From Xylanimonas protaetiae (lineage in GTDB: Bacteria > Actinomycetota > Actinomycetes > Actinomycetales > Cellulomonadaceae): a stretch of 64,000 bases of DNA. A model generated the notes under the pieces. It made no database searches and was not told the DNA's origin. It was given only the letters and a program-made list of their open reading frames with translations. Positions 1 to 64,000 of the stretch are shown here, one piece after another. Position numbers and translations under genes: made by a program. Within the stretch, counting starts at the first letter, position 1. Every line of letters begins with the position of its first letter. The stretch lies in the NCBI RefSeq assembly GCF_004135385.1, contig NZ_CP035493.1, forward strand, positions 3,539,440-3,603,439. The letters run 5' to 3'.

Positions 1-93
1 GTCGGGACCGACGTACCGGGCGCGGACCGCGACGACCTTGTTGCCGGTCTTGCTCCGACGCACCACGAGCGCACCGAAGCTCCGCCTACTCAC
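1..93 (-). CDS. Tyrosine-type phage/ICE integrase, N-terminal fragment (gene runs off the left edge)
   Basis: The minus strand is open for 31 codons from a GTG at 91-93 to the window edge. The translation has the look of the extreme N-terminus of actinobacterial tyrosine integrases: a basic RRSFG start and a later RARYVGPD segment, matching the 'RRSFGs...W.ARY.GPDG' pattern that opens the AP2-like/SAM-like arm-binding domain. A strong GGAGGAAGG lies about 10 bases upstream of the GTG. The gene begins about 150 bp from the 3' end of a tRNA-Val gene, the usual place for such an integrase. The catalytic domain would lie outside the window, so activity cannot be judged. The call rests on a short segment only. 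Confidence 0.6.
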   Translation of the reverse strand, partial: MSRRSFGALVVRRSKTGNKVVAVRARYVGPD

Positions 94-239
94 CGTCTCG
101 ACCGCCTTCCTCCGACAGGAAGGTGCGGTCGGAGAGCGGTTGTCCCGTGGGGCACCAGAGGGCAAGAACTGTCGATCTCTGTCCCCGCGTGACCACGCAG
201 AGCAGGACATCAACGCAGGTCAGAGGCCAAAAATCCTGG

Positions 240-315
240 TGGTGGGCCCGGCCGGTCTCGAACCGACGACATCCACGGTGTAAGCGTGGCGCTCTACCAG
301 CTGAGCTACAGGCCC
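240..315 (-). tRNA. tRNA-Val(TAC)
   Basis: On the minus strand the sequence folds as a tRNA: acceptor stem GGGCCTG pairing with CGGGCCC (one G-T pair), D-arm GCTC...GAGC, anticodon stem CCACG/CGTGG around the loop CTTACAC (anticodon TAC, valine), and T-loop GGTTCGAAC. A CCA end is encoded at 240-242. The 3' end faces the integrase-like gene at 1-93, so this tRNA is the probable attachment site of an element left of the window. Confidence 0.95.
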
Positions 316-356
316 CCATCGCACGCTCGCGCGCGCGACCCCCAAGAGTACGGGAC

Positions 357-815
357 TCAGATCTCCGCGAGCGCTGCCCGGTACGCCTCGAGGTCGCGTC
401 GCTGGCCGCGCGGGTTCACGACGGCCCACCGCACGACGCCGTCGGCGTCGATCAGGAACGTGCCGCGCAGGGCGTGGCCGTTCTGCTCGTCGAGCACCCC
501 GTACGCCCGGGCGACGTCGCCGTGGGGCCAGAAGTCGGACAGCAGGTCGAACCCGAAGCCCTCCTGCTGCTGCCACGCCTTGAGCGTGAACACGGGGTCG
601 GTGGAGACGGCGAGGAGCCGCACACCGGCGGTCTCGAACTCCTCGATGTTGTCCCGCAGCTCGCACAGCTCGCCCGTGCAGATGCCGGAGAAGGCGAACG
701 GGTAGAACACGACCAGCACGGGCCCGTCGGCGAGCACGTCCGCCAGGTGGACGGGCGTGCCGTGCGTGTCCTGGAGCGTGAAGTCGGGGGCCGGGTCGCC
801 GGGCTGCACCGCCAT
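357..815 (-). CDS. ahpE: AhpE-type one-cysteine peroxiredoxin
   Basis: A 152-residue thioredoxin-fold peroxidase that would reduce hydroperoxides or peroxynitrite in the cytoplasm. The motif FYPFAFSGICTGEL (residues 37-50) carries the peroxidatic Cys46, and the LLSDFWPHG and GTFLID segments follow the pattern of mycobacterial AhpE. An extra Cys51 lies five residues on; the classical resolving Cys context is absent, in keeping with AhpE, which uses an external thiol. I chose the ATG at 813-815 because the peroxiredoxin fold begins there (PGDPAPDFTL) and the upstream in-frame extension has no coding character. The start shares its A with the TGA of the upstream DUF3052 gene (TGATG), so the two genes are probably translationally coupled. 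Confidence 0.88.
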   Translation of the reverse strand: MAVQPGDPAPDFTLQDTHGTPVHLADVLADGPVLVVFYPFAFSGICTGELCELRDNIEEFETAGVRLLAVSTDPVFTLKAWQQQEGFGFDLLSDFWPHGDVARAYGVLDEQNGHALRGTFLIDADGVVRWAVVNPRGQRRDLEAYRAALAEI

Positions 816-1225
816 CAGCGGCCGCGTCCGCGGTTCGCGAGCCGTGTCGCAGACCAGTCGTCGGCGACGGCGAACGTGCTCATCGCGTGCAGACCAGCCG
901 TCGTGGCGGCTTCCTTGATCTCGTCGTGGCCGACGTGCCCGGAGCGTCCCGGCTTGAGCGTGAACAGCCAGACGGCACCGCCGTCGTCGAGCACCGTGAG
1001 GGCGTCGACGAGCATGTCGGTGAGGTCGCCGTCGCCGTCGCGCCACCAGACGATGACGGCGTCCGTGACGTCGTCGTAGTCCTCGTCGGCGAGCTCGCCG
1101 CCGGTGGTCTCCTCGATCGCCGCGCGGAGCGCTTCGTCGACGTCGTCGTCCCAGCCGAACTCCTGCACCACCTGGCCGGGCGTGAACCCGAGGCGGTCAA
1201 CCTGGGGATCCGTCTGCTTACCCAC
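815..1225 (-). CDS. DUF3052 family protein
   Basis: A 136-residue acidic protein typical of the actinobacterial DUF3052 family: an N-terminal LGF.PGQVVQEFGWDDD segment, a middle VIVWWRDGDGDLTDMLVDAL segment and a C-terminal WLFTLKPGR..HV segment. No enzymatic motif or membrane segment is visible and the biochemical role is unknown. Its stop overlaps the start of the peroxiredoxin gene by one base, so a two-gene operon is likely. It is transcribed divergently from aceE; the 295-bp gap between the two (1226-1520) must hold both promoters, but I cannot point to convincing hexamers in it. Confidence 0.85.
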   Translation of the reverse strand: MGKQTDPQVDRLGFTPGQVVQEFGWDDDVDEALRAAIEETTGGELADEDYDDVTDAVIVWWRDGDGDLTDMLVDALTVLDDGGAVWLFTLKPGRSGHVGHDEIKEAATTAGLHAMSTFAVADDWSATRLANRGRGR

Positions 1226-1520
1226 GTGGTCCGTCCGTTCCTTTCTTCGGCAACTACGACGCCGGACGCCTGCGCTTCCGGGATGTCGTCAAGGTAGTCC
1301 ACGTGAGCCGTCCGCGCCTCGCGATCCGCCCTGTGACGTCGCCTGCCGGACGCTCCCACGCCCGTCGGGGGCCTCTGGCACCATGACGGACATCACGAGA
1401 CAGGCGGTCAGAACCGGTAGGCCAAGTGCTCGGATGGGGCCAGAATGGGTCTGATTCCACGACAGGCGTGGCCTTGCGGTGCGACGACACCGACGTGCCA
1501 CGACTAGAGAGAGGGTACTG

Positions 1521-4283
1521 GTGGCTTCGTACGACGAGACCGGACCGCTGATCAACGGTCTGCTCAGCTCGGTCCCCGACATCGACCCCGGCGAGACCGC
1601 CGAGTGGGTCGAGTCCTTCGACGGCCTGATCGACGACAAGGGTGGGCCGCGCGCCCGCTACGTCATGCTCAACCTGCTGCGCCGCGCCCGCGAGCGCAAC
1701 GTGGCGATCCCGGCGTCGTTCGCCACGCCGTACGTCAACACGATCGGCGTGCACGAGGAGCCCTACTTCCCCGGCGACGAGTCGCTGGAGCGCCAGTACC
1801 GCGGCTGGAACCGCTGGAACGCCGCCGTGATGGTGACGCGTGCGCAGAAGCCGGGCATCGGCGTCGGCGGGCACATCTCGTCGTACGCGTCGTCGGCCAC
1901 GCTGTACGAGGTGGGCCTGAACCACTTCTTCCGCGGCAAGGACCACCCGGGCGGCGGCGACCAGGTCTACTTCCAGGGCCACGCGTCCCCCGGCATGTAC
2001 GCCCGCGCGTACCTCGAGGGCCGCCTGTCCGCGGAGGACCTCGACGGGTTCCGCCAGGAGAAGTCGAAGGCCGGCCACGCCCTGCCGTCGTACCCGCACC
2101 CGCGCCTGCTGCCCGAGTTCTGGGAGTTCCCGACGGTCTCGATGGGCCTCGGCCCGGCGTCGGCGATCTACCAGGCGTGGACGAACCGGTACCTGCAGAA
2201 CCGTGGCCTGAAGGACACGTCGCAGCAGGACGTCTGGGCGTTCCTGGGCGACGGCGAGATGGACGAGCCGGAGTCGCGCGGCATGCTGCAGCTCGCGGCG
2301 CACCAGGGCCTGGACAACCTGACGTTCGTGGTCAACTGCAACCTGCAGCGCCTCGACGGCCCGGTCCGCGGCAACGGCAAGATCATCCAGGAGCTCGAGG
2401 CCCAGTTCAAGGGTGCGGGCTGGAACGTCATCAAGGTCATCTGGGGCCGTGAGTGGGACGCCCTGCTCAACGCGGACAAGGACCGCGCCCTGGTCAACCT
2501 TATGAACGTCACGCCGGACGGCGACTACCAGACGTACCGTGCCGAGTCGGGTGCGTTCATCCGCGAGCACTTCTTCGGTCGCGACCCGCGCACCAAGGCC
2601 CTCGTCGAGAACATGACGGACGAGGACATCTGGAACATGAAGCGCGGTGGTCACGACTACCGCAAGATCTACGCGGCGTACGCGGCGGCGCGGTCCCACC
2701 AGGGCCAGCCGACCGTGATCCTGGCGCAGACGGTCAAGGGCTACGGCCTGGGCTCGGGCTTCGCGGGCCGCAACTCGACGCACCAGATGAAGAAGCTGAA
2801 GTCGGACGACCTCAAGGCGCTGCGCGACTCGCTGCGGATCCCGATCCCGGACGAGCAGCTCGAGGACCCGTACTCGGCCCCGTACTACCACCCGGGCAAC
2901 GACGACCCGGCGATCCAGTACATGCTGGAGCGCCGCCGTCAGCTCGGTGGCTTCGTGCCCGAGCGCCGTCACGCGCCGAAGGCCGTCGCGCTGCCCGACC
3001 CCAAGGTCTACGAGCTGCTGAAGAAGGGCTCGGGCCAGCAGGAGGTCGCCACGACGATGGCGTTCGTCCGCCTGCTCAAGGACCTCATCAAGGACAAGGA
3101 GTTCGGCAAGCGCATCGTGCCGATCATCCCGGACGAGGCCCGCACGTTCGGCCTGGACGCGATCTTCCCGTCCGCGAAGATCTTCAACACGGGCGGCCAG
3201 CACTACCTCGCGGTGGACCGCGAGCTGATGCTCTCCTACAAGGAGTCCGAGGCCGGCCAGATCATGCACACCGGCATCAACGAGGCCGGTTCTGCAGCGG
3301 CGTTCCAGTCGGTCGGCACGTCCTACGCGACGCACGGCGAGCACCTGATCCCGGTCTACATCTTCTACTCGATGTTCGGGTTCCAGCGCACGGGCGACCA
3401 GTTCTGGGCGGCCGGCGACCAGCTCACGCGCGGCTTCATCATCGGCGCCACCGCGGGTCGCACGACCCTCGCCGGTGAGGGCCTCCAGCACATGGACGGC
3501 CACTCGCCGATCCTGGCCGGGACCAACACCGCGATGGTCATCTACGACCCCGCGTACGGCTACGAGATCCGCCACATCGTGCGCGACGGCATCGAGCGCA
3601 TGTTCGGCGCCTCGGCCGACGGCGAGCACGACGAGCAGGGCCGCGACCAGAACGTCATGTACTACCTCACGGTGTACAACGAGCCGATGGCCCAGCCGGC
3701 CGAGCCGGAGGACGTCGACGTCGAGGGCATCAAGCGCGGCATCCACCGCGTCTCGGTGTCCGACATCGAGGGCCCGAAGGCTCAGCTCCTCGCCTCCGGC
3801 GTGGGCGTGCCGTGGGCGCTCGAGGCGCAGCAGCTGCTGCGCGACGACTGGGGCGTCTCGGCCGACGTGTGGTCGGTGACCTCGTGGAGCGAGCTGCGTC
3901 GCGACGCGCTGGCCGCAGACCGGGAGGCGTTCGTCGACCCGTCCGCCCCCGTCCGCCTGCCGTACGTCACGGAGAAGCTCCAGGGCACCGGTGGCCCGTT
4001 CATCGCGTCGAGCGACTACGACCACCTGGTCCCCGACCAGATCCGCAAGTGGGTCCCGGGCGACTACGAGGTGCTGGGCGCCGACGGCTTCGGCTTCTCG
4101 GACACGCGCGCCGCCGCCCGCCGCTTCTTCCTCATCGACGGCCCGTCGATGGTGGTCAAGACGCTGCAGGCCCTCGCCCGCCGTGGCGAGGTCGACGCGG
4201 GCGTCGTCGGCAAGGCGATCGAGAAGTACCGCCTGCTCGACGTGAACGCCGGGACCTCGGGCAACGCGGGCGGCGACAGCTGA
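1521..4283 (+). CDS. aceE: Pyruvate dehydrogenase E1 component, homodimeric type
   Basis: A 920-residue thiamine-diphosphate enzyme that decarboxylates pyruvate and acetylates the lipoyl domain of E2, feeding acetyl-CoA to the TCA cycle and to the fatty-acid operon next door. The length and single-chain organisation match the AceE type. The ThDP motif runs from GDGEMDEPE (243-251) to NCNLQRLDG (272-280). The GTG at 1521 is preceded by GAGAGAGGG at a sensible distance, and the protein then starts [17 protein letters not shown], typical of actinobacterial AceE; an earlier in-frame GTG at 1479 lacks this support. The gene stands alone, without E2/E3 beside it, and ends in a strong hairpin terminator. 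Confidence 0.97.
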
Positions 4284-4303
4284 CCCGTCCCGTGACGGCA
4301 TGA

Positions 4304-4338
4304 GAGAGGGCCTCCACCCATCGGGTGGAGGCCCTCTC
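4304..4338. terminator. Bidirectional hairpin between convergent genes
   Basis: A perfect 16-bp inverted repeat (4304-4319 and 4323-4338) with a 3-base loop lies 20 bases after the aceE stop and 14 bases before the stop of the convergent gene at 4353. The stem is symmetrical, so it can end transcription from both sides. There is no U-tract, as is common in high-GC actinobacteria. Confidence 0.9.
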
Positions 4339-4352
4339 GTCGTCTCTCGGTG

Positions 4353-5060
4353 TCAGAGGCTCGGCTGCTCCTGCGCGGACGCGTGGTCCGCGATCGCCTG
4401 CTCGAGCGGCGGGCGCAGCTGGGCGACCGCGGCGGTGTCGGGGTGCAGGTCCAGGTTGGCCAGGTGCTGCTTGGCCTCGAGCGGCCGGTCGGCCTCCAGC
4501 GCCGCCAGGACCAGGTGCTGCCCGACGGACGGGTGGTGCTCCTTGACGCGCCAGTGCCCGACGCCGAGGCCGAGGGCCTCGACCGGCATGCCGGCGTCGC
4601 GCAGGATCTCCAGGCCGGCGGCGAGCGCCTTCCCCTCGGGGTCGCGCTCGGCGGCGGTGGCCAGCCGGCGGACGGCGCCCTCGGGGTCCGAGGCGAGCGA
4701 GAGCCGCCCCAGCTCGAGCAGCGGGTACCAGCCGCGCGGGTGCCCGGCGAGCTCCTCCGCGAGCGCCCACACGGCGAGGTCGGCCGCGCGCTCGCGCTGC
4801 TCCGCGGCGGTCTCCTCGTCGGCGGGCGCGGTCAGCGGGTCCTCCGGGTTCGTGGACTCGGCGGCGCGACGCCGCACGAGCTCGGCGAGGGCGTCGAACG
4901 CCCGCGCGTCGTTGGGGTCGTCGAGCAGCATGGCGCGCAAGGCATCCTCCTGGACGGTGTCGCCGCGGCGGCGGTCGGACGGCATGGGCCGCCGGGCGCC
5001 GACGGTCGAGGCCGAGAACGGCCGGCGGAGCAGGGCACGGAGCCGGGGCATCAGAGCCAT
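4353..5060 (-). CDS. TPR-like helical repeat protein of unknown function
   Basis: A 235-residue soluble protein. After a basic N-terminal stretch (MPRLRALLRRPFS) the sequence is almost entirely amphipathic helices with tetratricopeptide-like spacing (for example DDPNDARAFDALAELVRR, AVWALAEELAGHPRGWYPLLELGRL, and ALEADRPLEAKQHLANL). I cannot assign a partner. The ATG at 5058-5060 was chosen because the reading frame before it lies in the promoter region shared with fasR. A CCACAA half-site at 5074-5079 sits just upstream. Convergent with aceE. Confidence 0.75.
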   Translation of the reverse strand: MALMPRLRALLRRPFSASTVGARRPMPSDRRRGDTVQEDALRAMLLDDPNDARAFDALAELVRRRAAESTNPEDPLTAPADEETAAEQRERAADLAVWALAEELAGHPRGWYPLLELGRLSLASDPEGAVRRLATAAERDPEGKALAAGLEILRDAGMPVEALGLGVGHWRVKEHHPSVGQHLVLAALEADRPLEAKQHLANLDLHPDTAAVAQLRPPLEQAIADHASAQEQPSL

Positions 5061-5135
5061 GCCTTGACCATAACCACAACGCCGTTCCAGGGGGAGGGCA
5101 GATGGTCCTCCGGCGCCCGCCCGCCCGGCGCCGTT

Positions 5136-5152
5136 TGTGGCTTCTCCACAAC
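5136..5152. promoter_or_regulatory. Candidate FasR operator upstream of fasR
   Basis: A perfect inverted repeat TTGTGG-N5-CCACAA, 44 bp before the fasR start. The same 6-5-6 architecture recurs at 6378-6394 before fabD. Two identical palindromes bracketing the regulator gene suggest autoregulation, but binding is inferred. Confidence 0.65.
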
Positions 5153-5195
5153 GTCTCGGCGGGTTTCGTGGCCGTGCGGCCCGTATCCTCGTGAC

Positions 5196-6371
5196 GTGCC
5201 CACCTCGACGACCAACGCGGACAAGAACTTCGAGCATCGTGCTGCGACGGTGCAGCGCGTGCGCGAGGCGACGGGCGTGCTGACGAACGTGGCCCTGCGC
5301 CGGCTCGACGAGGAGCTGCCCTGGTACCGCGACCTGCCGGCCGAGGACCGCTCCTACGTGGGCCTGGTCGCGCAGTCCGGCATCACGTCGTTCGTGACGT
5401 GGTTCGCCGACCCGTCGGCCACGCCGTCGGGCGTCGGCGAGATGTTCTCGGCGGCGCCGCGCGAGCTGACGCAGTCGATCTCGCTGCAGCAGGCGCTGCA
5501 GCTCGTGCGGCTCATGGTCGACGTCGTCGAGACGCAGGCGGACCAGATCGCGGCGCCGGGCGCGGAGCGCGAGGTGCGCGAGGCGGTGCTGCGCTACTCG
5601 CGCGAGGTCGCGTTCTCGGCGGCCGAGGTGTACGCGCGGGCCGCGGAGCTGCGCGGCGCGTGGGACGCGCGCCTGGAGGCGCTCGTGGTCGACGCGCTGG
5701 TGCGCGGCGACGGCGACGACGCGGTCCGGTCGCGCGTCTCGGCCCTCGGCTGGTCGGGTCGCGGCCAGACGCTCGTGGTGGTCGGCACGACGACGACGAC
5801 GCTGGACGAGCTGCGGACCGCCGACCTGAGGCGTGCCGCGCGGCGTGCGGCCGGGGACGCGCTCGTGGGGATCCACGGCGACCGGGTGGTGCTCGTGCTG
5901 GGCGGCGAGGGCGACCTGGTCGCGTCGGCCACGAGCCTGCTGCCCCGGTTCGGGCCGGGGCCCGTGGTCATCGGCGCGCTGGTGCCGTCGGTCGCGGACG
6001 CGTCCCGGTCGGCCTCCGCCGCGCTCGCGGGGCTCGCGGCGGCGCCCGCGTGGCCGCAGGCGCCGCGCCCCGTGCTGGCCGACGACCTGCTGCCCGAGCG
6101 CGTGCTCATCGGCGACGCCGCCGCCCGTGCCACGCTCGTGGAGCAGGCCTACAAGCCGCTCGCGGGCGCCGGCGGGTCGGTGCTGGAGACGCTGTCCGCG
6201 TACCTGGGCACGGGGCGGTCGCTCGAGGCCGCCGCCCGGCAGCTCTACGTGCACCCGAACACCGTGCGCTACCGCCTGCGGAAGGTCACGGAGGTCACCG
6301 GGTGGGACCCGCTGGACGCGCGCGAGTCGTTCGTGCTCCAGGTGGCGCTCGCCCTGGGCGCGCTCGGCTAG
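5196..6371 (+). CDS. fasR: FasR-type regulator of fatty-acid synthesis (PucR/CdaR-like C-terminal HTH)
   Basis: A 391-residue regulator ending in the PucR-type helix-turn-helix: VLETLSAYLGTGRSLE, AAARQLYVHPNTVRYRL, then a VTGWDP segment (last 65 residues). The N-terminal two thirds are helical and carry no DNA-binding motif. Position directly upstream of fabD-fabH-acpP-fabF is the conserved location of FasR in Streptomyces (SCO2386), described there as an activator of this operon. The GTG at 5196 starts a good frame (PTSTTNADKNFEHRAATVQ); no better upstream start is seen. Transcribed in the same direction as fabD with a 91-bp gap that holds the second operator copy. Regulation of fabDHPF, and self-control through the 5136-5152 copy, are inferred from position and sites. 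Confidence 0.85.
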   Translation: MPTSTTNADKNFEHRAATVQRVREATGVLTNVALRRLDEELPWYRDLPAEDRSYVGLVAQSGITSFVTWFADPSATPSGVGEMFSAAPRELTQSISLQQALQLVRLMVDVVETQADQIAAPGAEREVREAVLRYSREVAFSAAEVYARAAELRGAWDARLEALVVDALVRGDGDDAVRSRVSALGWSGRGQTLVVVGTTTTTLDELRTADLRRAARRAAGDALVGIHGDRVVLVLGGEGDLVASATSLLPRFGPGPVVIGALVPSVADASRSASAALAGLAAAPAWPQAPRPVLADDLLPERVLIGDAAARATLVEQAYKPLAGAGGSVLETLSAYLGTGRSLEAAARQLYVHPNTVRYRLRKVTEVTGWDPLDARESFVLQVALALGALG

Positions 6372-6377
6372 CCGGAG

Positions 6378-6394
6378 TTGTGGGAACCCCACAA
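6378..6394. promoter_or_regulatory. Candidate FasR operator upstream of fabD
   Basis: A perfect 7-bp inverted repeat TTGTGGG-aac-CCCACAA, six bases after the fasR stop and 69 bases before the fabD start. Its core TTGTGG-N5-CCACAA is the same as the site before fasR. Confidence 0.7.
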
Positions 6395-6462
6395 GCCGGT
6401 TCCGGCAGGTTGGTTCCCAGCGGTACGGGCTGGGAGGCCTGTCGTCTGAGAATGTTGGTCCC

Positions 6463-7425
6463 GTGCTTGCCGTCGTCTGCCCTGGACAGGGCTCTCAGAC
6501 CCCCGGGATGCTCGCCCCCTGGCTCGAGCTTCCGGGCGTACCCGCCCTCCTGGCGTCGTTCTCCGAGGCGGCGGGGCTCGACCTCGTCGCCCACGGCACG
6601 ACGTCGGACGCCGACACCATCCGTGACACGGCGGTGGCCCAGCCGCTCATCGTCGCGTCGTCGCTGCTCGCGCTGCGCGTGATCCTCGACGGCCGCGAGG
6701 CCGCCGACGTCGTGGACGTCACCGCGGGCCACTCGGTCGGCGAGGTGGCCGCGGCCGCCGTCGCGGGCGTGCTTGACGACGCCGGCGCCGTCGCCCTGGT
6801 GACCCGCCGCGCGCAGGCCATGGCCAAGGCCGCGGCCGCCGCGCCGTCGGGCATGAGCGCCGTCGTGGGTGGCGACGCCGCCGAGGTGACGGCCGCGATC
6901 GAGGCGGCAGGCCTGTGGCCCGCGAACGTCAACGGGGCCGGGCAGACGGTCGCCGGCGGCTCGCCCGACGGCCTGGCCGCCCTGGCCGAGAACGCCCCCG
7001 CCCGCGCCCGCGTCATCCCGCTGCAGGTGGCCGGCGCGTTCCACACGCCGTTCATGGACGCTGCGCGCGACGAGTTCGAGCCGGTCGCCACGTCGTGGCC
7101 CGCGCACGACCCGCAGGTCACGTTCCTCGCCGACGTCGACGGGCGGCCGCACGGCGACGCCGCGACGACGATGCGCACCATCGCCGGGCAGGTCACGGCC
7201 CCCGTGCGCTGGGACCTCGTCATGGACGAGCTTGCCGCCCGCGGCGTCACCGCGGTCCTGGAGCTCGCCCCGGGCGGCGTGCTCACCGGCCTCGCCAAGC
7301 GCGCGCTCAAGGGCGTCGAGCTCGTCGCCGTGAAGTCGCCCGACGACGTCGAGGCCGCCCGCGACCTCGTCGCCCGCCACAGCATCGCCGCCTCGAACAT
7401 CGTCCCGAACGGAGCCCAGGCATGA
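6463..7425 (+). CDS. fabD: Malonyl-CoA:ACP transacylase
   Basis: A 320-residue acyltransferase that loads malonyl onto ACP for type II fatty-acid synthesis. It opens with the diagnostic AVVCPGQGSQTPGML, has the nucleophile Ser91 in GHSVGE, and a GAFHTPFM segment with the catalytic His. Start: GTG at 6463, since the PGQGSQ motif must lie close to the N-terminus; an ATG at 6452 is out of frame. No clear ribosome-binding site is visible, so a short or absent leader is possible. The stop overlaps fabH by ATGA. Confidence 0.95.
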   Translation: MLAVVCPGQGSQTPGMLAPWLELPGVPALLASFSEAAGLDLVAHGTTSDADTIRDTAVAQPLIVASSLLALRVILDGREAADVVDVTAGHSVGEVAAAAVAGVLDDAGAVALVTRRAQAMAKAAAAAPSGMSAVVGGDAAEVTAAIEAAGLWPANVNGAGQTVAGGSPDGLAALAENAPARARVIPLQVAGAFHTPFMDAARDEFEPVATSWPAHDPQVTFLADVDGRPHGDAATTMRTIAGQVTAPVRWDLVMDELAARGVTAVLELAPGGVLTGLAKRALKGVELVAVKSPDDVEAARDLVARHSIAASNIVPNGAQA

Positions 7426-8423
7426 CCGTCCTCAGGCAGGCCCAGCCGGTCGCGTACTCGCGCATCCTCGGCATCGGGGGCGAGCGCGGTGAGCTCGTCG
7501 TCACGAACGACGACATCGCTGGCCCGATCGACTCGTCCGACGAGTGGATCCGCCAGCGCACCGGCATCGTGACACGGCGCCGCGCGGGCGCCGACCGCGA
7601 CGTCCTGGACCTGTCCGAGGTCGCCGCCACGAAGGCGATCGCCGCCGCGGGCGTGCCCCTCGACGAGATCGACGCGATCATCATGTCGACGATCACGCAC
7701 TTCGTGCAGACGCCGTCGGGCGCCGCGATCCTCGCCGACCGCCTCGGGATCACCCCGGCCGCCGCCTACGACATCTCGGCCGCGTGCGCGGGCTACTGCT
7801 ACGCCATCGGCCAGGCCGACGCGCTCGTCCGCTCGGGCGCCGCGCGCAACGTGCTCGTGATCGGCGCCGAGAAGCTCTCCGAGATCATCGACCCGACCGA
7901 CCGGTCCATCTCGTTCCTGCTGGGCGACGGCGCGGGCGCCGCCGTCGTCGGCGCCTCCGACGTCCCGGGCATCGGCCCGACCGTGTGGGGCTCGGACGGC
8001 TCGAAGGCCGCCACCATCCGCCAGACGCACTCGTGGCTCGAGCTGCGCGAGGACTCCTCGCTCGGCTGGCCCACGCTGCGCCAGGACGGCCAGACGGTGT
8101 TCAAGTGGGCCAGCTTCCAGGTCGGCAAGTTCGCGCAGGCCGCGATGGACGCCGCGGGCGTCGGCCCTGAGGACATCGACGTGTTCGTGCCGCACCAGGC
8201 GAACATGCGGATCATCGACCAGATGGTCAAGCAGCTCAAGCTGCCCGAGACCGTCGTCGTCGCGCGCGACATCGCCGAGACCGGCAACACGTCGGCCGCG
8301 TCCGTGCCGCTCGCGATCGAGCGGCTGCTGGCCGAGGGCCAGGCCAGGTCGGGCGACGTCTGCCTGCAGATCGGCTTCGGCGCCGGCCTTGTCTACGCGG
8401 CCCAGGTCGTCGTCCTCCCCTGA
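7422..8423 (+). CDS. fabH: Beta-ketoacyl-ACP synthase III
   Basis: A 333-residue condensing enzyme that starts chains by joining an acyl-CoA primer to malonyl-ACP; in actinobacteria branched primers are usual. The Cys122-His258-Asn289 triad is present in SAACAGYCY, VPHQANMRI and GNTSAAS. The N-terminus has the SDEWIRQRTGI motif of KASIII. The ATG overlaps the fabD stop (ATGA), so translation is probably coupled. Confidence 0.96.
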   Translation: MTVLRQAQPVAYSRILGIGGERGELVVTNDDIAGPIDSSDEWIRQRTGIVTRRRAGADRDVLDLSEVAATKAIAAAGVPLDEIDAIIMSTITHFVQTPSGAAILADRLGITPAAAYDISAACAGYCYAIGQADALVRSGAARNVLVIGAEKLSEIIDPTDRSISFLLGDGAGAAVVGASDVPGIGPTVWGSDGSKAATIRQTHSWLELREDSSLGWPTLRQDGQTVFKWASFQVGKFAQAAMDAAGVGPEDIDVFVPHQANMRIIDQMVKQLKLPETVVVARDIAETGNTSAASVPLAIERLLAEGQARSGDVCLQIGFGAGLVYAAQVVVLP

Positions 8424-8463
8424 GACACTCCGTCTGACCAACCCACCGAGAGAAGGAACCACC

Positions 8464-8712
8464 ATGGCTTACACCGACACCGAGATCCTCGAGGGCCTCG
8501 CCGAGATCGTCGCCGAGGAGACCGGCCTGCCGACCGACGCCGTGCAGCTCGAGAAGTCCTTCACCGACGACCTCGACATCGACTCGCTGTCGATGATGAC
8601 GATCGTGACGCACGCCGAGGACAAGTTCTCGGTGCGCATCCCCGACGAGGAGGTCAAGAACCTCGCGACCGTCGGCGACGCCGTCACCTTCATCGTCGGC
8701 GCCCAGGCCTGA
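8464..8712 (+). CDS. acpP: Acyl carrier protein
   Basis: An 82-residue acidic four-helix carrier protein. Ser41 in DIDSLSMM is the expected 4'-phosphopantetheine attachment site. A GAGAGAAGGA ribosome-binding site precedes the ATG at a normal distance. It lies between fabH and fabF as in other actinobacterial fabDHPF operons, so it is the fatty-acid ACP and not a polyketide carrier. Confidence 0.96.
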   Translation: MAYTDTEILEGLAEIVAEETGLPTDAVQLEKSFTDDLDIDSLSMMTIVTHAEDKFSVRIPDEEVKNLATVGDAVTFIVGAQA

Positions 8713-8729
8713 CCTGGCGCTCCCGCCCG

Positions 8730-8799
8730 CCGTCATCCTGCGCGGAGACGCAGGACCCGTCCGGGGCTCCGCGACCGCTCCGCGGCCGCAGGATGACGG
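8730..8799. repeat. Intergenic palindromic repeat between acpP and fabF
   Basis: A 13-bp inverted repeat (8730-8742 with 8787-8799) encloses 44 bases. Its left half contains a smaller hairpin, CCTGCG-cggaga-CGCAGG at 8737-8754. A near copy of that left half lies at 63206-63235, 54 kb away, upstream of clpP. This suggests a dispersed repeat family. Inside the operon it may also act as an mRNA stem that separates the highly expressed acpP from fabF. Confidence 0.6.
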
Positions 8800-8847
8800 T
8801 GGGCAGCACGTCGACCACGCACCACCCCCGACCCAGGAGCCCTCACC

Positions 8848-10113
8848 ATGACCGCACCCCGCGATGTCGTCGTCACCGGCATCGGTGCCACCACCCCGCT
8901 CGGCGGCGACGCGGCGTCCACCTGGGCCGCAGCCCTGGCCGGCGAGTCGGGGGCGCGCACCTTCGAGAACGACTGGGCGGAGCAGTACGGCATCCCCGTG
9001 ACCTTCGGCGCGACCATCAAGGTCAAGCCCGAGGAGGTGCTCCCCCGCCCCGAGATCAAGCGCATGGACCCGTCCGCGCAGTACGCGATCATCGCGACGC
9101 GCGAGGCGTGGGCCGACGCGGGCTTCGGCACCGCCGCCGAGGGCGACCAGCAGGTCGACCCGGAGCGCCTCGGCGCCGTGGTCTCGTCCGGCATCGGCGG
9201 CATCTGGACGACGCTCGACGCGTGGGACACCCTGCGCGAGCGTGGCGCCCGCCGCATGCTCCCGATGACGGTGCCGATGCTCATGCCGAACTCGCCGTCC
9301 GCGTACGTCGAGCTGGAGATCGGCGCCCAGGCCGGTGCGCATGCGCTGGTCTCGGCCTGCGCGTCGGGTGCCGAGGCGATCGGCTACGGCATCGAGATGA
9401 TCCGCAGCGGCCGTGCCGACGTCGTCGTCGCCGGTGGTACCGAGGCGACCATGCACCCCATGCCGATCGCCGCGTTCGCGGCCTCGCGCACGCTGTCGCT
9501 GCGCAACGACGACCCGCAGGGCGCCTCGCGCCCCTACGACGTCGACCGCGACGGGTTCGTCATCGGCGAGGGCGCCGCGATCGTGGTGCTGGAGTCGGCG
9601 GAGCACGCCGCCGCCCGCGGCGCGCGCGTGTACGCGAAGCTGGCCGGCGTCGGCCTCAGCTCGGACGCCTACCACATCACCTCCCCCGACCCCGAGGGCA
9701 AGGGGCAGATCGCCGCGATGCGCCGCGCGCTCGAGATGGCCGGGGCGACCGCCGCCGACGTCGCGCACATCAACGCGCACGCCACGTCCACCAAGGTCGG
9801 CGACCTCACCGAGACGAACTCGATCCGTACCCTGCTGGGCGGCGAGGCGGACCACGTGCTGCTCTCGGCGACCAAGTCGATGACCGGGCACCTGCTCGGC
9901 GGCGCGGGCGCGCTCGAGACCGTGTTCACGGTCAAGGCCGTGCAGGAGCGCCTCGCTCCCCCGACCATCAACGTGGCCAACCCGGACCCCGAGCTCAAGG
10001 TGCCGCTCGTCCGGGACGCGCCGGCCCCGCTGCCGGCGGGCGACGTCGTCGCGGTCAACAACTCGTTCGGCTTCGGCGGGCACAACGTGGCCCTCGTGGT
10101 GACGAACGCCTGA
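8848..10113 (+). CDS. fabF: Beta-ketoacyl-ACP synthase II
   Basis: A 421-residue elongation condensing enzyme. The active-site Cys171 lies in VSACASGAEA, and the two histidines lie in NAHATSTKVGD and KSMTGHLLGG, the C-H-H set of KAS I/II. It completes the fabD-fabH-acpP-fabF operon. The 135-bp gap after acpP, filled by a palindromic repeat, is the only break in the operon. A 17-bp hairpin terminator follows 12 bases after the stop. Confidence 0.96.
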   Translation: MTAPRDVVVTGIGATTPLGGDAASTWAAALAGESGARTFENDWAEQYGIPVTFGATIKVKPEEVLPRPEIKRMDPSAQYAIIATREAWADAGFGTAAEGDQQVDPERLGAVVSSGIGGIWTTLDAWDTLRERGARRMLPMTVPMLMPNSPSAYVELEIGAQAGAHALVSACASGAEAIGYGIEMIRSGRADVVVAGGTEATMHPMPIAAFAASRTLSLRNDDPQGASRPYDVDRDGFVIGEGAAIVVLESAEHAAARGARVYAKLAGVGLSSDAYHITSPDPEGKGQIAAMRRALEMAGATAADVAHINAHATSTKVGDLTETNSIRTLLGGEADHVLLSATKSMTGHLLGGAGALETVFTVKAVQERLAPPTINVANPDPELKVPLVRDAPAPLPAGDVVAVNNSFGFGGHNVALVVTNA

Positions 10114-10125
10114 CCCGAGACACGC

Positions 10126-10162
10126 GACGGCGCCCTGTCCCCCGAGGGGACAGGGCGCCGTC
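10126..10162. terminator. Bidirectional hairpin after fabF
   Basis: A perfect 17-bp inverted repeat (10126-10142 with 10146-10162) and a 3-base loop, between the stop of fabF and the stop of the convergent DUF3145 gene. It closes both units. Confidence 0.92.
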
Positions 10163-10183
10163 GTCTACCCAGGGAGCGGAGCG

Positions 10184-10684
10184 TCAGCCGACGCGGTGCA
10201 GCCAGCGCACCGGGGCGCCGGCCCCGGCGTAGCGGAACACCTCGAGCTCGTCGTCCCAGGCCGTGCCGAGGGCGAGGCCGAGGGCGTCCTGCATGGCCCG
10301 CGGGTCGTGCGCGAGCTCGAGCGCGGCCCGCACGCGGTCCTCCGGCACGACGACGTTGCCGTGCACGTCCGTCATCGCGTGGAAGATGCCGAGGTCCGGG
10401 GTGTGCGACCAGCGGGCGCCGTCGGCGCCGTGCGAGGCCTCCTCGGTGACCTCGTAGCGCAGGTGGTCCCACCCGCGCAGCGCGGAGGCCAGACGCGCGC
10501 CCGTGCCCTGCAGGCCCTGCCAGGACAGCTCGGCGCGGTGCAGGCCGCGCGCGGCGGGCTGCACCGTCCAGTCGAAGGACACGCGCGAGCCCAGCACGTT
10601 GCCCGCCGCCCACTCCACGTGGGGGCACAGGGCACGAGGTGCTGAGTGCACGAAAAGAACACCGCGGGTGATGGCGCCGGACAT
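10184..10684 (-). CDS. DUF3145 family protein
   Basis: A 166-residue protein of the actinobacterial DUF3145 family: it starts GAITRGVLFVHSAPRALCPHVEWA and continues with SFDWTVQPA, then a C-terminal GTAWDDELEVFRYAG segment. The function is unknown. It is commonly seen next to fabF in actinobacteria, as here, where it faces fabF across the terminator. No membrane segment or signal peptide is seen. Confidence 0.85.
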   Translation of the reverse strand: MSGAITRGVLFVHSAPRALCPHVEWAAGNVLGSRVSFDWTVQPAARGLHRAELSWQGLQGTGARLASALRGWDHLRYEVTEEASHGADGARWSHTPDLGIFHAMTDVHGNVVVPEDRVRAALELAHDPRAMQDALGLALGTAWDDELEVFRYAGAGAPVRWLHRVG

Positions 10685-10821
10685 TGTTCCTCCCTGGGTC
10701 GAGGTCCGTCTTCCCCTACGTCCTCGATCAGGTGGGTGTGCTGCGGCGTGTCACCAGTGGTGTCGCGTGGTCTCGCGCCATCATGCCCGACGTCGTGGGC
10801 GAGCGCGAGAGGAAGTCGCTG

Positions 10822-11307
10822 CTAGAGCCGCTCGCGCAGCTCGCGCATGGCCTTGACGCGCACGCTGCGCTCCAGGCGGTCCAGGTACAGCTTGCCGTCC
10901 AGGTGGTCGCACTCGTGCTGGAGGCAGCGAGCCATGAGGCCCGTCCCCTCGACGACGACGGGGTTGCCGTCGAGGTCGATGCCCTCGACGCGGGCGTAGC
11001 CGGCCCGCGTCGTCGGGTACCAGAGGCCCGGGACGGAGAGGCAGCCCTCGTCGCCGTCCTGGACGTCGTCGCCGAGCGCGACGATGCGCGGGTTGAGGAC
11101 GTAGCCGATCTCGTCGTCGATGTTCCACGAGAAGGCGCGCAGGTTGACGCCGATCTGGTTGGCGGCGAGGCCGGCGCGGCCCTCGGCGTCGACGGTCTCG
11201 AGAAGGTCGGCCACCAGGGAGCGGACGCGGTCGTCGATCGTGGTGATCTCGTCGCACGCGGTACGCAGCACGGGGTCGGGAATCACACGGATCTCTCGCA
11301 TCGCCAT
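10822..11307 (-). CDS. def: Peptide deformylase
   Basis: A 161-residue metalloenzyme that removes the formyl group from nascent proteins. All three family motifs are present: GLAANQIG (46-53), EGCLSVPG (87-94, metal ligand Cys89) and [12 protein letters not shown] (130-141, with His131, Glu132 and His135). Three in-frame ATGs stand close together (11316, 11307, 11301); a GGAAGA lies directly against the first and 9 bases before the second, so I prefer 11307. Confidence 0.93.
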
Positions 11308-11398
11308 GGTCGGCATTCTTCCATGCCGTGCCCGACGGGGGCCGTCCGGCGGTCGCGGACGAGCCGACCGGCGGTCCCAGCCGGTAGGCTCGCCGCGC

Positions 11399-11475
11399 GC
11401 CCCGTTAGCTCAGCTGGTCAGAGCAGGGAACTCATAATTCCTCGGTCCCGGGTTCAAGTCCTGGACGGGGCACCA
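11399..11475 (+). tRNA. tRNA-Met(CAT), elongator
   Basis: A 77-base cloverleaf: acceptor GCCCCGT/ACGGGGC, D-arm GCTC...GAGC, anticodon stem GGGAA/TTCCT around CTCATAA (anticodon CAT), T-loop GGTTCAAGTCC and an encoded CCA. The first base pair is G-C and the anticodon stem lacks the three G-C pairs of initiators, so it is not the initiator. A lysidine-modified tRNA-Ile(CAT) cannot be fully excluded by eye. Confidence 0.93.
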
Positions 11476-11501
11476 CGGCCATGGTGTCGGCGCGAGCAGG
11501 G

Positions 11502-12035
11502 TCAGGCGCCGGGTCCGCCGAACCAAGCCGTACTCGGGCCAGTAGCCGCTGCCCAGGTCGGTCCCAGTCTTGCCCTAGACCTCGTCGGAGTCCCCAGGGC
11601 TCCCCTGCGGTGGCCCGGCGGGTACTTGTTCAGCAGCTGCTCCAGCGACAGGTCCGACCGGGTCCGGGACAGGTCCTTGCGCAGCAGCGGCACGGTCCCT
11701 GCCGGTCCGACCTCAGCGTCGGGGAGCTCCAGCTCGAACAGGGCCCGTCGGTCGGCCCACTCGCCGCGCAGGGCCTCCCGGACGGGGGGATCGGCCGGCG
11801 GCGAGGCGACGGCGCCGTCCCGCACCTGGGACTCCCGCGGCACCCAGTCGACCACCTGGCCGCTGGGCGTGCGCGTGGACGCCACGACCTCGCGTCGCGC
11901 CCACCGCTCCTCGAGGTAGTCGCGGACCGACGTCCCGTCCCGCGTCGCGGCTGCCCGCCTCTGCTTGCGTGCGATCCCTCGGACGTCGTCAGGGCGCTCG
12001 TCGCGGTCCTGGAACGCCGGTTCCGTCGTGTCCAT
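11502..12035 (-). CDS. Hypothetical protein, possibly a truncated neprosin-like protein
   Basis: A 177-residue open frame with a good GGGGGAGAG ribosome-binding site before the ATG at 12035. The first 140 residues look coding, with a PSGQVVDWVPRESQ segment that resembles the start of bacterial neprosin-family (DUF239) proteins; this resemblance is from memory and weak. The last 40 residues are Arg/Gly/Ala-rich, end only 27 bases from the tRNA-Met 3' end, and may be a frameshifted or truncated tail. No signal peptide is visible. It may be the remains of a longer gene cut at the tRNA. Confidence 0.5.
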   Translation of the reverse strand: MDTTEPAFQDRDERPDDVRGIARKQRRAAATRDGTSVRDYLEERWARREVVASTRTPSGQVVDWVPRESQVRDGAVASPPADPPVREALRGEWADRRALFELELPDAEVGPAGTVPLLRKDLSRTRSDLSLEQLLNKYPPGHRRGALGTPTRSRARLGPTWAAATGPSTAWFGGPGA

Positions 12036-12153
12036 CTCTCCCCCAGGTGCTGGTGCTGCGCGAAGACGCACACGGAACGAGATCCCGGCTGCCGACGCTG
12101 ATACGTCGCCACGCGTCGTGCCCCTCGTCCCCGCCCCGCTACGGTGACGCCAT

Positions 12154-12660
12154 GTGGTCCCGCCGCCCCGCCTGCCCGACGACGTCCGCGTGCGCCTGGG
12201 CCTCGGCCCCGCCGAGCGCACCCTCGCCGCGGGTGAGCTGAAGGGCGGCGGCTGGGCCGCCGCCGTGCCCGCCGCGCTCCTGGTGGCCCCGGCCGAGGGG
12301 CCGGTCCAGGGCCGCCCCTGGTCCGACGTCGACCGGGCGTCGTTCGACCCCCAGCACGGTCTCGTCACGGTGACGTGGGTGGACGGCACGGCGCCCCTCA
12401 AGGTGCGGCCCGTCGACCCGGCGCGGTCGCGCCTGCCGCAGGTGGTGCGCGAGCGCGTCGAGTGGTCGGTCGTGCTGGGCGAGGAGGTGCCGCTCCCCGG
12501 CGGCCGGTCCGCCCGCGTCGCCGTGAGGCGGAGCGTCGACGGGACGATGTTCTCCCAGGTGCTCGCCGGGCCCGGCGTCGACCTCGACGACCCCGCCGTC
12601 GCGCCCCTCGTCGACGCCGCGGAACGGCACGCCCGGGCGGCGGCCGGGCTGCCGGAGTGA
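12154..12660 (+). CDS. Conserved actinobacterial hypothetical protein
   Basis: A 168-residue soluble protein of a type I recognise from many actinobacterial genomes without a known role: it opens LPDDVRVRLGLGPAERTLAAGE, continues with a PH-like beta-rich middle (GGWAAAVPAALLV, WSDVDRASFDPQHGLVTVTW) and ends in helices. The chosen start is a GTG at 12154; an overlapping ATG at 12152 is in another frame. It stands alone upstream of tRNA-Asn. Confidence 0.75.
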   Translation: MVPPPRLPDDVRVRLGLGPAERTLAAGELKGGGWAAAVPAALLVAPAEGPVQGRPWSDVDRASFDPQHGLVTVTWVDGTAPLKVRPVDPARSRLPQVVRERVEWSVVLGEEVPLPGGRSARVAVRRSVDGTMFSQVLAGPGVDLDDPAVAPLVDAAERHARAAAGLPE

Positions 12661-12746
12661 CGTGCGGCGCAGGCTGATCCGCCGGTTCGGAGCACGCTCG
12701 AACGCCTGGTAGTGTTCTCCACGGCTTCGGGAACGAGGTCGAACGA

Positions 12747-12819
<73 letters not shown>

Positions 12820-12825
12820 CCGAGA

Positions 12826-12852
12826 GGCCCGGAATCTCAACGATTCCGGGCC
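12826..12852 (+). terminator. Terminator after tRNA-Asn
   Basis: A 10-bp stem GGCCCGGAAT/ATTCCGGGCC with a 7-base loop is followed by TTCTGCTTTC, giving a weak T-rich tail. It ends the tRNA-Asn transcript. Confidence 0.88.
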
Positions 12853-12908
12853 TTCTGCTTTCGGCCAGACCCTGCCTTGGCACCCGATTGGTACCTCATT
12901 CGTTCGGG

Positions 12909-13004
12909 CTACCGGTGGTCGGCTGCGCCCCGCGCCACGGTCTTGCGGGACGCGTAGAGGTCGGTGGTCGTCTTCGTCACGACGTGCCCAACTGGTTGGA
13001 CACG
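12909..13004 (-). pseudogene. C-terminal relic of a tyrosine integrase
   Basis: The last 31 codons of a minus-strand frame read VQPVGHVVTKTTTDLYASRK... before a TAG at 12909-12911. The GH...TTTDLY pattern has the catalytic His and the nucleophilic Tyr of tyrosine recombinases at the usual ten-residue spacing. Upstream (plus-strand 13005 onward) the frame loses integrase character and is covered by a HicB-like gene on the other strand, so only the C-terminus survives. The fragment lies 90 bp from the 3' end of tRNA-Asn, the standard place for an integrase. The match is short and made by eye. Confidence 0.5.
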
Positions 13005-13283
13005 TCCCTGCCCTCCCTCTCCTGGCTTGAGCCTGTCTCGGGCGCCGCGTTCGCCGGCATCCAGAAGCTGGCGCACGACGTCGTCGAGGACCTCGAGGCC
13101 AACGGAGACACAGTTCCTGTTGCGCTGTCCGAGCGCACCTACTCCGGCGAGTTCCGTGTCCGCATCCCTCCGCAGACGCACCGTCGTCTCGTGGAGAAGG
13201 CCGCCAAGGAGCACGACCCGCTGGCCGGCAACGCGGTGACGCGGCTTCGGATGCGCGAACTGATGGCTACAGTCACAGCGTGA
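12984..13283 (+). CDS. HicB-like antitoxin fold protein, N-terminally degenerate
   Basis: About 99 residues from a GTG at 12984. LPSLSWLEPVSGAAFAGI, VVEDLEANGD and ALSERTYSGEFRVRIPPQ are typical of the HicB RNase-H-like domain and its following ribbon-helix-helix tail. The usual first beta strands are missing, and their place is taken by the integrase relic on the opposite strand; the C-terminus (EHDPLAGNAVTRLRM) also departs from the family. There is no hicA beside it. The TGA overlaps the GTG of the next gene (GTGA), so the two may still be co-translated. A longer TTG start at 12888 is possible but not supported. It is either a decayed antitoxin or a divergent one. Confidence 0.5.
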   Translation: MPNWLDTSLPSLSWLEPVSGAAFAGIQKLAHDVVEDLEANGDTVPVALSERTYSGEFRVRIPPQTHRRLVEKAAKEHDPLAGNAVTRLRMRELMATVTA

Positions 13284-13753
13284 ACGACCTCGAGGTGGCG
13301 ACCCTGACGCTGCGCGAACTCTTGGAGGCGTCCGTCTCCATCACCTCGGAGCTGCGCAAGCGCGGGTACGTCCGAACGGGTACGTCCCTGGCCGGCGAGC
13401 TGATGGAACACGTGGTGGCTCGCGCCTACGGAGCACGACTCGAGGCGCCCGTGAACGCCGGGTGGGACGCCATCGACGCCGACAACCGACGGCTGCAGGT
13501 CAAGACACGGTTCCTCGACCCCGGGGCCCGCCGACCGTTCACGTTCAAGAACCTCGAGTTCGACGTCGCGATCCTGGTCAGGCTCGACGCGACGACCTTC
13601 GCGATCGACTGGGCCCGGGAGATCTCACGCACAGACATCGAGTCCCTGCTGACGCCACACTCCTCGGGCCATCGCCTCTCACCTGCGCGTGCCGTCGCGA
13701 ACGGCGCCGACGTCGCGCAGCGGCTGCGTGACGCGCTCGCCGCGCTCGTCTAG
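13280..13753 (+). CDS. DUF6998-like protein (possible nuclease-fold domain)
   Basis: A 157-residue protein. TLRELLEASVSITSELRKRGYVRTG, then GELMEHVVARAYGARLE, GWDAIDADNRRLQVKTRF and FDVAILVRLDA resemble the DUF6998 pattern. The order of an acidic residue (GWDAID) followed by LQVKTR resembles the D...(E/Q)xK core of restriction-endonuclease folds. This similarity is by eye and function is not established. The GTG start overlaps the stop of the HicB-like gene. Its place beside tRNA-Asn and an integrase relic suggests it arrived with a mobile element. Confidence 0.6.
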   Translation: MNDLEVATLTLRELLEASVSITSELRKRGYVRTGTSLAGELMEHVVARAYGARLEAPVNAGWDAIDADNRRLQVKTRFLDPGARRPFTFKNLEFDVAILVRLDATTFAIDWAREISRTDIESLLTPHSSGHRLSPARAVANGADVAQRLRDALAALV

Positions 13754-13877
13754 GAGCCTCGCCACTGGCCCCACCCGGCGAGCAGCGCCTCGGCGACCTC
13801 GGGCCCGTCGCCGCCACGAGCAATCGCTCGGAAAGGCCACAGCGCGACCGCCCTCCCGAACCCGGACAGCCCCGCGC

Positions 13878-14657
13878 TCAGCGCCTCACGAGCGAGCGCA
13901 CGAAGCCGCCGAGGCCGCACACGACGACGAAGACGACGAGGGCGACGAGCGTCCCGCTGTCGGCCGGGCCGCACATCGTGCCCCAGGCCGCCTCGGCGTA
14001 GACGGCGGCGAACCCGCCCGCCAGGCCACCGAGCGCCACGGCGAGCCCGGGTGCCACGCCGACGAGAGACCCGAACAGGACGGCCGCGACGATCAGGAGG
14101 ATCGTCGCGCCGCCGGGGCTGACAGTCTCCAGGATCGGCACGCCGAGCGGCTGGGCCAGGAACGCCAGGACCTCGAGCGCCCCGAACGCGGCCAGCAGGT
14201 CCATCGAGAAGAGGCGGCCGACGAGCAACGACGATGCCCCTGCCGCCATCGCGCACAGGACGACGGCGAGCACGAGCACGGCGGTCGTGAACACGACGTC
14301 GTCGCCGGTGCAGCCGACGGTGCGGACGAAGTCGATGCCCGCCGCGAGCGTGCCGAGGCCGCCGCACACCTGGGTGACGAGCACCGGTACCCGCCCGATC
14401 GCCACGCAGGCGACTGCCAGCACCGCCGCGAGCGCCTGCGTGCCCGTGCCGGGGACGCCGACGACGTCGGCGAAGGTCACGAGCGCGAGCACGGAGACGA
14501 AGCCGGGGACGAAGACGCCCCGTTCGCCGTAGTCGGCCAGTCGCGGCCTGGTCCGGCCGGGGCGCCGGGCCGGGCGCATGCCGCGCAGCATGAAGGAGAG
14601 GATCCCGACCAGCGACACGAGGAGCAGGAGGGCCCCGAGGAGGTCGCGGCCCGTCAC
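13878..14657 (-). CDS. Polytopic membrane protein of the kinase/FHA cluster
   Basis: A 259-residue integral membrane protein with about seven hydrophobic segments (the first is LLGALLLLVSLVGILSFML, the last LVALVVFVVVCGLGGFV). A basic loop (RPARRPGRTRPRL) follows the first segment. No family recognised. The GTG start overlaps the TGA of the PP2C gene, making it the last gene of the cluster. It could be the membrane partner or the target of the kinase/phosphatase pair; this is inference from position. The 120 bp between its stop and the DUF6998-like gene hold no feature I can support. Confidence 0.75.
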   Translation of the reverse strand: MTGRDLLGALLLLVSLVGILSFMLRGMRPARRPGRTRPRLADYGERGVFVPGFVSVLALVTFADVVGVPGTGTQALAAVLAVACVAIGRVPVLVTQVCGGLGTLAAGIDFVRTVGCTGDDVVFTTAVLVLAVVLCAMAAGASSLLVGRLFSMDLLAAFGALEVLAFLAQPLGVPILETVSPGGATILLIVAAVLFGSLVGVAPGLAVALGGLAGGFAAVYAEAAWGTMCGPADSGTLVALVVFVVVCGLGGFVRSLVRR

Positions 14658-15373
14658 GGGTCGACCCGCGCGACGACGATCGACACGTTGTCCGGCGCTC
14701 CCCCGCTCAGCACACGCTCGAGCAGCGCCTCGACCGTGTCCGCCGGTTCCCCTCCCGCGTTGAGCACCGCGCGCAGCGTGTCCTTGTCGACGACGTCCGT
14801 GAGCCCGTCGCTGCACAGTAGGTAGGTGACGCGCCGGCTGCCGTGCTCGACCTCGACGTGGTGCGGGTCGAGCACCTTCGGCGGACCGCCGAGGTACTGG
14901 GTGACGACGATCCGGCCCGCGCGTTCCGCGCGGTCGTCGCTGGTCAGCTGCGTCAGCATCCCGGCGGCCGCGCGGTACACGCGGCAGTCGCCGACGTTGA
15001 CGACCTGCACGTCGTCGGGCCCGACGACGACGACCGCCGCCGTCGCGCCCATGTCCGGGGCGCCGGCGCGGGCGCCCGTCTCGGCGACGGCGTCGGCCAC
15101 GGACTCCAGGATCTTCTGCGCCGCGCCGGCCTCGCGGGCGGCGGGCAGGCCGGCGGCGAGCAGCGGGGCGGCGGTGGCGGCGGCGAGCGCGCCGCCGCGG
15201 TGCCCGCCCATGCCGTCGACGACGGCGACCACGGTCGCCGTCGTGACCTCGACGTCGAGCGAGACGCGGGCTCCGGGGACCGCGCTCATCCAGCCGTCGA
15301 CGACGACCCGGTCCTGGTGCTCCCCGCGCACGAGGCCGGGGTGGCTCACCGCGGCGACCCGCAGCGCCGTCAC
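14654..15373 (-). CDS. PP2C-family Ser/Thr protein phosphatase
   Basis: A 239-residue metal-dependent phosphatase. The metal-binding motifs are in order: GEHQDR near residue 20, VVDGMGGHRGG (51-61, metal ligand Asp53), LLCSDGLTDVV and GAPDNVSIVV near the C-terminus. It has no membrane segment and no regulatory domain. It overlaps the kinase gene upstream and the membrane-protein gene downstream by GTGA on both sides, so it is very likely the dedicated antagonist of that kinase. Confidence 0.93.
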   Translation of the reverse strand: MTALRVAAVSHPGLVRGEHQDRVVVDGWMSAVPGARVSLDVEVTTATVVAVVDGMGGHRGGALAAATAAPLLAAGLPAAREAGAAQKILESVADAVAETGARAGAPDMGATAAVVVVGPDDVQVVNVGDCRVYRAAAGMLTQLTSDDRAERAGRIVVTQYLGGPPKVLDPHHVEVEHGSRRVTYLLCSDGLTDVVDKDTLRAVLNAGGEPADTVEALLERVLSGGAPDNVSIVVARVDP

Positions 15374-18075
15374 GCGCCGTCACCCTTGACCCTGGCGACC
15401 CAGGTCACGGCGACCGCGAGCGGGACGGCACACATGCCCGCGGCGGTGACGAGCACCGGGTGGACGGCCAGCGGGAGCGCGAGCCATACCGACAGCGCCG
15501 CCGCGGCGACCGTCGCGGCCGCTGCGCCAGTGGCGACGCCGCGGCGCCTCGCCCGCCCGATGCCGTTCCAGACGGTGATCCACGCGATCGCGACGAGCGG
15601 CAGCGCGAGCCAGATGCCCTGCGCGTGCTGCGCGATCCAGCCCGACGACGCGTGCGGCAGCACGCCCTGGGCCCACGTGGCGGCGGACAGCGGGTCGGGC
15701 GTGTCGCCGAGCAGGAGCTGCTGCAGGAACGGGACCCGATCCGCGAACGCGGTCGTCACCCAGGTCGCGCCGAGCAGGGCGCTGGGCACGAAGGCGACCA
15801 GCCCCCACCGCAGGACGAGCCGGGCCGTGCGTGCGGCCGCGTCGCCTCCCCGGCTGTCGGCCGGCTGGCCGCGCCGTGGGACGGCGAAGAGCAGCCCGAG
15901 CAGGCGCGACAACGCCATCGCGCCGATCACGAGGACCGGGAGCCGGAGGCCGTCGACGTGCCGTGCCGCGAGATCGCCGAGCACGCCGTAGGTGGACACG
16001 ACGAGGGCGAGGAACAGCAGGGTCCCGTGCGCGAAGAGTCGGGGGGCCGTGGACGTGTCCCACACGTAGACCGCCGCGTACCCGAGCGCGAGGACGCCGA
16101 CGGCGGTCAGGACCGGCCGGAGGCCGACCGGCAGCCCACCGCCCGCCCAGGTGAGGCGGTACAGGACGAGCAGCGCGGCGTACGCCACCAGCGCCGCCAC
16201 GTGCCTCTTCAGGGACTGCCGGGCGGCGAGGACCCGGGGGGCACGCTCCGCGGCGTGAGCCTGGCGCGCCCGCTCCCGGGCGGCGACGCGCTCGGCCGCG
16301 GCCTCGGCCGCACGCCGGGTGGTCTCGTCCGCGTGGGCGGGCCGCAGCAGGAGGTCCGCGAGGATCGCCGCGACGGCGTTGCCCGCCTCGACGAGCGGGA
16401 CGGCGGCCGCCCGGAGCGCCTGCTCGCCCGCCGGGAGCGGCTCGAGCGAGAGCGCCTGCGCCCCGGCCCGGAGCCGGTCGGCGCGGTGGGCGTCGCTCAG
16501 CGACGCGACGAGCGCGTCGCCCTCGGCCCGGTCCGCGACGAGACGGTCGCGCTGCACGAGCGGCCGGGCCTGGCTCTCCGCCGCCGACCACCAGGTCGCC
16601 AGGCGGTTCTGCGCCTTGAGCACCTGGTCGGGCTCGGCGAGCGCCGCCGCCCAGACGGTGAGGGCCTCGCCGGTGCGCAGCTCGCGCACCCAGGCGGCGG
16701 CCTCCGGGCTGCCGCCCATGGCCTCGCGGGCGACGGCGGTGAGGGACTCCTCGGTCAGGCCGCGCCCCCGGTACTCGGGGGTCGTCGCCGGGGCGAGGAG
16801 CACCTGGAGCGCGAGCGGGAGCACGGCCGGGTCGTCGTAGGGGGTGGCGAGGATCTTGGGGTCGACGCCGGCGCGGTCGAGCCAGCGGGTGAGCTCCTCG
16901 CGCTTGCGGGGGTCGACGAGCTCCTCGGCGGCCGGACGCCAGCTCCGCCGCAGGGTCGCCGCGAGGGACGCCGCGTCCCGGTGCACCGTGTCCGCGAGCG
17001 TGAACGGGAGGTCCGCGAGCGAGGCTCCGGGCCCCGGTGGCGCCGTGAGCGACCCCAGGCGGTTGACCGTGGGCGAGCCGCCGGCGAGCCAGTCGCGAAC
17101 CTCCGGCTCGGCCCAGCGGTGGTCGGGATCGTAGGTGAGCAGGCCCTCCAGCAGCAGCCTCCAGCGGGGGTCCGGGTGCTCGACCGGGACGTTGTGGTTC
17201 AGCACGGCGTGGCGGACCAGGCGGTCGCCGAGCCGGCGCCCCTGCTCGTCCGAGAGGACGTGCCGCCCGGTGAGGAGCTCGTGGACGATGATCCCGAGGG
17301 ACCAGTAGTCGGCCTTGCCGGCGACGTCGACCTCGCCGGCGTACATCTCGGGGGCGATGTAGTACCAGCTCCCCACGGACGAGCGGACCTCGGTGTCGAG
17401 CGAGAGCAGAGCGGCCGCGCCGAGGTCGCCGAGCACGAGCGTCAGCGGGCTGCGGCTCCGGACGAACACGTTGTCGGGCTTGACGTCACGGTGCACGACG
17501 CGGGAGGCGTGGGCGTCATGGAGGGCGCCGACGAGCTCGACGAGCACGGCGCGGGCCCGGTCCCTGGCCACGCCCTGCGGGCCGACCAGCTGCTGGAGCG
17601 TGCCCTCGGGGAAGTACTCCTGCACCTCCCAGAGATGCCGTCCGTCCCAGTGGAGGGCGGGGACGACCAGACGCCGCGACCGGTCGGCGCGCAGCTCGTC
17701 GTACACCGCGCGCAGCGCCGCGTACTGCGTCGCGTGGCCGCCGACGTAGTACTTCACCACGACCTCCCTGCCGCTGGCGCGCTCCCGGCACACGACGAGG
17801 TGCGCCTGAGCCCCGGACGGCAGCGCACGCACGGGCTCGAACCCCTCCAGCACGGCCGGCGGGATGCCACCGAGCAGGGGGACGGCGCCCTCGAGCCCGT
17901 CCGCGCGCGTCAGCGCCGCCCCGTCGGCGTCGTCGCCCTGGGTGGGCGCGGCCCGGCCGAGGTCGTCTCCCCGCGTGGGTACCGCGGCACGAAGGCCGTC
18001 AGCCTGGGTCGGTGCGGCACCCAGGGCGTCACCCTGGGTCGGTGCGAGGCTCCCTGCCTCGTCGCGTGTGGTCAT
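15370..18075 (-). CDS. Transmembrane Ser/Thr protein kinase with N-terminal Thr-rich repeat
   Basis: 901 residues in three parts. Residues 1-65 hold five imperfect copies of a 10-12-residue unit (APTQGDALGA, APTQADGLRA, VPTRGDDLGR, APTQGDDADG, ALTRADGLEG), each with one Thr followed by Q/R and G/A-D. Residues 80-330 are a Hanks-type kinase: Lys108 in VVVKYY, HRDVKPDN (195-202), DLG in place of DFG (217-219) and APE (241-243), so it looks active. The C-terminal 300 residues carry about eight hydrophobic helices. The Thr repeats may be autophosphorylation sites read by the FHA protein encoded next door; that is inference. GTGA overlap with the PP2C gene. Confidence 0.9.
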   Translation of the reverse strand: MTTRDEAGSLAPTQGDALGAAPTQADGLRAAVPTRGDDLGRAAPTQGDDADGAALTRADGLEGAVPLLGGIPPAVLEGFEPVRALPSGAQAHLVVCRERASGREVVVKYYVGGHATQYAALRAVYDELRADRSRRLVVPALHWDGRHLWEVQEYFPEGTLQQLVGPQGVARDRARAVLVELVGALHDAHASRVVHRDVKPDNVFVRSRSPLTLVLGDLGAAALLSLDTEVRSSVGSWYYIAPEMYAGEVDVAGKADYWSLGIIVHELLTGRHVLSDEQGRRLGDRLVRHAVLNHNVPVEHPDPRWRLLLEGLLTYDPDHRWAEPEVRDWLAGGSPTVNRLGSLTAPPGPGASLADLPFTLADTVHRDAASLAATLRRSWRPAAEELVDPRKREELTRWLDRAGVDPKILATPYDDPAVLPLALQVLLAPATTPEYRGRGLTEESLTAVAREAMGGSPEAAAWVRELRTGEALTVWAAALAEPDQVLKAQNRLATWWSAAESQARPLVQRDRLVADRAEGDALVASLSDAHRADRLRAGAQALSLEPLPAGEQALRAAAVPLVEAGNAVAAILADLLLRPAHADETTRRAAEAAAERVAARERARQAHAAERAPRVLAARQSLKRHVAALVAYAALLVLYRLTWAGGGLPVGLRPVLTAVGVLALGYAAVYVWDTSTAPRLFAHGTLLFLALVVSTYGVLGDLAARHVDGLRLPVLVIGAMALSRLLGLLFAVPRRGQPADSRGGDAAARTARLVLRWGLVAFVPSALLGATWVTTAFADRVPFLQQLLLGDTPDPLSAATWAQGVLPHASSGWIAQHAQGIWLALPLVAIAWITVWNGIGRARRRGVATGAAAATVAAAALSVWLALPLAVHPVLVTAAGMCAVPLAVAVTWVARVKGDGA

Positions 18076-18090
18076 CGCCGTCCTCTCGGC

Positions 18091-18681
18091 TCAGGCCGGC
18101 AGGACGCGGACGGTCACCTGCCGCCCGAGGCCGACGACGACGCCGTCCTCGAGGGCGAACACGTGACGGCCCACGGCCTCGCGGCCGTTGACGTAGGTGT
18201 TGTTGGTCCTGCTGAGGTGCTCGACGGCGACCGTCCCGGCGCGCACCGTGAGCGCCGCGTGCACCCTCGACGCCGTGGCCGACCCCGCGAGCCCCCGGCT
18301 GATCCGCGGGTCGGGGACGTCGCGGCCCACCTCCACGCGCTCGCCCGCGAGCAGCGGGACGCGCGACCCGTCGGGCAGCACGAGGTGCGCGGCGACGGCG
18401 GCGTCCGGGCCGGGGACGGCCGCCACGACACGCCGGTGGCCGCACTCGGGGCAGTCCGCCGCTCCGTCCGGGACCGGCTCGCCGCAGCCGGGGCACGCGG
18501 TGGTCCGGACCGGCGGAGCGGCCTCGGCCGGCGGGGTCACCGCGGCGACCCGGACCGGGGCCGCCGTGAGGGCCGGGGCCGCGAACCCGCCGATCTCCGC
18601 GTTGCAGTCCGCGTGCGGGCACAGCCATGAGTCGGCGGGGACGGGCCTGCCGCACTCGGGGCACGCGGTCAGCTCTCCCAC
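18091..18681 (-). CDS. Zinc-ribbon/FHA domain protein
   Basis: 196 residues. Two zinc ribbons (CPEC 7-10 with CPHADC 21-26; CPGC 63-66 with CPEC 77-80) lead to an FHA domain at about 95-194. The phosphothreonine-binding residues are present: GRD near 119-121, SRVH (138-141) and TNNTYVNG (159-166). FHA domains bind pThr peptides, so this is the likely reader of the kinase encoded next, 15 bp downstream. The start at 18681 overlaps the radical SAM gene by 13 bp. Confidence 0.9.
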   Translation of the reverse strand: MGELTACPECGRPVPADSWLCPHADCNAEIGGFAAPALTAAPVRVAAVTPPAEAAPPVRTTACPGCGEPVPDGAADCPECGHRRVVAAVPGPDAAVAAHLVLPDGSRVPLLAGERVEVGRDVPDPRISRGLAGSATASRVHAALTVRAGTVAVEHLSRTNNTYVNGREAVGRHVFALEDGVVVGLGRQVTVRVLPA

Positions 18682-19298
18682 GAGGCTCCCTCCAGGTGGA
18701 TGCCGCGCGCGGCGAGCGCCTCGCGGACCCGGTCCAGGTCACCGGGCTCCGGGAGGCCCAGCAGCCACAGGTCGTCGTCGTCGGCGCCCACCTGGATCCG
18801 GGGCCGCAGGCCCGCGTATCGGGTGAGCGCCCGCGCGGTGAGCAGCTCGAGCGTCTGGTTCGCGCTGGCGAGCAGCGGGTGGTCCGACGGCCGGTCCCGG
18901 CGGTAGGGACCGGCGACGACGGCGTCCGCCACGGCGAACAGCTCCGGCGCGCGGCGGCGTGCGGCCGCGGCGGCGTAGCCGGTGAACACGAGCACGTCCA
19001 GCTCCGGGTGCGCCGCCCGGACGAGCCGCAGCACGGCCGTGACGGCCTGGGCCTGCTGGAGCGGCTCCCCGCCCGTGACGGTGAGGCCGTCGAGGCCCTC
19101 GGCGTCGACACGGGCCGCGAGCAGGGCCGCGAGGCCCGGGACGCTCACCTCGTCCCCGCCGCCCGCGTCCCAGGTGTCCTGGGACGCGCAGCCGGCACAG
19201 CCGATCGTGCACCCCTGCACCCACAGGCCGACGCGCCGGCCCGGCCCGAGCGCGGTGACGGGCGAGAGCGTCCGGGACAGGCGCAGCGTCGCGGTCAT
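18669..19298 (-). CDS. NrdG-like radical SAM protein
   Basis: A 209-residue short radical SAM protein. The cluster ligands are Cys30, Cys34 and Cys37 in QGCTIGCAGC, followed by the TGGEPL motif (75-80). Size and motif layout are those of activases such as NrdG and PflA, with no SPASM or auxiliary-cluster domain. No glycyl-radical enzyme is encoded in the window, so the substrate is unknown; cluster partners are the only candidates. It overlaps the AAA+ gene upstream by ATGA and the FHA gene downstream by 13 bp, so it belongs to the operon. Confidence 0.85.
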   Translation of the reverse strand: MTATLRLSRTLSPVTALGPGRRVGLWVQGCTIGCAGCASQDTWDAGGGDEVSVPGLAALLAARVDAEGLDGLTVTGGEPLQQAQAVTAVLRLVRAAHPELDVLVFTGYAAAAARRRAPELFAVADAVVAGPYRRDRPSDHPLLASANQTLELLTARALTRYAGLRPRIQVGADDDDLWLLGLPEPGDLDRVREALAARGIHLEGASWES

Positions 19299-21112
19299 GC
19301 GAGCTCCAGCGTGCGGACGCCGTCGGTCTCGGAGCCGAGCGCGGTGACGGTGACGTCGCGGCTCCCGCGCTCCAGGAGAACCTCGGCGAGGGGGTTGACG
19401 AGGTTGACGACGACGGCGTCGGCGACCCCGCGCCCGCCGAGCAGGCGGCCTTCGACGGCGAGCTCCAGGAGCTGCTCCACGGCCCGCGGCCCGATGCGAA
19501 GCGTGCTGGCGTGCTCGGCGCGGACGCGGCCCTTGACGTTCTCGAGGTAGCGCAGGGCCAGGCCGCGAGCGACGTCCCGGCTCAGGTAGTCGAAGACGAC
19601 GATGTTCTCCTCGCCGATGCGCCCGAGGATCTCCGGGCGCCGGATCACGTCTCGGAAGTGGCCGACGATCTCGGCGCGCACCTTCGTCTGGATCTCGGGG
19701 TCGTCGGGCTCGACGCCGCCCACGCCGAGGTTCGAGGTGAACACGATGAGCGTCTCGGCGAAGTGCACCGTGGCGCCGGTCCCGTCGGTGAGCCGCCCGT
19801 CCGAGAGGATCTGGAGGAACTTGTCGAGGATCAGCGGGTGCGCCTTCTCGATCTCGTCGAACAGGAGCAGGCTGTAGGGGTTCTGCCGCACGGCGTTGGT
19901 CAGCTCGCCGCCCGCGGAGTGGCCCGTGTAGCCGGGCGGTGCGCCGATGAGGCGCGCCTCCGTGTGCTCGGCGGCGAACTCGCTCATGTCGAACCGCCGG
20001 AAGCTGCCCGACCCGCCGGCGTCGCCGCCGAACACGAGCTGCGAGACCGCCTTGGCCAGCTCGGTCTTGCCCGTGCCGGTGGGGCCGGCGAAGAACAGCA
20101 CGCCGCGAGGGCCCGACCCCCGCTGCGGCAGGTGCGCCGCCGTCATGCCGGTCGCGGTCCGCGCGAGGATGTCCATCGTGTGCGCGACGGCCCGGGACTG
20201 GCCCAGCACGCGCGCAGACAGCGCGTCACGGCCGTGGGCGACGCGGGCGCGCAGCTCCGCCCCGTTCCACGGGTTGTCGCGCACCCCGGTGCGATACGCC
20301 TGGACCGACTCGACGATCTGGCCCGGGTCGCGCCGCGTGTCGCGCTGCAGCTGCACGATGTCCCGCATGGCCCGCAGGCTCAGCCCTTCGGCCGCGTCGG
20401 CGAACTGCGTCACGGCGTCGCCGCCGCCGGGCAGGAGCGCGCGTGCCGCCGCCATCCTGGACCCCAGGTCGGGCACCGGCAGCGGGACCTGCCGGATGCC
20501 GTCGCCGCCGACCATCCAGGACGGCAGGTCGGACGGCTTGTCGACGAGGACGAGCACCGGGTTGTGCAACGCCCCGCGCTCGGCACCCCCACCCGTCCCG
20601 GGGCGCACGCGGGCCCGCGCGGAGTGCACGTGCGAGACCGCCGTCAGGAAGAAGGTGCTCAGGCCCGGCGCGAGCTCGTCGTCCGCGAGGGCCTGCGACA
20701 GATAGTCCAGGACGAGCGCCACCCGGGCCTGCGTCGTCGAGCCCACCGCGAGGAGCACGTCCCCCAGCCGGGGGTAGCCGACGGCGGTGCCGAGGAGCCC
20801 GGCGTGCGGCCCGAGCACGGCGCGGGCGAGGTCGCCCGCCTCCGAGCCGGCCGCCGTGCCCCCGCCGAGGACGGTCAGGCCGTGCACCGGCGAGTGGTAC
20901 AGCACCGCCCCGAACCCCTCCGCGGCCAGCGTGCCGGTGAGGGCGGAGACGGTGTCGAGCGGCACGACCCGCTCGCCGACCGGGCACATGTGCAGGTCAC
21001 GGATCGACCCGTGGAGCACGTACTGCGCAGTGACGGGCAGCGACGCGGAGATGTCGCGCAGCCAGGCGGGCGCCACGGGGGTCCTCGTCCCGGCGACGGT
21101 CGCGGCCGTCAC
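19295..21112 (-). CDS. AAA+ ATPase with a ClpB-like active domain and a degenerate N-terminal AAA domain
   Basis: 605 residues. The C-terminal half is a canonical ClpA/B-type AAA+ domain: Walker A GPTGTGKT (343-350), pore-like GAPPGYTGH (390-398), Walker B LLLFDE (415-420), sensor 1 FTSN (458-461) and an arginine region near EILGRIGEENIV. Residues about 20-260 resemble an AAA domain that has lost Walker A and B but keeps a sensor-like strand and lid (VLVLVDKPSDLP, then VPLPVPDLGSRMAAARALL); this is inferred from layout. The start is a GTG at 21112 that overlaps the upstream gene's TGA; the longer frame before it is a shadow of that gene. Probably the mechanical component of the cluster. Confidence 0.85.
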   Translation of the reverse strand: MTAATVAGTRTPVAPAWLRDISASLPVTAQYVLHGSIRDLHMCPVGERVVPLDTVSALTGTLAAEGFGAVLYHSPVHGLTVLGGGTAAGSEAGDLARAVLGPHAGLLGTAVGYPRLGDVLLAVGSTTQARVALVLDYLSQALADDELAPGLSTFFLTAVSHVHSARARVRPGTGGGAERGALHNPVLVLVDKPSDLPSWMVGGDGIRQVPLPVPDLGSRMAAARALLPGGGDAVTQFADAAEGLSLRAMRDIVQLQRDTRRDPGQIVESVQAYRTGVRDNPWNGAELRARVAHGRDALSARVLGQSRAVAHTMDILARTATGMTAAHLPQRGSGPRGVLFFAGPTGTGKTELAKAVSQLVFGGDAGGSGSFRRFDMSEFAAEHTEARLIGAPPGYTGHSAGGELTNAVRQNPYSLLLFDEIEKAHPLILDKFLQILSDGRLTDGTGATVHFAETLIVFTSNLGVGGVEPDDPEIQTKVRAEIVGHFRDVIRRPEILGRIGEENIVVFDYLSRDVARGLALRYLENVKGRVRAEHASTLRIGPRAVEQLLELAVEGRLLGGRGVADAVVVNLVNPLAEVLLERGSRDVTVTALGSETDGVRTLELA

Positions 21113-22281
21113 CGCTGCGCTCCCCGCTCGGAGGGCCGCTCGTGCGTCCGGGTGGTGGCCGCCGGGCGCCCGGTCCCGCGCGAGACGGTCTGCCCCTCGA
21201 CGTGCTGCATGGGCACCACACCCACCGGCATCTCGTGGTCCCGCGTGGACGCCACCCCGACCGCGGCCCATCGCACCTGGAGAGCCTCGAGCCGGCCGCA
21301 GTTCGCCTCCTCGGCTGCGGCGTCCGTCTCCTCGTCCGTGTCGCGGAGCGCCACGGTGCGCGCGAGCACCCGGTCCTGACCGGGCAGGAACCGCAGCTGG
21401 AGCGCGTGGTCGGGCAGGTCAGCACGGCCCACGCGCGTCCGTTCGCCCGCGGCGGCGGCCTCGACGAAGCCGTCGTCCACCTCGTAGCCGAGCTGCCGGA
21501 GCACCTCGGCCGTCTGCTCGACGACGAACGCGCGGTCGGCCTGCGACCGGCGCCGGGCCACGACCTCGTCGACGCGTGCGCGCAGCCGCGCGACGTCGGC
21601 CGGCGTGGTCGCCGAGCGCAGCGCGGCGCGCACGGCGGCCGCCTCGGGACCGTCCGCGTCACCGAGCGCCAGCTCCGCCTCGGCGGCGTCGGAGCGGACC
21701 AGGTGCGCCTCGCGCTGCGCGTGCAGGGCGGCCGCGGCCTCCGTCGACACCCGCAGCAGCAGCACCTGCGCGTCCGGAGCCCCGTCCGCGACGGCCTGGC
21801 CCGTGCGTGCCGCGAGCGCCTCCAGGCGGTCGCGCGCGTCGTCGTCCTCGACCGTCGCCAGCGCGCCGACGATCGCGGCGAGCGCCGCTCCGTCGTCGTG
21901 CGACGCGACCGCGGGCGCCTGCGTCGGGGTCGCGTCGGCGCGCCGGGCGGCGGCGAGCGCGAGGGTGAAGCCGCCGACGCCGGCCAGCCGGTCGGCGATG
22001 GCGGCCGCCCGGCGCCGGGCGCGGAGCTGGTCGCGCTCCGCGCCCAGGTTCGCGACGAGGGTGCGGAGCCGGGCCTCGGTGGCCTCCAGCGCGGAGCGGT
22101 CGTCGGCCGAGCCCACGGTGGGCAGCGACGCCCGCTTCCCGCCCAGCGCGACGACCTCCAGCGCCGTCTGGCGGGCCCGGTCGCGCAGGGTTGCGCACCG
22201 CCCTCGCGCCTCTGCGCACTCGCGGCGGTTGCGTGCCTCGGCGGACTCCACCGTGTATCCGTACCCCTTGGGTCCGCTCAC
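21109..22281 (-). CDS. Coiled-coil protein with MSGPKGYGYTVE N-terminus, unknown function
   Basis: 390 residues, mostly long Ala/Arg/Glu-rich helices with heptad character (residues about 15-270), ending in a small mixed domain with LQLRFLPGQDRVLARTVALRD. No enzyme motif or membrane segment. The N-terminal MSGPK followed by an aromatic/basic stretch is a start I associate with uncharacterised proteins from other AAA+ gene clusters, but I cannot name a family. It is directly upstream of the AAA+ gene with GTGA overlap, so it may be its adaptor or substrate. Confidence 0.7.
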   Translation of the reverse strand: MSGPKGYGYTVESAEARNRRECAEARGRCATLRDRARQTALEVVALGGKRASLPTVGSADDRSALEATEARLRTLVANLGAERDQLRARRRAAAIADRLAGVGGFTLALAAARRADATPTQAPAVASHDDGAALAAIVGALATVEDDDARDRLEALAARTGQAVADGAPDAQVLLLRVSTEAAAALHAQREAHLVRSDAAEAELALGDADGPEAAAVRAALRSATTPADVARLRARVDEVVARRRSQADRAFVVEQTAEVLRQLGYEVDDGFVEAAAAGERTRVGRADLPDHALQLRFLPGQDRVLARTVALRDTDEETDAAAEEANCGRLEALQVRWAAVGVASTRDHEMPVGVVPMQHVEGQTVSRGTGRPAATTRTHERPSERGAQR

Positions 22282-22360
22282 GGACCGCTCCTTCCGATCT
22301 CTTCTCGAGCGCCCCAGGCCTGCGGCCGGGCTCGGGGCTCCTGCCAGGTGCCGACGCGGG

Positions 22361-23152
22361 TCACCGCTCGGCCGGCGTGAGGTCCACCTCGGGGAACGCC
22401 GTGTCGAGGGCGACCTGCAGGTGGTGCCATCCCTGGTCGGTGAGCGGCTTGCCGTTGGCCGCCCAGTCGGACAGCGCCCCGCGCACGGCCATGTCCCGCA
22501 GCTCGCGGACGAGCTCGACCAGGCCGGGGTCGGCCCGGACCAGCGCCACGCACCGGTCCACGAGGTGCGGGACGTGCGCCTTGAGCTCCTCCGAGTCGTC
22601 CTTCTCGTAGATCGGCTGGACGACGGCGAGGATCTCGTCGATCGCCTCGCGGACGTTCACGTCCTCGACCGCGCCGGGGACGGGGACGGGCGCAGGGTGG
22701 GGTATGGGCTGCGGCGCCCGAGCCTCCGCCCCAGCGGTCTCAGCCCCAGCGGTCTCGGCCCCGCCGGCGTCCGGCGGGGCCACGGCGGCGAGGACCTTCG
22801 CGGCCATGGCGCGGTAGCGCAGCACGTTCCTCGGGTGCTCCGCTCCGCCGGCGAGCTGCACGGAGACGATGCTCCCACCGTCCGGCGCGGACCTCCAGGA
22901 GACCTCCAGCGCGAGCTCCGACCGCTCCCCGACGGGGCGCAGCGCGGCGGAGGACCCGCTGGTGCGCGTCAACCGGCGCAGCAGCCTCGGCACGGCTCGC
23001 TCGACGGCGGCCGCGACGTCGGCGGGCGCGAGGGGGGACACGACCTCGGTGCCGGCGCGCAGGCTGCCCTCGACCCGGAGCAGCAGGCGGAGGCCGACGA
23101 AGACCGCCACGCCGACGACGGCCAGGACGACGAAGACGGAGCCTGAGGACAT
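22361..23152 (-). CDS. Membrane-anchored protein of unknown function
   Basis: 263 residues. One N-terminal hydrophobic segment (VFVVLAVVGVAVFVGLRLLL, 6-25) is followed by a beta-rich part (about 40-120), an Ala/Pro-rich linker with repeated GAETA units and a helical C-terminal domain (about 160-250). No family recognised. Its ATG follows immediately after the TAG of the 32-codon gene upstream, so translation is probably coupled. It is followed by a 79-bp gap before the coiled-coil gene. Confidence 0.7.
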   Translation of the reverse strand: MSSGSVFVVLAVVGVAVFVGLRLLLRVEGSLRAGTEVVSPLAPADVAAAVERAVPRLLRRLTRTSGSSAALRPVGERSELALEVSWRSAPDGGSIVSVQLAGGAEHPRNVLRYRAMAAKVLAAVAPPDAGGAETAGAETAGAEARAPQPIPHPAPVPVPGAVEDVNVREAIDEILAVVQPIYEKDDSEELKAHVPHLVDRCVALVRADPGLVELVRELRDMAVRGALSDWAANGKPLTDQGWHHLQVALDTAFPEVDLTPAER

Positions 23153-23251
23153 CTAGATCACCGCCTTGCCGGGCAGCGGTCCGGAGCCGGTCGGGGCGTG
23201 CTCGCCGCCGACGGTGCGGGGGTGCAGGCGGACGTCCGACCACGTGGTCAT
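23153..23251 (-). CDS. 32-residue small protein
   Basis: An ATG at 23251 with AAGGA seven bases upstream opens a 32-codon frame ending in a TAG that abuts the next ATG. The peptide is polar and Gly/Pro/His-containing (starts MTTWSDVRLHP) and has no Cys and no membrane segment. Evidence that it is real is the good ribosome-binding site and the zero-gap coupling; no homologue is known to me. It might be a translation-coupling leader, or a small substrate of the radical SAM protein of the cluster, which is speculation. Confidence 0.5.
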   Translation of the reverse strand: MTTWSDVRLHPRTVGGEHAPTGSGPLPGKAVI

Positions 23252-23292
23252 GGGTGTTCCTTCGGGGCTGGCCGGCATCGGGGAGGGGCGTG

Positions 23293-23439
23293 TCACTTCC
23301 AGTGACCGCCGTGCTCCCGGCACAGGGCCCCCGTGTTGCGGCAGGTCGAGCACGTGAGCTTGCCGAGGAGCCCGCTGGCCCGTCCGCCGTTGCAGTCGGG
23401 GCAGTCGTGGAGCGGGCGTCCGCACCTGGTGCACTTCAT
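23293..23439 (-). CDS. 48-residue Cys-rich zinc-ribbon protein
   Basis: ATG at 23439 with GGGAGC about 7 bases before it. The 48 residues contain three CxxC pairs (Cys3/6, Cys13/16, Cys30/33) plus Cys40 and a His-rich end, in the style of the DnaJ cysteine-rich repeat (CPDCNGG). Likely binds one or two zinc ions. It lies between the HTH regulator and the 32-codon gene, on the same strand. The role is unknown. The 230-bp gap upstream (23440-23669) contains a perfect 7-bp hairpin at 23578-23595 and nothing else I can support. Confidence 0.65.
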   Translation of the reverse strand: MKCTRCGRPLHDCPDCNGGRASGLLGKLTCSTCRNTGALCREHGGHWK

Positions 23440-23669
23440 GGTCTTGCTCCCGTCGGGTGGGCGTCGGCCCCGGTCCGGAGGTCCGGGCCGGGGGCGTCGC
23501 GGCGGGCGACCCGGCGCGACGTGCACATCGTGGCGAACCACCGTCCCGTCCCCTGCCCAAAGCCGCATCCGGGTCTTCCGTCCGGGTCCGGACGGACGCA
23601 CGAACCCCGGGATCCTGCGGTTTCCCGCCCCTGCGGAGCCCGCGTTTCACCCTGCGGACGCACTCTCCG

Positions 23670-24512
23670 CTACAGGCAGAGCGGGTCGCCCAGGCCGAAG
23701 TGCTCGCCGTCGACGGTGATCTCCCCGACGGCGCACAGGCGGGTGTCGGGCGTGGGCCGCACGAGGAGCGTCGTGTACGCCCCCTGGACGCCGGGCTCGG
23801 TGGTGTCCTGCCGGTCGTCGGCGTCCGGGGCCACCTCGCGGTAGATGCTCGCGGAGACCTGGTTGCCCGCGGCGGCGCCGTCGTACCGCGTGACGCGCGC
23901 CCACCCGGCCTGGCAGGCGTCGGACCAGATGATCTCCAGCAGCGTGTCGCGCGCCCGCGTCTCGGCCGCCGCCACCGCGGCGTCGTTCACGCAGTCCGTC
24001 ATCGCCGGGTCGTCGCCCGTGGTCACCGCCGTCCTCGCGTCTGTCGCGGTCCCGGGGTCCGACGACGGCCCCGGCGCCGGCGTGGCCTGCGTGCGCGAGG
24101 CGGCCGCGGAGGTCCCAGGACCCACCAGGGTCGCACCCGCCGCACCGGCCGCGATGCCGACGACGCCGGTCGCCACGGCGACCCAGGCGGCCACGGCGAC
24201 CCGGACCGTGCGCTGCGCCGGCGACGGCGCGGTCCCGGCCGGGCGCGGCGCGGGCTCACGCCCGGCCGGGTCCAGCCCCGCACGCCGGGCCGCGAACTCC
24301 TCGACGTCGCCGCCGAGCTCGCGGACGACGGCTGCCACGGTGCGCGCGGTCGGCAGGCGCTTCCCGGCGAACGCGTCCGACAGGACCGTCTTGGAGATGC
24401 CCGTGCGGCGGGCGAGCGCCTCCAGGGTCGGGTTGCCCGCCCCGGACCGCAACGTGCGCAGGTCGTTCGCGAGGTGCTCGACGGTGTTGTCGGTCTCGGG
24501 CGCAGGCGACAT
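23670..24512 (-). CDS. XRE-type HTH membrane protein with C-terminal DUF2690-like domain
   Basis: 280 residues. An XRE helix-turn-helix (about 12-70, with LEALARRTGISKTVLSDAFAGKR) is followed by a Pro-rich linker, one transmembrane segment (about 105-130, AWVAVATGVVGIAAGAAGA) and an outside domain with two or more Cys and the WARVT signature I associate with DUF2690. A cytoplasmic DNA-binding part and an outside sensor part is the expected topology. The ATG at 24512 has GAGGAG six bases upstream; a GTG at 24536 is less supported. It heads the kinase/AAA+ cluster and diverges from the MFS gene, so it is the obvious candidate regulator of the cluster. Confidence 0.78.
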   Translation of the reverse strand: MSPAPETDNTVEHLANDLRTLRSGAGNPTLEALARRTGISKTVLSDAFAGKRLPTARTVAAVVRELGGDVEEFAARRAGLDPAGREPAPRPAGTAPSPAQRTVRVAVAAWVAVATGVVGIAAGAAGATLVGPGTSAAASRTQATPAPGPSSDPGTATDARTAVTTGDDPAMTDCVNDAAVAAAETRARDTLLEIIWSDACQAGWARVTRYDGAAAGNQVSASIYREVAPDADDRQDTTEPGVQGAYTTLLVRPTPDTRLCAVGEITVDGEHFGLGDPLCL

Positions 24513-24718
24513 GGGACTCCTCGGGTTCCGGTTCACCGCACCGGGTCAACCGATCGTGGGTGCGGCTCCGAAGGGCCGGGGCAACGGGACGGACAACGGC
24601 AAACTAGCCGGGCATCAGGCCTGGTCACATCTCCGGACCGGGTGATTCCGGGCACGGCGGCGGGTCACGATGTGGGACGTGGGGAATACCCGGCGGCCGC
24701 CCGGGACTTGGACCCCAC

Positions 24719-26194
24719 GTGCCCTCCCCCACCCCACGCCCCGGCGTCGGGCTGCGCTCCGAGCGCGGTCCGGTCCTGCTGTCGCTGATGCTGTCGACGG
24801 CGCTCGTCGCCCTCGACGCGACCATCATCGCGACCGCGTCCTCGACGATCGCGCGCGAGCTCGGCTCGTTCAACCAGCTCCCGTGGCTCTTCTCGAGCTA
24901 CCTGCTCGCGCAGGCGGTCAGCACGCCGGTCTACGGGCGGCTCGCCGACATCGTGGGCCGCAAGCGGCTCATGCTCGTGGGCATCGGCCTGTTCTTCGTC
25001 GGGTCGGCCGTGGCCGGCGCCGCCCCGACGATGGGCATGCTCATCGCGGGCCGCGCGATCCAGGGTCTCGGCGCGGGCGCCGTGATGCCCGTGTCGATGA
25101 CGATCACGTCGGACATCTACACGCTCGAGGAGCGCGCCCAGACGCAGGGCTACCTGGCGTCGGTGTGGGGCATCTCGTCGGTGGTCGGGCCGACGCTCGG
25201 CGGCGTGTTCAGCCAGTTCGTGTCGTGGCGGTGGATCTTCTGGGTCAACCTGCCGCTGGCCGTCGTCGCGGCCGTGACGCTCGCCGTCCGGTACCGCGAG
25301 TCGCAGCAGTCCTCGCACCGCGAGCCGATCGACTACCTCGGGGCGGTGCTCCTGAGCGGCGGCAGCACGCTGCTGCTGCTCGGCCTGTCGGAGACGGCGT
25401 GGCCGTGGTACGCGGGCGCCGCCGTCCTGCTCGCCGCGTTCGTGGTGCGCTCGCGCACGACGCGCTTCCCGATCCTCGACCTCACGATCCTGCGGCGGCG
25501 CGTCATCGGCGCCTCGACGACGGTGTCGCTGCTGGTCGGCGTCGTCGTCGTGGGACTGTCGACGTACGTGCCGATCTACGCCCAGGAGGTGCTGGGCTTC
25601 GGGGCGCTGCTGGCCGGGTTCGCTCTGGCGGCGCTGACGATCGGCTGGCCCATCTCGGCCTCGCAGGCCGGGAAGGTCTACCTGCGGCTCGGCTTCCGCG
25701 TCACCGCCGTGATCGGGTCGACGCTCGTGCTGGCCGGGTCGGCGCTCACGCTGCTGCTCGGTCCGACGACGCCGCTGGTCCTCGTGGCCGTGTTCTGCTT
25801 CGTCATCGGCGCGGGCATGGGCCTGACGGCCGTGCCGACGCTCATCGCCGCGCAGGCCGCGGCCGGGCCCACCGAGCGGGGCGCCGTGACCGGCACCAAC
25901 ATGTTCGCCCGGTCGATCGGCTCCGCGGTCGGCGTCGCGGTGCTGGGCGCCATCGTCAACTCGCACGCCGTGCTCGGCGCCGACGGCGCCCCGCACGGCC
26001 CGGGCGTCATGGAGGCCATGCGGTGGGTGTTCGGCGTGCTCGCCGGCGTCGCCGTCGTGCTGCTCGCGGCGGCCGCCGCGATGCCGAAGGACCGCGCGCA
26101 GGCCGTGGCCCGCCGCGAGGCGGTCGCGTCCGAGGCGGTCGCGTCCGAGGCGGTCGCGTCCGAGGCCGGCGCGAAGGCCGAGGCCGTCGCCTGA
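24719..26194 (+). CDS. MFS drug-efflux transporter (DHA2/EmrB-QacA type)
   Basis: A 491-residue polytopic proton antiporter. Diagnostic motifs: ALDATIIATASSTIARELG in the first helix, motif A variant GRLADIVGRKRLML after helix 2, GRAIQGLGAGAVMP (motif B) and WGISSVVGPTLGG (motif C of antiporters). The hydrophobic segments fit 12-14 helices. The last 30 residues are a repetitive Ala/Glu/Val tail (EAVAS units) encoded by a 15-bp tandem repeat. The substrate is unknown. The GTG at 24719 lacks a clear ribosome-binding site. Confidence 0.88.
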   Translation: MPSPTPRPGVGLRSERGPVLLSLMLSTALVALDATIIATASSTIARELGSFNQLPWLFSSYLLAQAVSTPVYGRLADIVGRKRLMLVGIGLFFVGSAVAGAAPTMGMLIAGRAIQGLGAGAVMPVSMTITSDIYTLEERAQTQGYLASVWGISSVVGPTLGGVFSQFVSWRWIFWVNLPLAVVAAVTLAVRYRESQQSSHREPIDYLGAVLLSGGSTLLLLGLSETAWPWYAGAAVLLAAFVVRSRTTRFPILDLTILRRRVIGASTTVSLLVGVVVVGLSTYVPIYAQEVLGFGALLAGFALAALTIGWPISASQAGKVYLRLGFRVTAVIGSTLVLAGSALTLLLGPTTPLVLVAVFCFVIGAGMGLTAVPTLIAAQAAAGPTERGAVTGTNMFARSIGSAVGVAVLGAIVNSHAVLGADGAPHGPGVMEAMRWVFGVLAGVAVVLLAAAAAMPKDRAQAVARREAVASEAVASEAVASEAGAKAEAVA

Positions 26195-26240
26195 CGCCGA
26201 CGCGGTGCAGGCCGACGCGGTGCAGGCCAGCGCGGTCCCG
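26117..26240 (+). repeat. 15-bp tandem repeat spanning the stop codon of the MFS gene
   Basis: Three exact copies of a 15-base unit (26117-26161, encoding EAVAS) are followed by degenerate copies, the stop codon at 26192-26194, then two exact copies of a second 15-base unit (26196-26225) and a degenerate third (26226-26240). The 15-base periodicity continues after the stop, so the non-coding tail probably grew by the same slippage. Confidence 0.75.
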
Positions 26241-26288
26241 GCGCACGCGGTCCCCAGGCAGGCGCGCCGGGCCGACGACGCTGCGGGA

Positions 26289-27152
26289 CTATTCGCCGAG
26301 GCTCTCCCCCAGCACGGCGAGCACGGCCGCCCGCGCCGCGGCCGAGCGGCCGCCGCGCCGCTCGACGAGCAGCTCCACGAGGTGCTCGAGCACGAGCCCG
26401 AGCGCGGCGCGCGAGGTGTGCAGGAGCTCGTCGCGGAACGACCCGGTCACGGGCGGCACGACGAGCGCGGTGTGCGCGATGCCGACGAGCGGCGAGCCCG
26501 CGAACGAGGTGACGGCCAGGACGTGCGCCCCGGCGTCGCGCGCGGCGCCAGCCGTGGTGAGCGTGGGCCGGCTGGCGCCCGAGCCCGAGAGGGCCAGGCA
26601 CACGGACCCGGGCCCGAGCTGCCTGGCGGCGATGTGCTGCGCGAGCGTGTCCGGGAGGAACTCGCACGGCCGCCCGGCCGCCCCGAGACGCATGGCGACG
26701 TCGAGCCCGAGCGGCGTCGACAGCCCGCTCGCCGCGACCACGACGCGGCCGGCGGTGTCGAGCGCGCCGAGGAAGTCCTCGACGGCGTCCTCGGTGAGCG
26801 CCGCCGTCATGCGCGGCAGGCTGCGGCCGAACGTCTCGATCGCGGCGCGCAGCGCACCGACGGCGGTCCCGTCGCCGGCCGGGGCGTCGGGCGCCGGGCC
26901 GAACGCCAGCTCGCGCGCGACCGCGACCCGCAGCTGCGGGTAGCCCTCGTACCCGAGGGTCCGGGCGGTGCGGACCACCGACGCACGCCCGACGCCGGCG
27001 AGGTCGGCGAGCTGCTGCGCGGTGCACTCGACGGACCGCGCGAGGTCGTCCGCCACGACGTCGGCCACGCGCCGCTCGCTCGGCTGGAGCGACGACGCCA
27101 GCGCGGCGATCCGCACCGACGGTGGCGCGTCACTCGGTCCCTTCCACGACAC
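26289..27152 (-). CDS. MurR/RpiR-family transcriptional regulator
   Basis: 287 residues with the family layout: N-terminal HTH_6 domain (about 10-80, including AQQLADLAGVGRASVVRTARTLGYEGYPQLR) and a C-terminal SIS phosphosugar-binding domain (about 125-250, with VVVAASGLSTPLG, CLALSGSGASRPTL and LAVTSFAGSPL). It is the last gene of the HAD-phnDCEE operon and overlaps phnE by 23 bases. This points to local control of the transporter in response to a phosphorylated ligand. The GTG at 27152 is taken as start; a GTG at 27116 is an alternative. Confidence 0.88.
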   Translation of the reverse strand: MSWKGPSDAPPSVRIAALASSLQPSERRVADVVADDLARSVECTAQQLADLAGVGRASVVRTARTLGYEGYPQLRVAVARELAFGPAPDAPAGDGTAVGALRAAIETFGRSLPRMTAALTEDAVEDFLGALDTAGRVVVAASGLSTPLGLDVAMRLGAAGRPCEFLPDTLAQHIAARQLGPGSVCLALSGSGASRPTLTTAGAARDAGAHVLAVTSFAGSPLVGIAHTALVVPPVTGSFRDELLHTSRAALGLVLEHLVELLVERRGGRSAAARAAVLAVLGESLGE

Positions 27153-27975
27153 GTGCGCGTGCCCCCTTCGTGATGCGGCGTCGGATCGCGCCGGAGACCG
27201 CGTCGATCGCCATGGTGACCACGACGACGACCACGATCAGCACCCCGACGGCGTCCCACTGACGGTACTGGGTGTACCCCGTGAGCAGGTCGCCGACACC
27301 ACCGACGCCGATGAGGCCCAGGATCGCCGACGTGCGGACGTTGAGCTCGAACCGGTACAGCGCGAGCGACATGAGCTCGGGCGCCGCGGCCGGCCAGAGC
27401 CCCCAGCGGGCCGTCTCGAACAGGTTCCCGCCGGCCGCGCGGACCGCCTCGGCCGTCCCGGGCGGCACACCCTCGATGGTCTCGTACGTCCACCGGGCGT
27501 GGGTGCCGACGCCGCCGATCGCCAGGGCGAGCGCGCCCGTGAAGGGCGTCAGCCCCGTGACGGTGAGGATGACGATCGCGATGATCACCTCGGGCACCGC
27601 ACGGACGACGGCGAACACGGCCCGCAGGGGCAGCCGCAGCCACCAGGGGCCCACGCCCCGCGCGGCCGGGACGCCCAGGACGGTCGAGACGACGACGCCG
27701 AGCAGCGCCCCGAGCCACGCCATCTGCACCGACACCCACGTCTGCTCGAGCGCGTAGGGCAGCCGCGACCAGTCCGGGTGGGCGAACATCAGGCCGAGGT
27801 AGCGGACCAGGTCGGAGGGCAGGTCGCGCAGCGCGGCCCAGTCGAGCCGCAGGTGCAGCACGGCCGCGAGCACGACGGCGGTCGCGCCCCCCTGCACGGC
27901 CCGCACGGCGAGCCGGCGCGGGCGGGCCGGCGCGGCGACAACGGGCCGCGCGGCCGTGAGCGTCGCGGCGGTCAT
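27130..27975 (-). CDS. phnE: Phosphonate-type ABC transporter permease (second PhnE)
   Basis: 281 residues with about six membrane helices and the BPD_transp_1 EAA-type loop (EAVRAAGGNLFETARWGLWPAA) that docks on the ATPase. RAVPEVIIAIVIL and GLIGVGGVGDLL are typical of PhnE/PtxC permeases. It overlaps the first permease gene by ATGA; the pair would form a heterodimeric channel. The start is chosen by this overlap. Confidence 0.9.
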   Translation of the reverse strand: MTAATLTAARPVVAAPARPRRLAVRAVQGGATAVVLAAVLHLRLDWAALRDLPSDLVRYLGLMFAHPDWSRLPYALEQTWVSVQMAWLGALLGVVVSTVLGVPAARGVGPWWLRLPLRAVFAVVRAVPEVIIAIVILTVTGLTPFTGALALAIGGVGTHARWTYETIEGVPPGTAEAVRAAGGNLFETARWGLWPAAAPELMSLALYRFELNVRTSAILGLIGVGGVGDLLTGYTQYRQWDAVGVLIVVVVVVTMAIDAVSGAIRRRITKGARARVVEGTE

Positions 27976-28759
27976 CGGAGCCTCGCACGCAGCACGGTCG
28001 AGGCCGCCTCGATGAGCACGACGACGACGAGGATCTCGAGGATGATCACGCCGAGCGCTCCGTACCGGTAGAACCCGCGCACCTCGTCGACGAGGCGGCC
28101 GATGCCACCCGCGCCCACGAGGCCCAGCACGGCGGAGATGCGCACGTTGAGCTCGAGCGAGTAGAGCGTCTGGCCGGCGAACGCGGGCCACGTCTGCGGC
28201 ACGGCGAGCACGCGGTTGGCCTGGGTCTGCGTGCCGCCGGCCGCGAGACCGGACTCGAGGTAGGCGGCGTCGGCGGAGTCGATCGCCTCGGAGACGAGCT
28301 TGACCACCACGCCCAGGTCGAAGACGACGAGCGTGAGCACGCCGGGCAGCGCCCCGACGCCGACCATCGCGACGAGCAGCGTCGCGTAGACGAGGTCGGG
28401 CACGGCACGCACCACGTTGAGCGCGGCCCGCACCGCGCGGCGCGCGGGGCTCGGGTTGGTGGGCCGCGCGGCCCACAGCGACAGCGGCAGCGCGAGCAGC
28501 GCGGCCACCGCGGCGCCGACGACGGCGATCTCGAGCGTCTCGAGCAGCGGCTCGACGGTGCGCGGCAGGATGCTCCAGTCGGGGTCGAGCATCTGCCGGA
28601 CCTTCGACCAGCCGAAGTGCCAGTGCTGGGCGATGCCCCGCAGGTCGACGCGGATGCCGCCGAGCGCGGGCGTCACCGTGACGGCCGTGAGGGCGGCGAG
28701 CACGCCGAGGACGCCGGCGGTGCGCGGCCAGGTGCGGGGTCGCGGCGGCGCGGCGACGC

Positions 28760-28763
<4 letters not shown>
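27972..28763 (-). CDS. phnE: Phosphonate-type ABC transporter permease (first PhnE)
   Basis: 263 residues, six predicted helices. [16 protein letters not shown] and [14 protein letters not shown] match PhnE, and the EAA-like loop is [22 protein letters not shown]. It lies between the ATPase gene and the second permease with GTGA and ATGA overlaps. Together with PhnC and PhnD it would import a phosphonate, phosphite or phosphate ester; which one cannot be told from sequence by eye. Confidence 0.9.
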
Positions 28764-29586
<823 letters not shown>

Positions 29587-29590
<4 letters not shown>

Positions 29591-30600
29591 TTGCCGGCGA
29601 ACCGCGCGGTGACCTTGCGGGCGAGGTCGATCTGGTCGGCGTCGGCGGGGACCCAGCCGGTCTGGCTGAAGATGTTCTTGAGCGTCTCCGGGTCGACCTT
29701 GCCGTACCCGGCCATGAGGTCGGTGATCTTGCCGCGCAGGTCGGCGGGCAGGTCGGCGCCGAGCACGACGCCGCCGTTCGGGTACATCTCCGAGAGACCG
29801 AAGACGACGACCTTGTCGCCGAGGTCGGGGACCTCGGTGGCGTCGATGGCGGACCGCGCGTCCCAGTAGGCGAAGCCGACCTCGGCGTCGCCGTTGTAGA
29901 CGGCCATGATGAGGTTGTCGTTGCCGGTCACGGGCACCTGGGTCAGGTCGTCGACCTTGACCCCCGCGGCCTCGAGGTCGAGCACGGGCAGCTGGTAGCC
30001 CGCGGGCGACGTCGTGTTGCCGAACGCGACCTTGGTGCCGGGCGTGATCTTCTTCAGCGCGTCGAGCGCCACGGGGCCGACGCCGGTGTTCGTGGCGCCG
30101 TCGGCGACGCCGTTGCAGTAGAGGTACTCGGCGCCGCTGGCCGCGTAGGTGGCCTTGACCGGGGTGTCGGTGCAGTACTTGCCCGCGTTGTCGACGGAGG
30201 TGAAGAACTCCGAGGCGTACGACGACGCCCCGTTGCGGACGTCCTGGAGCACCGGGTAGGCGCCGCACTCGTCCTGGGCGGCGGCGAGCGAGCCGGCGTC
30301 GGCGATGGCGATCTGCGCCTGGCCGGAGCAGACGGCCTCCACGGCGGCCTGGTAGTCCTTGGTGACGACGCCCTTGACCGTGACCCCGAGCTGCTCGGAG
30401 AGGTAGTCGGTGAGCGGCTCGGCCGACGTGACCAGGTCGTTGACCTGCTCGTTCGGGATGAGGGCGAGGGTGATCTCCGAGGGCCACGCGGCCGACGGCG
30501 CGGCCGAGGCGCCGCCGGACGCGGTGGCGTCCGCGCTGCACGCGGCGAGGGTGAGGGCCAGCGCTGCGATGCCGAGCACCGCGAGGGGGGTCGTGCGCAT
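29587..30600 (-). CDS. phnD: Phosphonate-type ABC transporter substrate-binding lipoprotein
   Basis: 337 residues. A lipoprotein signal (positive RTT, hydrophobic core, lipobox LTLAAC with the lipidated Cys at residue 21) is followed by the PhnD fold: [30 protein letters not shown], and [12 protein letters not shown], the family's anion-binding turn. The ATG at 30600 has AAAGG ten bases upstream; an ATG nine bases earlier (30609) overlaps the HAD stop as ATGA and is an equal alternative. It would bind the phosphonate-like ligand outside the cell. Confidence 0.9.
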
Positions 30601-30605
30601 GTCCG

Positions 30606-31304
30606 TCATGCCTTTCGGTCGAGGGATGGTGCGGTGAGTCCCCGTGCCGCGGACGCGGCCCAGGAGCGGATGTCGTCGTACAGGTCCGCGAGGGTGGCCC
30701 CGCGCAGGTCGGGCATCAGGTCCGTGCGGGTCGCGGCCGGGCCCACGAGCGCCGTCGCCGCGCCGAGCGCGGCGGCGGGCGCGAGGTCGTAGTCCCAGAT
30801 GTCGCCGACGGAGAGCACCGGCCCGCGGGCCAGGTGGGCGCCGACGACGGCGGCCAGCCCGGCCGGCTTGCCGATCGCGTAGTGCCGCTCGACGAGGTGC
30901 TCCGCGGCGCCGAGCTGCTCGAGCGCCGCCGCGGCGCCGGTGGCCGGCGCGTTGGTGGCGAGCACGAGCCGGGCGTCGCGGCGGAGCGCGGCGAGGAACG
31001 CCCCCAACCCGGGTGGTGCGACGACGGGCGCGGCCGCCGTCCCGAGCTGTGCGCGGCTGGCCTGGTAGGCGTCCTCGAGCTCCCCGGCGCCGGCCCCGCG
31101 CGCCAGCGCGAGCCGCCGCACGGCGTCGTACCCGTCGAGGAACGCGGCGTCGCCGGCGTCGACGAGGGCGAGGGCGTCGATCGCGTCGTCGACCAGCCGT
31201 CGGTCGCCGAGCGTGTCGGCGACGTGCCGCGCGTACGCGATCACGGGCCCGTGCCCGAGGGCCAGGGTTCCGTCGAAGTCGAAGACGACGGTCGGCTGCC
31301 GCAT
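30606..31304 (-). CDS. HAD-family hydrolase of the phosphonate-type operon
   Basis: 232 residues with the HAD motifs: nucleophile motif I VVFDFDGT (6-13, Asp9/Asp11), motif II in VLATNAPA, a Lys in GKPAGL and motif IV in VGDIWDYD. The cap between motifs I and II is helical, as in phosphoglycolate phosphatase/phosphonatase-type enzymes. It is the first gene of the phnDCEE-rpiR operon, so it probably dephosphorylates the imported compound or a product; this is inference. The ATG is preceded by a GGAAGG...AGGGCAG region; the frame before it lies in the promoter. Confidence 0.85.
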
Positions 31305-31349
31305 CTGCCCTGCCTTCCTGTGGACGATGCGGCCACCGTAGACCTTCAT

Positions 31350-31368
31350 TGTGGACGGATGGGCCACA
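31350..31368. promoter_or_regulatory. Candidate RpiR operator before the HAD-phnDCEE-rpiR operon
   Basis: TGTGG-N9-CCACA, a 5-bp inverted repeat 46 bases upstream of the first gene of the operon, with another TGTGG half-site at 31319-31323. The spacing could suit a dimeric regulator such as the RpiR protein encoded at the operon end. Assignment is by position only. Confidence 0.4.
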
Positions 31369-31442
31369 GGCAGGTGAACGGCAGGTGGCGGGCCGGTCAC
31401 GGTCCGGTCTCGGCGGGGAAGGCGGGCGGAGGTCGCCCCGGG

Positions 31443-33365
31443 TCAGGCGGTCTCGCGCAGCGTGCGGCGCTGCGCCTCCACGCTCAGCAGCGTCTGGAAC
31501 GCGGCGCGGTAGCCGTCCGGGTCCGCGCCCGGGTCGAGCCGCAGTAGGCGGCTCTTGGCGTCGGCGATGCGGCGCGTGAAGCCGAGGTCCTGCACGGCCC
31601 GCACGACGTCGGCGACGAACCGGCCGATGGCGTCCTCGCGGTCCTCCGGCAGCGGCGCGACGGCGAGCTCGTCCACGAGCCCGCCGACCAGCTCGCCCGC
31701 CTGCTCCTGCACGGCGGTCACCCACGCGGGCCCGGCCAGCGAGCGCCCGACGGCGGTGCCGCCGGCCGCGCGGATCGCGGCGTGCACGGCCCGCCAGGCG
31801 GGGACGACGAAGGCGTCGTCGTCGAGGGCGTCGAACGCGGGCGGCACGTGCTGCGGGTACTGGAGCGCGGTGACCAGGGCCATGCGCTCGGTGCGGGCCA
31901 CGGGGTCGCGCGGGTCGGGCGTCGGCAGGCTGGGGCGGGGCGCCGGCGCGGTGTCGACGGGCTCGACCGCCGCAGGGCGGTCGGCCTGGCGCGGGCGCTC
32001 CGCGGCGCGCGCCACCTCGCGGCGCACCTCCTCGGTGTCCATCCCCGTCCACCGGGCCAGCGAGCGCACGTACCCGAGCTGCATGCCGCGGTCGCGGATG
32101 CCCGCCACGAGCGGGGCGGACTCGCGCAGCGCGCCGAGCCGCCCCTCGACGGTGTCGAGATCGTACCCGTCGACGACGCGCCGCACCACGAACTCGAACA
32201 GCGGCACGCGCGAGTCCACGAGCGCCCGGACGGCCTGCGGCCCCTTGGCGATGCGCAGGTCGCACGGGTCCATGCCGTCGGCGGCCACGGCCACGAACGT
32301 CTGGGCGTGGAAGCGCTGGTCCTCGCCGAACGCGCGCACGGCCGCCTTCTGGCCCGCGGCGTCGCCGTCGAACGTGAAGATGACCTCGCCGCCCAGCGAC
32401 TGGCCCGACGCGAGCTGGAGCCCGCCGCCCGCGCCGAAGTCGCCCATGAGGCGGCGCACGATCTTGGCGTGGTCGCCGGCGAACGCCGTGCCGCACGTGG
32501 CCACGGCCGTCTCGACGCCCGACAGGTGCGCGGCCATGACGTCCGCGTACCCCTCGACGACGACGACGCGCTTGTCGCGCGCGATCGCCTTCTTCGCCAG
32601 GTCGATGCCGTACAGCACCTGGGACTTCTTGTAGAGCGTCGTCTCGGGGGTGTTGAGGAACTTCGGCCCCTGGTCCTCGTCGTACAGGCGCCGCGCGCCG
32701 AAGCCGACGACGGCGCCGGTCGTGTCGCGGATCGGCCACACGAGGCGGCCCCGGAACCGGTCGTAGACGCCGCGCTGCCCCTGCGAGACCAGGCCCGCGG
32801 CCACGAGCTCGGCCTGCGTGTAGCCCTTGCCGCTGAGGTGGCGGGTCAGCGCGTCCCAGCCGGTGGGCGCGTACCCGACGGCGAACTTCTCGGCGTCGGA
32901 CCGGTCGAAGGAGCGCTCGGCCAGGAACTTGCGGCCGGCGGCGGCGTCGGGCCCGAAGAGCTGGGACTGGTAGAACTCGGCGGCCACGCGGTTGGCCTCG
33001 ACCAGGCGCTGGCGGCGGCCCGGCTCCTCGCGCCGGACCCCGGTCGAGTCCCCGCGCGAGTCCTCGTACCGCAGCTGGATGCCCACGCGGCCGGCCAGGT
33101 ACTCGACGGCCTCCGCGAAGCCGAGCCCGTCTGTCTTCTGCACGAACGCGATGACGTCGCCCGACTCGCCGCACCCGAAGCAGTGGTAGCGCCCGACGCC
33201 GGGCCGCACGTGGAACGACGGCGACCGCTCGTCGTGGAAGGGGCACAGCCCCTTGAGCGACCCGACGCCGGCGGGCTTGAGCGTGACGTGCGCCGAGACG
33301 ATGTCCTCGATGCGGGCGCGCTCGCGGACCGCCTCCACGTCCTCACGCTTGATCAGGCCCGCCAC
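31443..33365 (-). CDS. dnaG: DNA primase
   Basis: A 640-residue primase that makes RNA primers at the replication fork. The N-terminal CHC2 zinc finger has Cys41, His44, Cys62 and Cys65 (CPFH, CFGC). The TOPRIM core follows with VVVVEGYADVMA and FTFDGDAAGQKA, and a C-terminal helicase-interaction region ends the protein. The GTG start gives AGLIKREDVEAVRERARIEDIV, the normal DnaG N-terminus. Transcribed 58 bp downstream of dgt, as in many actinobacteria. Confidence 0.96.
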   Translation of the reverse strand: MAGLIKREDVEAVRERARIEDIVSAHVTLKPAGVGSLKGLCPFHDERSPSFHVRPGVGRYHCFGCGESGDVIAFVQKTDGLGFAEAVEYLAGRVGIQLRYEDSRGDSTGVRREEPGRRQRLVEANRVAAEFYQSQLFGPDAAAGRKFLAERSFDRSDAEKFAVGYAPTGWDALTRHLSGKGYTQAELVAAGLVSQGQRGVYDRFRGRLVWPIRDTTGAVVGFGARRLYDEDQGPKFLNTPETTLYKKSQVLYGIDLAKKAIARDKRVVVVEGYADVMAAHLSGVETAVATCGTAFAGDHAKIVRRLMGDFGAGGGLQLASGQSLGGEVIFTFDGDAAGQKAAVRAFGEDQRFHAQTFVAVAADGMDPCDLRIAKGPQAVRALVDSRVPLFEFVVRRVVDGYDLDTVEGRLGALRESAPLVAGIRDRGMQLGYVRSLARWTGMDTEEVRREVARAAERPRQADRPAAVEPVDTAPAPRPSLPTPDPRDPVARTERMALVTALQYPQHVPPAFDALDDDAFVVPAWRAVHAAIRAAGGTAVGRSLAGPAWVTAVQEQAGELVGGLVDELAVAPLPEDREDAIGRFVADVVRAVQDLGFTRRIADAKSRLLRLDPGADPDGYRAAFQTLLSVEAQRRTLRETA

Positions 33366-33423
33366 GCCCCGAGTCTAGGGCCCGGCAGCCCACCGGGGGT
33401 CGCGCGCACGGCCGCGCACACGG

Positions 33424-34749
33424 TCAGCGGCCGACGAGCCGTGCGTGCCACTGCAGCGCGGAGACGTCCGTGAGCGACGCCACCTGGTCGACCACGACGC
33501 GCAGGCGGGCGGCGTCGTCGGACGCCGCCGCCCAGTCGGCCGCGAACGGCGGCTCGAGCGCCACGGGGGCGCGGTCGGCGAGCACCGCGACCAGGTCGGC
33601 CACGATCTCGCGCTGGGCCTGGTAGACGGGCTCCTCCTCGCGCGGCGCCATGACGTAGGCGACCGCGACGCCCTTGAGCGCGAGGATCTCGAGCGCCGTC
33701 TCCTCGGGCACGAGGAACCGCGCGTCGTACCGGGTCAGCGCGCCGGGGCCGTAGACCTCGCGCGTGGCGGCCTGCGCGGCGCCGCTGAACCGGCCGATGA
33801 GCGAGCTCGTGAGGTCCTTGAGGTGGGCGAGCGCGCGGCGCGACCCGTCGAAGTCGGTCATGAGCAGCCCCGAGGCGCGCAGCCGCTCCAGCGCCGCCTC
33901 GAGGGCGTCGGACGTGTGCCACGTCCCGTACCAGGCCTGCACGGCGCGGACCACGCGGGCGCGCTCGTCCGCCGACTCCAGCAGCGTGAGGTCCAGGCGC
34001 CCGCCGACGACGGCGTCCTCGACGTCGTGCACGGAGTACGCGATGTCGTCGGCCAGGTCCATGACCTGCGCCTCCATCGACCGGACGCCGCTGCCGTCGA
34101 GCGTCACCGGCGCGCCCTGGCGCAGCCACGTGAAGACGGGGACGTCGTCGGGGTAGACGCCGAACTTGGCGGTCACGGACCCGTCGGGCCGCCGGGGCCC
34201 GGCGCCGAGCGCCCACGGGTACTTGACCGACGCGTCCAGGGACGCGCGCGTGAGGTTGAGGCCCGCGCCGTCGACCTTGGGCTCCAGGCGCGTGAGCAGC
34301 CGCAGCGTCTGCGCGTTGCCCTCGAACCCGCCGATGCCCTCGGCGACCACGGCGAGCGCCCGCTCCCCGTTGTGCCCGAAGGGCGGGTGCCCGAGGTCGT
34401 GCGTGAGGCACGCGGTGTCGACGACGTCGGGGTCGCAGCCGAGCGCCCGCCCCATCTCGCGCCCGATCTGCGCGACCTCGAGCGAGTGCGTGAGCCGGGT
34501 GCGGACGAAGTCGTCCGTGCCGGGCGTGAGCACCTGGGTCTTGGCGCCCAGGCGCCGCATGGCGCTGGAGTGGACCACGCGGGCGCGGTCGCGCTCGAAC
34601 GGGGTGCGCTGCCGGGACTTGGGCGGCTCGGGCGCGTACCGCTCGACGTCGTGGTCGCCGTAGGCGCCGGGGCCCTCCTCGCCCTCGGCAGGGCGCGGCA
34701 CGCCTCCGACGACGTCGGGGTCGAACGCGCCCTGCTCGAAGGTCTGCAC
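33424..34749 (-). CDS. dgt: Deoxyguanosinetriphosphate triphosphohydrolase-like protein
   Basis: A 441-residue HD-domain hydrolase that removes triphosphate from dNTPs. The HD metal ligands are in TRLTHSLEVAQIGR and CLTHDLGHPPFGHNGE, with a later MDLADDIAYSVHDVEDAV segment. The family is usually found next to dnaG in actinobacteria, as here. The start is the ATG at 34749; no clear alternative. Confidence 0.94.
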   Translation of the reverse strand: MQTFEQGAFDPDVVGGVPRPAEGEEGPGAYGDHDVERYAPEPPKSRQRTPFERDRARVVHSSAMRRLGAKTQVLTPGTDDFVRTRLTHSLEVAQIGREMGRALGCDPDVVDTACLTHDLGHPPFGHNGERALAVVAEGIGGFEGNAQTLRLLTRLEPKVDGAGLNLTRASLDASVKYPWALGAGPRRPDGSVTAKFGVYPDDVPVFTWLRQGAPVTLDGSGVRSMEAQVMDLADDIAYSVHDVEDAVVGGRLDLTLLESADERARVVRAVQAWYGTWHTSDALEAALERLRASGLLMTDFDGSRRALAHLKDLTSSLIGRFSGAAQAATREVYGPGALTRYDARFLVPEETALEILALKGVAVAYVMAPREEEPVYQAQREIVADLVAVLADRAPVALEPPFAADWAAASDDAARLRVVVDQVASLTDVSALQWHARLVGR

Positions 34750-34758
34750 GCTCAGATG

Positions 34759-36639
34759 TTAGGCGAGCCGCCAGATCCCCACGGCCGGCCCGGCGCCGCC
34801 GACGTCCACCCCGTCGGGCCCGACGACGAGCGGCGGCGTCCCCACGAGCGCCCCGCCGTGCAGCAGCTCGGGCGGCTGGTCGCCGAGCACCCCCCGCGGC
34901 AGGCGCGCTCCGGCCCACGGCCCGCGGGCGACGACGACGAGCACGCGCTCGTCGGGCGTCTCGCGCAGGAACGCGACGGCGTCGTCCTCGACGACGGCCC
35001 AGCGCAGGCCGCCGTCGCGCAGGGCGGCGCTGTCGCGGCGCAGCCGGGACAGCGCCCGGACCATCGCGTGGGTGTCACGCTCCCAGCGCGGGCCGCCCGT
35101 GGCCGCCTGATCCCAGGCCATCGTGGTGCGCGAGTGCTCGCCCGTCGTGCCGACGGCGCCCGTCTCGTCGCCCGCGAAGAGCATGGGCGTGCCGGGGTAG
35201 GCGAACAGGAGGGCGGCGGCGAGCTCGACCGTGCCGGCGTCGCCCAGGAGGGTGCGCACGCGCGGCGTGTCGTGGGAGCCGAGGATGTTCCACTGCGCGG
35301 CCGCCACCTGCCACGGCACGCGGGAGGCGAACTCGCGCATCGCGGCCACCATCGCGCGGCCCGAGCCCCGCCCGTACGGCACGGGCAGCCCGAGGTGCGC
35401 GTACCCGGTGGCCGGGTCGGCGAGCCAGCCCCACACGGGGCGCGAGAAGCCCGCGTAGTTCATCGACGCGTGCCAGCCGTCGCCGGGCAGGTCGCCCGTG
35501 TAGTCGTGGAAGTGCTCGGCGACGAGCGCGCCGTCCGGGCGCTCGGCCGTGATGCGCTCGCGCAGGCGGCGGGCCACCGCGTGCGTGCGGTCGGCGCGGC
35601 CGTAGCGGCCCGTCATGTTGGCGACGTCGACGCGCCAGCCGTCCAGCGCGAACGGGTCCCGCAGCCAGTGCGCGACGACGGAGTCGTCGGCGTCGACCAT
35701 GCGGCGCCACACCTCGTCGCTGGACCAGTCGAGCTTGGGCAGCGTGTGGAAGCCGAGCCACGAGACGTAGCCGGGCTGGTGGTGCGGGTTGACGTCGGAG
35801 CCGGCCTCGGACCACAGGTACATGCCATGCTCGGGCGAGCCTGGGTCGGCCTGCGCGCGCCGGAACCAGTCGTGCCCGTTGCCCGTGTGGTTGGAGGTGA
35901 CGTCGCCCATGACGCGCAGGCCGCGCGCGTGCGCGGCGGCGGTGAGCCGGGCCAGGGCCGCGTCGCCGCCCAGCACCGGGTCCACGGCGTGGAACGTCGA
36001 GGCGTCGTACCGGTGGTTGGAGCCGCCCGGGAAGACCGGCGTCAGGTAGAGCGTCGTGACGCCGAGGTCCTCGAGATGGTCGAGGTGCTCGGCCACGCCG
36101 TCGAGGTCGCCGCCGTAGTACTGGCGGGGCGTGAGGTACGAGTGCGCGTCGGGGACGACGTCCCACGCCGTCGGCACGGCCCAGTCCGGCACGGGGCGCG
36201 CGTCGGCGGCCGCCGAGCGCGCGAACCGGTCCGGGAACACCTGGTAGACGGTGCCGGCGCCCAGCCAGCGCGGGGCCGGCGGGGCCGTCGTGAGGCGGAA
36301 GTCGGAGGCGTCGGGCAGATGGTGGTCGGCGAGGCCCGCGCCGTGGAGCCAGCGGAAGCCGCCCGGCTCCCCCGGCGTGCCGAGCAGGAACCGGTAGTGC
36401 GACGGCTCGTTGTGCACCAGCACGTCGGCCACGTAGACGTCCTCGTGCTCGCCGGCGCGGTCGAGCCGCGCCTCGGCGACACGCGGCTCGCCGTCGCGCA
36501 CCGTGCGCACCCACACGCCGCGCACGCCGGCGGCGTGCGGCACGCGCACCCGCACGGGCACCACGTCGCCCGCGGCGTGCGGCCCGGCCGGGACGTACCC
36601 GGCCGACCCGTCGTGGTGGGGCTGGTCGAGGAGGCTCAT
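34759..36639 (-). CDS. GH13 alpha-glycosidase (neopullulanase/cyclomaltodextrinase-like)
   Basis: 626 residues. An N-terminal beta-sandwich domain (about 1-115) precedes the catalytic barrel: DVTSNHTG region (246-253), nucleophile Asp338 in DGWRVDVANM, acid/base Glu375 in LVAEHFHDY and Asp457 in LGSHDTPR. The N-domain and motif context are those of neopullulanase- or maltogenic-type enzymes acting on maltodextrins or cyclodextrins. There is no signal peptide, so it acts in the cytoplasm on sugars imported by MalEFG. The ATG overlaps the GH42 stop (ATGA). Confidence 0.88.
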   Translation of the reverse strand: MSLLDQPHHDGSAGYVPAGPHAAGDVVPVRVRVPHAAGVRGVWVRTVRDGEPRVAEARLDRAGEHEDVYVADVLVHNEPSHYRFLLGTPGEPGGFRWLHGAGLADHHLPDASDFRLTTAPPAPRWLGAGTVYQVFPDRFARSAAADARPVPDWAVPTAWDVVPDAHSYLTPRQYYGGDLDGVAEHLDHLEDLGVTTLYLTPVFPGGSNHRYDASTFHAVDPVLGGDAALARLTAAAHARGLRVMGDVTSNHTGNGHDWFRRAQADPGSPEHGMYLWSEAGSDVNPHHQPGYVSWLGFHTLPKLDWSSDEVWRRMVDADDSVVAHWLRDPFALDGWRVDVANMTGRYGRADRTHAVARRLRERITAERPDGALVAEHFHDYTGDLPGDGWHASMNYAGFSRPVWGWLADPATGYAHLGLPVPYGRGSGRAMVAAMREFASRVPWQVAAAQWNILGSHDTPRVRTLLGDAGTVELAAALLFAYPGTPMLFAGDETGAVGTTGEHSRTTMAWDQAATGGPRWERDTHAMVRALSRLRRDSAALRDGGLRWAVVEDDAVAFLRETPDERVLVVVARGPWAGARLPRGVLGDQPPELLHGGALVGTPPLVVGPDGVDVGGAGPAVGIWRLA

Positions 36640-38618
36640 CGCTCGACCTCGAACACGGCGACGTCGCCCGCGCGCACGACCGTGGGGCCGCCCGGCAGCT
36701 CCAGGTCGACGTCGTGGTCGGCGTGGTTGACCGCGACGACGTAGTCGGCGTCGGCGCCGCGGCGCACGATCGTCTCCGGTGCGCCGGGTGCCGCCGGGAC
36801 GACACCCGCGTCGGCGTAGACGTCCGCGAGGACGGTGCGCAGCGCCTCGCCGTCGAGCACCGTGGAGACGTACCAGCCGGTGCCCGCGCCGTGCTCGTTG
36901 CGCGTGATCGCAGGCAGGCCCGGCGCAGGCCCGGTCGCGTACGTGCCCACGGTCCGCGCGGTCGTGACGCGCAGGTGGTCGGCCCAGACGCGGCCCTCGA
37001 GGGTCGCGTCGCCGTGCGTGACGGTGAGCGTCTCGCCCTCGCGCAGCGGCAGGAGCTCCTCGACCCACACGCCCAGCACGTCCTTGAGGGGCGCCATGAA
37101 CCCGCCCGGGTGGACGGCGTCGTGCTCGTCGACGATGCCCGAGAACGGCCCGACGAGCAGCGTCCCGCCGCTGGCGACGTACGCCGTGAGGTTCGCCGCG
37201 CCCGCGGCCGTGAGCAGGTACTGCGACGGGGCGAGCACGAGCCGGTACGCCGACAGGTCCTGCTCGGGGTGGGCGAGGTCGACCGTCACGCCGTCGTGCC
37301 ACAGGCGCCGGTAGTACGCCTCGACCTGCTCGCGGTGCCGGAGGTCGACGCTGGGCCGCCAGTCGAGGTCCTGCGCCCAGAACGACTCGTAGTCCCACAG
37401 GATCGCGACGTCGGCCACCGTGCGCGTGCCGCGCAGGGCGGCCAGCCCGGCCAGGTCGCCGCCCAGCTCGACGAGCTCGCGCCACACGCGCGAGTCCGTC
37501 CCGGCGTGCGGCACCATCGCCGAGTGGAACTTCTCGGCGCCGAACCGGGAGGCCCGCCACTGGAAGAACAGCACCGCGTCGGCCCCGCGTCCCACGTGCG
37601 AGAACGCGTTGCGCTTCTCCTCGCCGGGCTTCTTGGCGACGTTGCGCGGCTGCCAGTTCACGCCCGACGACGAGTGCTCCATGAGGATCCACGGCTTGCC
37701 GCCCGCCACCGACCGGGTCAGGTCGGCGGAGAGGGCCAGGCCCACGTGGTTGTCGACGTCGGCGGCCATGAGGTAGTTGTCGTTCGCGACGACGTCGACC
37801 TCCTGCCCCCAGCGCCACAGGTCGGTGCCGAGGTGGGTGCCGGCCATGAAGTTCGTCGTGACCGGGCGGTCGGAGTGCTGCCGGATGATGTCGCGCTCCG
37901 CGCGGTACAGCTCGCGCAGCATCTCGTCGCTGAACCGCGCGAAGTCGAGGAGCTGCGCCGGGTTGCCCGCCGTGGGCGTCGGGCCCGGCAGCGCCACCTC
38001 GTCCCAGCCGCCGTAGACCTGGCCCCAGAACGTGGTGCCCCAGGCGGCGTTGAGCGCGTCGAGGCCGCCGTAGCGGTCCGCGAGCCACCGCCGGAACGCC
38101 ACGAGGGCGTGCTCGGAGTAGTCCCAGCCCACCGGGGCGCCGTACTCGTTGTGCACGTGCCACAGCACGACGGCGGGGTGGTCCCCGTAGCGCCGCGCCA
38201 GCTCCGTGGTGATGCGGGCCGCCGCCGCGCGGTACTGCGGCGACGACGGCGCCGCCGCCCCGCGCGAGCCCGGCCCGAGCGGCACGCCGTCCCGCGTGAC
38301 GACGCGCGCCTCGGGGTGGTCGCGGAAGAACCAGGCGGGCGGCACCACGGTGGGCGTCGCCAGGTCCACCCGGATCCCGCCCGCGTGCAGCCCGTCGAGC
38401 AGCTCGTCCAGCCAGGCGAAGTCGTACTCCCCCGGGCGCGGCTCGAGCCTGACCCACGAGAAGATGCCCACGCTGACCAGGTTGACGCCGGCCTCGGTCA
38501 TGAGCCGGACGTCCTGCGCCCACACCTCGCGCGGCCACTGCTCGGCGTTGTAGTCCCCGCCGTAGCAGAGGCTCTCCACGCCGGGCAGCCAGCCCTCGTA
38601 CGACGGACCCGGCGTCAT
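36636..38618 (-). CDS. GH42 beta-galactosidase
   Basis: 660 residues in three GH42 parts: TIM barrel (about 15-390), a trimerisation domain (about 400-600) and a small C-terminal beta domain. The start CYGGDYNAEQWP is diagnostic. The acid/base Glu158 is in WHVHNEYG and the nucleophile Glu314 in ILMEHSSS. There is no signal peptide. It overlaps malG upstream and the GH13 gene downstream by ATGA, so the operon handles galactosides as well as, or instead of, maltodextrins; the true transport substrate is open. Confidence 0.93.
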   Translation of the reverse strand: MTPGPSYEGWLPGVESLCYGGDYNAEQWPREVWAQDVRLMTEAGVNLVSVGIFSWVRLEPRPGEYDFAWLDELLDGLHAGGIRVDLATPTVVPPAWFFRDHPEARVVTRDGVPLGPGSRGAAAPSSPQYRAAAARITTELARRYGDHPAVVLWHVHNEYGAPVGWDYSEHALVAFRRWLADRYGGLDALNAAWGTTFWGQVYGGWDEVALPGPTPTAGNPAQLLDFARFSDEMLRELYRAERDIIRQHSDRPVTTNFMAGTHLGTDLWRWGQEVDVVANDNYLMAADVDNHVGLALSADLTRSVAGGKPWILMEHSSSGVNWQPRNVAKKPGEEKRNAFSHVGRGADAVLFFQWRASRFGAEKFHSAMVPHAGTDSRVWRELVELGGDLAGLAALRGTRTVADVAILWDYESFWAQDLDWRPSVDLRHREQVEAYYRRLWHDGVTVDLAHPEQDLSAYRLVLAPSQYLLTAAGAANLTAYVASGGTLLVGPFSGIVDEHDAVHPGGFMAPLKDVLGVWVEELLPLREGETLTVTHGDATLEGRVWADHLRVTTARTVGTYATGPAPGLPAITRNEHGAGTGWYVSTVLDGEALRTVLADVYADAGVVPAAPGAPETIVRRGADADYVVAVNHADHDVDLELPGGPTVVRAGDVAVFEVER

Positions 38619-39442
38619 CCCTTGACCGCCCCTCCCGCGAGCGACGCGATGAGCGACTTCTGCGTCGCGACGAAAAAGATCATGAACGGGACGGCCACGA
38701 CGAGCGACCCGGCGGCGAAGTTGGTGAAGAAGTTGTTCTTGTCGGTCACGAACGAGAACAGGCCGAGCGCGAGGGTCTGGTTCTCCGGCGAGCGCAGCAC
38801 GAGCTTCGGCAGGATGAAGTCCATCCACGGCGCCGTGAAGGCCGTGACGGCCAGGAAGGTCAGGATCGGTCGTGCGACGGGCACGATGATCTGCGCGTAG
38901 ATGCGGAAGCCCGACGCCCCGTCGATGCGGGCCGCCTCGTCGAGCGACTTGGGGATCTGGTCGAGGTACGACTTCACCATCCATGTCGCGAACGGCATGT
39001 TGCCCGCGAGGTAGATGAGGACCATGCCCCACAGCGTGTCCAGGCCGCCGATGCGCAGCAGCACCACGTACACGGCCACCATCCCGACGAACGCCGGGAA
39101 GATGTTCAGGATCAGGAACGTCATGAGGATGTGCCGCTTGAACGAGAACTGGTAGCGCGAGAACACGTAGGCGCCCATCGAGGCGAACAGCATCGTGCCC
39201 ACGGACGTGCACACGGCGATGACCAGCGTGTTGCGGAACCAGCGCAGGTACGGCGTCTGGGTGAACACGAACTCGAAGTGCTGCGTGGTCACCCCGTTGG
39301 CGAACGGGACCACCGGGAGGTTCGCGATCGACTGCCCGGGGGCGAGCGCCGCGGAGACCATGTGGACCACGGGCCACAGCACCGCGAACGCGACGATCGT
39401 GAAGATCGCGCCGAGCACGACGGTGTTGAGCTTCCTGACCAT
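38615..39442 (-). CDS. malG: Maltose/maltodextrin-type ABC permease MalG
   Basis: 275 residues with six predicted helices and the EAA loop DEAARIDGASGFRIYAQIIVPVARP. The segment GNMPFATWMVKSYLDQIPKSL is typical of MalG. It shares one base with the malF stop (TGATG) and overlaps the GH42 gene. Substrate could be maltodextrin or a galactoside. Confidence 0.92.
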   Translation of the reverse strand: MVRKLNTVVLGAIFTIVAFAVLWPVVHMVSAALAPGQSIANLPVVPFANGVTTQHFEFVFTQTPYLRWFRNTLVIAVCTSVGTMLFASMGAYVFSRYQFSFKRHILMTFLILNIFPAFVGMVAVYVVLLRIGGLDTLWGMVLIYLAGNMPFATWMVKSYLDQIPKSLDEAARIDGASGFRIYAQIIVPVARPILTFLAVTAFTAPWMDFILPKLVLRSPENQTLALGLFSFVTDKNNFFTNFAAGSLVVAVPFMIFFVATQKSLIASLAGGAVKG

Positions 39443-40797
39443 CAGAGCTCACCCTCCTTGTACGACTTCGTGCGGCGGAAGTTGAAGATCGCGACGGGCG
39501 CCAGCAGCACGAAGATCACGATCGCGAGCACGGACGCGTTGCCGTACTGGAGCAGCGTGATGGTGAGCTTGTAGATCCAGCTCACCATGATGTCGGTGCC
39601 GCCGGCCCCCGTGGTCGTCGTGTCGGCGACGGCCGGCCCGCCTCCCGTGAGGAAGAAGATCGCCCCGAAGTTGTTCAGGTTGTGGGCGAACGAGATGATC
39701 ATGAGCGGCGCCGTCTGGTACATGACCAGCGGCAGCGTGACGCGGCGGAACACCTGCCACTTCGAGGCGCCGTCGATCTGCGCGGCCTCGATGATGTCGG
39801 CCGGGATGGCCGTCATGGTGCCGATGATGAGCAGCATGAAGTAGGGGAACCCGGCCCACAGGTTGATGGTCACGACCGTGAACTTGGCCAGCCACGGGTC
39901 GCTGAGCCACGGGATCGTGCCGTCGATCAGGCCGATCGACTGCAACGTGCGGTTCACGGTGCCGAAGGCGCCGTTGAGCATGCCGTTCCAGAACAGCATG
40001 GAGACGACGCCCGGGATCGCGTACGGGAGGATGAACACCGCCCGCAGCAGGGGCGTGATCTTGAACTTCGACTCCTGGACCAGGACGGCCATGAGCATGC
40101 CGCCGAAGTAGCAGGTCACCGTGGCGAGGACGGCCCACACGAGCGTCCACGCGAAGACCCGCCCGAGCGCCCCGGTCCAGGCCGAGGACCCGCCGAACAG
40201 CCGCCGGAAGTTCTCGAGCCCCACCCAGTCGATCGTGTTGGCGGGCGGGATGTGCTGCGGCGCGGAGTAGTTCGTGAAGGCCACGAGCGCCGCGAAGACC
40301 AGGGGCACGACGACGAAGAAGGCCACCAGGACGACGGTGGGCGTCAGGCCCACGATGGGGAACGCCTTGCCCAGGAAGGTCCGCGGCAGGCTCTCCTCGC
40401 GCGGGCGGACGCCGTGGGTGCTCCAGCTCCGCTCCGCCGCGAGCGCCGAGCGCACCGAGATGTAGTAGATCGCGGCGAACAGCAGCAGGACGGTGATCGT
40501 CATGACGCCGTCGACCAGCATGAACAGCGAGTTCTGGCGGAACCGGACGGGGACGTCGAGCTGCTGCTCGCCGAGCGTGACGAGCCCGCGCAGGTTCTTG
40601 ACGATCAGGGGCAGCCACGTGAGCAGCAGGATCTCGACGAGGGCGAACGTCGCCCCCTTGACCCACTGCCGCAGGACGGTGAGGTGGGCCAGGCCCATGA
40701 ATGCGCAGGCGAGGACGAGGACGGTCCGGCATCGGCCGGTGCCCGTCACGTCGGTGTCGCCCAGCGGGAGGTCGCGTTGCGTCAGAGTCGCCGACAT
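39442..40797 (-). CDS. malF: Maltose/maltodextrin-type ABC permease MalF
   Basis: 451 residues with about eight helices, including an extra N-terminal pair as in MalF, and the EAA loop IEAAQIDGASKWQVFRRVTLP. A P2-like insertion is not obvious. The gene follows malE across a strong hairpin and precedes malG. No ATPase gene (msiK/malK) lies in the locus; a shared multi-sugar ATPase elsewhere is expected, as in Streptomyces. Confidence 0.92.
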   Translation of the reverse strand: MSATLTQRDLPLGDTDVTGTGRCRTVLVLACAFMGLAHLTVLRQWVKGATFALVEILLLTWLPLIVKNLRGLVTLGEQQLDVPVRFRQNSLFMLVDGVMTITVLLLFAAIYYISVRSALAAERSWSTHGVRPREESLPRTFLGKAFPIVGLTPTVVLVAFFVVVPLVFAALVAFTNYSAPQHIPPANTIDWVGLENFRRLFGGSSAWTGALGRVFAWTLVWAVLATVTCYFGGMLMAVLVQESKFKITPLLRAVFILPYAIPGVVSMLFWNGMLNGAFGTVNRTLQSIGLIDGTIPWLSDPWLAKFTVVTINLWAGFPYFMLLIIGTMTAIPADIIEAAQIDGASKWQVFRRVTLPLVMYQTAPLMIISFAHNLNNFGAIFFLTGGGPAVADTTTTGAGGTDIMVSWIYKLTITLLQYGNASVLAIVIFVLLAPVAIFNFRRTKSYKEGEL

Positions 40798-40825
40798 CGG
40801 TGTCGCTCCCCTTTTCGTCTCAGGC

Positions 40826-40863
40826 CCGAGGGGCCCCCTCCGGTGTCGGCGGGGGCCCCTCGG
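40826..40863 (-). terminator. Intercistronic hairpin between malE and malF
   Basis: A 13-bp stem (40826-40838 with 40851-40863) and a 12-base loop, starting 7 bases after the malE stop. It is placed where a leaky terminator or 3'-end stabiliser would give more binding protein than permease. No U-tract. Confidence 0.7.
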
Positions 40864-40869
40864 ATCGGG

Positions 40870-42108
40870 TCACTGGGCGAGCATGGCCGCGTTGGCGGCG
40901 TCCAGCTCGGTCTGGATGTCGGCACCGTTCCAGATGTTCGCGGACGCCGCGTTCATGGCGTCCCAGAACTTCGACATCTGGGGGATGGACGGCATCGGGA
41001 ACGCGAACTTCATCTGGTCGGCGAAGCCGTTGACCAGGTCGTTCTTGTAGGTGATGTCGGACGACGACGACGCGAGCGCACCGGTGATGTCGGCGCGGAG
41101 CTGCTGCATCTCGGGGGTCGTGAGGAACTCGGCGAAGGCCGCGGCCTCCTCCTCGTGCTCCGTGTAGGCCGAGACGAACGCCGTGCGCACGCCGGCGAAC
41201 GACGCGGCGGGGTCGCCGCCCGCGGTGAGCGACGGCAGCGGCGCGACGCCGAAGTTGATGCCGGCGTCGGTGAACGCCGAGACGTTCCACGGGCCCGAGA
41301 CGTGCATCGCGGCGTTGCCGGCGGCGAACAGCGCGTCGACCGTGGCCGTGTCGAGGTCGGCGGCGGCGACGTTCAGCGCGGGGCGCAGGGCGGCGAACTG
41401 GGCCATGCCCTCGGCCGAGGCGGCCGAGTTGATGTTCGTGTTCGCGGTGTCGTCGCCGTCGGGGCCGAACAGGCGGTTGTCGCCCGAGGTGGTGAACAGG
41501 ATCGTGTAGTAGCCGTTGCCGACGTCCATGACGAAGCCGTACTTGCCCGGGTTGGCCGCGTTGAAGGTCTCCGCGAACGAGGCGACCTCGTCCCACGTCG
41601 TGGGGGCCTCGGGGATGAGGTCCTTGTTGTAGTAGAGGGCGTAGGTCTCCATGGCGACGGGGTAGCCGTAGAGCGTGCCGTCGTAGGTGGCGCCGGTGGC
41701 GGCGGCGGGCAGCACGTTGGCCTTGACGGCGTCGGGGTTCGCGACGGGCAGGATGTGGCCGCCGGAGACGAGCTCGCCGATCTTGTCGTGCGGGGCGACG
41801 AAGACGTCCGGGCCGGTGCCGGCGGGGCCGTCGAGCGCGATCTGGCCGGCAGCGTCGCCGACCTCGACGTTGACGAACTCGACGGTGACGTTCGGGTGCT
41901 CCTTGGTGAAGGCCTCGCCCGCCTGCTTGATGAACTCGTCCGGACCCTGGAGGGACTCCCAGACCTTGAGGGTGACCGGCGCGGCGTCGTCGCCGCCGGC
42001 CGTGTTGTCACCTGCGCTCGGCGGCGTGTCCGACCCGCCGCCGCACGCCGTGAGCATGAGGCTCAGGACGGCGACCCCGGCGACTGCTGCGCCTTTGGTG
42101 ATCTTCAC
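40870..42108 (-). CDS. malE: Maltose/maltodextrin-type ABC substrate-binding lipoprotein
   Basis: 412 residues. Lipoprotein signal with lipobox MLTAC (Cys22), then the MalE fold: VTLKVWESLQGPDEFIKQ, PDVFVAPHDKIGELV and FPMPSIPQMSKFWDAM near the end, all typical of maltodextrin-binding proteins. GGAGGAG precedes the GTG at 42108 by a short spacer. First gene of the malE-malF-malG-GH42-GH13 operon and divergent from malR; the operators lie between them. Confidence 0.93.
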   Translation of the reverse strand: MKITKGAAVAGVAVLSLMLTACGGGSDTPPSAGDNTAGGDDAAPVTLKVWESLQGPDEFIKQAGEAFTKEHPNVTVEFVNVEVGDAAGQIALDGPAGTGPDVFVAPHDKIGELVSGGHILPVANPDAVKANVLPAAATGATYDGTLYGYPVAMETYALYYNKDLIPEAPTTWDEVASFAETFNAANPGKYGFVMDVGNGYYTILFTTSGDNRLFGPDGDDTANTNINSAASAEGMAQFAALRPALNVAAADLDTATVDALFAAGNAAMHVSGPWNVSAFTDAGINFGVAPLPSLTAGGDPAASFAGVRTAFVSAYTEHEEEAAAFAEFLTTPEMQQLRADITGALASSSSDITYKNDLVNGFADQMKFAFPMPSIPQMSKFWDAMNAASANIWNGADIQTELDAANAAMLAQ

Positions 42109-42166
42109 AGTTCGTCTCCTCCTCGAGATGAGCTTTCGCGGTCGACGTCGACCTGGAGGGAGATAC

Positions 42167-42223
42167 TGCACCGCCTCGCGAGTCGCTGCAAGATGCGACC
42201 GCAAACTTGCAGGTACCGTTGCA
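42167..42223. promoter_or_regulatory. LacI/MalR-type operator region between malE and malR
   Basis: Four TGCA cores lie at 42167, 42187, 42208 and 42220. The inner two form an inverted repeat CTGCAAG-N13-CTTGCAG (42186-42192 with 42206-42212). CTTGCAG/CTGCAAG is the half-site form known for MalR in Streptomyces. The region sits between the divergent malE and malR starts and would control both. Confidence 0.7.
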
Positions 42224-42282
42224 CAACAGAGACAAAGACGCCACGATCAGGTCTCGCCCCACCCGTCGACCGAGGAGGTCCT

Positions 42283-43360
42283 GTGTCAGCCGCCGCCCCC
42301 GGGCGTGTCCGGCTCGCCGACGTCGCCGCCCACGCGGGCGTCTCGACGGCCACCGTCTCGCGTGTGCTCAACGGCAAGACCGTGGTGTCGGCCGAGACCC
42401 GCCAGTCCGTCCTCGCCGCCCTGGACGTGCTCGGGTACGCCCGCCCGTCCCCGGGCCCCCGCTCGGCCGGGCTCGTCGGGCTCGTGGTCCCCGAGCTGAC
42501 GAACCCGGTGTTCCCGGCGATCGCGCAGGCCGCCGAGTCGCTCCTCGCGCAGGCGGGGTACACGCCGCTGCTGTGCACGCAGTCGCCCGGCGGGACCACG
42601 GAGGACGAGTACATCGAGACCCTCCGCGAGCACGGCGTCGACGGGATCCTGGTCGTCTCGGGCCTCCACGCCGACACCACCGCCGACAACGGCCGGTACC
42701 GCCGGCTGCGCGACCACGGCGTGCCGCTCGTCCTCGTCGGCGGGTTCGCGCCCGACGTCGACGCCCCCCAGGTGTCGTGCGACGAGGTCACGGCCATGCG
42801 GCTCGCTGTCCGCCACCTGGCGGCCCTCGGGCACCGGTCCGTCGGGCTGGCCCTGGGCCCCGAGCGCTTCGTCCCGTCACGCCGCAAGCGCGACGGGTTC
42901 GTCGCGGCCCTCGTCGACGCCGGCCTCGCCACCGACGCCGACGACGCCGCGCAGCACGTCGTCGCGAGCCTCTACACGGTCGAGGGCGGGCACGCCGCCG
43001 CCGCCGAGCTCATCGCGACCGGGCACACCGCGGTCGTCTGCGCCTCCGACCCCATGGCCCTCGGCGCCGTCCGGGCCGCCCGCTCGCGCGGCCTGCGCGT
43101 GCCCGACGACGTCTCCGTCGTCGGCTACGACGACTCCCCCTCATGGCGTTCACCGAGCCGCCCCTGACGACCGTGCGGCAGCCCGTCCTCACGCTGTGCC
43201 GCTCGGCCGTGCAGATGCTGCTGGCCGAGATCCGCGGCGAGCGGGCCACGCGCGCGGAGCTGCTCGTCGAACCGGAGCTGGTGGTCCGCGGGTCCACCGG
43301 AGCCGCCCCCGCCACGCCGCCGAAGCCCGCCACGTCGCCGACACCCGCACCAGGAGAGCC

Positions 43361-43364
<4 letters not shown>
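42283..43364 (+). pseudogene. malR: LacI-family maltose-type regulator with a frameshift
   Basis: The first frame (42283-43167) encodes a LacI HTH (LADVAAHAGVSTATVSRVLNG) and most of the periplasmic-binding-protein-like domain, then leaves frame at VVGYDDSP. From 43143 another frame continues with the expected [15 protein letters not shown] and a normal C-terminus, ending in a TGA at 43362-43364 that overlaps the next ATG. A run of five C at 43136-43140 needs a sixth C to restore a full protein of about 360 residues. This is either a true mutation, a phase-variable tract or a sequencing error. GAGGAGG precedes the GTG start. Confidence 0.88.
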
Positions 43365-45064
<1,700 letters not shown>

Positions 45065-45070
45065 CGGGCC

Positions 45071-45098
45071 GGGGCTCGGCCGCCGGAGGCCGAGCCCC
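45071..45098. terminator. Bidirectional hairpin between convergent genes
   Basis: An 11-bp stem GGGGCTCGGCC/GGCCGAGCCCC (45071-45081, 45088-45098) with a 6-base loop, between the stops of the alpha-glucosidase gene and the dus gene. Confidence 0.88.
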
Positions 45099-45102
45099 CG
45101 TC

Positions 45103-46404
45103 TCAGCCGCCCGAGACGGAGAGCTCCGCCTCTCGGAGCTTCTCCTCCCACTCGGGCGACAGGTCGCGCGAGTCGAGCCAGCCGTAGGGCAGGTGGGGCG
45201 TCTTGGGCGTGCCGGCGCGGCCGCGCTGGCCCTCGGCGTCCTTGCCCGGGTACGGGGCGTCGCCCAGCGCGTCGAGCAGCTCGCGCAGCTCGGCGAGCGA
45301 GGAGACGAGCGCGAGCGCGTGCCGGGCCTCGCCGCCGACGGCGTAGCCCTTGAGGTACCAGGCCATGTGCTTGCGCAGGTCGCGCACCCCCCGGTGCTCG
45401 GCGTCGGAGACGCCCGTGGAGGCGGCGTCGGAGACGCCCGTCGACACGGCGCCGGAGGCGCCCATGGACACGGCGTCGGAGACGCCCTCGGACGTCGTGT
45501 CGGCGCGGTCGCCGTCGTCGTAGTACTCGACCATGAGCTCGCCGTGGCGGTAGATGACGTCGGCGACCTCGCGCAGCGTGGGCTGCACGCGCACGGTCTC
45601 GCCGTGGAAGGCGGCCGCGAGGTCGGCGAAGAGCCACGGCCGTCCCTGGCAGCCGCGCCCGACGACGACGCCGTCGGCGCCCGTCTCGGCGACCATGCGC
45701 AGGGCGTCGTCGCCCGACCAGATGTCGCCGTTGCCCAGTACGGGGATCGTGGTGACGGCCTCCTTGAGGCGCGCGATCGACGGCCAGCGCGCCTCGCCCG
45801 AGTAGTGCTGCGCGACCGTGCGCGCGTGCAGCGCGACGGCGGCGACGCCGAGGCCCTCGGCGATCGTGCCCGCCTCGAGGTACGTGAGGTGGTCCTCGTC
45901 GATACCCTCGCGCATCTTGATCGTCACCGGCACCCCGTAGGGCTCGGCGGCCTGCACGGCCGCGCGCACGATGTCCGTGAAGAGCTGCCGCTTCCACGGC
46001 AGGGCCCCGCCGCCGCCCTTGCGCGTCACCTTGGGCACGGGGCAGCCGAAGTTGAGGTCGACGTGGTCGGCGCGGTCCTCGGCGGCGATGATCCGCACGG
46101 CCTCCCCCACGGTGGCCGGGTCGACGCCGTAGACCTGCGCCGAGCGCGGCTTCTCGTCCTCGCCGAACGTCACGATGCGCACGGCCTCGGGGTTGCGCTC
46201 CACGAGCGCGCGGCTCGTGACCATCTCGGCGACGTAGAGCCCCGGGTCGTGCCCCGTGGACGCCCCAGCCTCGCGGCACAGCGTGCGGAAGGCCCGGTTG
46301 GTGACACCCGCCATCGGCGCGAGCACGACCGGGGTGTCCACGGTCATGGGCCCGATCTGCAGCGGAGGAAGGACGCGTGCGGGCGCCTCGGTGGTGGGGG
46401 TCAT
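45103..46404 (-). CDS. dusB: tRNA-dihydrouridine synthase with repeat insertion
   Basis: 433 residues. FMN-binding TIM barrel with VVLAPMAGVTNRAFR, DLNFGCPVPKVTRKGGG (active-site Cys121), IKMREG and VVVGRGCQGRPW. This is DusB-type, reducing uridine in tRNA D-loops. Between the barrel and the C-terminal helical domain (near residues 302-337) lies an insertion of four 8-residue units (S-E/M/T-G-V/A-S-x-A-V/A) encoded by a 24-bp tandem repeat; normal Dus proteins lack it. The ATG at 46404 has better spacing to the ribosome-binding region than the one at 46413. Confidence 0.92.
   Translation of the reverse strand: MTPTTEAPARVLPPLQIGPMTVDTPVVLAPMAGVTNRAFRTLCREAGASTGHDPGLYVAEMVTSRALVERNPEAVRIVTFGEDEKPRSAQVYGVDPATVGEAVRIIAAEDRADHVDLNFGCPVPKVTRKGGGGALPWKRQLFTDIVRAAVQAAEPYGVPVTIKMREGIDEDHLTYLEAGTIAEGLGVAAVALHARTVAQHYSGEARWPSIARLKEAVTTIPVLGNGDIWSGDDALRMVAETGADGVVVGRGCQGRPWLFADLAAAFHGETVRVQPTLREVADVIYRHGELMVEYYDDGDRADTTSEGVSDAVSMGASGAVSTGVSDAASTGVSDAEHRGVRDLRKHMAWYLKGYAVGGEARHALALVSSLAELRELLDALGDAPYPGKDAEGQRGRAGTPKTPHLPYGWLDSRDLSPEWEEKLREAELSVSGG
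45401..45496 (-). repeat. 24-bp in-frame tandem repeat inside dusB
   Basis: Four consecutive 24-base units (45401-45424, 45425-45448, 45449-45472, 45473-45496) with one or more differences each. The period is a multiple of three, so the frame is kept. A Ser/Ala/Val/Gly-rich flexible loop is the product. Confidence 0.88.
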
Positions 46405-46436
46405 GGGCTCCATCCTCCCACCGGAGGCCACGACCC

Positions 46437-47042
46437 CTACAGCCAGCCGTTCTCGCGTGCGAGGTGGACGGCCTCTGCCCGGGTACGCGCCCCCGTCTTG
46501 CCGATGGCTGCGGACAGGTAGTTGCGTACCGTGCCCTCGGACAGGAACGCCGCGCGCGCGATCTGCGCGACCGTGCCGCCGCGCTCCGCGAGGCCCAGCA
46601 CCTCGCGCTCGCGCTCCGTCAGCGGGCTGTCCCCAACGGCGAGCGTCGCCACGGCGAGCTCCGGGTCGACGACGCGCAGGCCCTGGTGGACGCGCCGCAC
46701 GGCGTCGGCGAGCTGCTCGGCGGGCGTGTCCTTGACGACGAACCCGCTGGCCCCGGCGTCGAGCGCGCGGCGCAGGTACCCGGGCCGGCCGAACGTCGTG
46801 ACGATGAGCGCCCGGCAGCGCGGCAGCTCCTCGTGCAGCGCCGCGGCGGCCGCGATGCCGTCGAGCCCGGGCATCTCGACGTCGAGCAGGGCGACGTCCG
46901 CGTCGGACTCGCGTGCGGCCGCGACGACCTCGTCGCCGCGGCCTACCTGCGCCACGACCGTGAGGTCGGCCTCGAGGTCGAGCAGGGCGGCGAGCGCGCC
47001 ACGCACCAGGGCCTGGTCGTCGGCCAGGAGCAGGCGGATCAC
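46437..47042 (-). CDS. NarL/LuxR-type response regulator
   Basis: 201 residues: receiver domain with DDQ (8-10), phospho-acceptor Asp54 in ALLDVEMPG and Lys in VVKDTP, then a LuxR HTH (LTEREREVLGLAERGGTVAQIARAAFLSEGTVRNYLSA). The GTG start overlaps the histidine-kinase stop (GTGA). It probably controls the adjacent ABC exporter genes. Confidence 0.93.
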   Translation of the reverse strand: MIRLLLADDQALVRGALAALLDLEADLTVVAQVGRGDEVVAAARESDADVALLDVEMPGLDGIAAAAALHEELPRCRALIVTTFGRPGYLRRALDAGASGFVVKDTPAEQLADAVRRVHQGLRVVDPELAVATLAVGDSPLTEREREVLGLAERGGTVAQIARAAFLSEGTVRNYLSAAIGKTGARTRAEAVHLARENGWL

Positions 47043-48241
47043 GGGGCGATCCTGTCGTCGTCGGCACCCGGCCCGAACTCGACCGCGATGCGGAAGCCGC
47101 CGAGCGGCCCGCGCCCCGTGACGAGCCTCGCCCCCGCCGCCCGGGCCCGTTCCGCGAGGCCGCGGAGGCCGTTGCCGTCGACGACGGCGCCCGCGTCCGG
47201 CCCGCGCCCGTCGTCGTCGACGACGAGCGCCCCGTCGTCGAGCGTGACGACGACGTGACGCGCGAGCGAGTGCCGCAGCACGTTGGTGGTCGCCTCGCGC
47301 AGCGTCCAGGCGAACAGCACCTGCCGGGCGGGCCGGACGGCGTCGACGGCGCCGGGCAGCCTCGCGTCGATACCCGCGGCATCGAACGCGGCGCGGGCCG
47401 CGGCCAGCTCGCCGGGGAGCGTCACGGCCCGGGCGCCGGTGACCATGCCGCGCACGTCCGCGAGCGCCGAGCGCGTCAGCCGCTGGATGTCGGCGAGCTC
47501 GGCCGCGGCCCGGTCGGGGTCGTCCCGCAGGAGGCGTGCGGCGAGCTCGGCCTTGACGCTGACGACGGTGAGCGAGTGGCCGACGACGTCGTGCACGTCG
47601 CGGGCGAGGCGCTCCCGCTCCTGCGTGGCGGCCAGCGTGGCGACCTCCTCCTGGGCGACGAAGAGCTGGCGGTTGCGGGCGACGAGCTGGGTGAACCCGA
47701 AGACCGCGAGCCCGGACAGCACGGCCGACAGCGCCGTCGAGTCCTCGGGCTCCCACGCGGGTACCACCCGCGGGACGACGACGAGCAGGACGACGATCGC
47801 GGCGACGACGGCGAGCGCTGCGCGGCTGCGCACGAGGAACACCGACGTGACGCCGACGAAGACGAGCCCGACGAGACCGTGCTGGCGAGCCGCGACCGTG
47901 GTGAGCACGACGAACGCCACCTGGGTCGCGAGGACCGCGACGACGACGCGGGGCGGCGCCCCCTGGAAGCGCAGGGCGTAGATCGAGAACCCGAAGACGA
48001 GACCGACGCCGACCACGCCCACGACGCCGAGGACGCGCAGCGCAGGCGAGTCGGCGGCGAGCGAGGTGGTGAGCGGCTCGCTCAGGAACACGACCCAGAC
48101 GAGCCCCAGCAGGGGGCCGAACCGTCGCCACCCGGGCGCCCGGCCGAACGGCGCGGCCCTCTGGTCGCGCACCAGCGACGACGTGCGCCACCGGAAGGCG
48201 CGGCCGTCGGCCTCGGCGTGGGGCGTCTCGGGGGTGGTCAC
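47039..48241 (-). CDS. Sensor histidine kinase (DesK/HisKA_3 type)
   Basis: 400 residues. About five membrane helices (roughly 45-185), then HisKA_3 dimerisation with His217 in RDVHDVVGHSLT and a HATPase_c domain with ATTNVLRHS, VVDDDGRG and GNGLRGLAERA. The short loops suggest sensing in or near the membrane, like DesK. The GTG at 48241 begins a plausible cytoplasmic N-terminus. It forms a pair with the response regulator. Confidence 0.92.
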   Translation of the reverse strand: MTTPETPHAEADGRAFRWRTSSLVRDQRAAPFGRAPGWRRFGPLLGLVWVVFLSEPLTTSLAADSPALRVLGVVGVVGVGLVFGFSIYALRFQGAPPRVVVAVLATQVAFVVLTTVAARQHGLVGLVFVGVTSVFLVRSRAALAVVAAIVVLLVVVPRVVPAWEPEDSTALSAVLSGLAVFGFTQLVARNRQLFVAQEEVATLAATQERERLARDVHDVVGHSLTVVSVKAELAARLLRDDPDRAAAELADIQRLTRSALADVRGMVTGARAVTLPGELAAARAAFDAAGIDARLPGAVDAVRPARQVLFAWTLREATTNVLRHSLARHVVVTLDDGALVVDDDGRGPDAGAVVDGNGLRGLAERARAAGARLVTGRGPLGGFRIAVEFGPGADDDRIAP

Positions 48242-48272
48242 GGTGCCCAGGCTCGCACACCGGCCGCCGGGT

Positions 48273-49100
48273 TCAGACACGCGCGGTGTCGCGCCGGAAC
48301 CGCCAGGCGGCGCCGACGCCGAACACGACGGCCCAGGCCACGACGTTGACCACGGCCACCCACGAGAAGTCGCCACCCAGCGGCCAGCGCACCAGCTCGG
48401 CCAGGCCGTAGGTCGGGGTGACCTGGGCGATGGCGTGGAACAGCGACCCGTCGTCGAGCGGCACGAACAGGCCACCGGCGAACGACAGGAGCGCGGTGAC
48501 GGGGCCGAGCACTTGCATGACGTTCTCCGTGGGCAGCAGGTAGCCCATGAACAGGCCGAACGCGGCGAACACGACCGACCCGCCCCAGGCGAGCAGCGCG
48601 CAGCCGACCCATGCGGTCGCGCTCATCTGGGCGTGCGAGAACGCCCCGACGAGGAGCGTGACGGCGACGGACACCGCGCCGAGGGCCAGCGCCCCGCTCA
48701 GCTTGGTGACGATGTAGGCCGCCGGGCGCAGCGGCGTCAGGCGCAGCTGACGGGTCCAGCCCTGCGCACGCTCGACGGAGACGCTCGCGCCGCCCGAGAC
48801 GGCCGCGAGCATGGCCCCGTAGAGCGCCATCGAGACGGCGATGTAGGCCGTGACGTTGGCGTGCGGGCCGACCGCCTCGGTCCGGTAGCCGGCGCTCGTG
48901 CCGAAGATGAGGAAGAACACGGGGGGCATCAGCAGGGAGAAGATCATCGCGCGCCGGTTGCGGGCGAGGCGGCGCAGCTCGATGCGCAGGTAGCGGGTGT
49001 TGACCAGCGCGGCGAGCCCGCTCGGCCGGGGCGGGCGGGCAGGCCGCGCCGTCCCGGCGGTCGTGGAGGTGGCGGTGGCCGTGCTCACCGTGGCGCTCAT
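48273..49100 (-). CDS. ABC-2 type exporter permease
   Basis: 275 residues with six predicted helices; MIFSLLMPPVFFLIFGT and GGLFVPLDD are typical of ABC-2 permeases in drug or lantibiotic exporters linked to DesK-type two-component systems. It overlaps the ATPase gene by ATGA. The substrate is unknown. The 31 bp between this gene and the kinase gene leave room for no separate promoter of note. Confidence 0.9.
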   Translation of the reverse strand: MSATVSTATATSTTAGTARPARPPRPSGLAALVNTRYLRIELRRLARNRRAMIFSLLMPPVFFLIFGTSAGYRTEAVGPHANVTAYIAVSMALYGAMLAAVSGGASVSVERAQGWTRQLRLTPLRPAAYIVTKLSGALALGAVSVAVTLLVGAFSHAQMSATAWVGCALLAWGGSVVFAAFGLFMGYLLPTENVMQVLGPVTALLSFAGGLFVPLDDGSLFHAIAQVTPTYGLAELVRWPLGGDFSWVAVVNVVAWAVVFGVGAAWRFRRDTARV

Positions 49101-50026
49101 CGCGCGCTCCCTTCGGTGGTGAGGGCGACGAACGCGTCCTCGAGGTTGTGGGCGGCGATCTCGACGTCATGCGCGGTGGTGTGGTTGAGCAGGTGGCGCG
49201 CGACCGCGTCGGAGTCCTCGGCGCGGACCAGGAGCCGCGCGCCGCGCTCCTCGACCGCCTCGACGCCGGCGAGCGCGGCGAGCTGTGCGATGGCAGCGGC
49301 GCGGGCGGCGTCGTCGTCGATCTCGGCGGAGACCACACGACCCGAGGCGAGCGCCTTGACCTCGGCGGCCGTGCCGTCGGCGACGACGCGGCCGTGGCTG
49401 ACCATGACGACGCGGTCGGCGTACGCGTCGGCCTCGTCGAGGTAGTGGGTGGCGAAGACCACCGTGCGGCCGCGGGCGGCATCGGCGCGGATGGCGGCCC
49501 AGAACTCACGGCGGCCCTCGACGTCCATGCCCGTGGTGGGCTCGTCGAGGAGGAGCAGGTCGGGGTCGGGCACGAGCGCCATGGCGAAGCGCAGGCGCTG
49601 CTGCTGCCCGCCGGAGCACTTGGCGACGGCGCGGTCGGCGAGCTCGGCGATGCCGGCGCGCTCCAGGTAGACGCGGGCGTCGACATCGCGCCCGTAGAGC
49701 GCGCCGGTGAGCTCGACCGTCTCGGCCACGGTGAGGTCGCGCAGCAGGCCGCCGGTCTGCATGACGGCCGCGACCCGGCCGGCCGCGACGGCGTCCTGCG
49801 GCGTGCCACCGAGCACCTGCACGGTCCCGGAGGTGGGCACGGCCAGGCCGAGCACCATGTCGATGGTGGTGGTCTTGCCGGCGCCGTTCGGGCCGAGGAA
49901 GGCGACGACCTCGCCCGGCTCGATGCGCAGGTCGAGGCCGTCGACGGCCCGGACCGGGCCGGACGGGCTGCCGAACTCCTTGACCAGCCCGCTCAGCATG
50001 AGGGCGGGGGCGGATGTGGTGTTCAT
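49097..50026 (-). CDS. ABC exporter ATPase (CcmA/DrrA type)
   Basis: 309 residues. Walker A GPNGAGKTTT, Q-loop VMQTGGLL, signature CSGGQQQR (with C for L), Walker B LLLLDEP and H-loop FATHYLDEA. A C-terminal DUF4162-like extension (about 220-309) is typical of DrrA-like ATPases. It is the first gene of the ATPase-permease-kinase-regulator operon. Promoter shared with the divergent padR gene in the 120-bp gap. Confidence 0.93.
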   Translation of the reverse strand: MNTTSAPALMLSGLVKEFGSPSGPVRAVDGLDLRIEPGEVVAFLGPNGAGKTTTIDMVLGLAVPTSGTVQVLGGTPQDAVAAGRVAAVMQTGGLLRDLTVAETVELTGALYGRDVDARVYLERAGIAELADRAVAKCSGGQQQRLRFAMALVPDPDLLLLDEPTTGMDVEGRREFWAAIRADAARGRTVVFATHYLDEADAYADRVVMVSHGRVVADGTAAEVKALASGRVVSAEIDDDAARAAAIAQLAALAGVEAVEERGARLLVRAEDSDAVARHLLNHTTAHDVEIAAHNLEDAFVALTTEGSAR

Positions 50027-50123
50027 GGCTCGAAGCCTGCCGGGGCCGCGGTCCGCGCGGCACCGCCGCGTGTCACGGAGCGGGCATGACATCCGTCATG
50101 CCGGGAACCGTTGTCCCGGGGCA

Positions 50124-50143
50124 ACTACTCGTGCGAGAGTAGT
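50124..50143. promoter_or_regulatory. Candidate PadR operator
   Basis: A perfect inverted repeat ACTACTC-N6-GAGTAGT ending three bases before the padR start. Location at the very start of padR suits self-repression; the site may also influence the divergent ABC operon. Confidence 0.7.
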
Positions 50144-50146
50144 CGT

Positions 50147-50716
50147 GTGTCAACCGTCCGCCTCTTCGTGCTCGACTCGCTCGTCCGCCACGGCCCCATG
50201 CACGGGCATCAGATGCGCGCACTGGCGGAGCAGGAGCACGTCGACGAGTGGACCGACATCACCGTCGGCTCCCTGTACGGCACGCTCAAGCGCCTCGAGG
50301 CCGAGGGCCTCGTCGCGGCCGTCCGCACGGAGCGCGAGGGCAACTACCCCCCGCGGCGCGTGCTCGGTGTCACCGACGCCGGTCGCGCCGCCCTCGCCGA
50401 GCTGCACGCGGCGACGCTCGCCGTCGTCGGGCTGCGGCCCGACCCCGCCGACTACGCGCTCGCCCGCCCCCAGCCCGACCGGCTCGAGGAGCTCGCGACG
50501 GTCCTGGCCGGCCGGCTGGCCGAGCTGCGCGCCCAGGTCGCGGAGCACGAGGAGCACCTGGTCGCCATCGACCAGCACCTCACCGTCGCCGAACGCCTCA
50601 CCCTGACCCACACGACCGAGCGGCTCGGCGCCGAGGTCGCGTTCCACGAGCGGCTGCTCGCCGCCGTCCCCGAGATCGTCGCCGACGAGCTCTCCCGGAA
50701 GGACTTCCATGACTGA
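50147..50716 (+). CDS. PadR-family transcriptional regulator
   Basis: 189 residues: winged-helix domain (STVRLFVLDSLVRHGPMHGHQMRALAEQ, then VGSLYGTLKRLEAEGLV and YPPRRVLGVTDAGRAAL) and a C-terminal coiled-coil dimerisation helix (PadR C, Vir_act_alpha_C-like). The GTG at 50147 directly follows the operator; a longer ORF from 50111 would run through the operator and has no ribosome-binding site. It overlaps the MFS gene by 8 bases, so it should control that exporter in response to a xenobiotic. Confidence 0.9.
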   Translation: MSTVRLFVLDSLVRHGPMHGHQMRALAEQEHVDEWTDITVGSLYGTLKRLEAEGLVAAVRTEREGNYPPRRVLGVTDAGRAALAELHAATLAVVGLRPDPADYALARPQPDRLEELATVLAGRLAELRAQVAEHEEHLVAIDQHLTVAERLTLTHTTERLGAEVAFHERLLAAVPEIVADELSRKDFHD

Positions 50717-52166
50717 CACGACCGCGGCACCCGCCTTCAGCGTGCCGCGCCGCACCTGGCTCTCCCTGTCGGTGCTGCTGCTCGGCGTCGCGATGGCGCT
50801 GCTCGACACGACCATCGTCAACGTCGCCCTGCCCACCATCCGCACCAGCCTCGACGCCTCCGAGTCGACGCTGTCGTGGATCATCTCCGGCTACGCGCTC
50901 GCCTTCGGCCTCGCCCTCATCCCCGCCGGACGCATCGGCGACCGGTTCGGGCACACGTGGGTGTTCGTCGTCGGCCTGGCCGGGTTCACCCTCGCCAGCC
51001 TGTGGTGCGGCCTGGCCACGGGCCCGACGTCGCTCATCGTCGCCCGCGTGGTCCAGGGCCTGTTCGGCGGCATGTTCTTCCCCGCGGTCACGGCACTCAT
51101 CCAGCTCATGTTCCCGGGGCCGCTGCGCGGGCGGGCGTTCGCCGTCATGGGCGCGACCATCGGCTTCTCGACGGCGCTCGGCCCGATCGTCGGCGGCCTG
51201 CTCATCGAGGCGTTCGGCACCGGGGACGGCTGGCGCTCCATCTTCTTCGTCAACCTGCCGTTCGGCGTCGTCGCCGTGACGGCCGCGATCCTGCTGCTGC
51301 CGCGCATCGTCGCGGGCTCGCAGGCGCGCGGGGTCGACCTGCTCGGGCTGGTGCTGCTGGCCGGCGGCCTCGTCGCGCTGCTCGTGCCGCTCATCCAGGG
51401 GCAGGACGCCGGGTGGCCGCTGTGGACGTGGCTCTCGCTGGGCGGCGGCGTCGTGCTCCTGGTGCTGTTCTTCGTGTGGGAGTCGGCCGTGGCGCGGCGC
51501 GGCGCGACGCCGCTCGTGCCGCCGGGGCTGTTCCGTCACGGGCACTTCACTGGTGGCGTGATCCTCGCCATGGTCTACTTCGCGGCGTTCACCAGCATCT
51601 TCTTCACCATCTCGATCCTGTGGCAGGCCGGCCTGGGCCACACCGCGCTCGAGTCCGGGCTCGTGTCGATCCCGTTCGCGATCGGCTCGATCCTCGGCGC
51701 CTCGCAGAGCGACCGGCTCGCCGTGCGCCTGGGCCGGTCGGTCCTCGTCGTCGGCACCGGGCTGGTCGCGCTGGGGCTGGTCTCCGTGTGGCTCATCCTG
51801 ACGACCGTCGACGCGGCGGACCTCAACCACTGGATCCTGCTGCCGCCGCTGCTGGTCGCCGGCGTCGGCTCGGGCATGTTCATCGCACCGAACGCCCAGT
51901 TCATCGTCGCGACCGTGGACCGCGCGGAGGCGGGCGCGGCGTCCGGCGTCGTCGGGACGTCGCAGCGCATCGGCAGCGCGGCGGGCATCGCGGTCATCGG
52001 CTCGGTGCTGTTCGGCTCGCTGGACTTCCCTGCCGGCCGGCCGACCCCGGCGATCGTGGCGGACACGTTCGCGCACGCGGCCGCGAGCGCGATGGCGGTC
52101 TCGGCCGCCCTGGCGGTGCTGGCGTTCGCCCTGGTCTTCGCCCTCCCGAAGCGCGTCGCCCACTGA
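50709..52166 (+). CDS. MFS drug-efflux transporter (DHA2/EmrB-QacA type)
   Basis: 485 residues with about 14 helices. ALLDTTIVNVALPTI in helix 1, GRIGDRFGHTWVFV (motif A), VVQGLFGGMFFPA and GFSTALGPIVGG (motif C). Substrate unknown. It starts within the end of padR (8-base overlap), so repression by PadR and relief by the pump's substrate is the likely circuit. It ends 32 bases before a strong terminator. Confidence 0.92.
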   Translation: MTDTTAAPAFSVPRRTWLSLSVLLLGVAMALLDTTIVNVALPTIRTSLDASESTLSWIISGYALAFGLALIPAGRIGDRFGHTWVFVVGLAGFTLASLWCGLATGPTSLIVARVVQGLFGGMFFPAVTALIQLMFPGPLRGRAFAVMGATIGFSTALGPIVGGLLIEAFGTGDGWRSIFFVNLPFGVVAVTAAILLLPRIVAGSQARGVDLLGLVLLAGGLVALLVPLIQGQDAGWPLWTWLSLGGGVVLLVLFFVWESAVARRGATPLVPPGLFRHGHFTGGVILAMVYFAAFTSIFFTISILWQAGLGHTALESGLVSIPFAIGSILGASQSDRLAVRLGRSVLVVGTGLVALGLVSVWLILTTVDAADLNHWILLPPLLVAGVGSGMFIAPNAQFIVATVDRAEAGAASGVVGTSQRIGSAAGIAVIGSVLFGSLDFPAGRPTPAIVADTFAHAAASAMAVSAALAVLAFALVFALPKRVAH

Positions 52167-52198
52167 CCGGCGACCCCTGACCGGCGACCCCCGGCGAC

Positions 52199-52240
52199 GC
52201 ACGAGGGCCGGAACCCGTCACCGGGTTCCGGCCCTCGTGC
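52199..52240. terminator. Bidirectional hairpin between convergent genes
   Basis: A perfect 19-bp stem (52199-52217 with 52222-52240) with a 4-base loop between the MFS stop and the glyS stop. Confidence 0.92.
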
Positions 52241-52253
52241 GCGTCGGGCTCGG

Positions 52254-53654
<1,401 letters not shown>

Positions 53655-53804
53655 GGGATCACTCCTGGGAGGTCGGCCCGCCGGTGGCTCCGGCGGAACT
53701 GGGTGGGACGCCAGGCGGCGTCGGCGCACAAAGCCTACGTGGCCTCGCCGGGGAGTTCCTCGTCGCGGCGTGCGCGGGCGACCGACGCCCGGTACCCCGC
53801 GAAC

Positions 53805-53842
53805 TTGACAATCATTCTCGCTTCTTCTGAAAATGATTCTCA
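53805..53842 (+). promoter_or_regulatory. znuA promoter with two overlapping Zur-box-like sites and a probable leaderless start
   Basis: A perfect -35 TTGACA (53805-53810), an 18-base spacer and a -10-like GAAAAT (53829-53834) put the start of transcription about 7-8 bases further, at or next to the A of the ATG at 53842. TGAAAATGATTCTCA (53828-53842) matches the actinobacterial Zur box TGAAAATGATTTTCA at 14 of 15 bases and covers the -10. A weaker site, TGACAATCATTCTCG (53806-53820), covers the -35. Zinc-loaded Zur would block both elements. Confidence 0.85.
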
Positions 53843-54981
53843 TGAAGTTCCGACGGACCGCCGCCCTGGCCACCGCCGCCCTGGCCCTCCCCCTCACCCT
53901 CGCCGCCTGCGGCACCGGCCAGGAGGCCGCGGCCGACGGCCGCCTCCAGGTGATCACCTCGTTCTACCCGCTGCAGTTCGTCGCCCAGTCGGTCGCCGGC
54001 GACCTCGCCGACGTCGACAACCTCACGCCGCCCGCGGCCGACCCGCACGACCTCGAGCTGTCCCCCGCCCGGGCCCGCGTCATCTCGTCGGCCGACGTCG
54101 TCGTCACGCTCGGCGGCTTCCAGCCCGCCGTCGACGACGCCATCGCCGCCCGCGAGCCCGAGAACCTCGTCGACGCGGCCGACATCGTCACCCTGCTGAG
54201 CGCGTCCGTCACGGGCGGCCACGACTGCAGCAGCCACGGCGACACCGCCACCGAGGACGCGCACGCCCACGACCACGCCACCGACGACGCCACCGCCGAC
54301 GCCGACGCCACCGCCGACGCCACCGCGCACGACGACGAGGAGTGCGACGAGGACCACGCGCACGACACCGACGCCGCCGCGACCGACGCCGCCGACGCAG
54401 ACGCCGCCGGCACGGACGCCGACAGCGGCCACGGCCACAGCCACGGCATGGCCGGCTACGACCCGCACTTCTGGCTGGACCCGACCAAGCTGGCCGAGCT
54501 CGCCCACCCGGTCGCGGACGCCCTGAGCGCCGCCGACCCGGCCAACGCCGAGACGTTCTCGGCCAACGCGGACGCGCTCGTCGAGCGGCTGCACGCACTG
54601 GACGAGGAGTTCGCCGCCGCGCTCGCGCCCTTCGCCGGCGCCACCCTCATCACCAACCACACGGCGTTCGGCTACCTCGCCCAGCGCTACGGGCTCCGCC
54701 AGGTGGGTGTCACGGGCCTCGACCACGACATCGAGCCGTCCCCGGCCCGCATGCGCGAGATCGGCGAGATCGCCCGCCAGCACGGCGTCACCACGCTGTT
54801 CTACGAGAACCTCGTCAGCCCCCGCGTGATCCAGACCCTGGCCTCCGACCTGGGCATCCACGCCACCGTCCTCGACACCCTCGAGGGGCTCACCCAGGCC
54901 AAGGTCGACGCCGGCGAGGACTATGTCACCATCATGCAGCGCAACCTCATCACTCTCACCGAGGGACTCACCGCACCATGA
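53842..54981 (+). CDS. znuA: Zinc ABC transporter substrate-binding lipoprotein
   Basis: 379 residues. Lipoprotein signal with lipobox LTLAAC (Cys23 of the chosen start) and the cluster A-1/ZnuA fold: [39 protein letters not shown] and [12 protein letters not shown] 90-residue Asp/His-rich loop (about 125-205, with HAHDHATDD and SGHGHSHG) is of the kind that gathers zinc in ZnuA proteins. I prefer the ATG at 53842 over 53833 because the latter lies inside the -10/Zur box. First gene of znuA-znuC-znuB-zur, divergent from glyS. Confidence 0.94.
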
Positions 54982-55790
54982 CAGACCCTGAGCACGACGT
55001 CGTGATCGAAGCCCGCGACCTGCACGTCCGCCTCGGCACCAGCAACGTGCTGCGCGGCGTCGACCTCCAGGTGCGCCGCGGCGAGGTCGTGGCGCTCCTG
55101 GGTGCCAACGGCTCGGGTAAGTCGACGCTGGTGCGCACGCTCGTCGGCGCGCTGGCCCCGACGTCGGGCACCGTGGACGTGCCCCCGGCGGACCGCATGG
55201 GGTACGTCCCGCAGCGCGTGAGCGCTGCGGGCGGCATCCCCGCCACCGCGCAGGAGGTCGTGGCCTCGGGCCTGCTCGGGCCGCGCCGCCTGCGCCTGCC
55301 GCGCGGGTGGCGCGCCCGCGCGCACGAGGCGCTCGAGCTCGTCGGGCTCGTGGACCGCTGCCACGACGCCACCAACCACCTCTCGGGCGGCCAGCAGCAG
55401 CGCGTGCTCATCGCGCGCGCCCTGGTGCGCCGGCCTGACGTGCTCGTGCTCGACGAGCCCGTGGCCGGCGTCGACCAGCCGTCCCAGCAGCAGTTCGCCG
55501 CGACGATGACCCGCCTGGTCGCCCGGGGGCTCACCGTGCTGGTGGTGCTGCACGAGCTCGGCGAGCTCGCCCCGCTCGTCACGCGCGCCGTCGTCCTGCG
55601 GCACGGCCGCGTGGTGCACGACGGCGCCCCGCCGGCGGCGCTCGACGGCCACGCGGCCCGCGACCACGAGCACGTGCACCCCCACGCCGCGGCGACCGCG
55701 GCGGAGCGCGGCGACGAGACCGGCTTCTCCGGTTTCGAGGACTCCACCGCGGCGTTGACCGACCACCCTGGAACCGAGGTCCACCCGTGA
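54978..55790 (+). CDS. znuC: Zinc ABC transporter ATPase
   Basis: 270 residues. Walker A GANGSGKST, LSGGQQQR signature, Walker B VLVLDEP and H-loop VVLHELGE. The Walker-A to signature distance is that of metal-type ATPases. The C-terminus holds a His-rich stretch (RDHEHVHPH) that may bind zinc. ATGA overlap with znuA and GTGA with znuB. Confidence 0.93.
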   Translation: MTDPEHDVVIEARDLHVRLGTSNVLRGVDLQVRRGEVVALLGANGSGKSTLVRTLVGALAPTSGTVDVPPADRMGYVPQRVSAAGGIPATAQEVVASGLLGPRRLRLPRGWRARAHEALELVGLVDRCHDATNHLSGGQQQRVLIARALVRRPDVLVLDEPVAGVDQPSQQQFAATMTRLVARGLTVLVVLHELGELAPLVTRAVVLRHGRVVHDGAPPAALDGHAARDHEHVHPHAAATAAERGDETGFSGFEDSTAALTDHPGTEVHP

Positions 55791-56761
55791 TCGAGATGCT
55801 CACCGACCCGCTCATGCAGCGGGCGCTGCTCGCGGCGCTGCTCGTGGGTGCCGCGGCCCCCATCGTCGGCACCTACCTGGTGCAGCGGCGCCTGTCCCTG
55901 CTCGGCGACGGCATCGGGCACATCGCCCTGACCGGCGTCGCGCTCGGCTGGCTCGTCGGCGCGGCCATGGGGCTGCGGCCCGCGGACGCCCTGACCATCC
56001 CCGGCGCCGTCGTCGTCGCCGTGATCGGCTCGGTGCTCATCGAGGTGGTCCGCCGCCGCGGCCGCACCTCGGGCGACCTCGCGCTGGCGCTCATGTTCTA
56101 CGGCGGCATCGCGGGCGGCGTGCTGATCATCGGCCTCGCCGGCGGCACGTCGGGCAACCTCATGGCGTACCTGTTCGGGTCGATCTCGACGGTCACGGTG
56201 TCGGACCTCGTGCTCACCGCCGTGCTGTCGGTCATCATCCTCGCCGTCGGCATCGGGCTGCGCACCGCGCTGTTCGCCGTCTCGCACGACGAGGAGTTCG
56301 CGATCGCGTCCGGGCTGCCCGTGTGGCTGCTCAACATGGCGGTGGCGATCGTCGCCGCGCTGACCGTGACCGTGGCGATGCGCGTGGTCGGGCTCCTGCT
56401 CGTCTCGGCGCTCATGATCGTGCCGGTGGCCGTGGCGCAGCAGCTCACGCACTCGTTCCGCCTGACGATGGGCCTGGCCAGCGCGGTCGGCGTCGTCGTG
56501 TGCATCGTCGGCCTGTCGATCACGTACTGGCACAACGTCTCGCCGGGCGCGACGATCGTCGTCCTCGCGATCGTCGTGTACCTGCTCGCGGCGATGGTCC
56601 GCCCGCTGCTGCACCGCCGTGCCGCGCTGGCCCAGCACGACCCGCACCCGGACATCCCCGACGACGTCCGCGTGCCGGTGGCGACGGGGTCCGGCGGGGT
56701 CTCCGGGGCGACCTCGGGCTCGGGCTCGGGCTCAGGCTCGGGCGAGGAGTGCCCGTCATGA
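55787..56761 (+). CDS. znuB: Zinc ABC transporter permease
   Basis: 324 residues with about eight helices of the ABC-3 family (GTYLVQRRLSLLGDGIGHIALTGVALG near the N-terminus; LLVSALMIVPVAVAQQLT). After the last helix comes a repetitive Ser/Gly tail (GSGSGSGSG). The GTG start overlaps znuC, and the stop overlaps zur as ATGA. Confidence 0.93.
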   Translation: MIEMLTDPLMQRALLAALLVGAAAPIVGTYLVQRRLSLLGDGIGHIALTGVALGWLVGAAMGLRPADALTIPGAVVVAVIGSVLIEVVRRRGRTSGDLALALMFYGGIAGGVLIIGLAGGTSGNLMAYLFGSISTVTVSDLVLTAVLSVIILAVGIGLRTALFAVSHDEEFAIASGLPVWLLNMAVAIVAALTVTVAMRVVGLLLVSALMIVPVAVAQQLTHSFRLTMGLASAVGVVVCIVGLSITYWHNVSPGATIVVLAIVVYLLAAMVRPLLHRRAALAQHDPHPDIPDDVRVPVATGSGGVSGATSGSGSGSGSGEECPS

Positions 56762-57171
56762 GCGCGTCGCACCCCGCCCCGGTCCGCATGACGCGGCAGC
56801 GCGCCGCCGTGGCCGAGGCGCTCCAGGGCGTCGACGAGTTCCGCAGCGCCCAGCAGCTGCACGAGACGCTGCGGCAGCGCGGCGACGCCGTCGGCCTCGC
56901 CACCGTCTACCGCACCCTCCAGGCGCTCGTGGACGGCGGCGACGTCGACGTGCTGCGCACCGACGACGGCGAGAGCGTCTACCGCTGGTGCGCGCGCCGC
57001 GAGCACCACCACCACCTGGTGTGCCGCGCGTGCGGCAAGACGGTCGAGATCGACGGTCCGACCGTCGAGGCGTGGGCGCAGATGGTGGGCACCGAGCACG
57101 GCTTCAGCGGCATCGAGCACACCATCGAGCTGTGGGGCACGTGCGCCGACTGCCGGGCGGCCGGCGACTGA
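56758..57171 (+). CDS. zur: Zinc uptake regulator Zur (Fur family)
   Basis: 137 residues. Winged helix with RMTRQRAAVAEAL and VGLATVYRTLQALVDGG, then the dimerisation domain with the HHHHLVCRACGK metal motif and CADCRA structural zinc site. Overlap with znuB and the Zur boxes before znuA identify it as Zur rather than Fur. As the last gene of its own target operon it would be autoregulated by the box at 53828-53842. Confidence 0.93.
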   Translation: MSASHPAPVRMTRQRAAVAEALQGVDEFRSAQQLHETLRQRGDAVGLATVYRTLQALVDGGDVDVLRTDDGESVYRWCARREHHHHLVCRACGKTVEIDGPTVEAWAQMVGTEHGFSGIEHTIELWGTCADCRAAGD

Positions 57172-57213
57172 TCCCGGGGGCGTGGTCCGGAGCACTGCGC
57201 ACAGCGTGAGAAA

Positions 57214-57229
57214 GTAAGGCAATGCTTAC
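57214..57229. promoter_or_regulatory. Iron box (DtxR/IdeR type) overlapping the start of the iron permease gene
   Basis: GTAAG-N6-CTTAC, a perfect inverted repeat embedded in the wider AAGTAAGGCAATGCTTACCT context, resembles the actinobacterial DtxR/IdeR iron box. It includes the ATG at 57222-57224, so repressor binding would cover the start of the operon, as at znuA. Confidence 0.7.
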
Positions 57230-58286
57230 CTCACCGGCCGTGCCACCGGGTGCGGCGGCGTCGGCGACGGCCGGCGCCGCGCTCCCGCGAGGCCGTACGC
57301 GCCTCGCGCTCGTCCTTGCGGGGACGGCGCTGCTGCTCGTCCTCGTCGTCGCCGCGAGCCTCCTGCTCGGCGTGCGCTCCGTGCCCGCCTCCGCGGTGTG
57401 GGACGCCGTGTGGCCGGGGGCCGCCGGGCACGACCTGACGAACCCCGACCAGGCCGTCGTCGCGCAGCTGCGCGTGCCGCGCACGGTGCTCGGCCTGCTC
57501 GCGGGCCTCGCGCTCGGGTGCGTCGGCACCGTGATCCAGGGCGTCACGCGCAACCCCATCGCCGACCCGGGCCTGCTCGGCATCACGCCGGGCGCGTCGC
57601 TCGCCGTCGTCGTCGCCGTGTCGTTCCTCGGCGTCGCGACGCCGCTGGGCTTCGTCTGGTTCGCGTTCGCGGGGGCCGCGCTGGCCGCCGTCGTCGTCTT
57701 CTCCATCGGGCGGGCGCAGCCCGTGCGCCTGGCCCTCGTGGGCGCGGCGCTGACCGCGTTCGTCACGCCGGTCATCGCGCTGCTCCTGCTGCGCGACGTC
57801 CAGGCCTTCAACCAGTACCGCTTCTGGGCCGTCGGCGCGCTCACCGGTCGCGGGCTCGACGCCGCCTCCGCGCTGTGGCCGTTCCTGGTGGTCGGCGTGC
57901 TGCTCACGGCCATGCTCGCCCCGCGGCTCACGCTGCTGGCCATGGGCGACGACGTCGCGACCGCGCTCGGGCAGGACGTGCGGACCACGCGCGGCCTCGC
58001 CGCCGTGGCCGTCGTGCTGCTGGCGGGCGTCTCGACGGCGCTGGCCGGGCCCGTCGCGCTCGTCGGGCTCGTGGTGCCGCACGCGGCCCGGCGGCTCGTC
58101 GGCACCGACTACCGGCGGCTGACGCCCGTGGCGGCGCTGCTCGGGCCGGTCGTGCTGCTCGGGGCCGACGTCATCGGGCGGCTCGTCGTGCCCAACGCCG
58201 AGCTCGAGGCGGGCGTCGTCGCAGCGTTCCTGGGCGCTCCCGTCCTGGTCGCCGTGGCGCGCGGCCGTCACGTGGCGGGGGTGTGA
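57222..58286 (+). CDS. Iron-siderophore ABC transporter permease (FecCD family, first)
   Basis: 354 residues with about nine to ten helices. LRVPRTVLGLLAGLALGCVGTVIQGVTRNPIADPGLLG is the FecCD signature region (read in pieces: LRVPRTV, GVTRNPIADP). GPVALVGLVVPHAARRLVG is the coupling part. The ATG at 57222 lies within the iron box with no ribosome-binding site before it, so a leaderless mRNA is possible. Followed by a palindromic repeat, then the second permease. Confidence 0.9.
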   Translation: MLTSPAVPPGAAASATAGAALPRGRTRLALVLAGTALLLVLVVAASLLLGVRSVPASAVWDAVWPGAAGHDLTNPDQAVVAQLRVPRTVLGLLAGLALGCVGTVIQGVTRNPIADPGLLGITPGASLAVVVAVSFLGVATPLGFVWFAFAGAALAAVVVFSIGRAQPVRLALVGAALTAFVTPVIALLLLRDVQAFNQYRFWAVGALTGRGLDAASALWPFLVVGVLLTAMLAPRLTLLAMGDDVATALGQDVRTTRGLAAVAVVLLAGVSTALAGPVALVGLVVPHAARRLVGTDYRRLTPVAALLGPVVLLGADVIGRLVVPNAELEAGVVAAFLGAPVLVAVARGRHVAGV

Positions 58287-58315
58287 GATGACCGGATCCC
58301 ACTGGCTCGTGTCGA

Positions 58316-58375
58316 CCCGGCAGCTCGTCGTCAGACCGGCAGATCGAGCTGCCGGTGCGACGACGTACTGCCGGG
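58316..58375. repeat. 60-bp interrupted palindrome between two permease genes
   Basis: Two 27-base arms (58316-58342, 58349-58375) flank a 6-base centre. Paired blocks are CCCGGCAG/CTGCCGGG, GTCGTC/GACGAC and CCGGCAG/CTGCCGG, with two symmetrical 3-base bubbles. It sits in a short open frame (58288-58407) that starts two bases after the first permease stop and overlaps the second permease start as ATGA. It looks like a REP-type or MITE-like insertion that kept translational coupling. Confidence 0.85.
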
Positions 58376-58403
58376 CTGACCAGGGCGCGCCGGGGAGCGC
58401 CGC

Positions 58404-59435
58404 ATGACCGCCGTGGCCGTCGCGGGGCTGCGCGCCGCGCGGCGCCGGCGCAGCCTGGTCGTGGTCGGCGTCGCGGTGGTCGCGATCCTCGTCCTGGGCA
58501 CCCTGGGGCTCACGCTCGGGGCCGCCGGGCTGACGCCCGGGCGCGCCCTGGCCGCAGTGGTCGGCGTCGGCGAGCGGACCGACCTGTTCGTGGTGCAGCG
58601 GCTCCGCCTGCCCCGGGTGCTCGCCGCGCTGCTCGCCGGGGCCGCGTTCGCGCTGGCCGGGGCGCTGTTCCAGTCGACGCTGCGCAACCCGCTCGCCTCC
58701 CCCGACATCCTCGGCGTCTCGACGGGCGCGAGCCTCGGCGCCGTCTGGTCGCTGCTCGTGCTCGGGGCGTCCGGCGTGGTCGTGGCCGCCTGGGCGTTCG
58801 GCGGGGCGCTCGCCGCGGCCGCCGCGATCTGGCTGCTCGCCTGGCGGCGCGGCCTGCACTCGATCCGGTTCGTGCTCGTGGGCGTCGGCATCTCGTACGT
58901 CTGCGGGGCCGTGCTCTCGTGGCTCCTCGCCCGGGCCGAGGTCCGCGACGCGCAGTCCGCGCTGCTGTGGACCATCGGGTCCGTCGCGGACGTCCGCGGC
59001 ACGTCGCTGGCGATCCTCGCCGTCGGCGTGGGCGTGCTCGCGCTGGCCGCCGCGCTGCTCGCCCGCACCCAGCCGCCCCTCGCGCTCGGCGACGAGCACG
59101 CCGCCGCGCTCGGCGTGCGCGTCCCCGCCGCCCGCGCCGGCGCGCTGCTCGTCGCCGTCGGGCTCGTCGCCGTCGCGACGTCGGCGGCCGGGCCGGTCGC
59201 GTTCGTCGCGCTCGTCTCCCCCGCCATCGCGCGCCGCCTGCTCGACGACGGCGGGGCTGACCTCACCGCCTCGGCCGCGGTGGGCGCGGTCCTCGTCCTC
59301 GCCGCCGACCTGCTCGGCCAGCACGCGCTCGGCGGGCTCACCGTCCCCGCGGGCGTCGTGACCGGCCTCGTCGGGGCCCCGTACCTCCTGTGGCTGCTCA
59401 GCGGCCGCGCCGACCGAAGGGTGGCTGCCGCGTGA
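58404..59435 (+). CDS. Iron-siderophore ABC transporter permease (FecCD family, second)
   Basis: 343 residues, about nine helices. RLPRVLAALLAGAAFALAG, STLRNPLASPDILG and AAGPVAFVALVSPAIARRL are FecCD motifs. Its stop overlaps the ATPase gene as GTGA. With the first permease it forms the usual heterodimer of siderophore importers. The 39-codon frame upstream might once have been part of this gene's N-terminus or leader. Confidence 0.9.
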   Translation: MTAVAVAGLRAARRRRSLVVVGVAVVAILVLGTLGLTLGAAGLTPGRALAAVVGVGERTDLFVVQRLRLPRVLAALLAGAAFALAGALFQSTLRNPLASPDILGVSTGASLGAVWSLLVLGASGVVVAAWAFGGALAAAAAIWLLAWRRGLHSIRFVLVGVGISYVCGAVLSWLLARAEVRDAQSALLWTIGSVADVRGTSLAILAVGVGVLALAAALLARTQPPLALGDEHAAALGVRVPAARAGALLVAVGLVAVATSAAGPVAFVALVSPAIARRLLDDGGADLTASAAVGAVLVLAADLLGQHALGGLTVPAGVVTGLVGAPYLLWLLSGRADRRVAAA

Positions 59436-60322
59436 CCGCGCTCCCCGACAACACCGTGTCCGACAGCACCGGGCGCGACGGCGCCGGGCCCGACTCCGTG
59501 CTCCGCGCCCCCGGTGCCGCGCCCGCGCTGCGCGCCGAGGGCGTGCGGCTCGGCTACGACGGTCGCACCGTCGTCGACGGCCTCACGCTCGACCTGCCCG
59601 CCGGGAGGGTGACGGCGATCGTCGGCCCCAACGCCTCGGGCAAGTCGACGCTGCTCAAGGGCCTCGCCCGGCTGCTGCCGCTCGACGCCGGGCGGGTGCT
59701 GCTCGGCGGTCGCGACGTCGCCGCGATGCCGCGCCGCGAGCTCGCGAAGGCGCTCGGCGTGCTGCCGCAGTCGTCCATCGCGCCCGACGGCGTCCGGGTC
59801 GCCGAGCTCGTCGCCCGCGGGCGGTACCCGCACCAGGGCTGGTTCGGGCGGCACTCGTCGACCGACGACGCCGTCGTCGCCCGCGCGCTGGAGTCGACGG
59901 GGACGGCGTCGCTCGCGGACCGGCCGGTGGCCGAGCTGTCGGGCGGGCAGCGGCAGCGCGTGTGGATCGCGATGGTGCTCGCGCAGGAGACCGACATCGT
60001 CCTGCTCGACGAGCCCACGACGTTCCTGGACGTGGCCCACCAGGTCGACCTTCTCGACCTGCTCGCGTCCCTCAACGAGGAGCGCGGCACCACCGTGGTG
60101 ATGGTGCTGCACGAGCTCAACCTCGCGGCCCGCTACGCGGACCACCTCGTGGTGATGCGCGACGGCGGCGTCGTCGCGCAGGGGGCACCCTCGGACGTGC
60201 TGACGGCGGAGTCGGTGCGTGACGCGTTCGGGCTCGAGGCCCGCGTGGTGCCGGACCCGGTGTCGGGGACGCCCCTCGTGGTGCCGATCGGGCGGCCCCG
60301 GCCGGGCCGGCCGGCCCACTGA
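59432..60322 (+). CDS. Iron-siderophore ABC transporter ATPase (FecE/FepC type)
   Basis: 296 residues. A non-conserved N-terminal extension of about 33 residues precedes the ATPase: Walker A GPNASGKST, QSSIAPDGVRV Q-loop region, LSGGQRQRVWIAM signature (typical of FepC/FecE), Walker B IVLLDEPTTFLDV and VLHELNLA. GTGA overlap with the permease. After it come 161 bp with the promoter and iron box of the binding-protein gene. Confidence 0.92.
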   Translation: MTALPDNTVSDSTGRDGAGPDSVLRAPGAAPALRAEGVRLGYDGRTVVDGLTLDLPAGRVTAIVGPNASGKSTLLKGLARLLPLDAGRVLLGGRDVAAMPRRELAKALGVLPQSSIAPDGVRVAELVARGRYPHQGWFGRHSSTDDAVVARALESTGTASLADRPVAELSGGQRQRVWIAMVLAQETDIVLLDEPTTFLDVAHQVDLLDLLASLNEERGTTVVMVLHELNLAARYADHLVVMRDGGVVAQGAPSDVLTAESVRDAFGLEARVVPDPVSGTPLVVPIGRPRPGRPAH

Positions 60323-60401
60323 TCGCGCCCGCTGACTGCGCCTGCTGACCGCCCGCCGGCTGCCCGCCGACTGAGATACGTCATACGCGCGTTTCGTTAT
60401 T

Positions 60402-60443
60402 CGCGAGCGGCCAGGTTAGCCTTACCTCACTCGGCCGCTCGCG
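60402..60443. promoter_or_regulatory. Iron box inside an 11-bp inverted repeat, upstream of the siderophore-binding protein
   Basis: CCAGGTTAGCCTTACCTCA (60411-60429) closely follows the IdeR/DtxR consensus TTAGGTTAGGCTAACCTAA. It is framed by a perfect 11-bp inverted repeat, CGCGAGCGGCC (60402-60412) and GGCCGCTCGCG (60433-60443). The box would thus be the 20-base loop of a hairpin. The site lies 41 bases before the GTG of the binding-protein gene. Confidence 0.85.
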
Positions 60444-60483
60444 GGGCCGAGCCTTACCCCACCTCCCCCTGAGGAGCAGTTCC

Positions 60484-61530
60484 GTGCGATTCCGTCGCCC
60501 CCTGACCGCCACGGCAGCCCTGCTGGCCGCCGCCTCGCTCGCCCTCGCCGGGTGCTCGTCGACGGGCGGCGACGACGCCGCGGCCACACCGAGCGGCCCC
60601 GCCACGAGCGGCGCGACCGACGAGTTCCCGATCACGATCGAGTCCGCGCTCGGCACGGCGACCATCAAGTCCGCGCCGGAGCGCGTGGTCACCTGGGGCT
60701 GGGGTTCCACCGAGGCTGCGATCGCCGTGGGCGTCTACCCCGTGGCGGTCGCCGAGCAGCGCTGGACGGCGGGCGAGGGCAACCTCGTGCCGTGGGTCGA
60801 GGAGGCGTACGACAAGGCCGGCGTCGAGCACCCCGCCGTGCTGACGGACGAGGCGGGCGGCGCGACCGTCCCCTACGAGGAGATCATCGCCGCCGCGCCC
60901 GACCTCATCCTCGCGCCCTACTCGGGCCTGACGCAGGAGCAGTTCGACCTGCTCAGCGACATCGCCCCTGTGGTCGCGTTCCAGGACGGCCCGTGGACCA
61001 CCACCTGGGACGACGTCATCCGGACCAGCGCCAAGGCCCTGGGCCGCAGCGCCGCCGGCGACGCCGTGCTCGACGACATCAGCGCCTTCCTCGCCGACCA
61101 GAAGGCCGCCCACCCCGAGTTCGACGGCGTGACGTTCGCGGGCATCTGGGACGGCGACGGGTCCGTGTCCGTCTACACCCCGGCCGACCCGCGCGTCGCG
61201 ATCCTCACCGAGCTCGGCCTGCAGATCGCCCCGTCGGTCTCCGACCTCGACACGTCGAACGGCGGGTTCTACTACGACCTGTCCTACGAGAAGCTGGACC
61301 AGCTCACCGCCGACTTCGTCATCGTCTACGGCAACACCGACGCCGAGGTCGAGGCGTCGCTCGCCAAGCCGGCCCTGCAGGCCATCCCGGCCGTCGCGGC
61401 GGGCCGCGTGGTCAAGGTCGTCGGCCCGGTCACGGTCTCGTCCGTCTCGCCCCCGACGGCGCTGACGTTCCAGTGGGAGGGCGGTCTGCCGACGCTCATC
61501 GCGGGGATCGCGACGACGCTCGCGGGCTGA
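60484..61530 (+). CDS. Iron-siderophore ABC transporter substrate-binding lipoprotein
   Basis: 348 residues. Signal peptide with lipobox LALAGC (Cys24), then the TroA/FepB-like fold: TIKSAPERVVTWGWGSTEAAIAVG, AAPDLILAPYSGLTQEQFD, and a C-terminal VVKVVGPVTVSS. This is the FecB/FepB type that binds ferric siderophores. GAGGAG lies 7-8 bases before the GTG. It follows the permease/ATPase genes with its own iron box, which would allow extra expression of the binding protein. Confidence 0.92.
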   Translation: MRFRRPLTATAALLAAASLALAGCSSTGGDDAAATPSGPATSGATDEFPITIESALGTATIKSAPERVVTWGWGSTEAAIAVGVYPVAVAEQRWTAGEGNLVPWVEEAYDKAGVEHPAVLTDEAGGATVPYEEIIAAAPDLILAPYSGLTQEQFDLLSDIAPVVAFQDGPWTTTWDDVIRTSAKALGRSAAGDAVLDDISAFLADQKAAHPEFDGVTFAGIWDGDGSVSVYTPADPRVAILTELGLQIAPSVSDLDTSNGGFYYDLSYEKLDQLTADFVIVYGNTDAEVEASLAKPALQAIPAVAAGRVVKVVGPVTVSSVSPPTALTFQWEGGLPTLIAGIATTLAG

Positions 61531-61535
61531 CCGTT

Positions 61536-61609
61536 CGATCGGAACGTGCAAACGAGATCGGAACGTGCGCTGGGACGCACGTTCCGATCTCGTTCGCACG
61601 TTCCGATCG
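61536..61609. repeat. 34-bp-stem palindrome after the iron operon (terminator-like)
   Basis: Arms 61536-61569 and 61576-61609 are complementary with one mismatch; the loop is 6 bases. Each arm holds two direct copies of GATCGGAACGTGC, separated by AACGA-type spacers. It lies between the convergent stops of the binding-protein gene and uppS and can terminate both. The length and the internal duplication go beyond the ordinary 16-19-bp terminators elsewhere in this window. Confidence 0.88.
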
Positions 61610-61614
61610 GCGGC

Positions 61615-62397
61615 TCAGGCCGTCGGCTTGTCGACCGCGCCGCCCATGCGGCGGTCCCGGTTCGCGAACTCCTCGCACGCGCGCCACAGGTGGCGGCGGT
61701 CGACGTCGGGCCACAGCTCCGGGATGAACATCATCTCGGCGTACGCGGACTGCCAGAGCATGAAGTTGCTGGTGCGCTGCTCGCCCGAGGAGCGCAGGAA
61801 CAGGTCGACGTCGGGCAGCTCGGGGACGTAGAGGTACTTCTGGATCGTCTTCTCGGTGATCCGCTCCGGGTTGAGCCGGCCGGCCTTGACGTCGCGGGCC
61901 ATGGCGGCGGTCGCGTCGGCGAGCTCGGCGCGGCCGCCGTAGTTGACGCACATCGTGAGCGTGCACGCGTCGTTGCCGGCGGTCATCTGCTCCGCGACCT
62001 GGAGCTCCTTGATGACCGAGCCCCACAGGCGCGGCTGCCGCCCCGCCCAGCGGATCCGCACGCCCCACGAGCCCATCTCGTCCCGGCGGCGGCGGATCAC
62101 GTCGCGGTTGAAGCCCAGCAGGAACTTGACCTCCTCGGGCGAGCGCTTCCAGTTCTCCGTCGAGAACGCGTACGCGCTGATGTTCTTGACGCCCAGCTGC
62201 ACCGCCCCGGCGACGACGTCGAGCAGCTGCTTCTCGCCCGCCTTGTGCCCCTCGATGCGGGACAGGCCGCGCTGGTTGGCCCACCGCCCGTTGCCGTCCA
62301 TGACGACGGCGACGTGCTTCGGCAGCAGGTCCGCCGGGATGGACGGCGGCGTCGCTCCCGACGGGTGCGGGAACGGCTCGGCGTAGGTGCGGGGCAT
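61615..62397 (-). CDS. uppS: Isoprenyl transferase (undecaprenyl/decaprenyl diphosphate synthase)
   Basis: 260 residues. Family motifs: VMDGNGRWA (catalytic Asp34), GHKAGEKQLLD, YAFSTENWKR, and near the C-terminus LFLRSSGEQRTSNF. It extends isoprenyl diphosphates to the cell-wall lipid carrier. In actinobacteria this gene commonly sits after recO, as here; the two share one base (TGATG). Confidence 0.95.
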   Translation of the reverse strand: MPRTYAEPFPHPSGATPPSIPADLLPKHVAVVMDGNGRWANQRGLSRIEGHKAGEKQLLDVVAGAVQLGVKNISAYAFSTENWKRSPEEVKFLLGFNRDVIRRRRDEMGSWGVRIRWAGRQPRLWGSVIKELQVAEQMTAGNDACTLTMCVNYGGRAELADATAAMARDVKAGRLNPERITEKTIQKYLYVPELPDVDLFLRSSGEQRTSNFMLWQSAYAEMMFIPELWPDVDRRHLWRACEEFANRDRRMGGAVDKPTA

Positions 62398-63164
62398 CAG
62401 GTCTCCAGGTCAGGCCCGGGCGCGGGCGCGGTCGTGGTGCGGTCGACGTGGCGGAGCGAGCGCAGCGTGCGCTCCAGGTAGTACTGCGCGTAGGCGGCGA
62501 CGATGCCCGACGCCTCCTTGCGGTGCCGCTCCCCCGACGCGTCCGCCGTCGCCCAGTCTCCCGTGAGGAGCGCGGCGAGCAGGTCGAACGTCTGCGGGGC
62601 GGGCGCCGTCGAGCCCGGGGGGCGGCAGCGCGAGCACACCGCGCCGCCCGTCGCGACGGAGAACGAGTGGTGCGGGCCCGGCTCGCCGCACCGCGCGCAG
62701 TCGGTGAACGACGGCGCCCAGCCGGCGACGGCGAGCGCGCGCAGCAGGTACGAGTCCATGACGAGCGACGGCGTGTGGTCGCGCTGGGCCAGCGCCCGCA
62801 GCGCCCCGGCGAGCAGCCAGTACTGCTGCACCGCGGGCTCCCGCTCGGCCTCGACGAGCCGGTCGGCCGCCTCGAGCATGGGCGCTCCGGCCGTGTACAG
62901 GGCGTAGTCCTCGCAGATGGCGCGCGCGTACGGCCCGATGGTCTCGACCTGGGTCACGGTGTCGAGCGACCGCCCGACGTGCAGCTGCACGTCCACGACC
63001 ATGAACGGCTCCAGCCGGGCGCCGAACCGCGACGACGTGCGCCGCACGCCCTTGGCGACGCCGCGCACCTTGCCGTTCTCGCGCGTCAGCAGCGTGACGA
63101 TGCGGTCGGCCTCACCCAGCTTGTGGGTGCGCAGCACGATCGCGTCGTCTCGGTACAGGGGCAC
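62397..63164 (-). CDS. recO: DNA repair protein RecO
   Basis: 255 residues: N-terminal OB fold ([25 protein letters not shown]), a helical middle and a zinc site CARCG...CSRC (about residues 156-183). It loads RecA on SSB-coated DNA in the RecFOR pathway. The GTG at 63164 gives the conserved N-terminus. It overlaps uppS by one base. Confidence 0.94.
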
Positions 63165-63205
63165 GCGCCCATTCTCCCAGGCCGGTACGACAGGGCGGCA
63201 CCTCC

Positions 63206-63235
63206 CCGTCGCCCTGCGCGGAGTCGCAGGACCCG
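63206..63235. repeat. Second copy of the palindromic repeat seen at 8730
   Basis: Thirty bases that match 8729-8758 at all but a few positions, including the small hairpin CCTGCG-cggagt-CGCAGG. Located in the promoter region shared by recO and clpP. The right-hand half of the 8730 element is absent here. Confidence 0.55.
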
Positions 63236-63324
63236 GACGACGACGGCACCGGCGCCGCTCTGGGCGGATCCGCCCACGGCAGCGCGGCACCCCACGCGCG
63301 CCGCGCACGGCGCACGGTGGGTCC

Positions 63325-63951
63325 ATGAGCGAGACACCCCCACCCCGGCTCTTCGACGCCGCCGCCCGCAGCGGCCTGTACGAGCGCCGCGTCCTCGTGC
63401 TCGACGGCGTCCTCGACGACGACAACGGCACCCTCCTCTCGACGCAGCTCGTGACGCTCGCTGCCGAGGACCCGACCGCCGACATCGCCCTGTGGATCCA
63501 CTCCCCCGGCGGCTCCGTGCCCGCGATGCTCGCGATCCGCGACCTCATGCGGACGATCCCGAACGACGTCGCGACGCTCGCGCTCGGGTTCGCCGCGAGC
63601 GCGGGGCAGTTCCTGCTCTCGGCGGGCACGCCCGGCAAGCGCCGGGCGCTGCCGCACGCGCGGATCCTGCTGCACCAGGGGTCCGCGGGCATCGGCGGCA
63701 CCGCCGTCGACATCGAGCTGCAGGCGGACGACCTGCGGCACATGCGCGACACCGTGCTGGGCCTGGTCGCGCAGGACACCGGGCAGCCGCGCGAGCGCGT
63801 CTTCGAGGACTCGTTGCACGACCACTGGTTCACGGCGCAGGAGGCGCTCGACTACGGGTTCGTCGACGCCGTCGTCGGATCGTTCGGGGACATCGCGCCG
63901 CTGCGACGCGGTGTGACCGGCTTCGGCCGCACTCCGGAGGAGGTCCGATGA
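63325..63951 (+). CDS. clpP: ATP-dependent Clp protease proteolytic subunit
   Basis: 208 residues. Catalytic Ser92 in GFAASAGQ, His117 in ILLHQGS and Asp162 in FEDSLHD, with the WIHSPGGSV handle region before. First gene of a clpP pair typical of actinobacteria, which form a mixed ClpP1P2 barrel. ATG at 63325; the stop overlaps the second clpP gene (ATGA). Confidence 0.94.
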
Positions 63952-64000
63952 GCACGTACACGATCCCGACCGTCATCGCCCAGCACCCGCGCGGCGAGCG
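63948..64000 (+). CDS. clpP: Second ClpP subunit, 5' end only (cut by window edge)
   Basis: An ATG overlapping the stop of the first clpP gene opens a frame reading [17 protein letters not shown] up to the window end. This matches the usual N-terminus of the second actinobacterial ClpP (a short hydrophobic start followed by ..PRGER). The catalytic part lies outside the window. Confidence 0.85.
   Translation, partial: MSTYTIPTVIAQHPRGE

Follow-up and report, generated by a model that had tools for sequence, protein, structure and literature searches.

The window analysed here is a 64,000-nt stretch of the Xylanimonas protaetiae genome in which a PucR-type regulator gene, fasR, lies between two predicted operators and is followed by fabD, fabH, acpP and fabF. 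The features concerned are the following.

1479–4283, forward strand: aceE, homodimeric pyruvate dehydrogenase E1, an upstream neighbour given for context (TIGR00759 above cut-off).
4353–5060, reverse strand: divergent gene whose upstream intergenic region also holds operator 1, a possible second target (no Pfam family at the gathering score).
5135–5151, no strand assigned: predicted FasR operator 1, upstream of fasR (exact palindrome, matrix score, conservation).
5184–5189, forward strand: TATCCT, a -10 element spanning -12 to -7 relative to the fasR GTG, at which a leaderless transcript is predicted to begin (5196).
5196–6371, forward strand: fasR, PucR-type regulator and MabR homologue (Pfam GGDEF_2 and HTH_30; Rv2242 structures).
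6378–6394, no strand assigned: predicted FasR operator 2, upstream of fabD (exact palindrome, matrix score, fixed distance to fabD).
6451–6456, forward strand: AATGTT, a -10-like element spanning -12 to -7 relative to the fabD GTG, at which a leaderless transcript is predicted to begin (6463).
6463–7425, forward strand: fabD-type malonyl transacylase, first gene of the operon predicted to be controlled (Pfam Acyl_transf_1 above cut-off).
7422–8423, forward strand: fabH (Pfam ACP_syn_III).
8464–8712, forward strand: acpP, acyl carrier protein (NF002147 above cut-off).
8848–10113, forward strand: fabF (NF005589 above cut-off).

The fasR product contains a GGDEF-like domain (PF17853, E = 1.8e-13) and a PucR C-terminal helix-turn-helix domain (PF13556, E = 2e-22). 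By sequence, it matches the C-terminal fragment of MabR (Rv2242 of M. tuberculosis), the FasR orthologue of mycobacteria, in PDB entry 9f80 (E = 8.5e-55), and residues 19–151 match the N-terminal, globin-like fragment in 9fb1 (E = 5.5e-19). It is thus homologous to MabR in both its N- and C-terminal parts and, as far as the MabR sources covered here go, has a near-identical recognition helix. A search of its own genome at E = 0.001 returned a single match, FasR itself. In the portions of the literature covered, the TetR-type FasR (Corynebacterium; Mycobacterium Rv3208) has the gene name and fatty-acid targets in common with the window protein but belongs to an unrelated protein family; identity with it was rejected because Pfam at E = 0.001 found GGDEF_2 and HTH_30 and nothing else. 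The name fabD rests on the Pfam match and on the place of the gene in the operon, the score for the TIGR00128 fabD model being below its cut-off. The fabH start codon overlaps the fabD stop codon as ATGA (7422–7425), which suggests translational coupling. The gap between acpP and fabF holds, by eye, a perfect inverted repeat of 13 bp (CCGTCATCCTGCG at 8730–8742 and CGCAGGATGACGG at 8787–8799) that could allow separate expression of the two genes.

The candidate operators, TTGTGGCTTCTCCACAA at 5135–5151 and TTGTGGGAACCCCACAA at 6378–6394, are exact palindromes of the form TTGTGG-N5-CCACAA, and the sequence bears out the statement of the initial annotation that their half-sites and spacing are identical. 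That annotation had placed the second palindrome correctly but the first at 5136–5152, one base too far to the right; its distance of 44 nt to the fasR GTG at 5196 holds, whereas the fabD GTG at 6463 is 68 nt away from its palindrome and not 69 nt. The exact motif is present twice in the 3,859,980-bp genome, both times at these sites in the window, and did not occur in 100 dinucleotide-preserving shuffles of the window. Many unrelated occurrences had been named beforehand as an argument against a FasR operator, and for the exact motif the genome scan gave these two copies alone. The core TTGT-N9-ACAA is found four times in the genome, before fasR, fabD, fabG-fabI and a tRNA-Lys gene; two of the four lie in the window, compared with a total of two across all 100 window shuffles.

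Reversed control patterns were not rarer overall. In the genome, the reversed motif gave one exact match (two for the true pattern) and 20 matches with up to one mismatch (six for the true pattern), and the reversed core gave 13 (four for the true core). When up to three mismatches were allowed, the window held 12 matches where 8.7 were expected, no clear excess. The case for the palindromes therefore rests on position and conservation, not on abundance. Short palindromes do arise by chance, and the window shows no clear enrichment of loose matches; that these two are chance products without function is nevertheless next to impossible, given that both exact genomic copies stand at fasR and fabD, that the shuffles contained none and that the position before fabD is kept among relatives, as described below. 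With a matrix trained on 91 unique fasR and fabD sites, the two window sites among them, the palindrome at 6378–6394 scored 26.5 and that at 5135–5151 scored 25.8; the next-best non-operator position in the window reached 7.3.

The class of operator to which these palindromes belong is already known, as their core matches the recognition sequence of MabR. In the portions of the source covered, that sequence is TTTTGT-N9-ACAAAA and has experimental support, and FasR of S. coelicolor, 42% identical to MabR, recognizes inverted repeats of high similarity and acts as an inducer of the fas II operon, with the predicted site at about -67 of the transcription start (PMC5541348). The initial annotation had named the fabDHPF promoter of Streptomyces as a known place of FasR action. 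For MabR, the part covered of PMC11617747 made use of an oligonucleotide that carries this TTGT-N9-ACAA core. As in the MabR operator, TTGT and ACAA are 9 bp apart in both window sites, and the fabD site lies between the regulator gene and fabD, a location also given for the sites of mycobacteria and S. coelicolor (PMC5541348, in part). Unlike the MabR sequence, the window sites do not have the outer bases TTTTGT...ACAAAA, which are also variable among Streptomycetaceae sites (L237, L243, L245). The distances differ too, the MabR site being placed at -87 from the start in M. tuberculosis and at -147 in M. smegmatis (PMC5541348, in part). The order regulator-fabD-fabH-acp-fabF is that of S. coelicolor, where the regulator is SCO2386, and the -67 predicted there fits the distances found here, provided that transcription begins at the start codon (PMC5541348, in part).

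We compared 129 loci, 49 from relatives and 80 named ones (the best 80 of 585 confirmed, without S. coelicolor itself), with some genomes represented in both sets; 126 of them contain fasR and fabD, and the relatives are not independent of one another. Within 60–75 nt before fabD, TTGT-N9-ACAA with at most one mismatch was found in 114 of the 126 loci, ending 67 nt before the gene in 56, 68 nt in 48, 66 nt in seven and 69 nt in three. In wider listings, no other place of the site appeared except for one additional one-mismatch match in L084. The distance between site and fabD is fixed although the gap between fasR and fabD varies among loci. All 34 Streptomycetaceae loci (within the best 80 of 585) have the fabD site, 31 of them without mismatch, and 12 of the 126 loci have none with up to one mismatch. 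Comparison with the fabD promoters of relatives, which the initial annotation had proposed, thus shows a site kept from Cellulomonadaceae to Streptomyces. A second conserved block follows operator 2 at 6407–6423 of the window, about -56 to -40 of fabD promoters; it is AGGTTGGTnCgcGTCG-like in cellulomonads and GTTCTTCGTCCCTGTCC-like in Streptomyces and sits too far upstream to be a -35 box.

In one genome, G046, fabD is present but the search gave no match to FasR. Its aceE stands immediately before fabD, and the 3.9-kb aceE-fabD locus contains no site even when one mismatch is allowed; joint absence was seen in this one case. Of ten genomes searched, eight had no fabD match and were unusable.

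These data bear on whether the sites might belong to another DNA-binding protein, such as a Rex- or CRP-like or a TetR-type lipid regulator, which FasR merely adjoins. The outer bases of Rex and CRP sites are similar to TTGTGG. In those sites, however, 8 bp separate TGTG and CACA, compared with 7 bp in both window sites, and on this spacing and on gene content we rejected Rex- or CRP-like ownership. A TetR-type owner would have a precedent in C. glutamicum, whose TetR-type FasR acts on some acc promoters (PMC11602165, in part). Against any other owner stand the experimentally supported MabR sequence with the same spacing (PMC5541348, in part), the absence of both site and fasR in G046 and the location of 54 of the 75 matches listed (39 genomes, hand tally) at fatty-acid genes, and we regard such an owner as highly improbable. 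The match to the MabR core, the MabR-homologous regulator next to it, the conservation of the fabD site and the joint absence in G046 argue instead that both palindromes are FasR operators, by which FasR would activate fabDHPF and regulate itself, probably along with further targets. We assign this reading a probability of about 0.85, and the proposal of the initial annotation that one regulator, FasR, serves both palindromes is very probably right.

Promoter elements in register with the start codons suggest how the sites are placed relative to transcription. A scan of 5000–6600 for consensus promoters and terminators gave no matches. Upstream of fasR, TANNNT stands in register with an in-frame start codon in 37 of 55 loci (50 unique upstream sequences), compared with eight at a shift of -1 and none or one at other shifts. 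Among 107 unique fabD promoters, 93 combine A at -11 with T at -7, a combination found 0–27 times when the positions are slid by one to four; G is present at -14 in 101 of the 107, and the window promoter has the A and the T without this G. A Shine-Dalgarno-like core was seen in eight of the 107. Registered TANNNT is read as a mark of leaderless genes, which are frequent in Actinobacteria (PMC3160421, in part). With -10 boxes registered to both start codons, the fabD and fasR mRNAs are probably leaderless.

We searched for a perfect TTGT-N9-ACAA from 250 nt upstream to 45 nt inside the aligned fasR start. Of the 56 loci with a FasR of 66% identity or more (the window's own included), 55 have the site, as do 32 of 39 other loci, among which L229, a Demequina, is counted. 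None of the 34 Streptomycetaceae loci (within the best 80 of 585) has a perfect site in this span; four have one with one mismatch, and the stretch for L254 holds only 124 nt upstream. Streptomycetaceae thus differ from the window in having the site at fabD but no perfect copy in the 250 nt before fasR, and the contrast between close homologues and Streptomycetaceae leads us to predict lineage-specific autoregulation, which looks like a trait of the window's and related lineages rather than of Streptomyces. The part covered of PMC5541348 holds no mention of MabR acting on its own promoter.

The palindrome upstream of fasR also lies 74 nt from the ATG of the divergent gene at 4353–5060, in an intergenic region common to both, and could in principle serve that gene rather than fasR. 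Among the 87 loci with a fasR site, 60 have the divergent gene, in three cases not adjacent; it was not found in the other 27, which include seven Arthrobacter/Pseudarthrobacter loci; in six of the latter, aceE ends 196–266 nt before fasR. The upstream site therefore goes with fasR, and we rejected the divergent gene as sole target because the site is present without it in these 27 loci. The geometry points the same way: in the 37 of 55 loci with a -10 element registered to fasR, the palindrome is 19–25 nt (25 loci), 31 nt (three) or 42–45 nt (nine) before the predicted start, spacing classes that differ by about one and two helical turns. That the palindrome serves the divergent gene instead of fasR thus appears very unlikely. 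The autoregulation implied by the initial annotation gains support from the conservation of the upstream site, including in the 27 loci without the divergent gene. As a separate observation, the divergent gene is beside fasR in most cellulomonad-type loci and is a possible co-regulated gene. A palindrome about 21 nt before the predicted fasR start would lie over the -35 region, and in relatives with this spacing repression is therefore suggested. The window's genus belongs to the 42–45 nt class; in the window the palindrome lies just upstream of the -35 region, where the spacing by itself favours neither activation nor repression.

Beyond the window, one candidate target in the genome is the fabG-fabI operon (fabG, NF009466; fabI, NF005908; both above cut-off), with TTGTAGGAATCCGACAA 96 nt before fabG and a matrix score of 26.2. 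Sites with one half-site mismatch lie before a 2-oxoacid dehydrogenase E1-alpha gene (TTGGAGGGATCCCACAA, score 17.5), before an accA-like biotin-carboxylase gene (TTGTGGGAACCCACCAA, 17.8) and between an accD-like carboxyltransferase gene and the divergent birA (TTGGCGGAACCCCACAA, 15.7). These three score no better than TTGTCAAGAAGCGACAA, the fourth genomic TTGT-N9-ACAA (L066, 1501–1517; genome position 825825), which is 58 nt before the tRNA-Lys gene, scores 17.4, is left unassigned and may be due to chance. NCBIfam names the E1-alpha gene as a pyruvate dehydrogenase (TIGR03181 above cut-off); we read it as the branched-chain bkdA, since an aceE is already present in the genome. The stricter pattern TTGTNGG-N3-CCNACAA, from which the fasR site deviates at two positions, occurs with up to one mismatch at eight places in the genome, five of them before the named target genes; with up to two mismatches it gave 51 matches, compared with 78 for its reversed form. 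One-mismatch matches in L177, L181, L182 and L003–L006 were set aside with matrix scores of 5.9–9.9, and fadD was rejected as a target in this genome because its promoter scored 4.3, compared with a 99th control percentile of 4.9.

The matrix was also run on the 350 nt upstream of each of these genes in the best 30 loci per gene, taken from searches of 59 genomes, with 952 coding or downstream blocks as controls (99th percentile 4.9, maximum 11.9). Among these best loci, scores above the 99th percentile were obtained for fabG-fabI in 26 of 29, accA-like in 26 of 30, accD-like in 28 of 30, E1-alpha in 23 of 30 and fadD in five of 30; above the control maximum, the corresponding numbers were 25, 18, 25, 13 and five. 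All five fadD matches are in the window's genus, in which two other fadD promoters scored below the control, and outside the genus none of 22 fadD loci (L370–L391), the sole promoter control, passed. We had taken fadD for a member of the regulon from pattern matches in genus relatives and dropped it on this result. Pattern search of 39 genomes gave 92 sites, compared with 179 for the reversed pattern (hand sums). Among the 75 matches listed (hand tally), 30 are at fasR or fabD, ten at fabG, four each at accA-like genes and fadD, three at E1-alpha, two at bioY and one at an accD-like gene; 21 have no assigned gene. Across 50 fabG-fabI loci, fabG precedes fabI in 44 (with its start outside the stretch in two), and the site is perfect in 21 and present with up to one mismatch in 29, being mostly absent outside the family. 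We take SCO1815 of S. coelicolor to be a fabG. The part covered of PMC13033682 reports joint repression of this gene, fasR and fabD at 72 h in a single S. coelicolor strain.

Two observations in relatives stand apart. The motif occurs before bioY (biotin uptake) in L050, L049, L063 and L152 (L049 named by eye), in L050 divergently from a MaoC-like gene; no claim for X. protaetiae is drawn from these sites. At G021:C1:958876 and 959034 (L132, L057), two copies of the motif lie 158 bp apart before an E1-alpha homologue.

Many of the E1-alpha and accA-like sites have TTGGAGG half-sites, as do some fabD sites; they may be FasR sites of lower strength or may belong to a different protein. In the latter case, FasR would own only the fabD and fasR sites, perhaps with those at fabG-fabI, and the carboxylase and dehydrogenase sites would belong to a second regulator that recognizes TTGGAGG-N3-CCTCCAA. 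The low scores of many accA-like and E1-alpha sites with these half-sites favour such a division, as does the fact that the published targets, in the parts of the literature covered, are the fas II operon only. It sits less well with the mixed half-sites that are seen at fabD too (TTGTAGGAAACCTCCAA in L083 is one example) and with the full-strength sites at fabG-fabI and at several accD-like genes, and we consider it a real but rather unlikely possibility.

A single FasR regulon would extend further. In this reading, FasR of Cellulomonadaceae is a pathway-wide regulator that also controls itself, with leaderless fasR and fabD mRNAs, and its targets are E1-alpha (bkdA), the accA-like and accD-like genes, possibly birA, fabG-fabI, fabDHPF and fasR. 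These would link precursor supply, malonyl-CoA formation, possibly biotin ligation, reduction and elongation. We hold this wider regulon to be slightly more probable than its opposite, a little less firmly than we would have otherwise, because of the stricter recount and of the family name that NCBIfam gives to E1-alpha.

From sequence, conservation, position and homology to MabR we infer binding, activation, leaderless starts and the sign of autoregulation, and propose that they combine as follows. A FasR dimer would bind TTGT-N9-ACAA via its helix-turn-helix (VHPNTVRYRLR region) and, by analogy with MabR, may sense acyl-CoA. The fabD site would be centred ~77 bp upstream of the transcription start, probably the GTG start codon, and from it FasR would activate fabD-fabH-acpP-fabF. 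The fasR site, centred ~53 bp upstream of the predicted start, would let FasR regulate itself, with negative feedback as the likelier sign because the site overlaps the -35 region in many relatives. Further copies probably put fabG-fabI, acyl-CoA carboxylase and the 2-oxoacid dehydrogenase under FasR.

In the open-access literature covered, in part, for this purpose (including PMC7324645, PMC5541348, PMC11617747, PMC11602165, PMC3160421, PMC13033682 and PMC12845086), we found no report of a PucR-type FasR at carboxylase, 2-oxoacid dehydrogenase or fabG-fabI promoters and none of a site before fasR, which is weak evidence of absence as most subscription papers lie outside it. In these sources, work on FasR/MabR-type control concerns Streptomyces and mycobacteria and, as target, the fas II operon, and the confirmed regulators of some acc promoters are all of the TetR type (PMC11602165, in part). 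If the wider reading is correct, FasR would be a direct transcriptional regulator of acyl-CoA carboxylase, and its regulon would be wider than the fas II operon reported, in the portions covered, for FasR and MabR. The predicted sites provide a short list of promoters to test, and the motif with its fixed distance to fabD could serve in the annotation of FasR operators across Actinomycetes. On the wider reading, a single regulator with a single motif would explain how the pathway is coordinated in Cellulomonadaceae.
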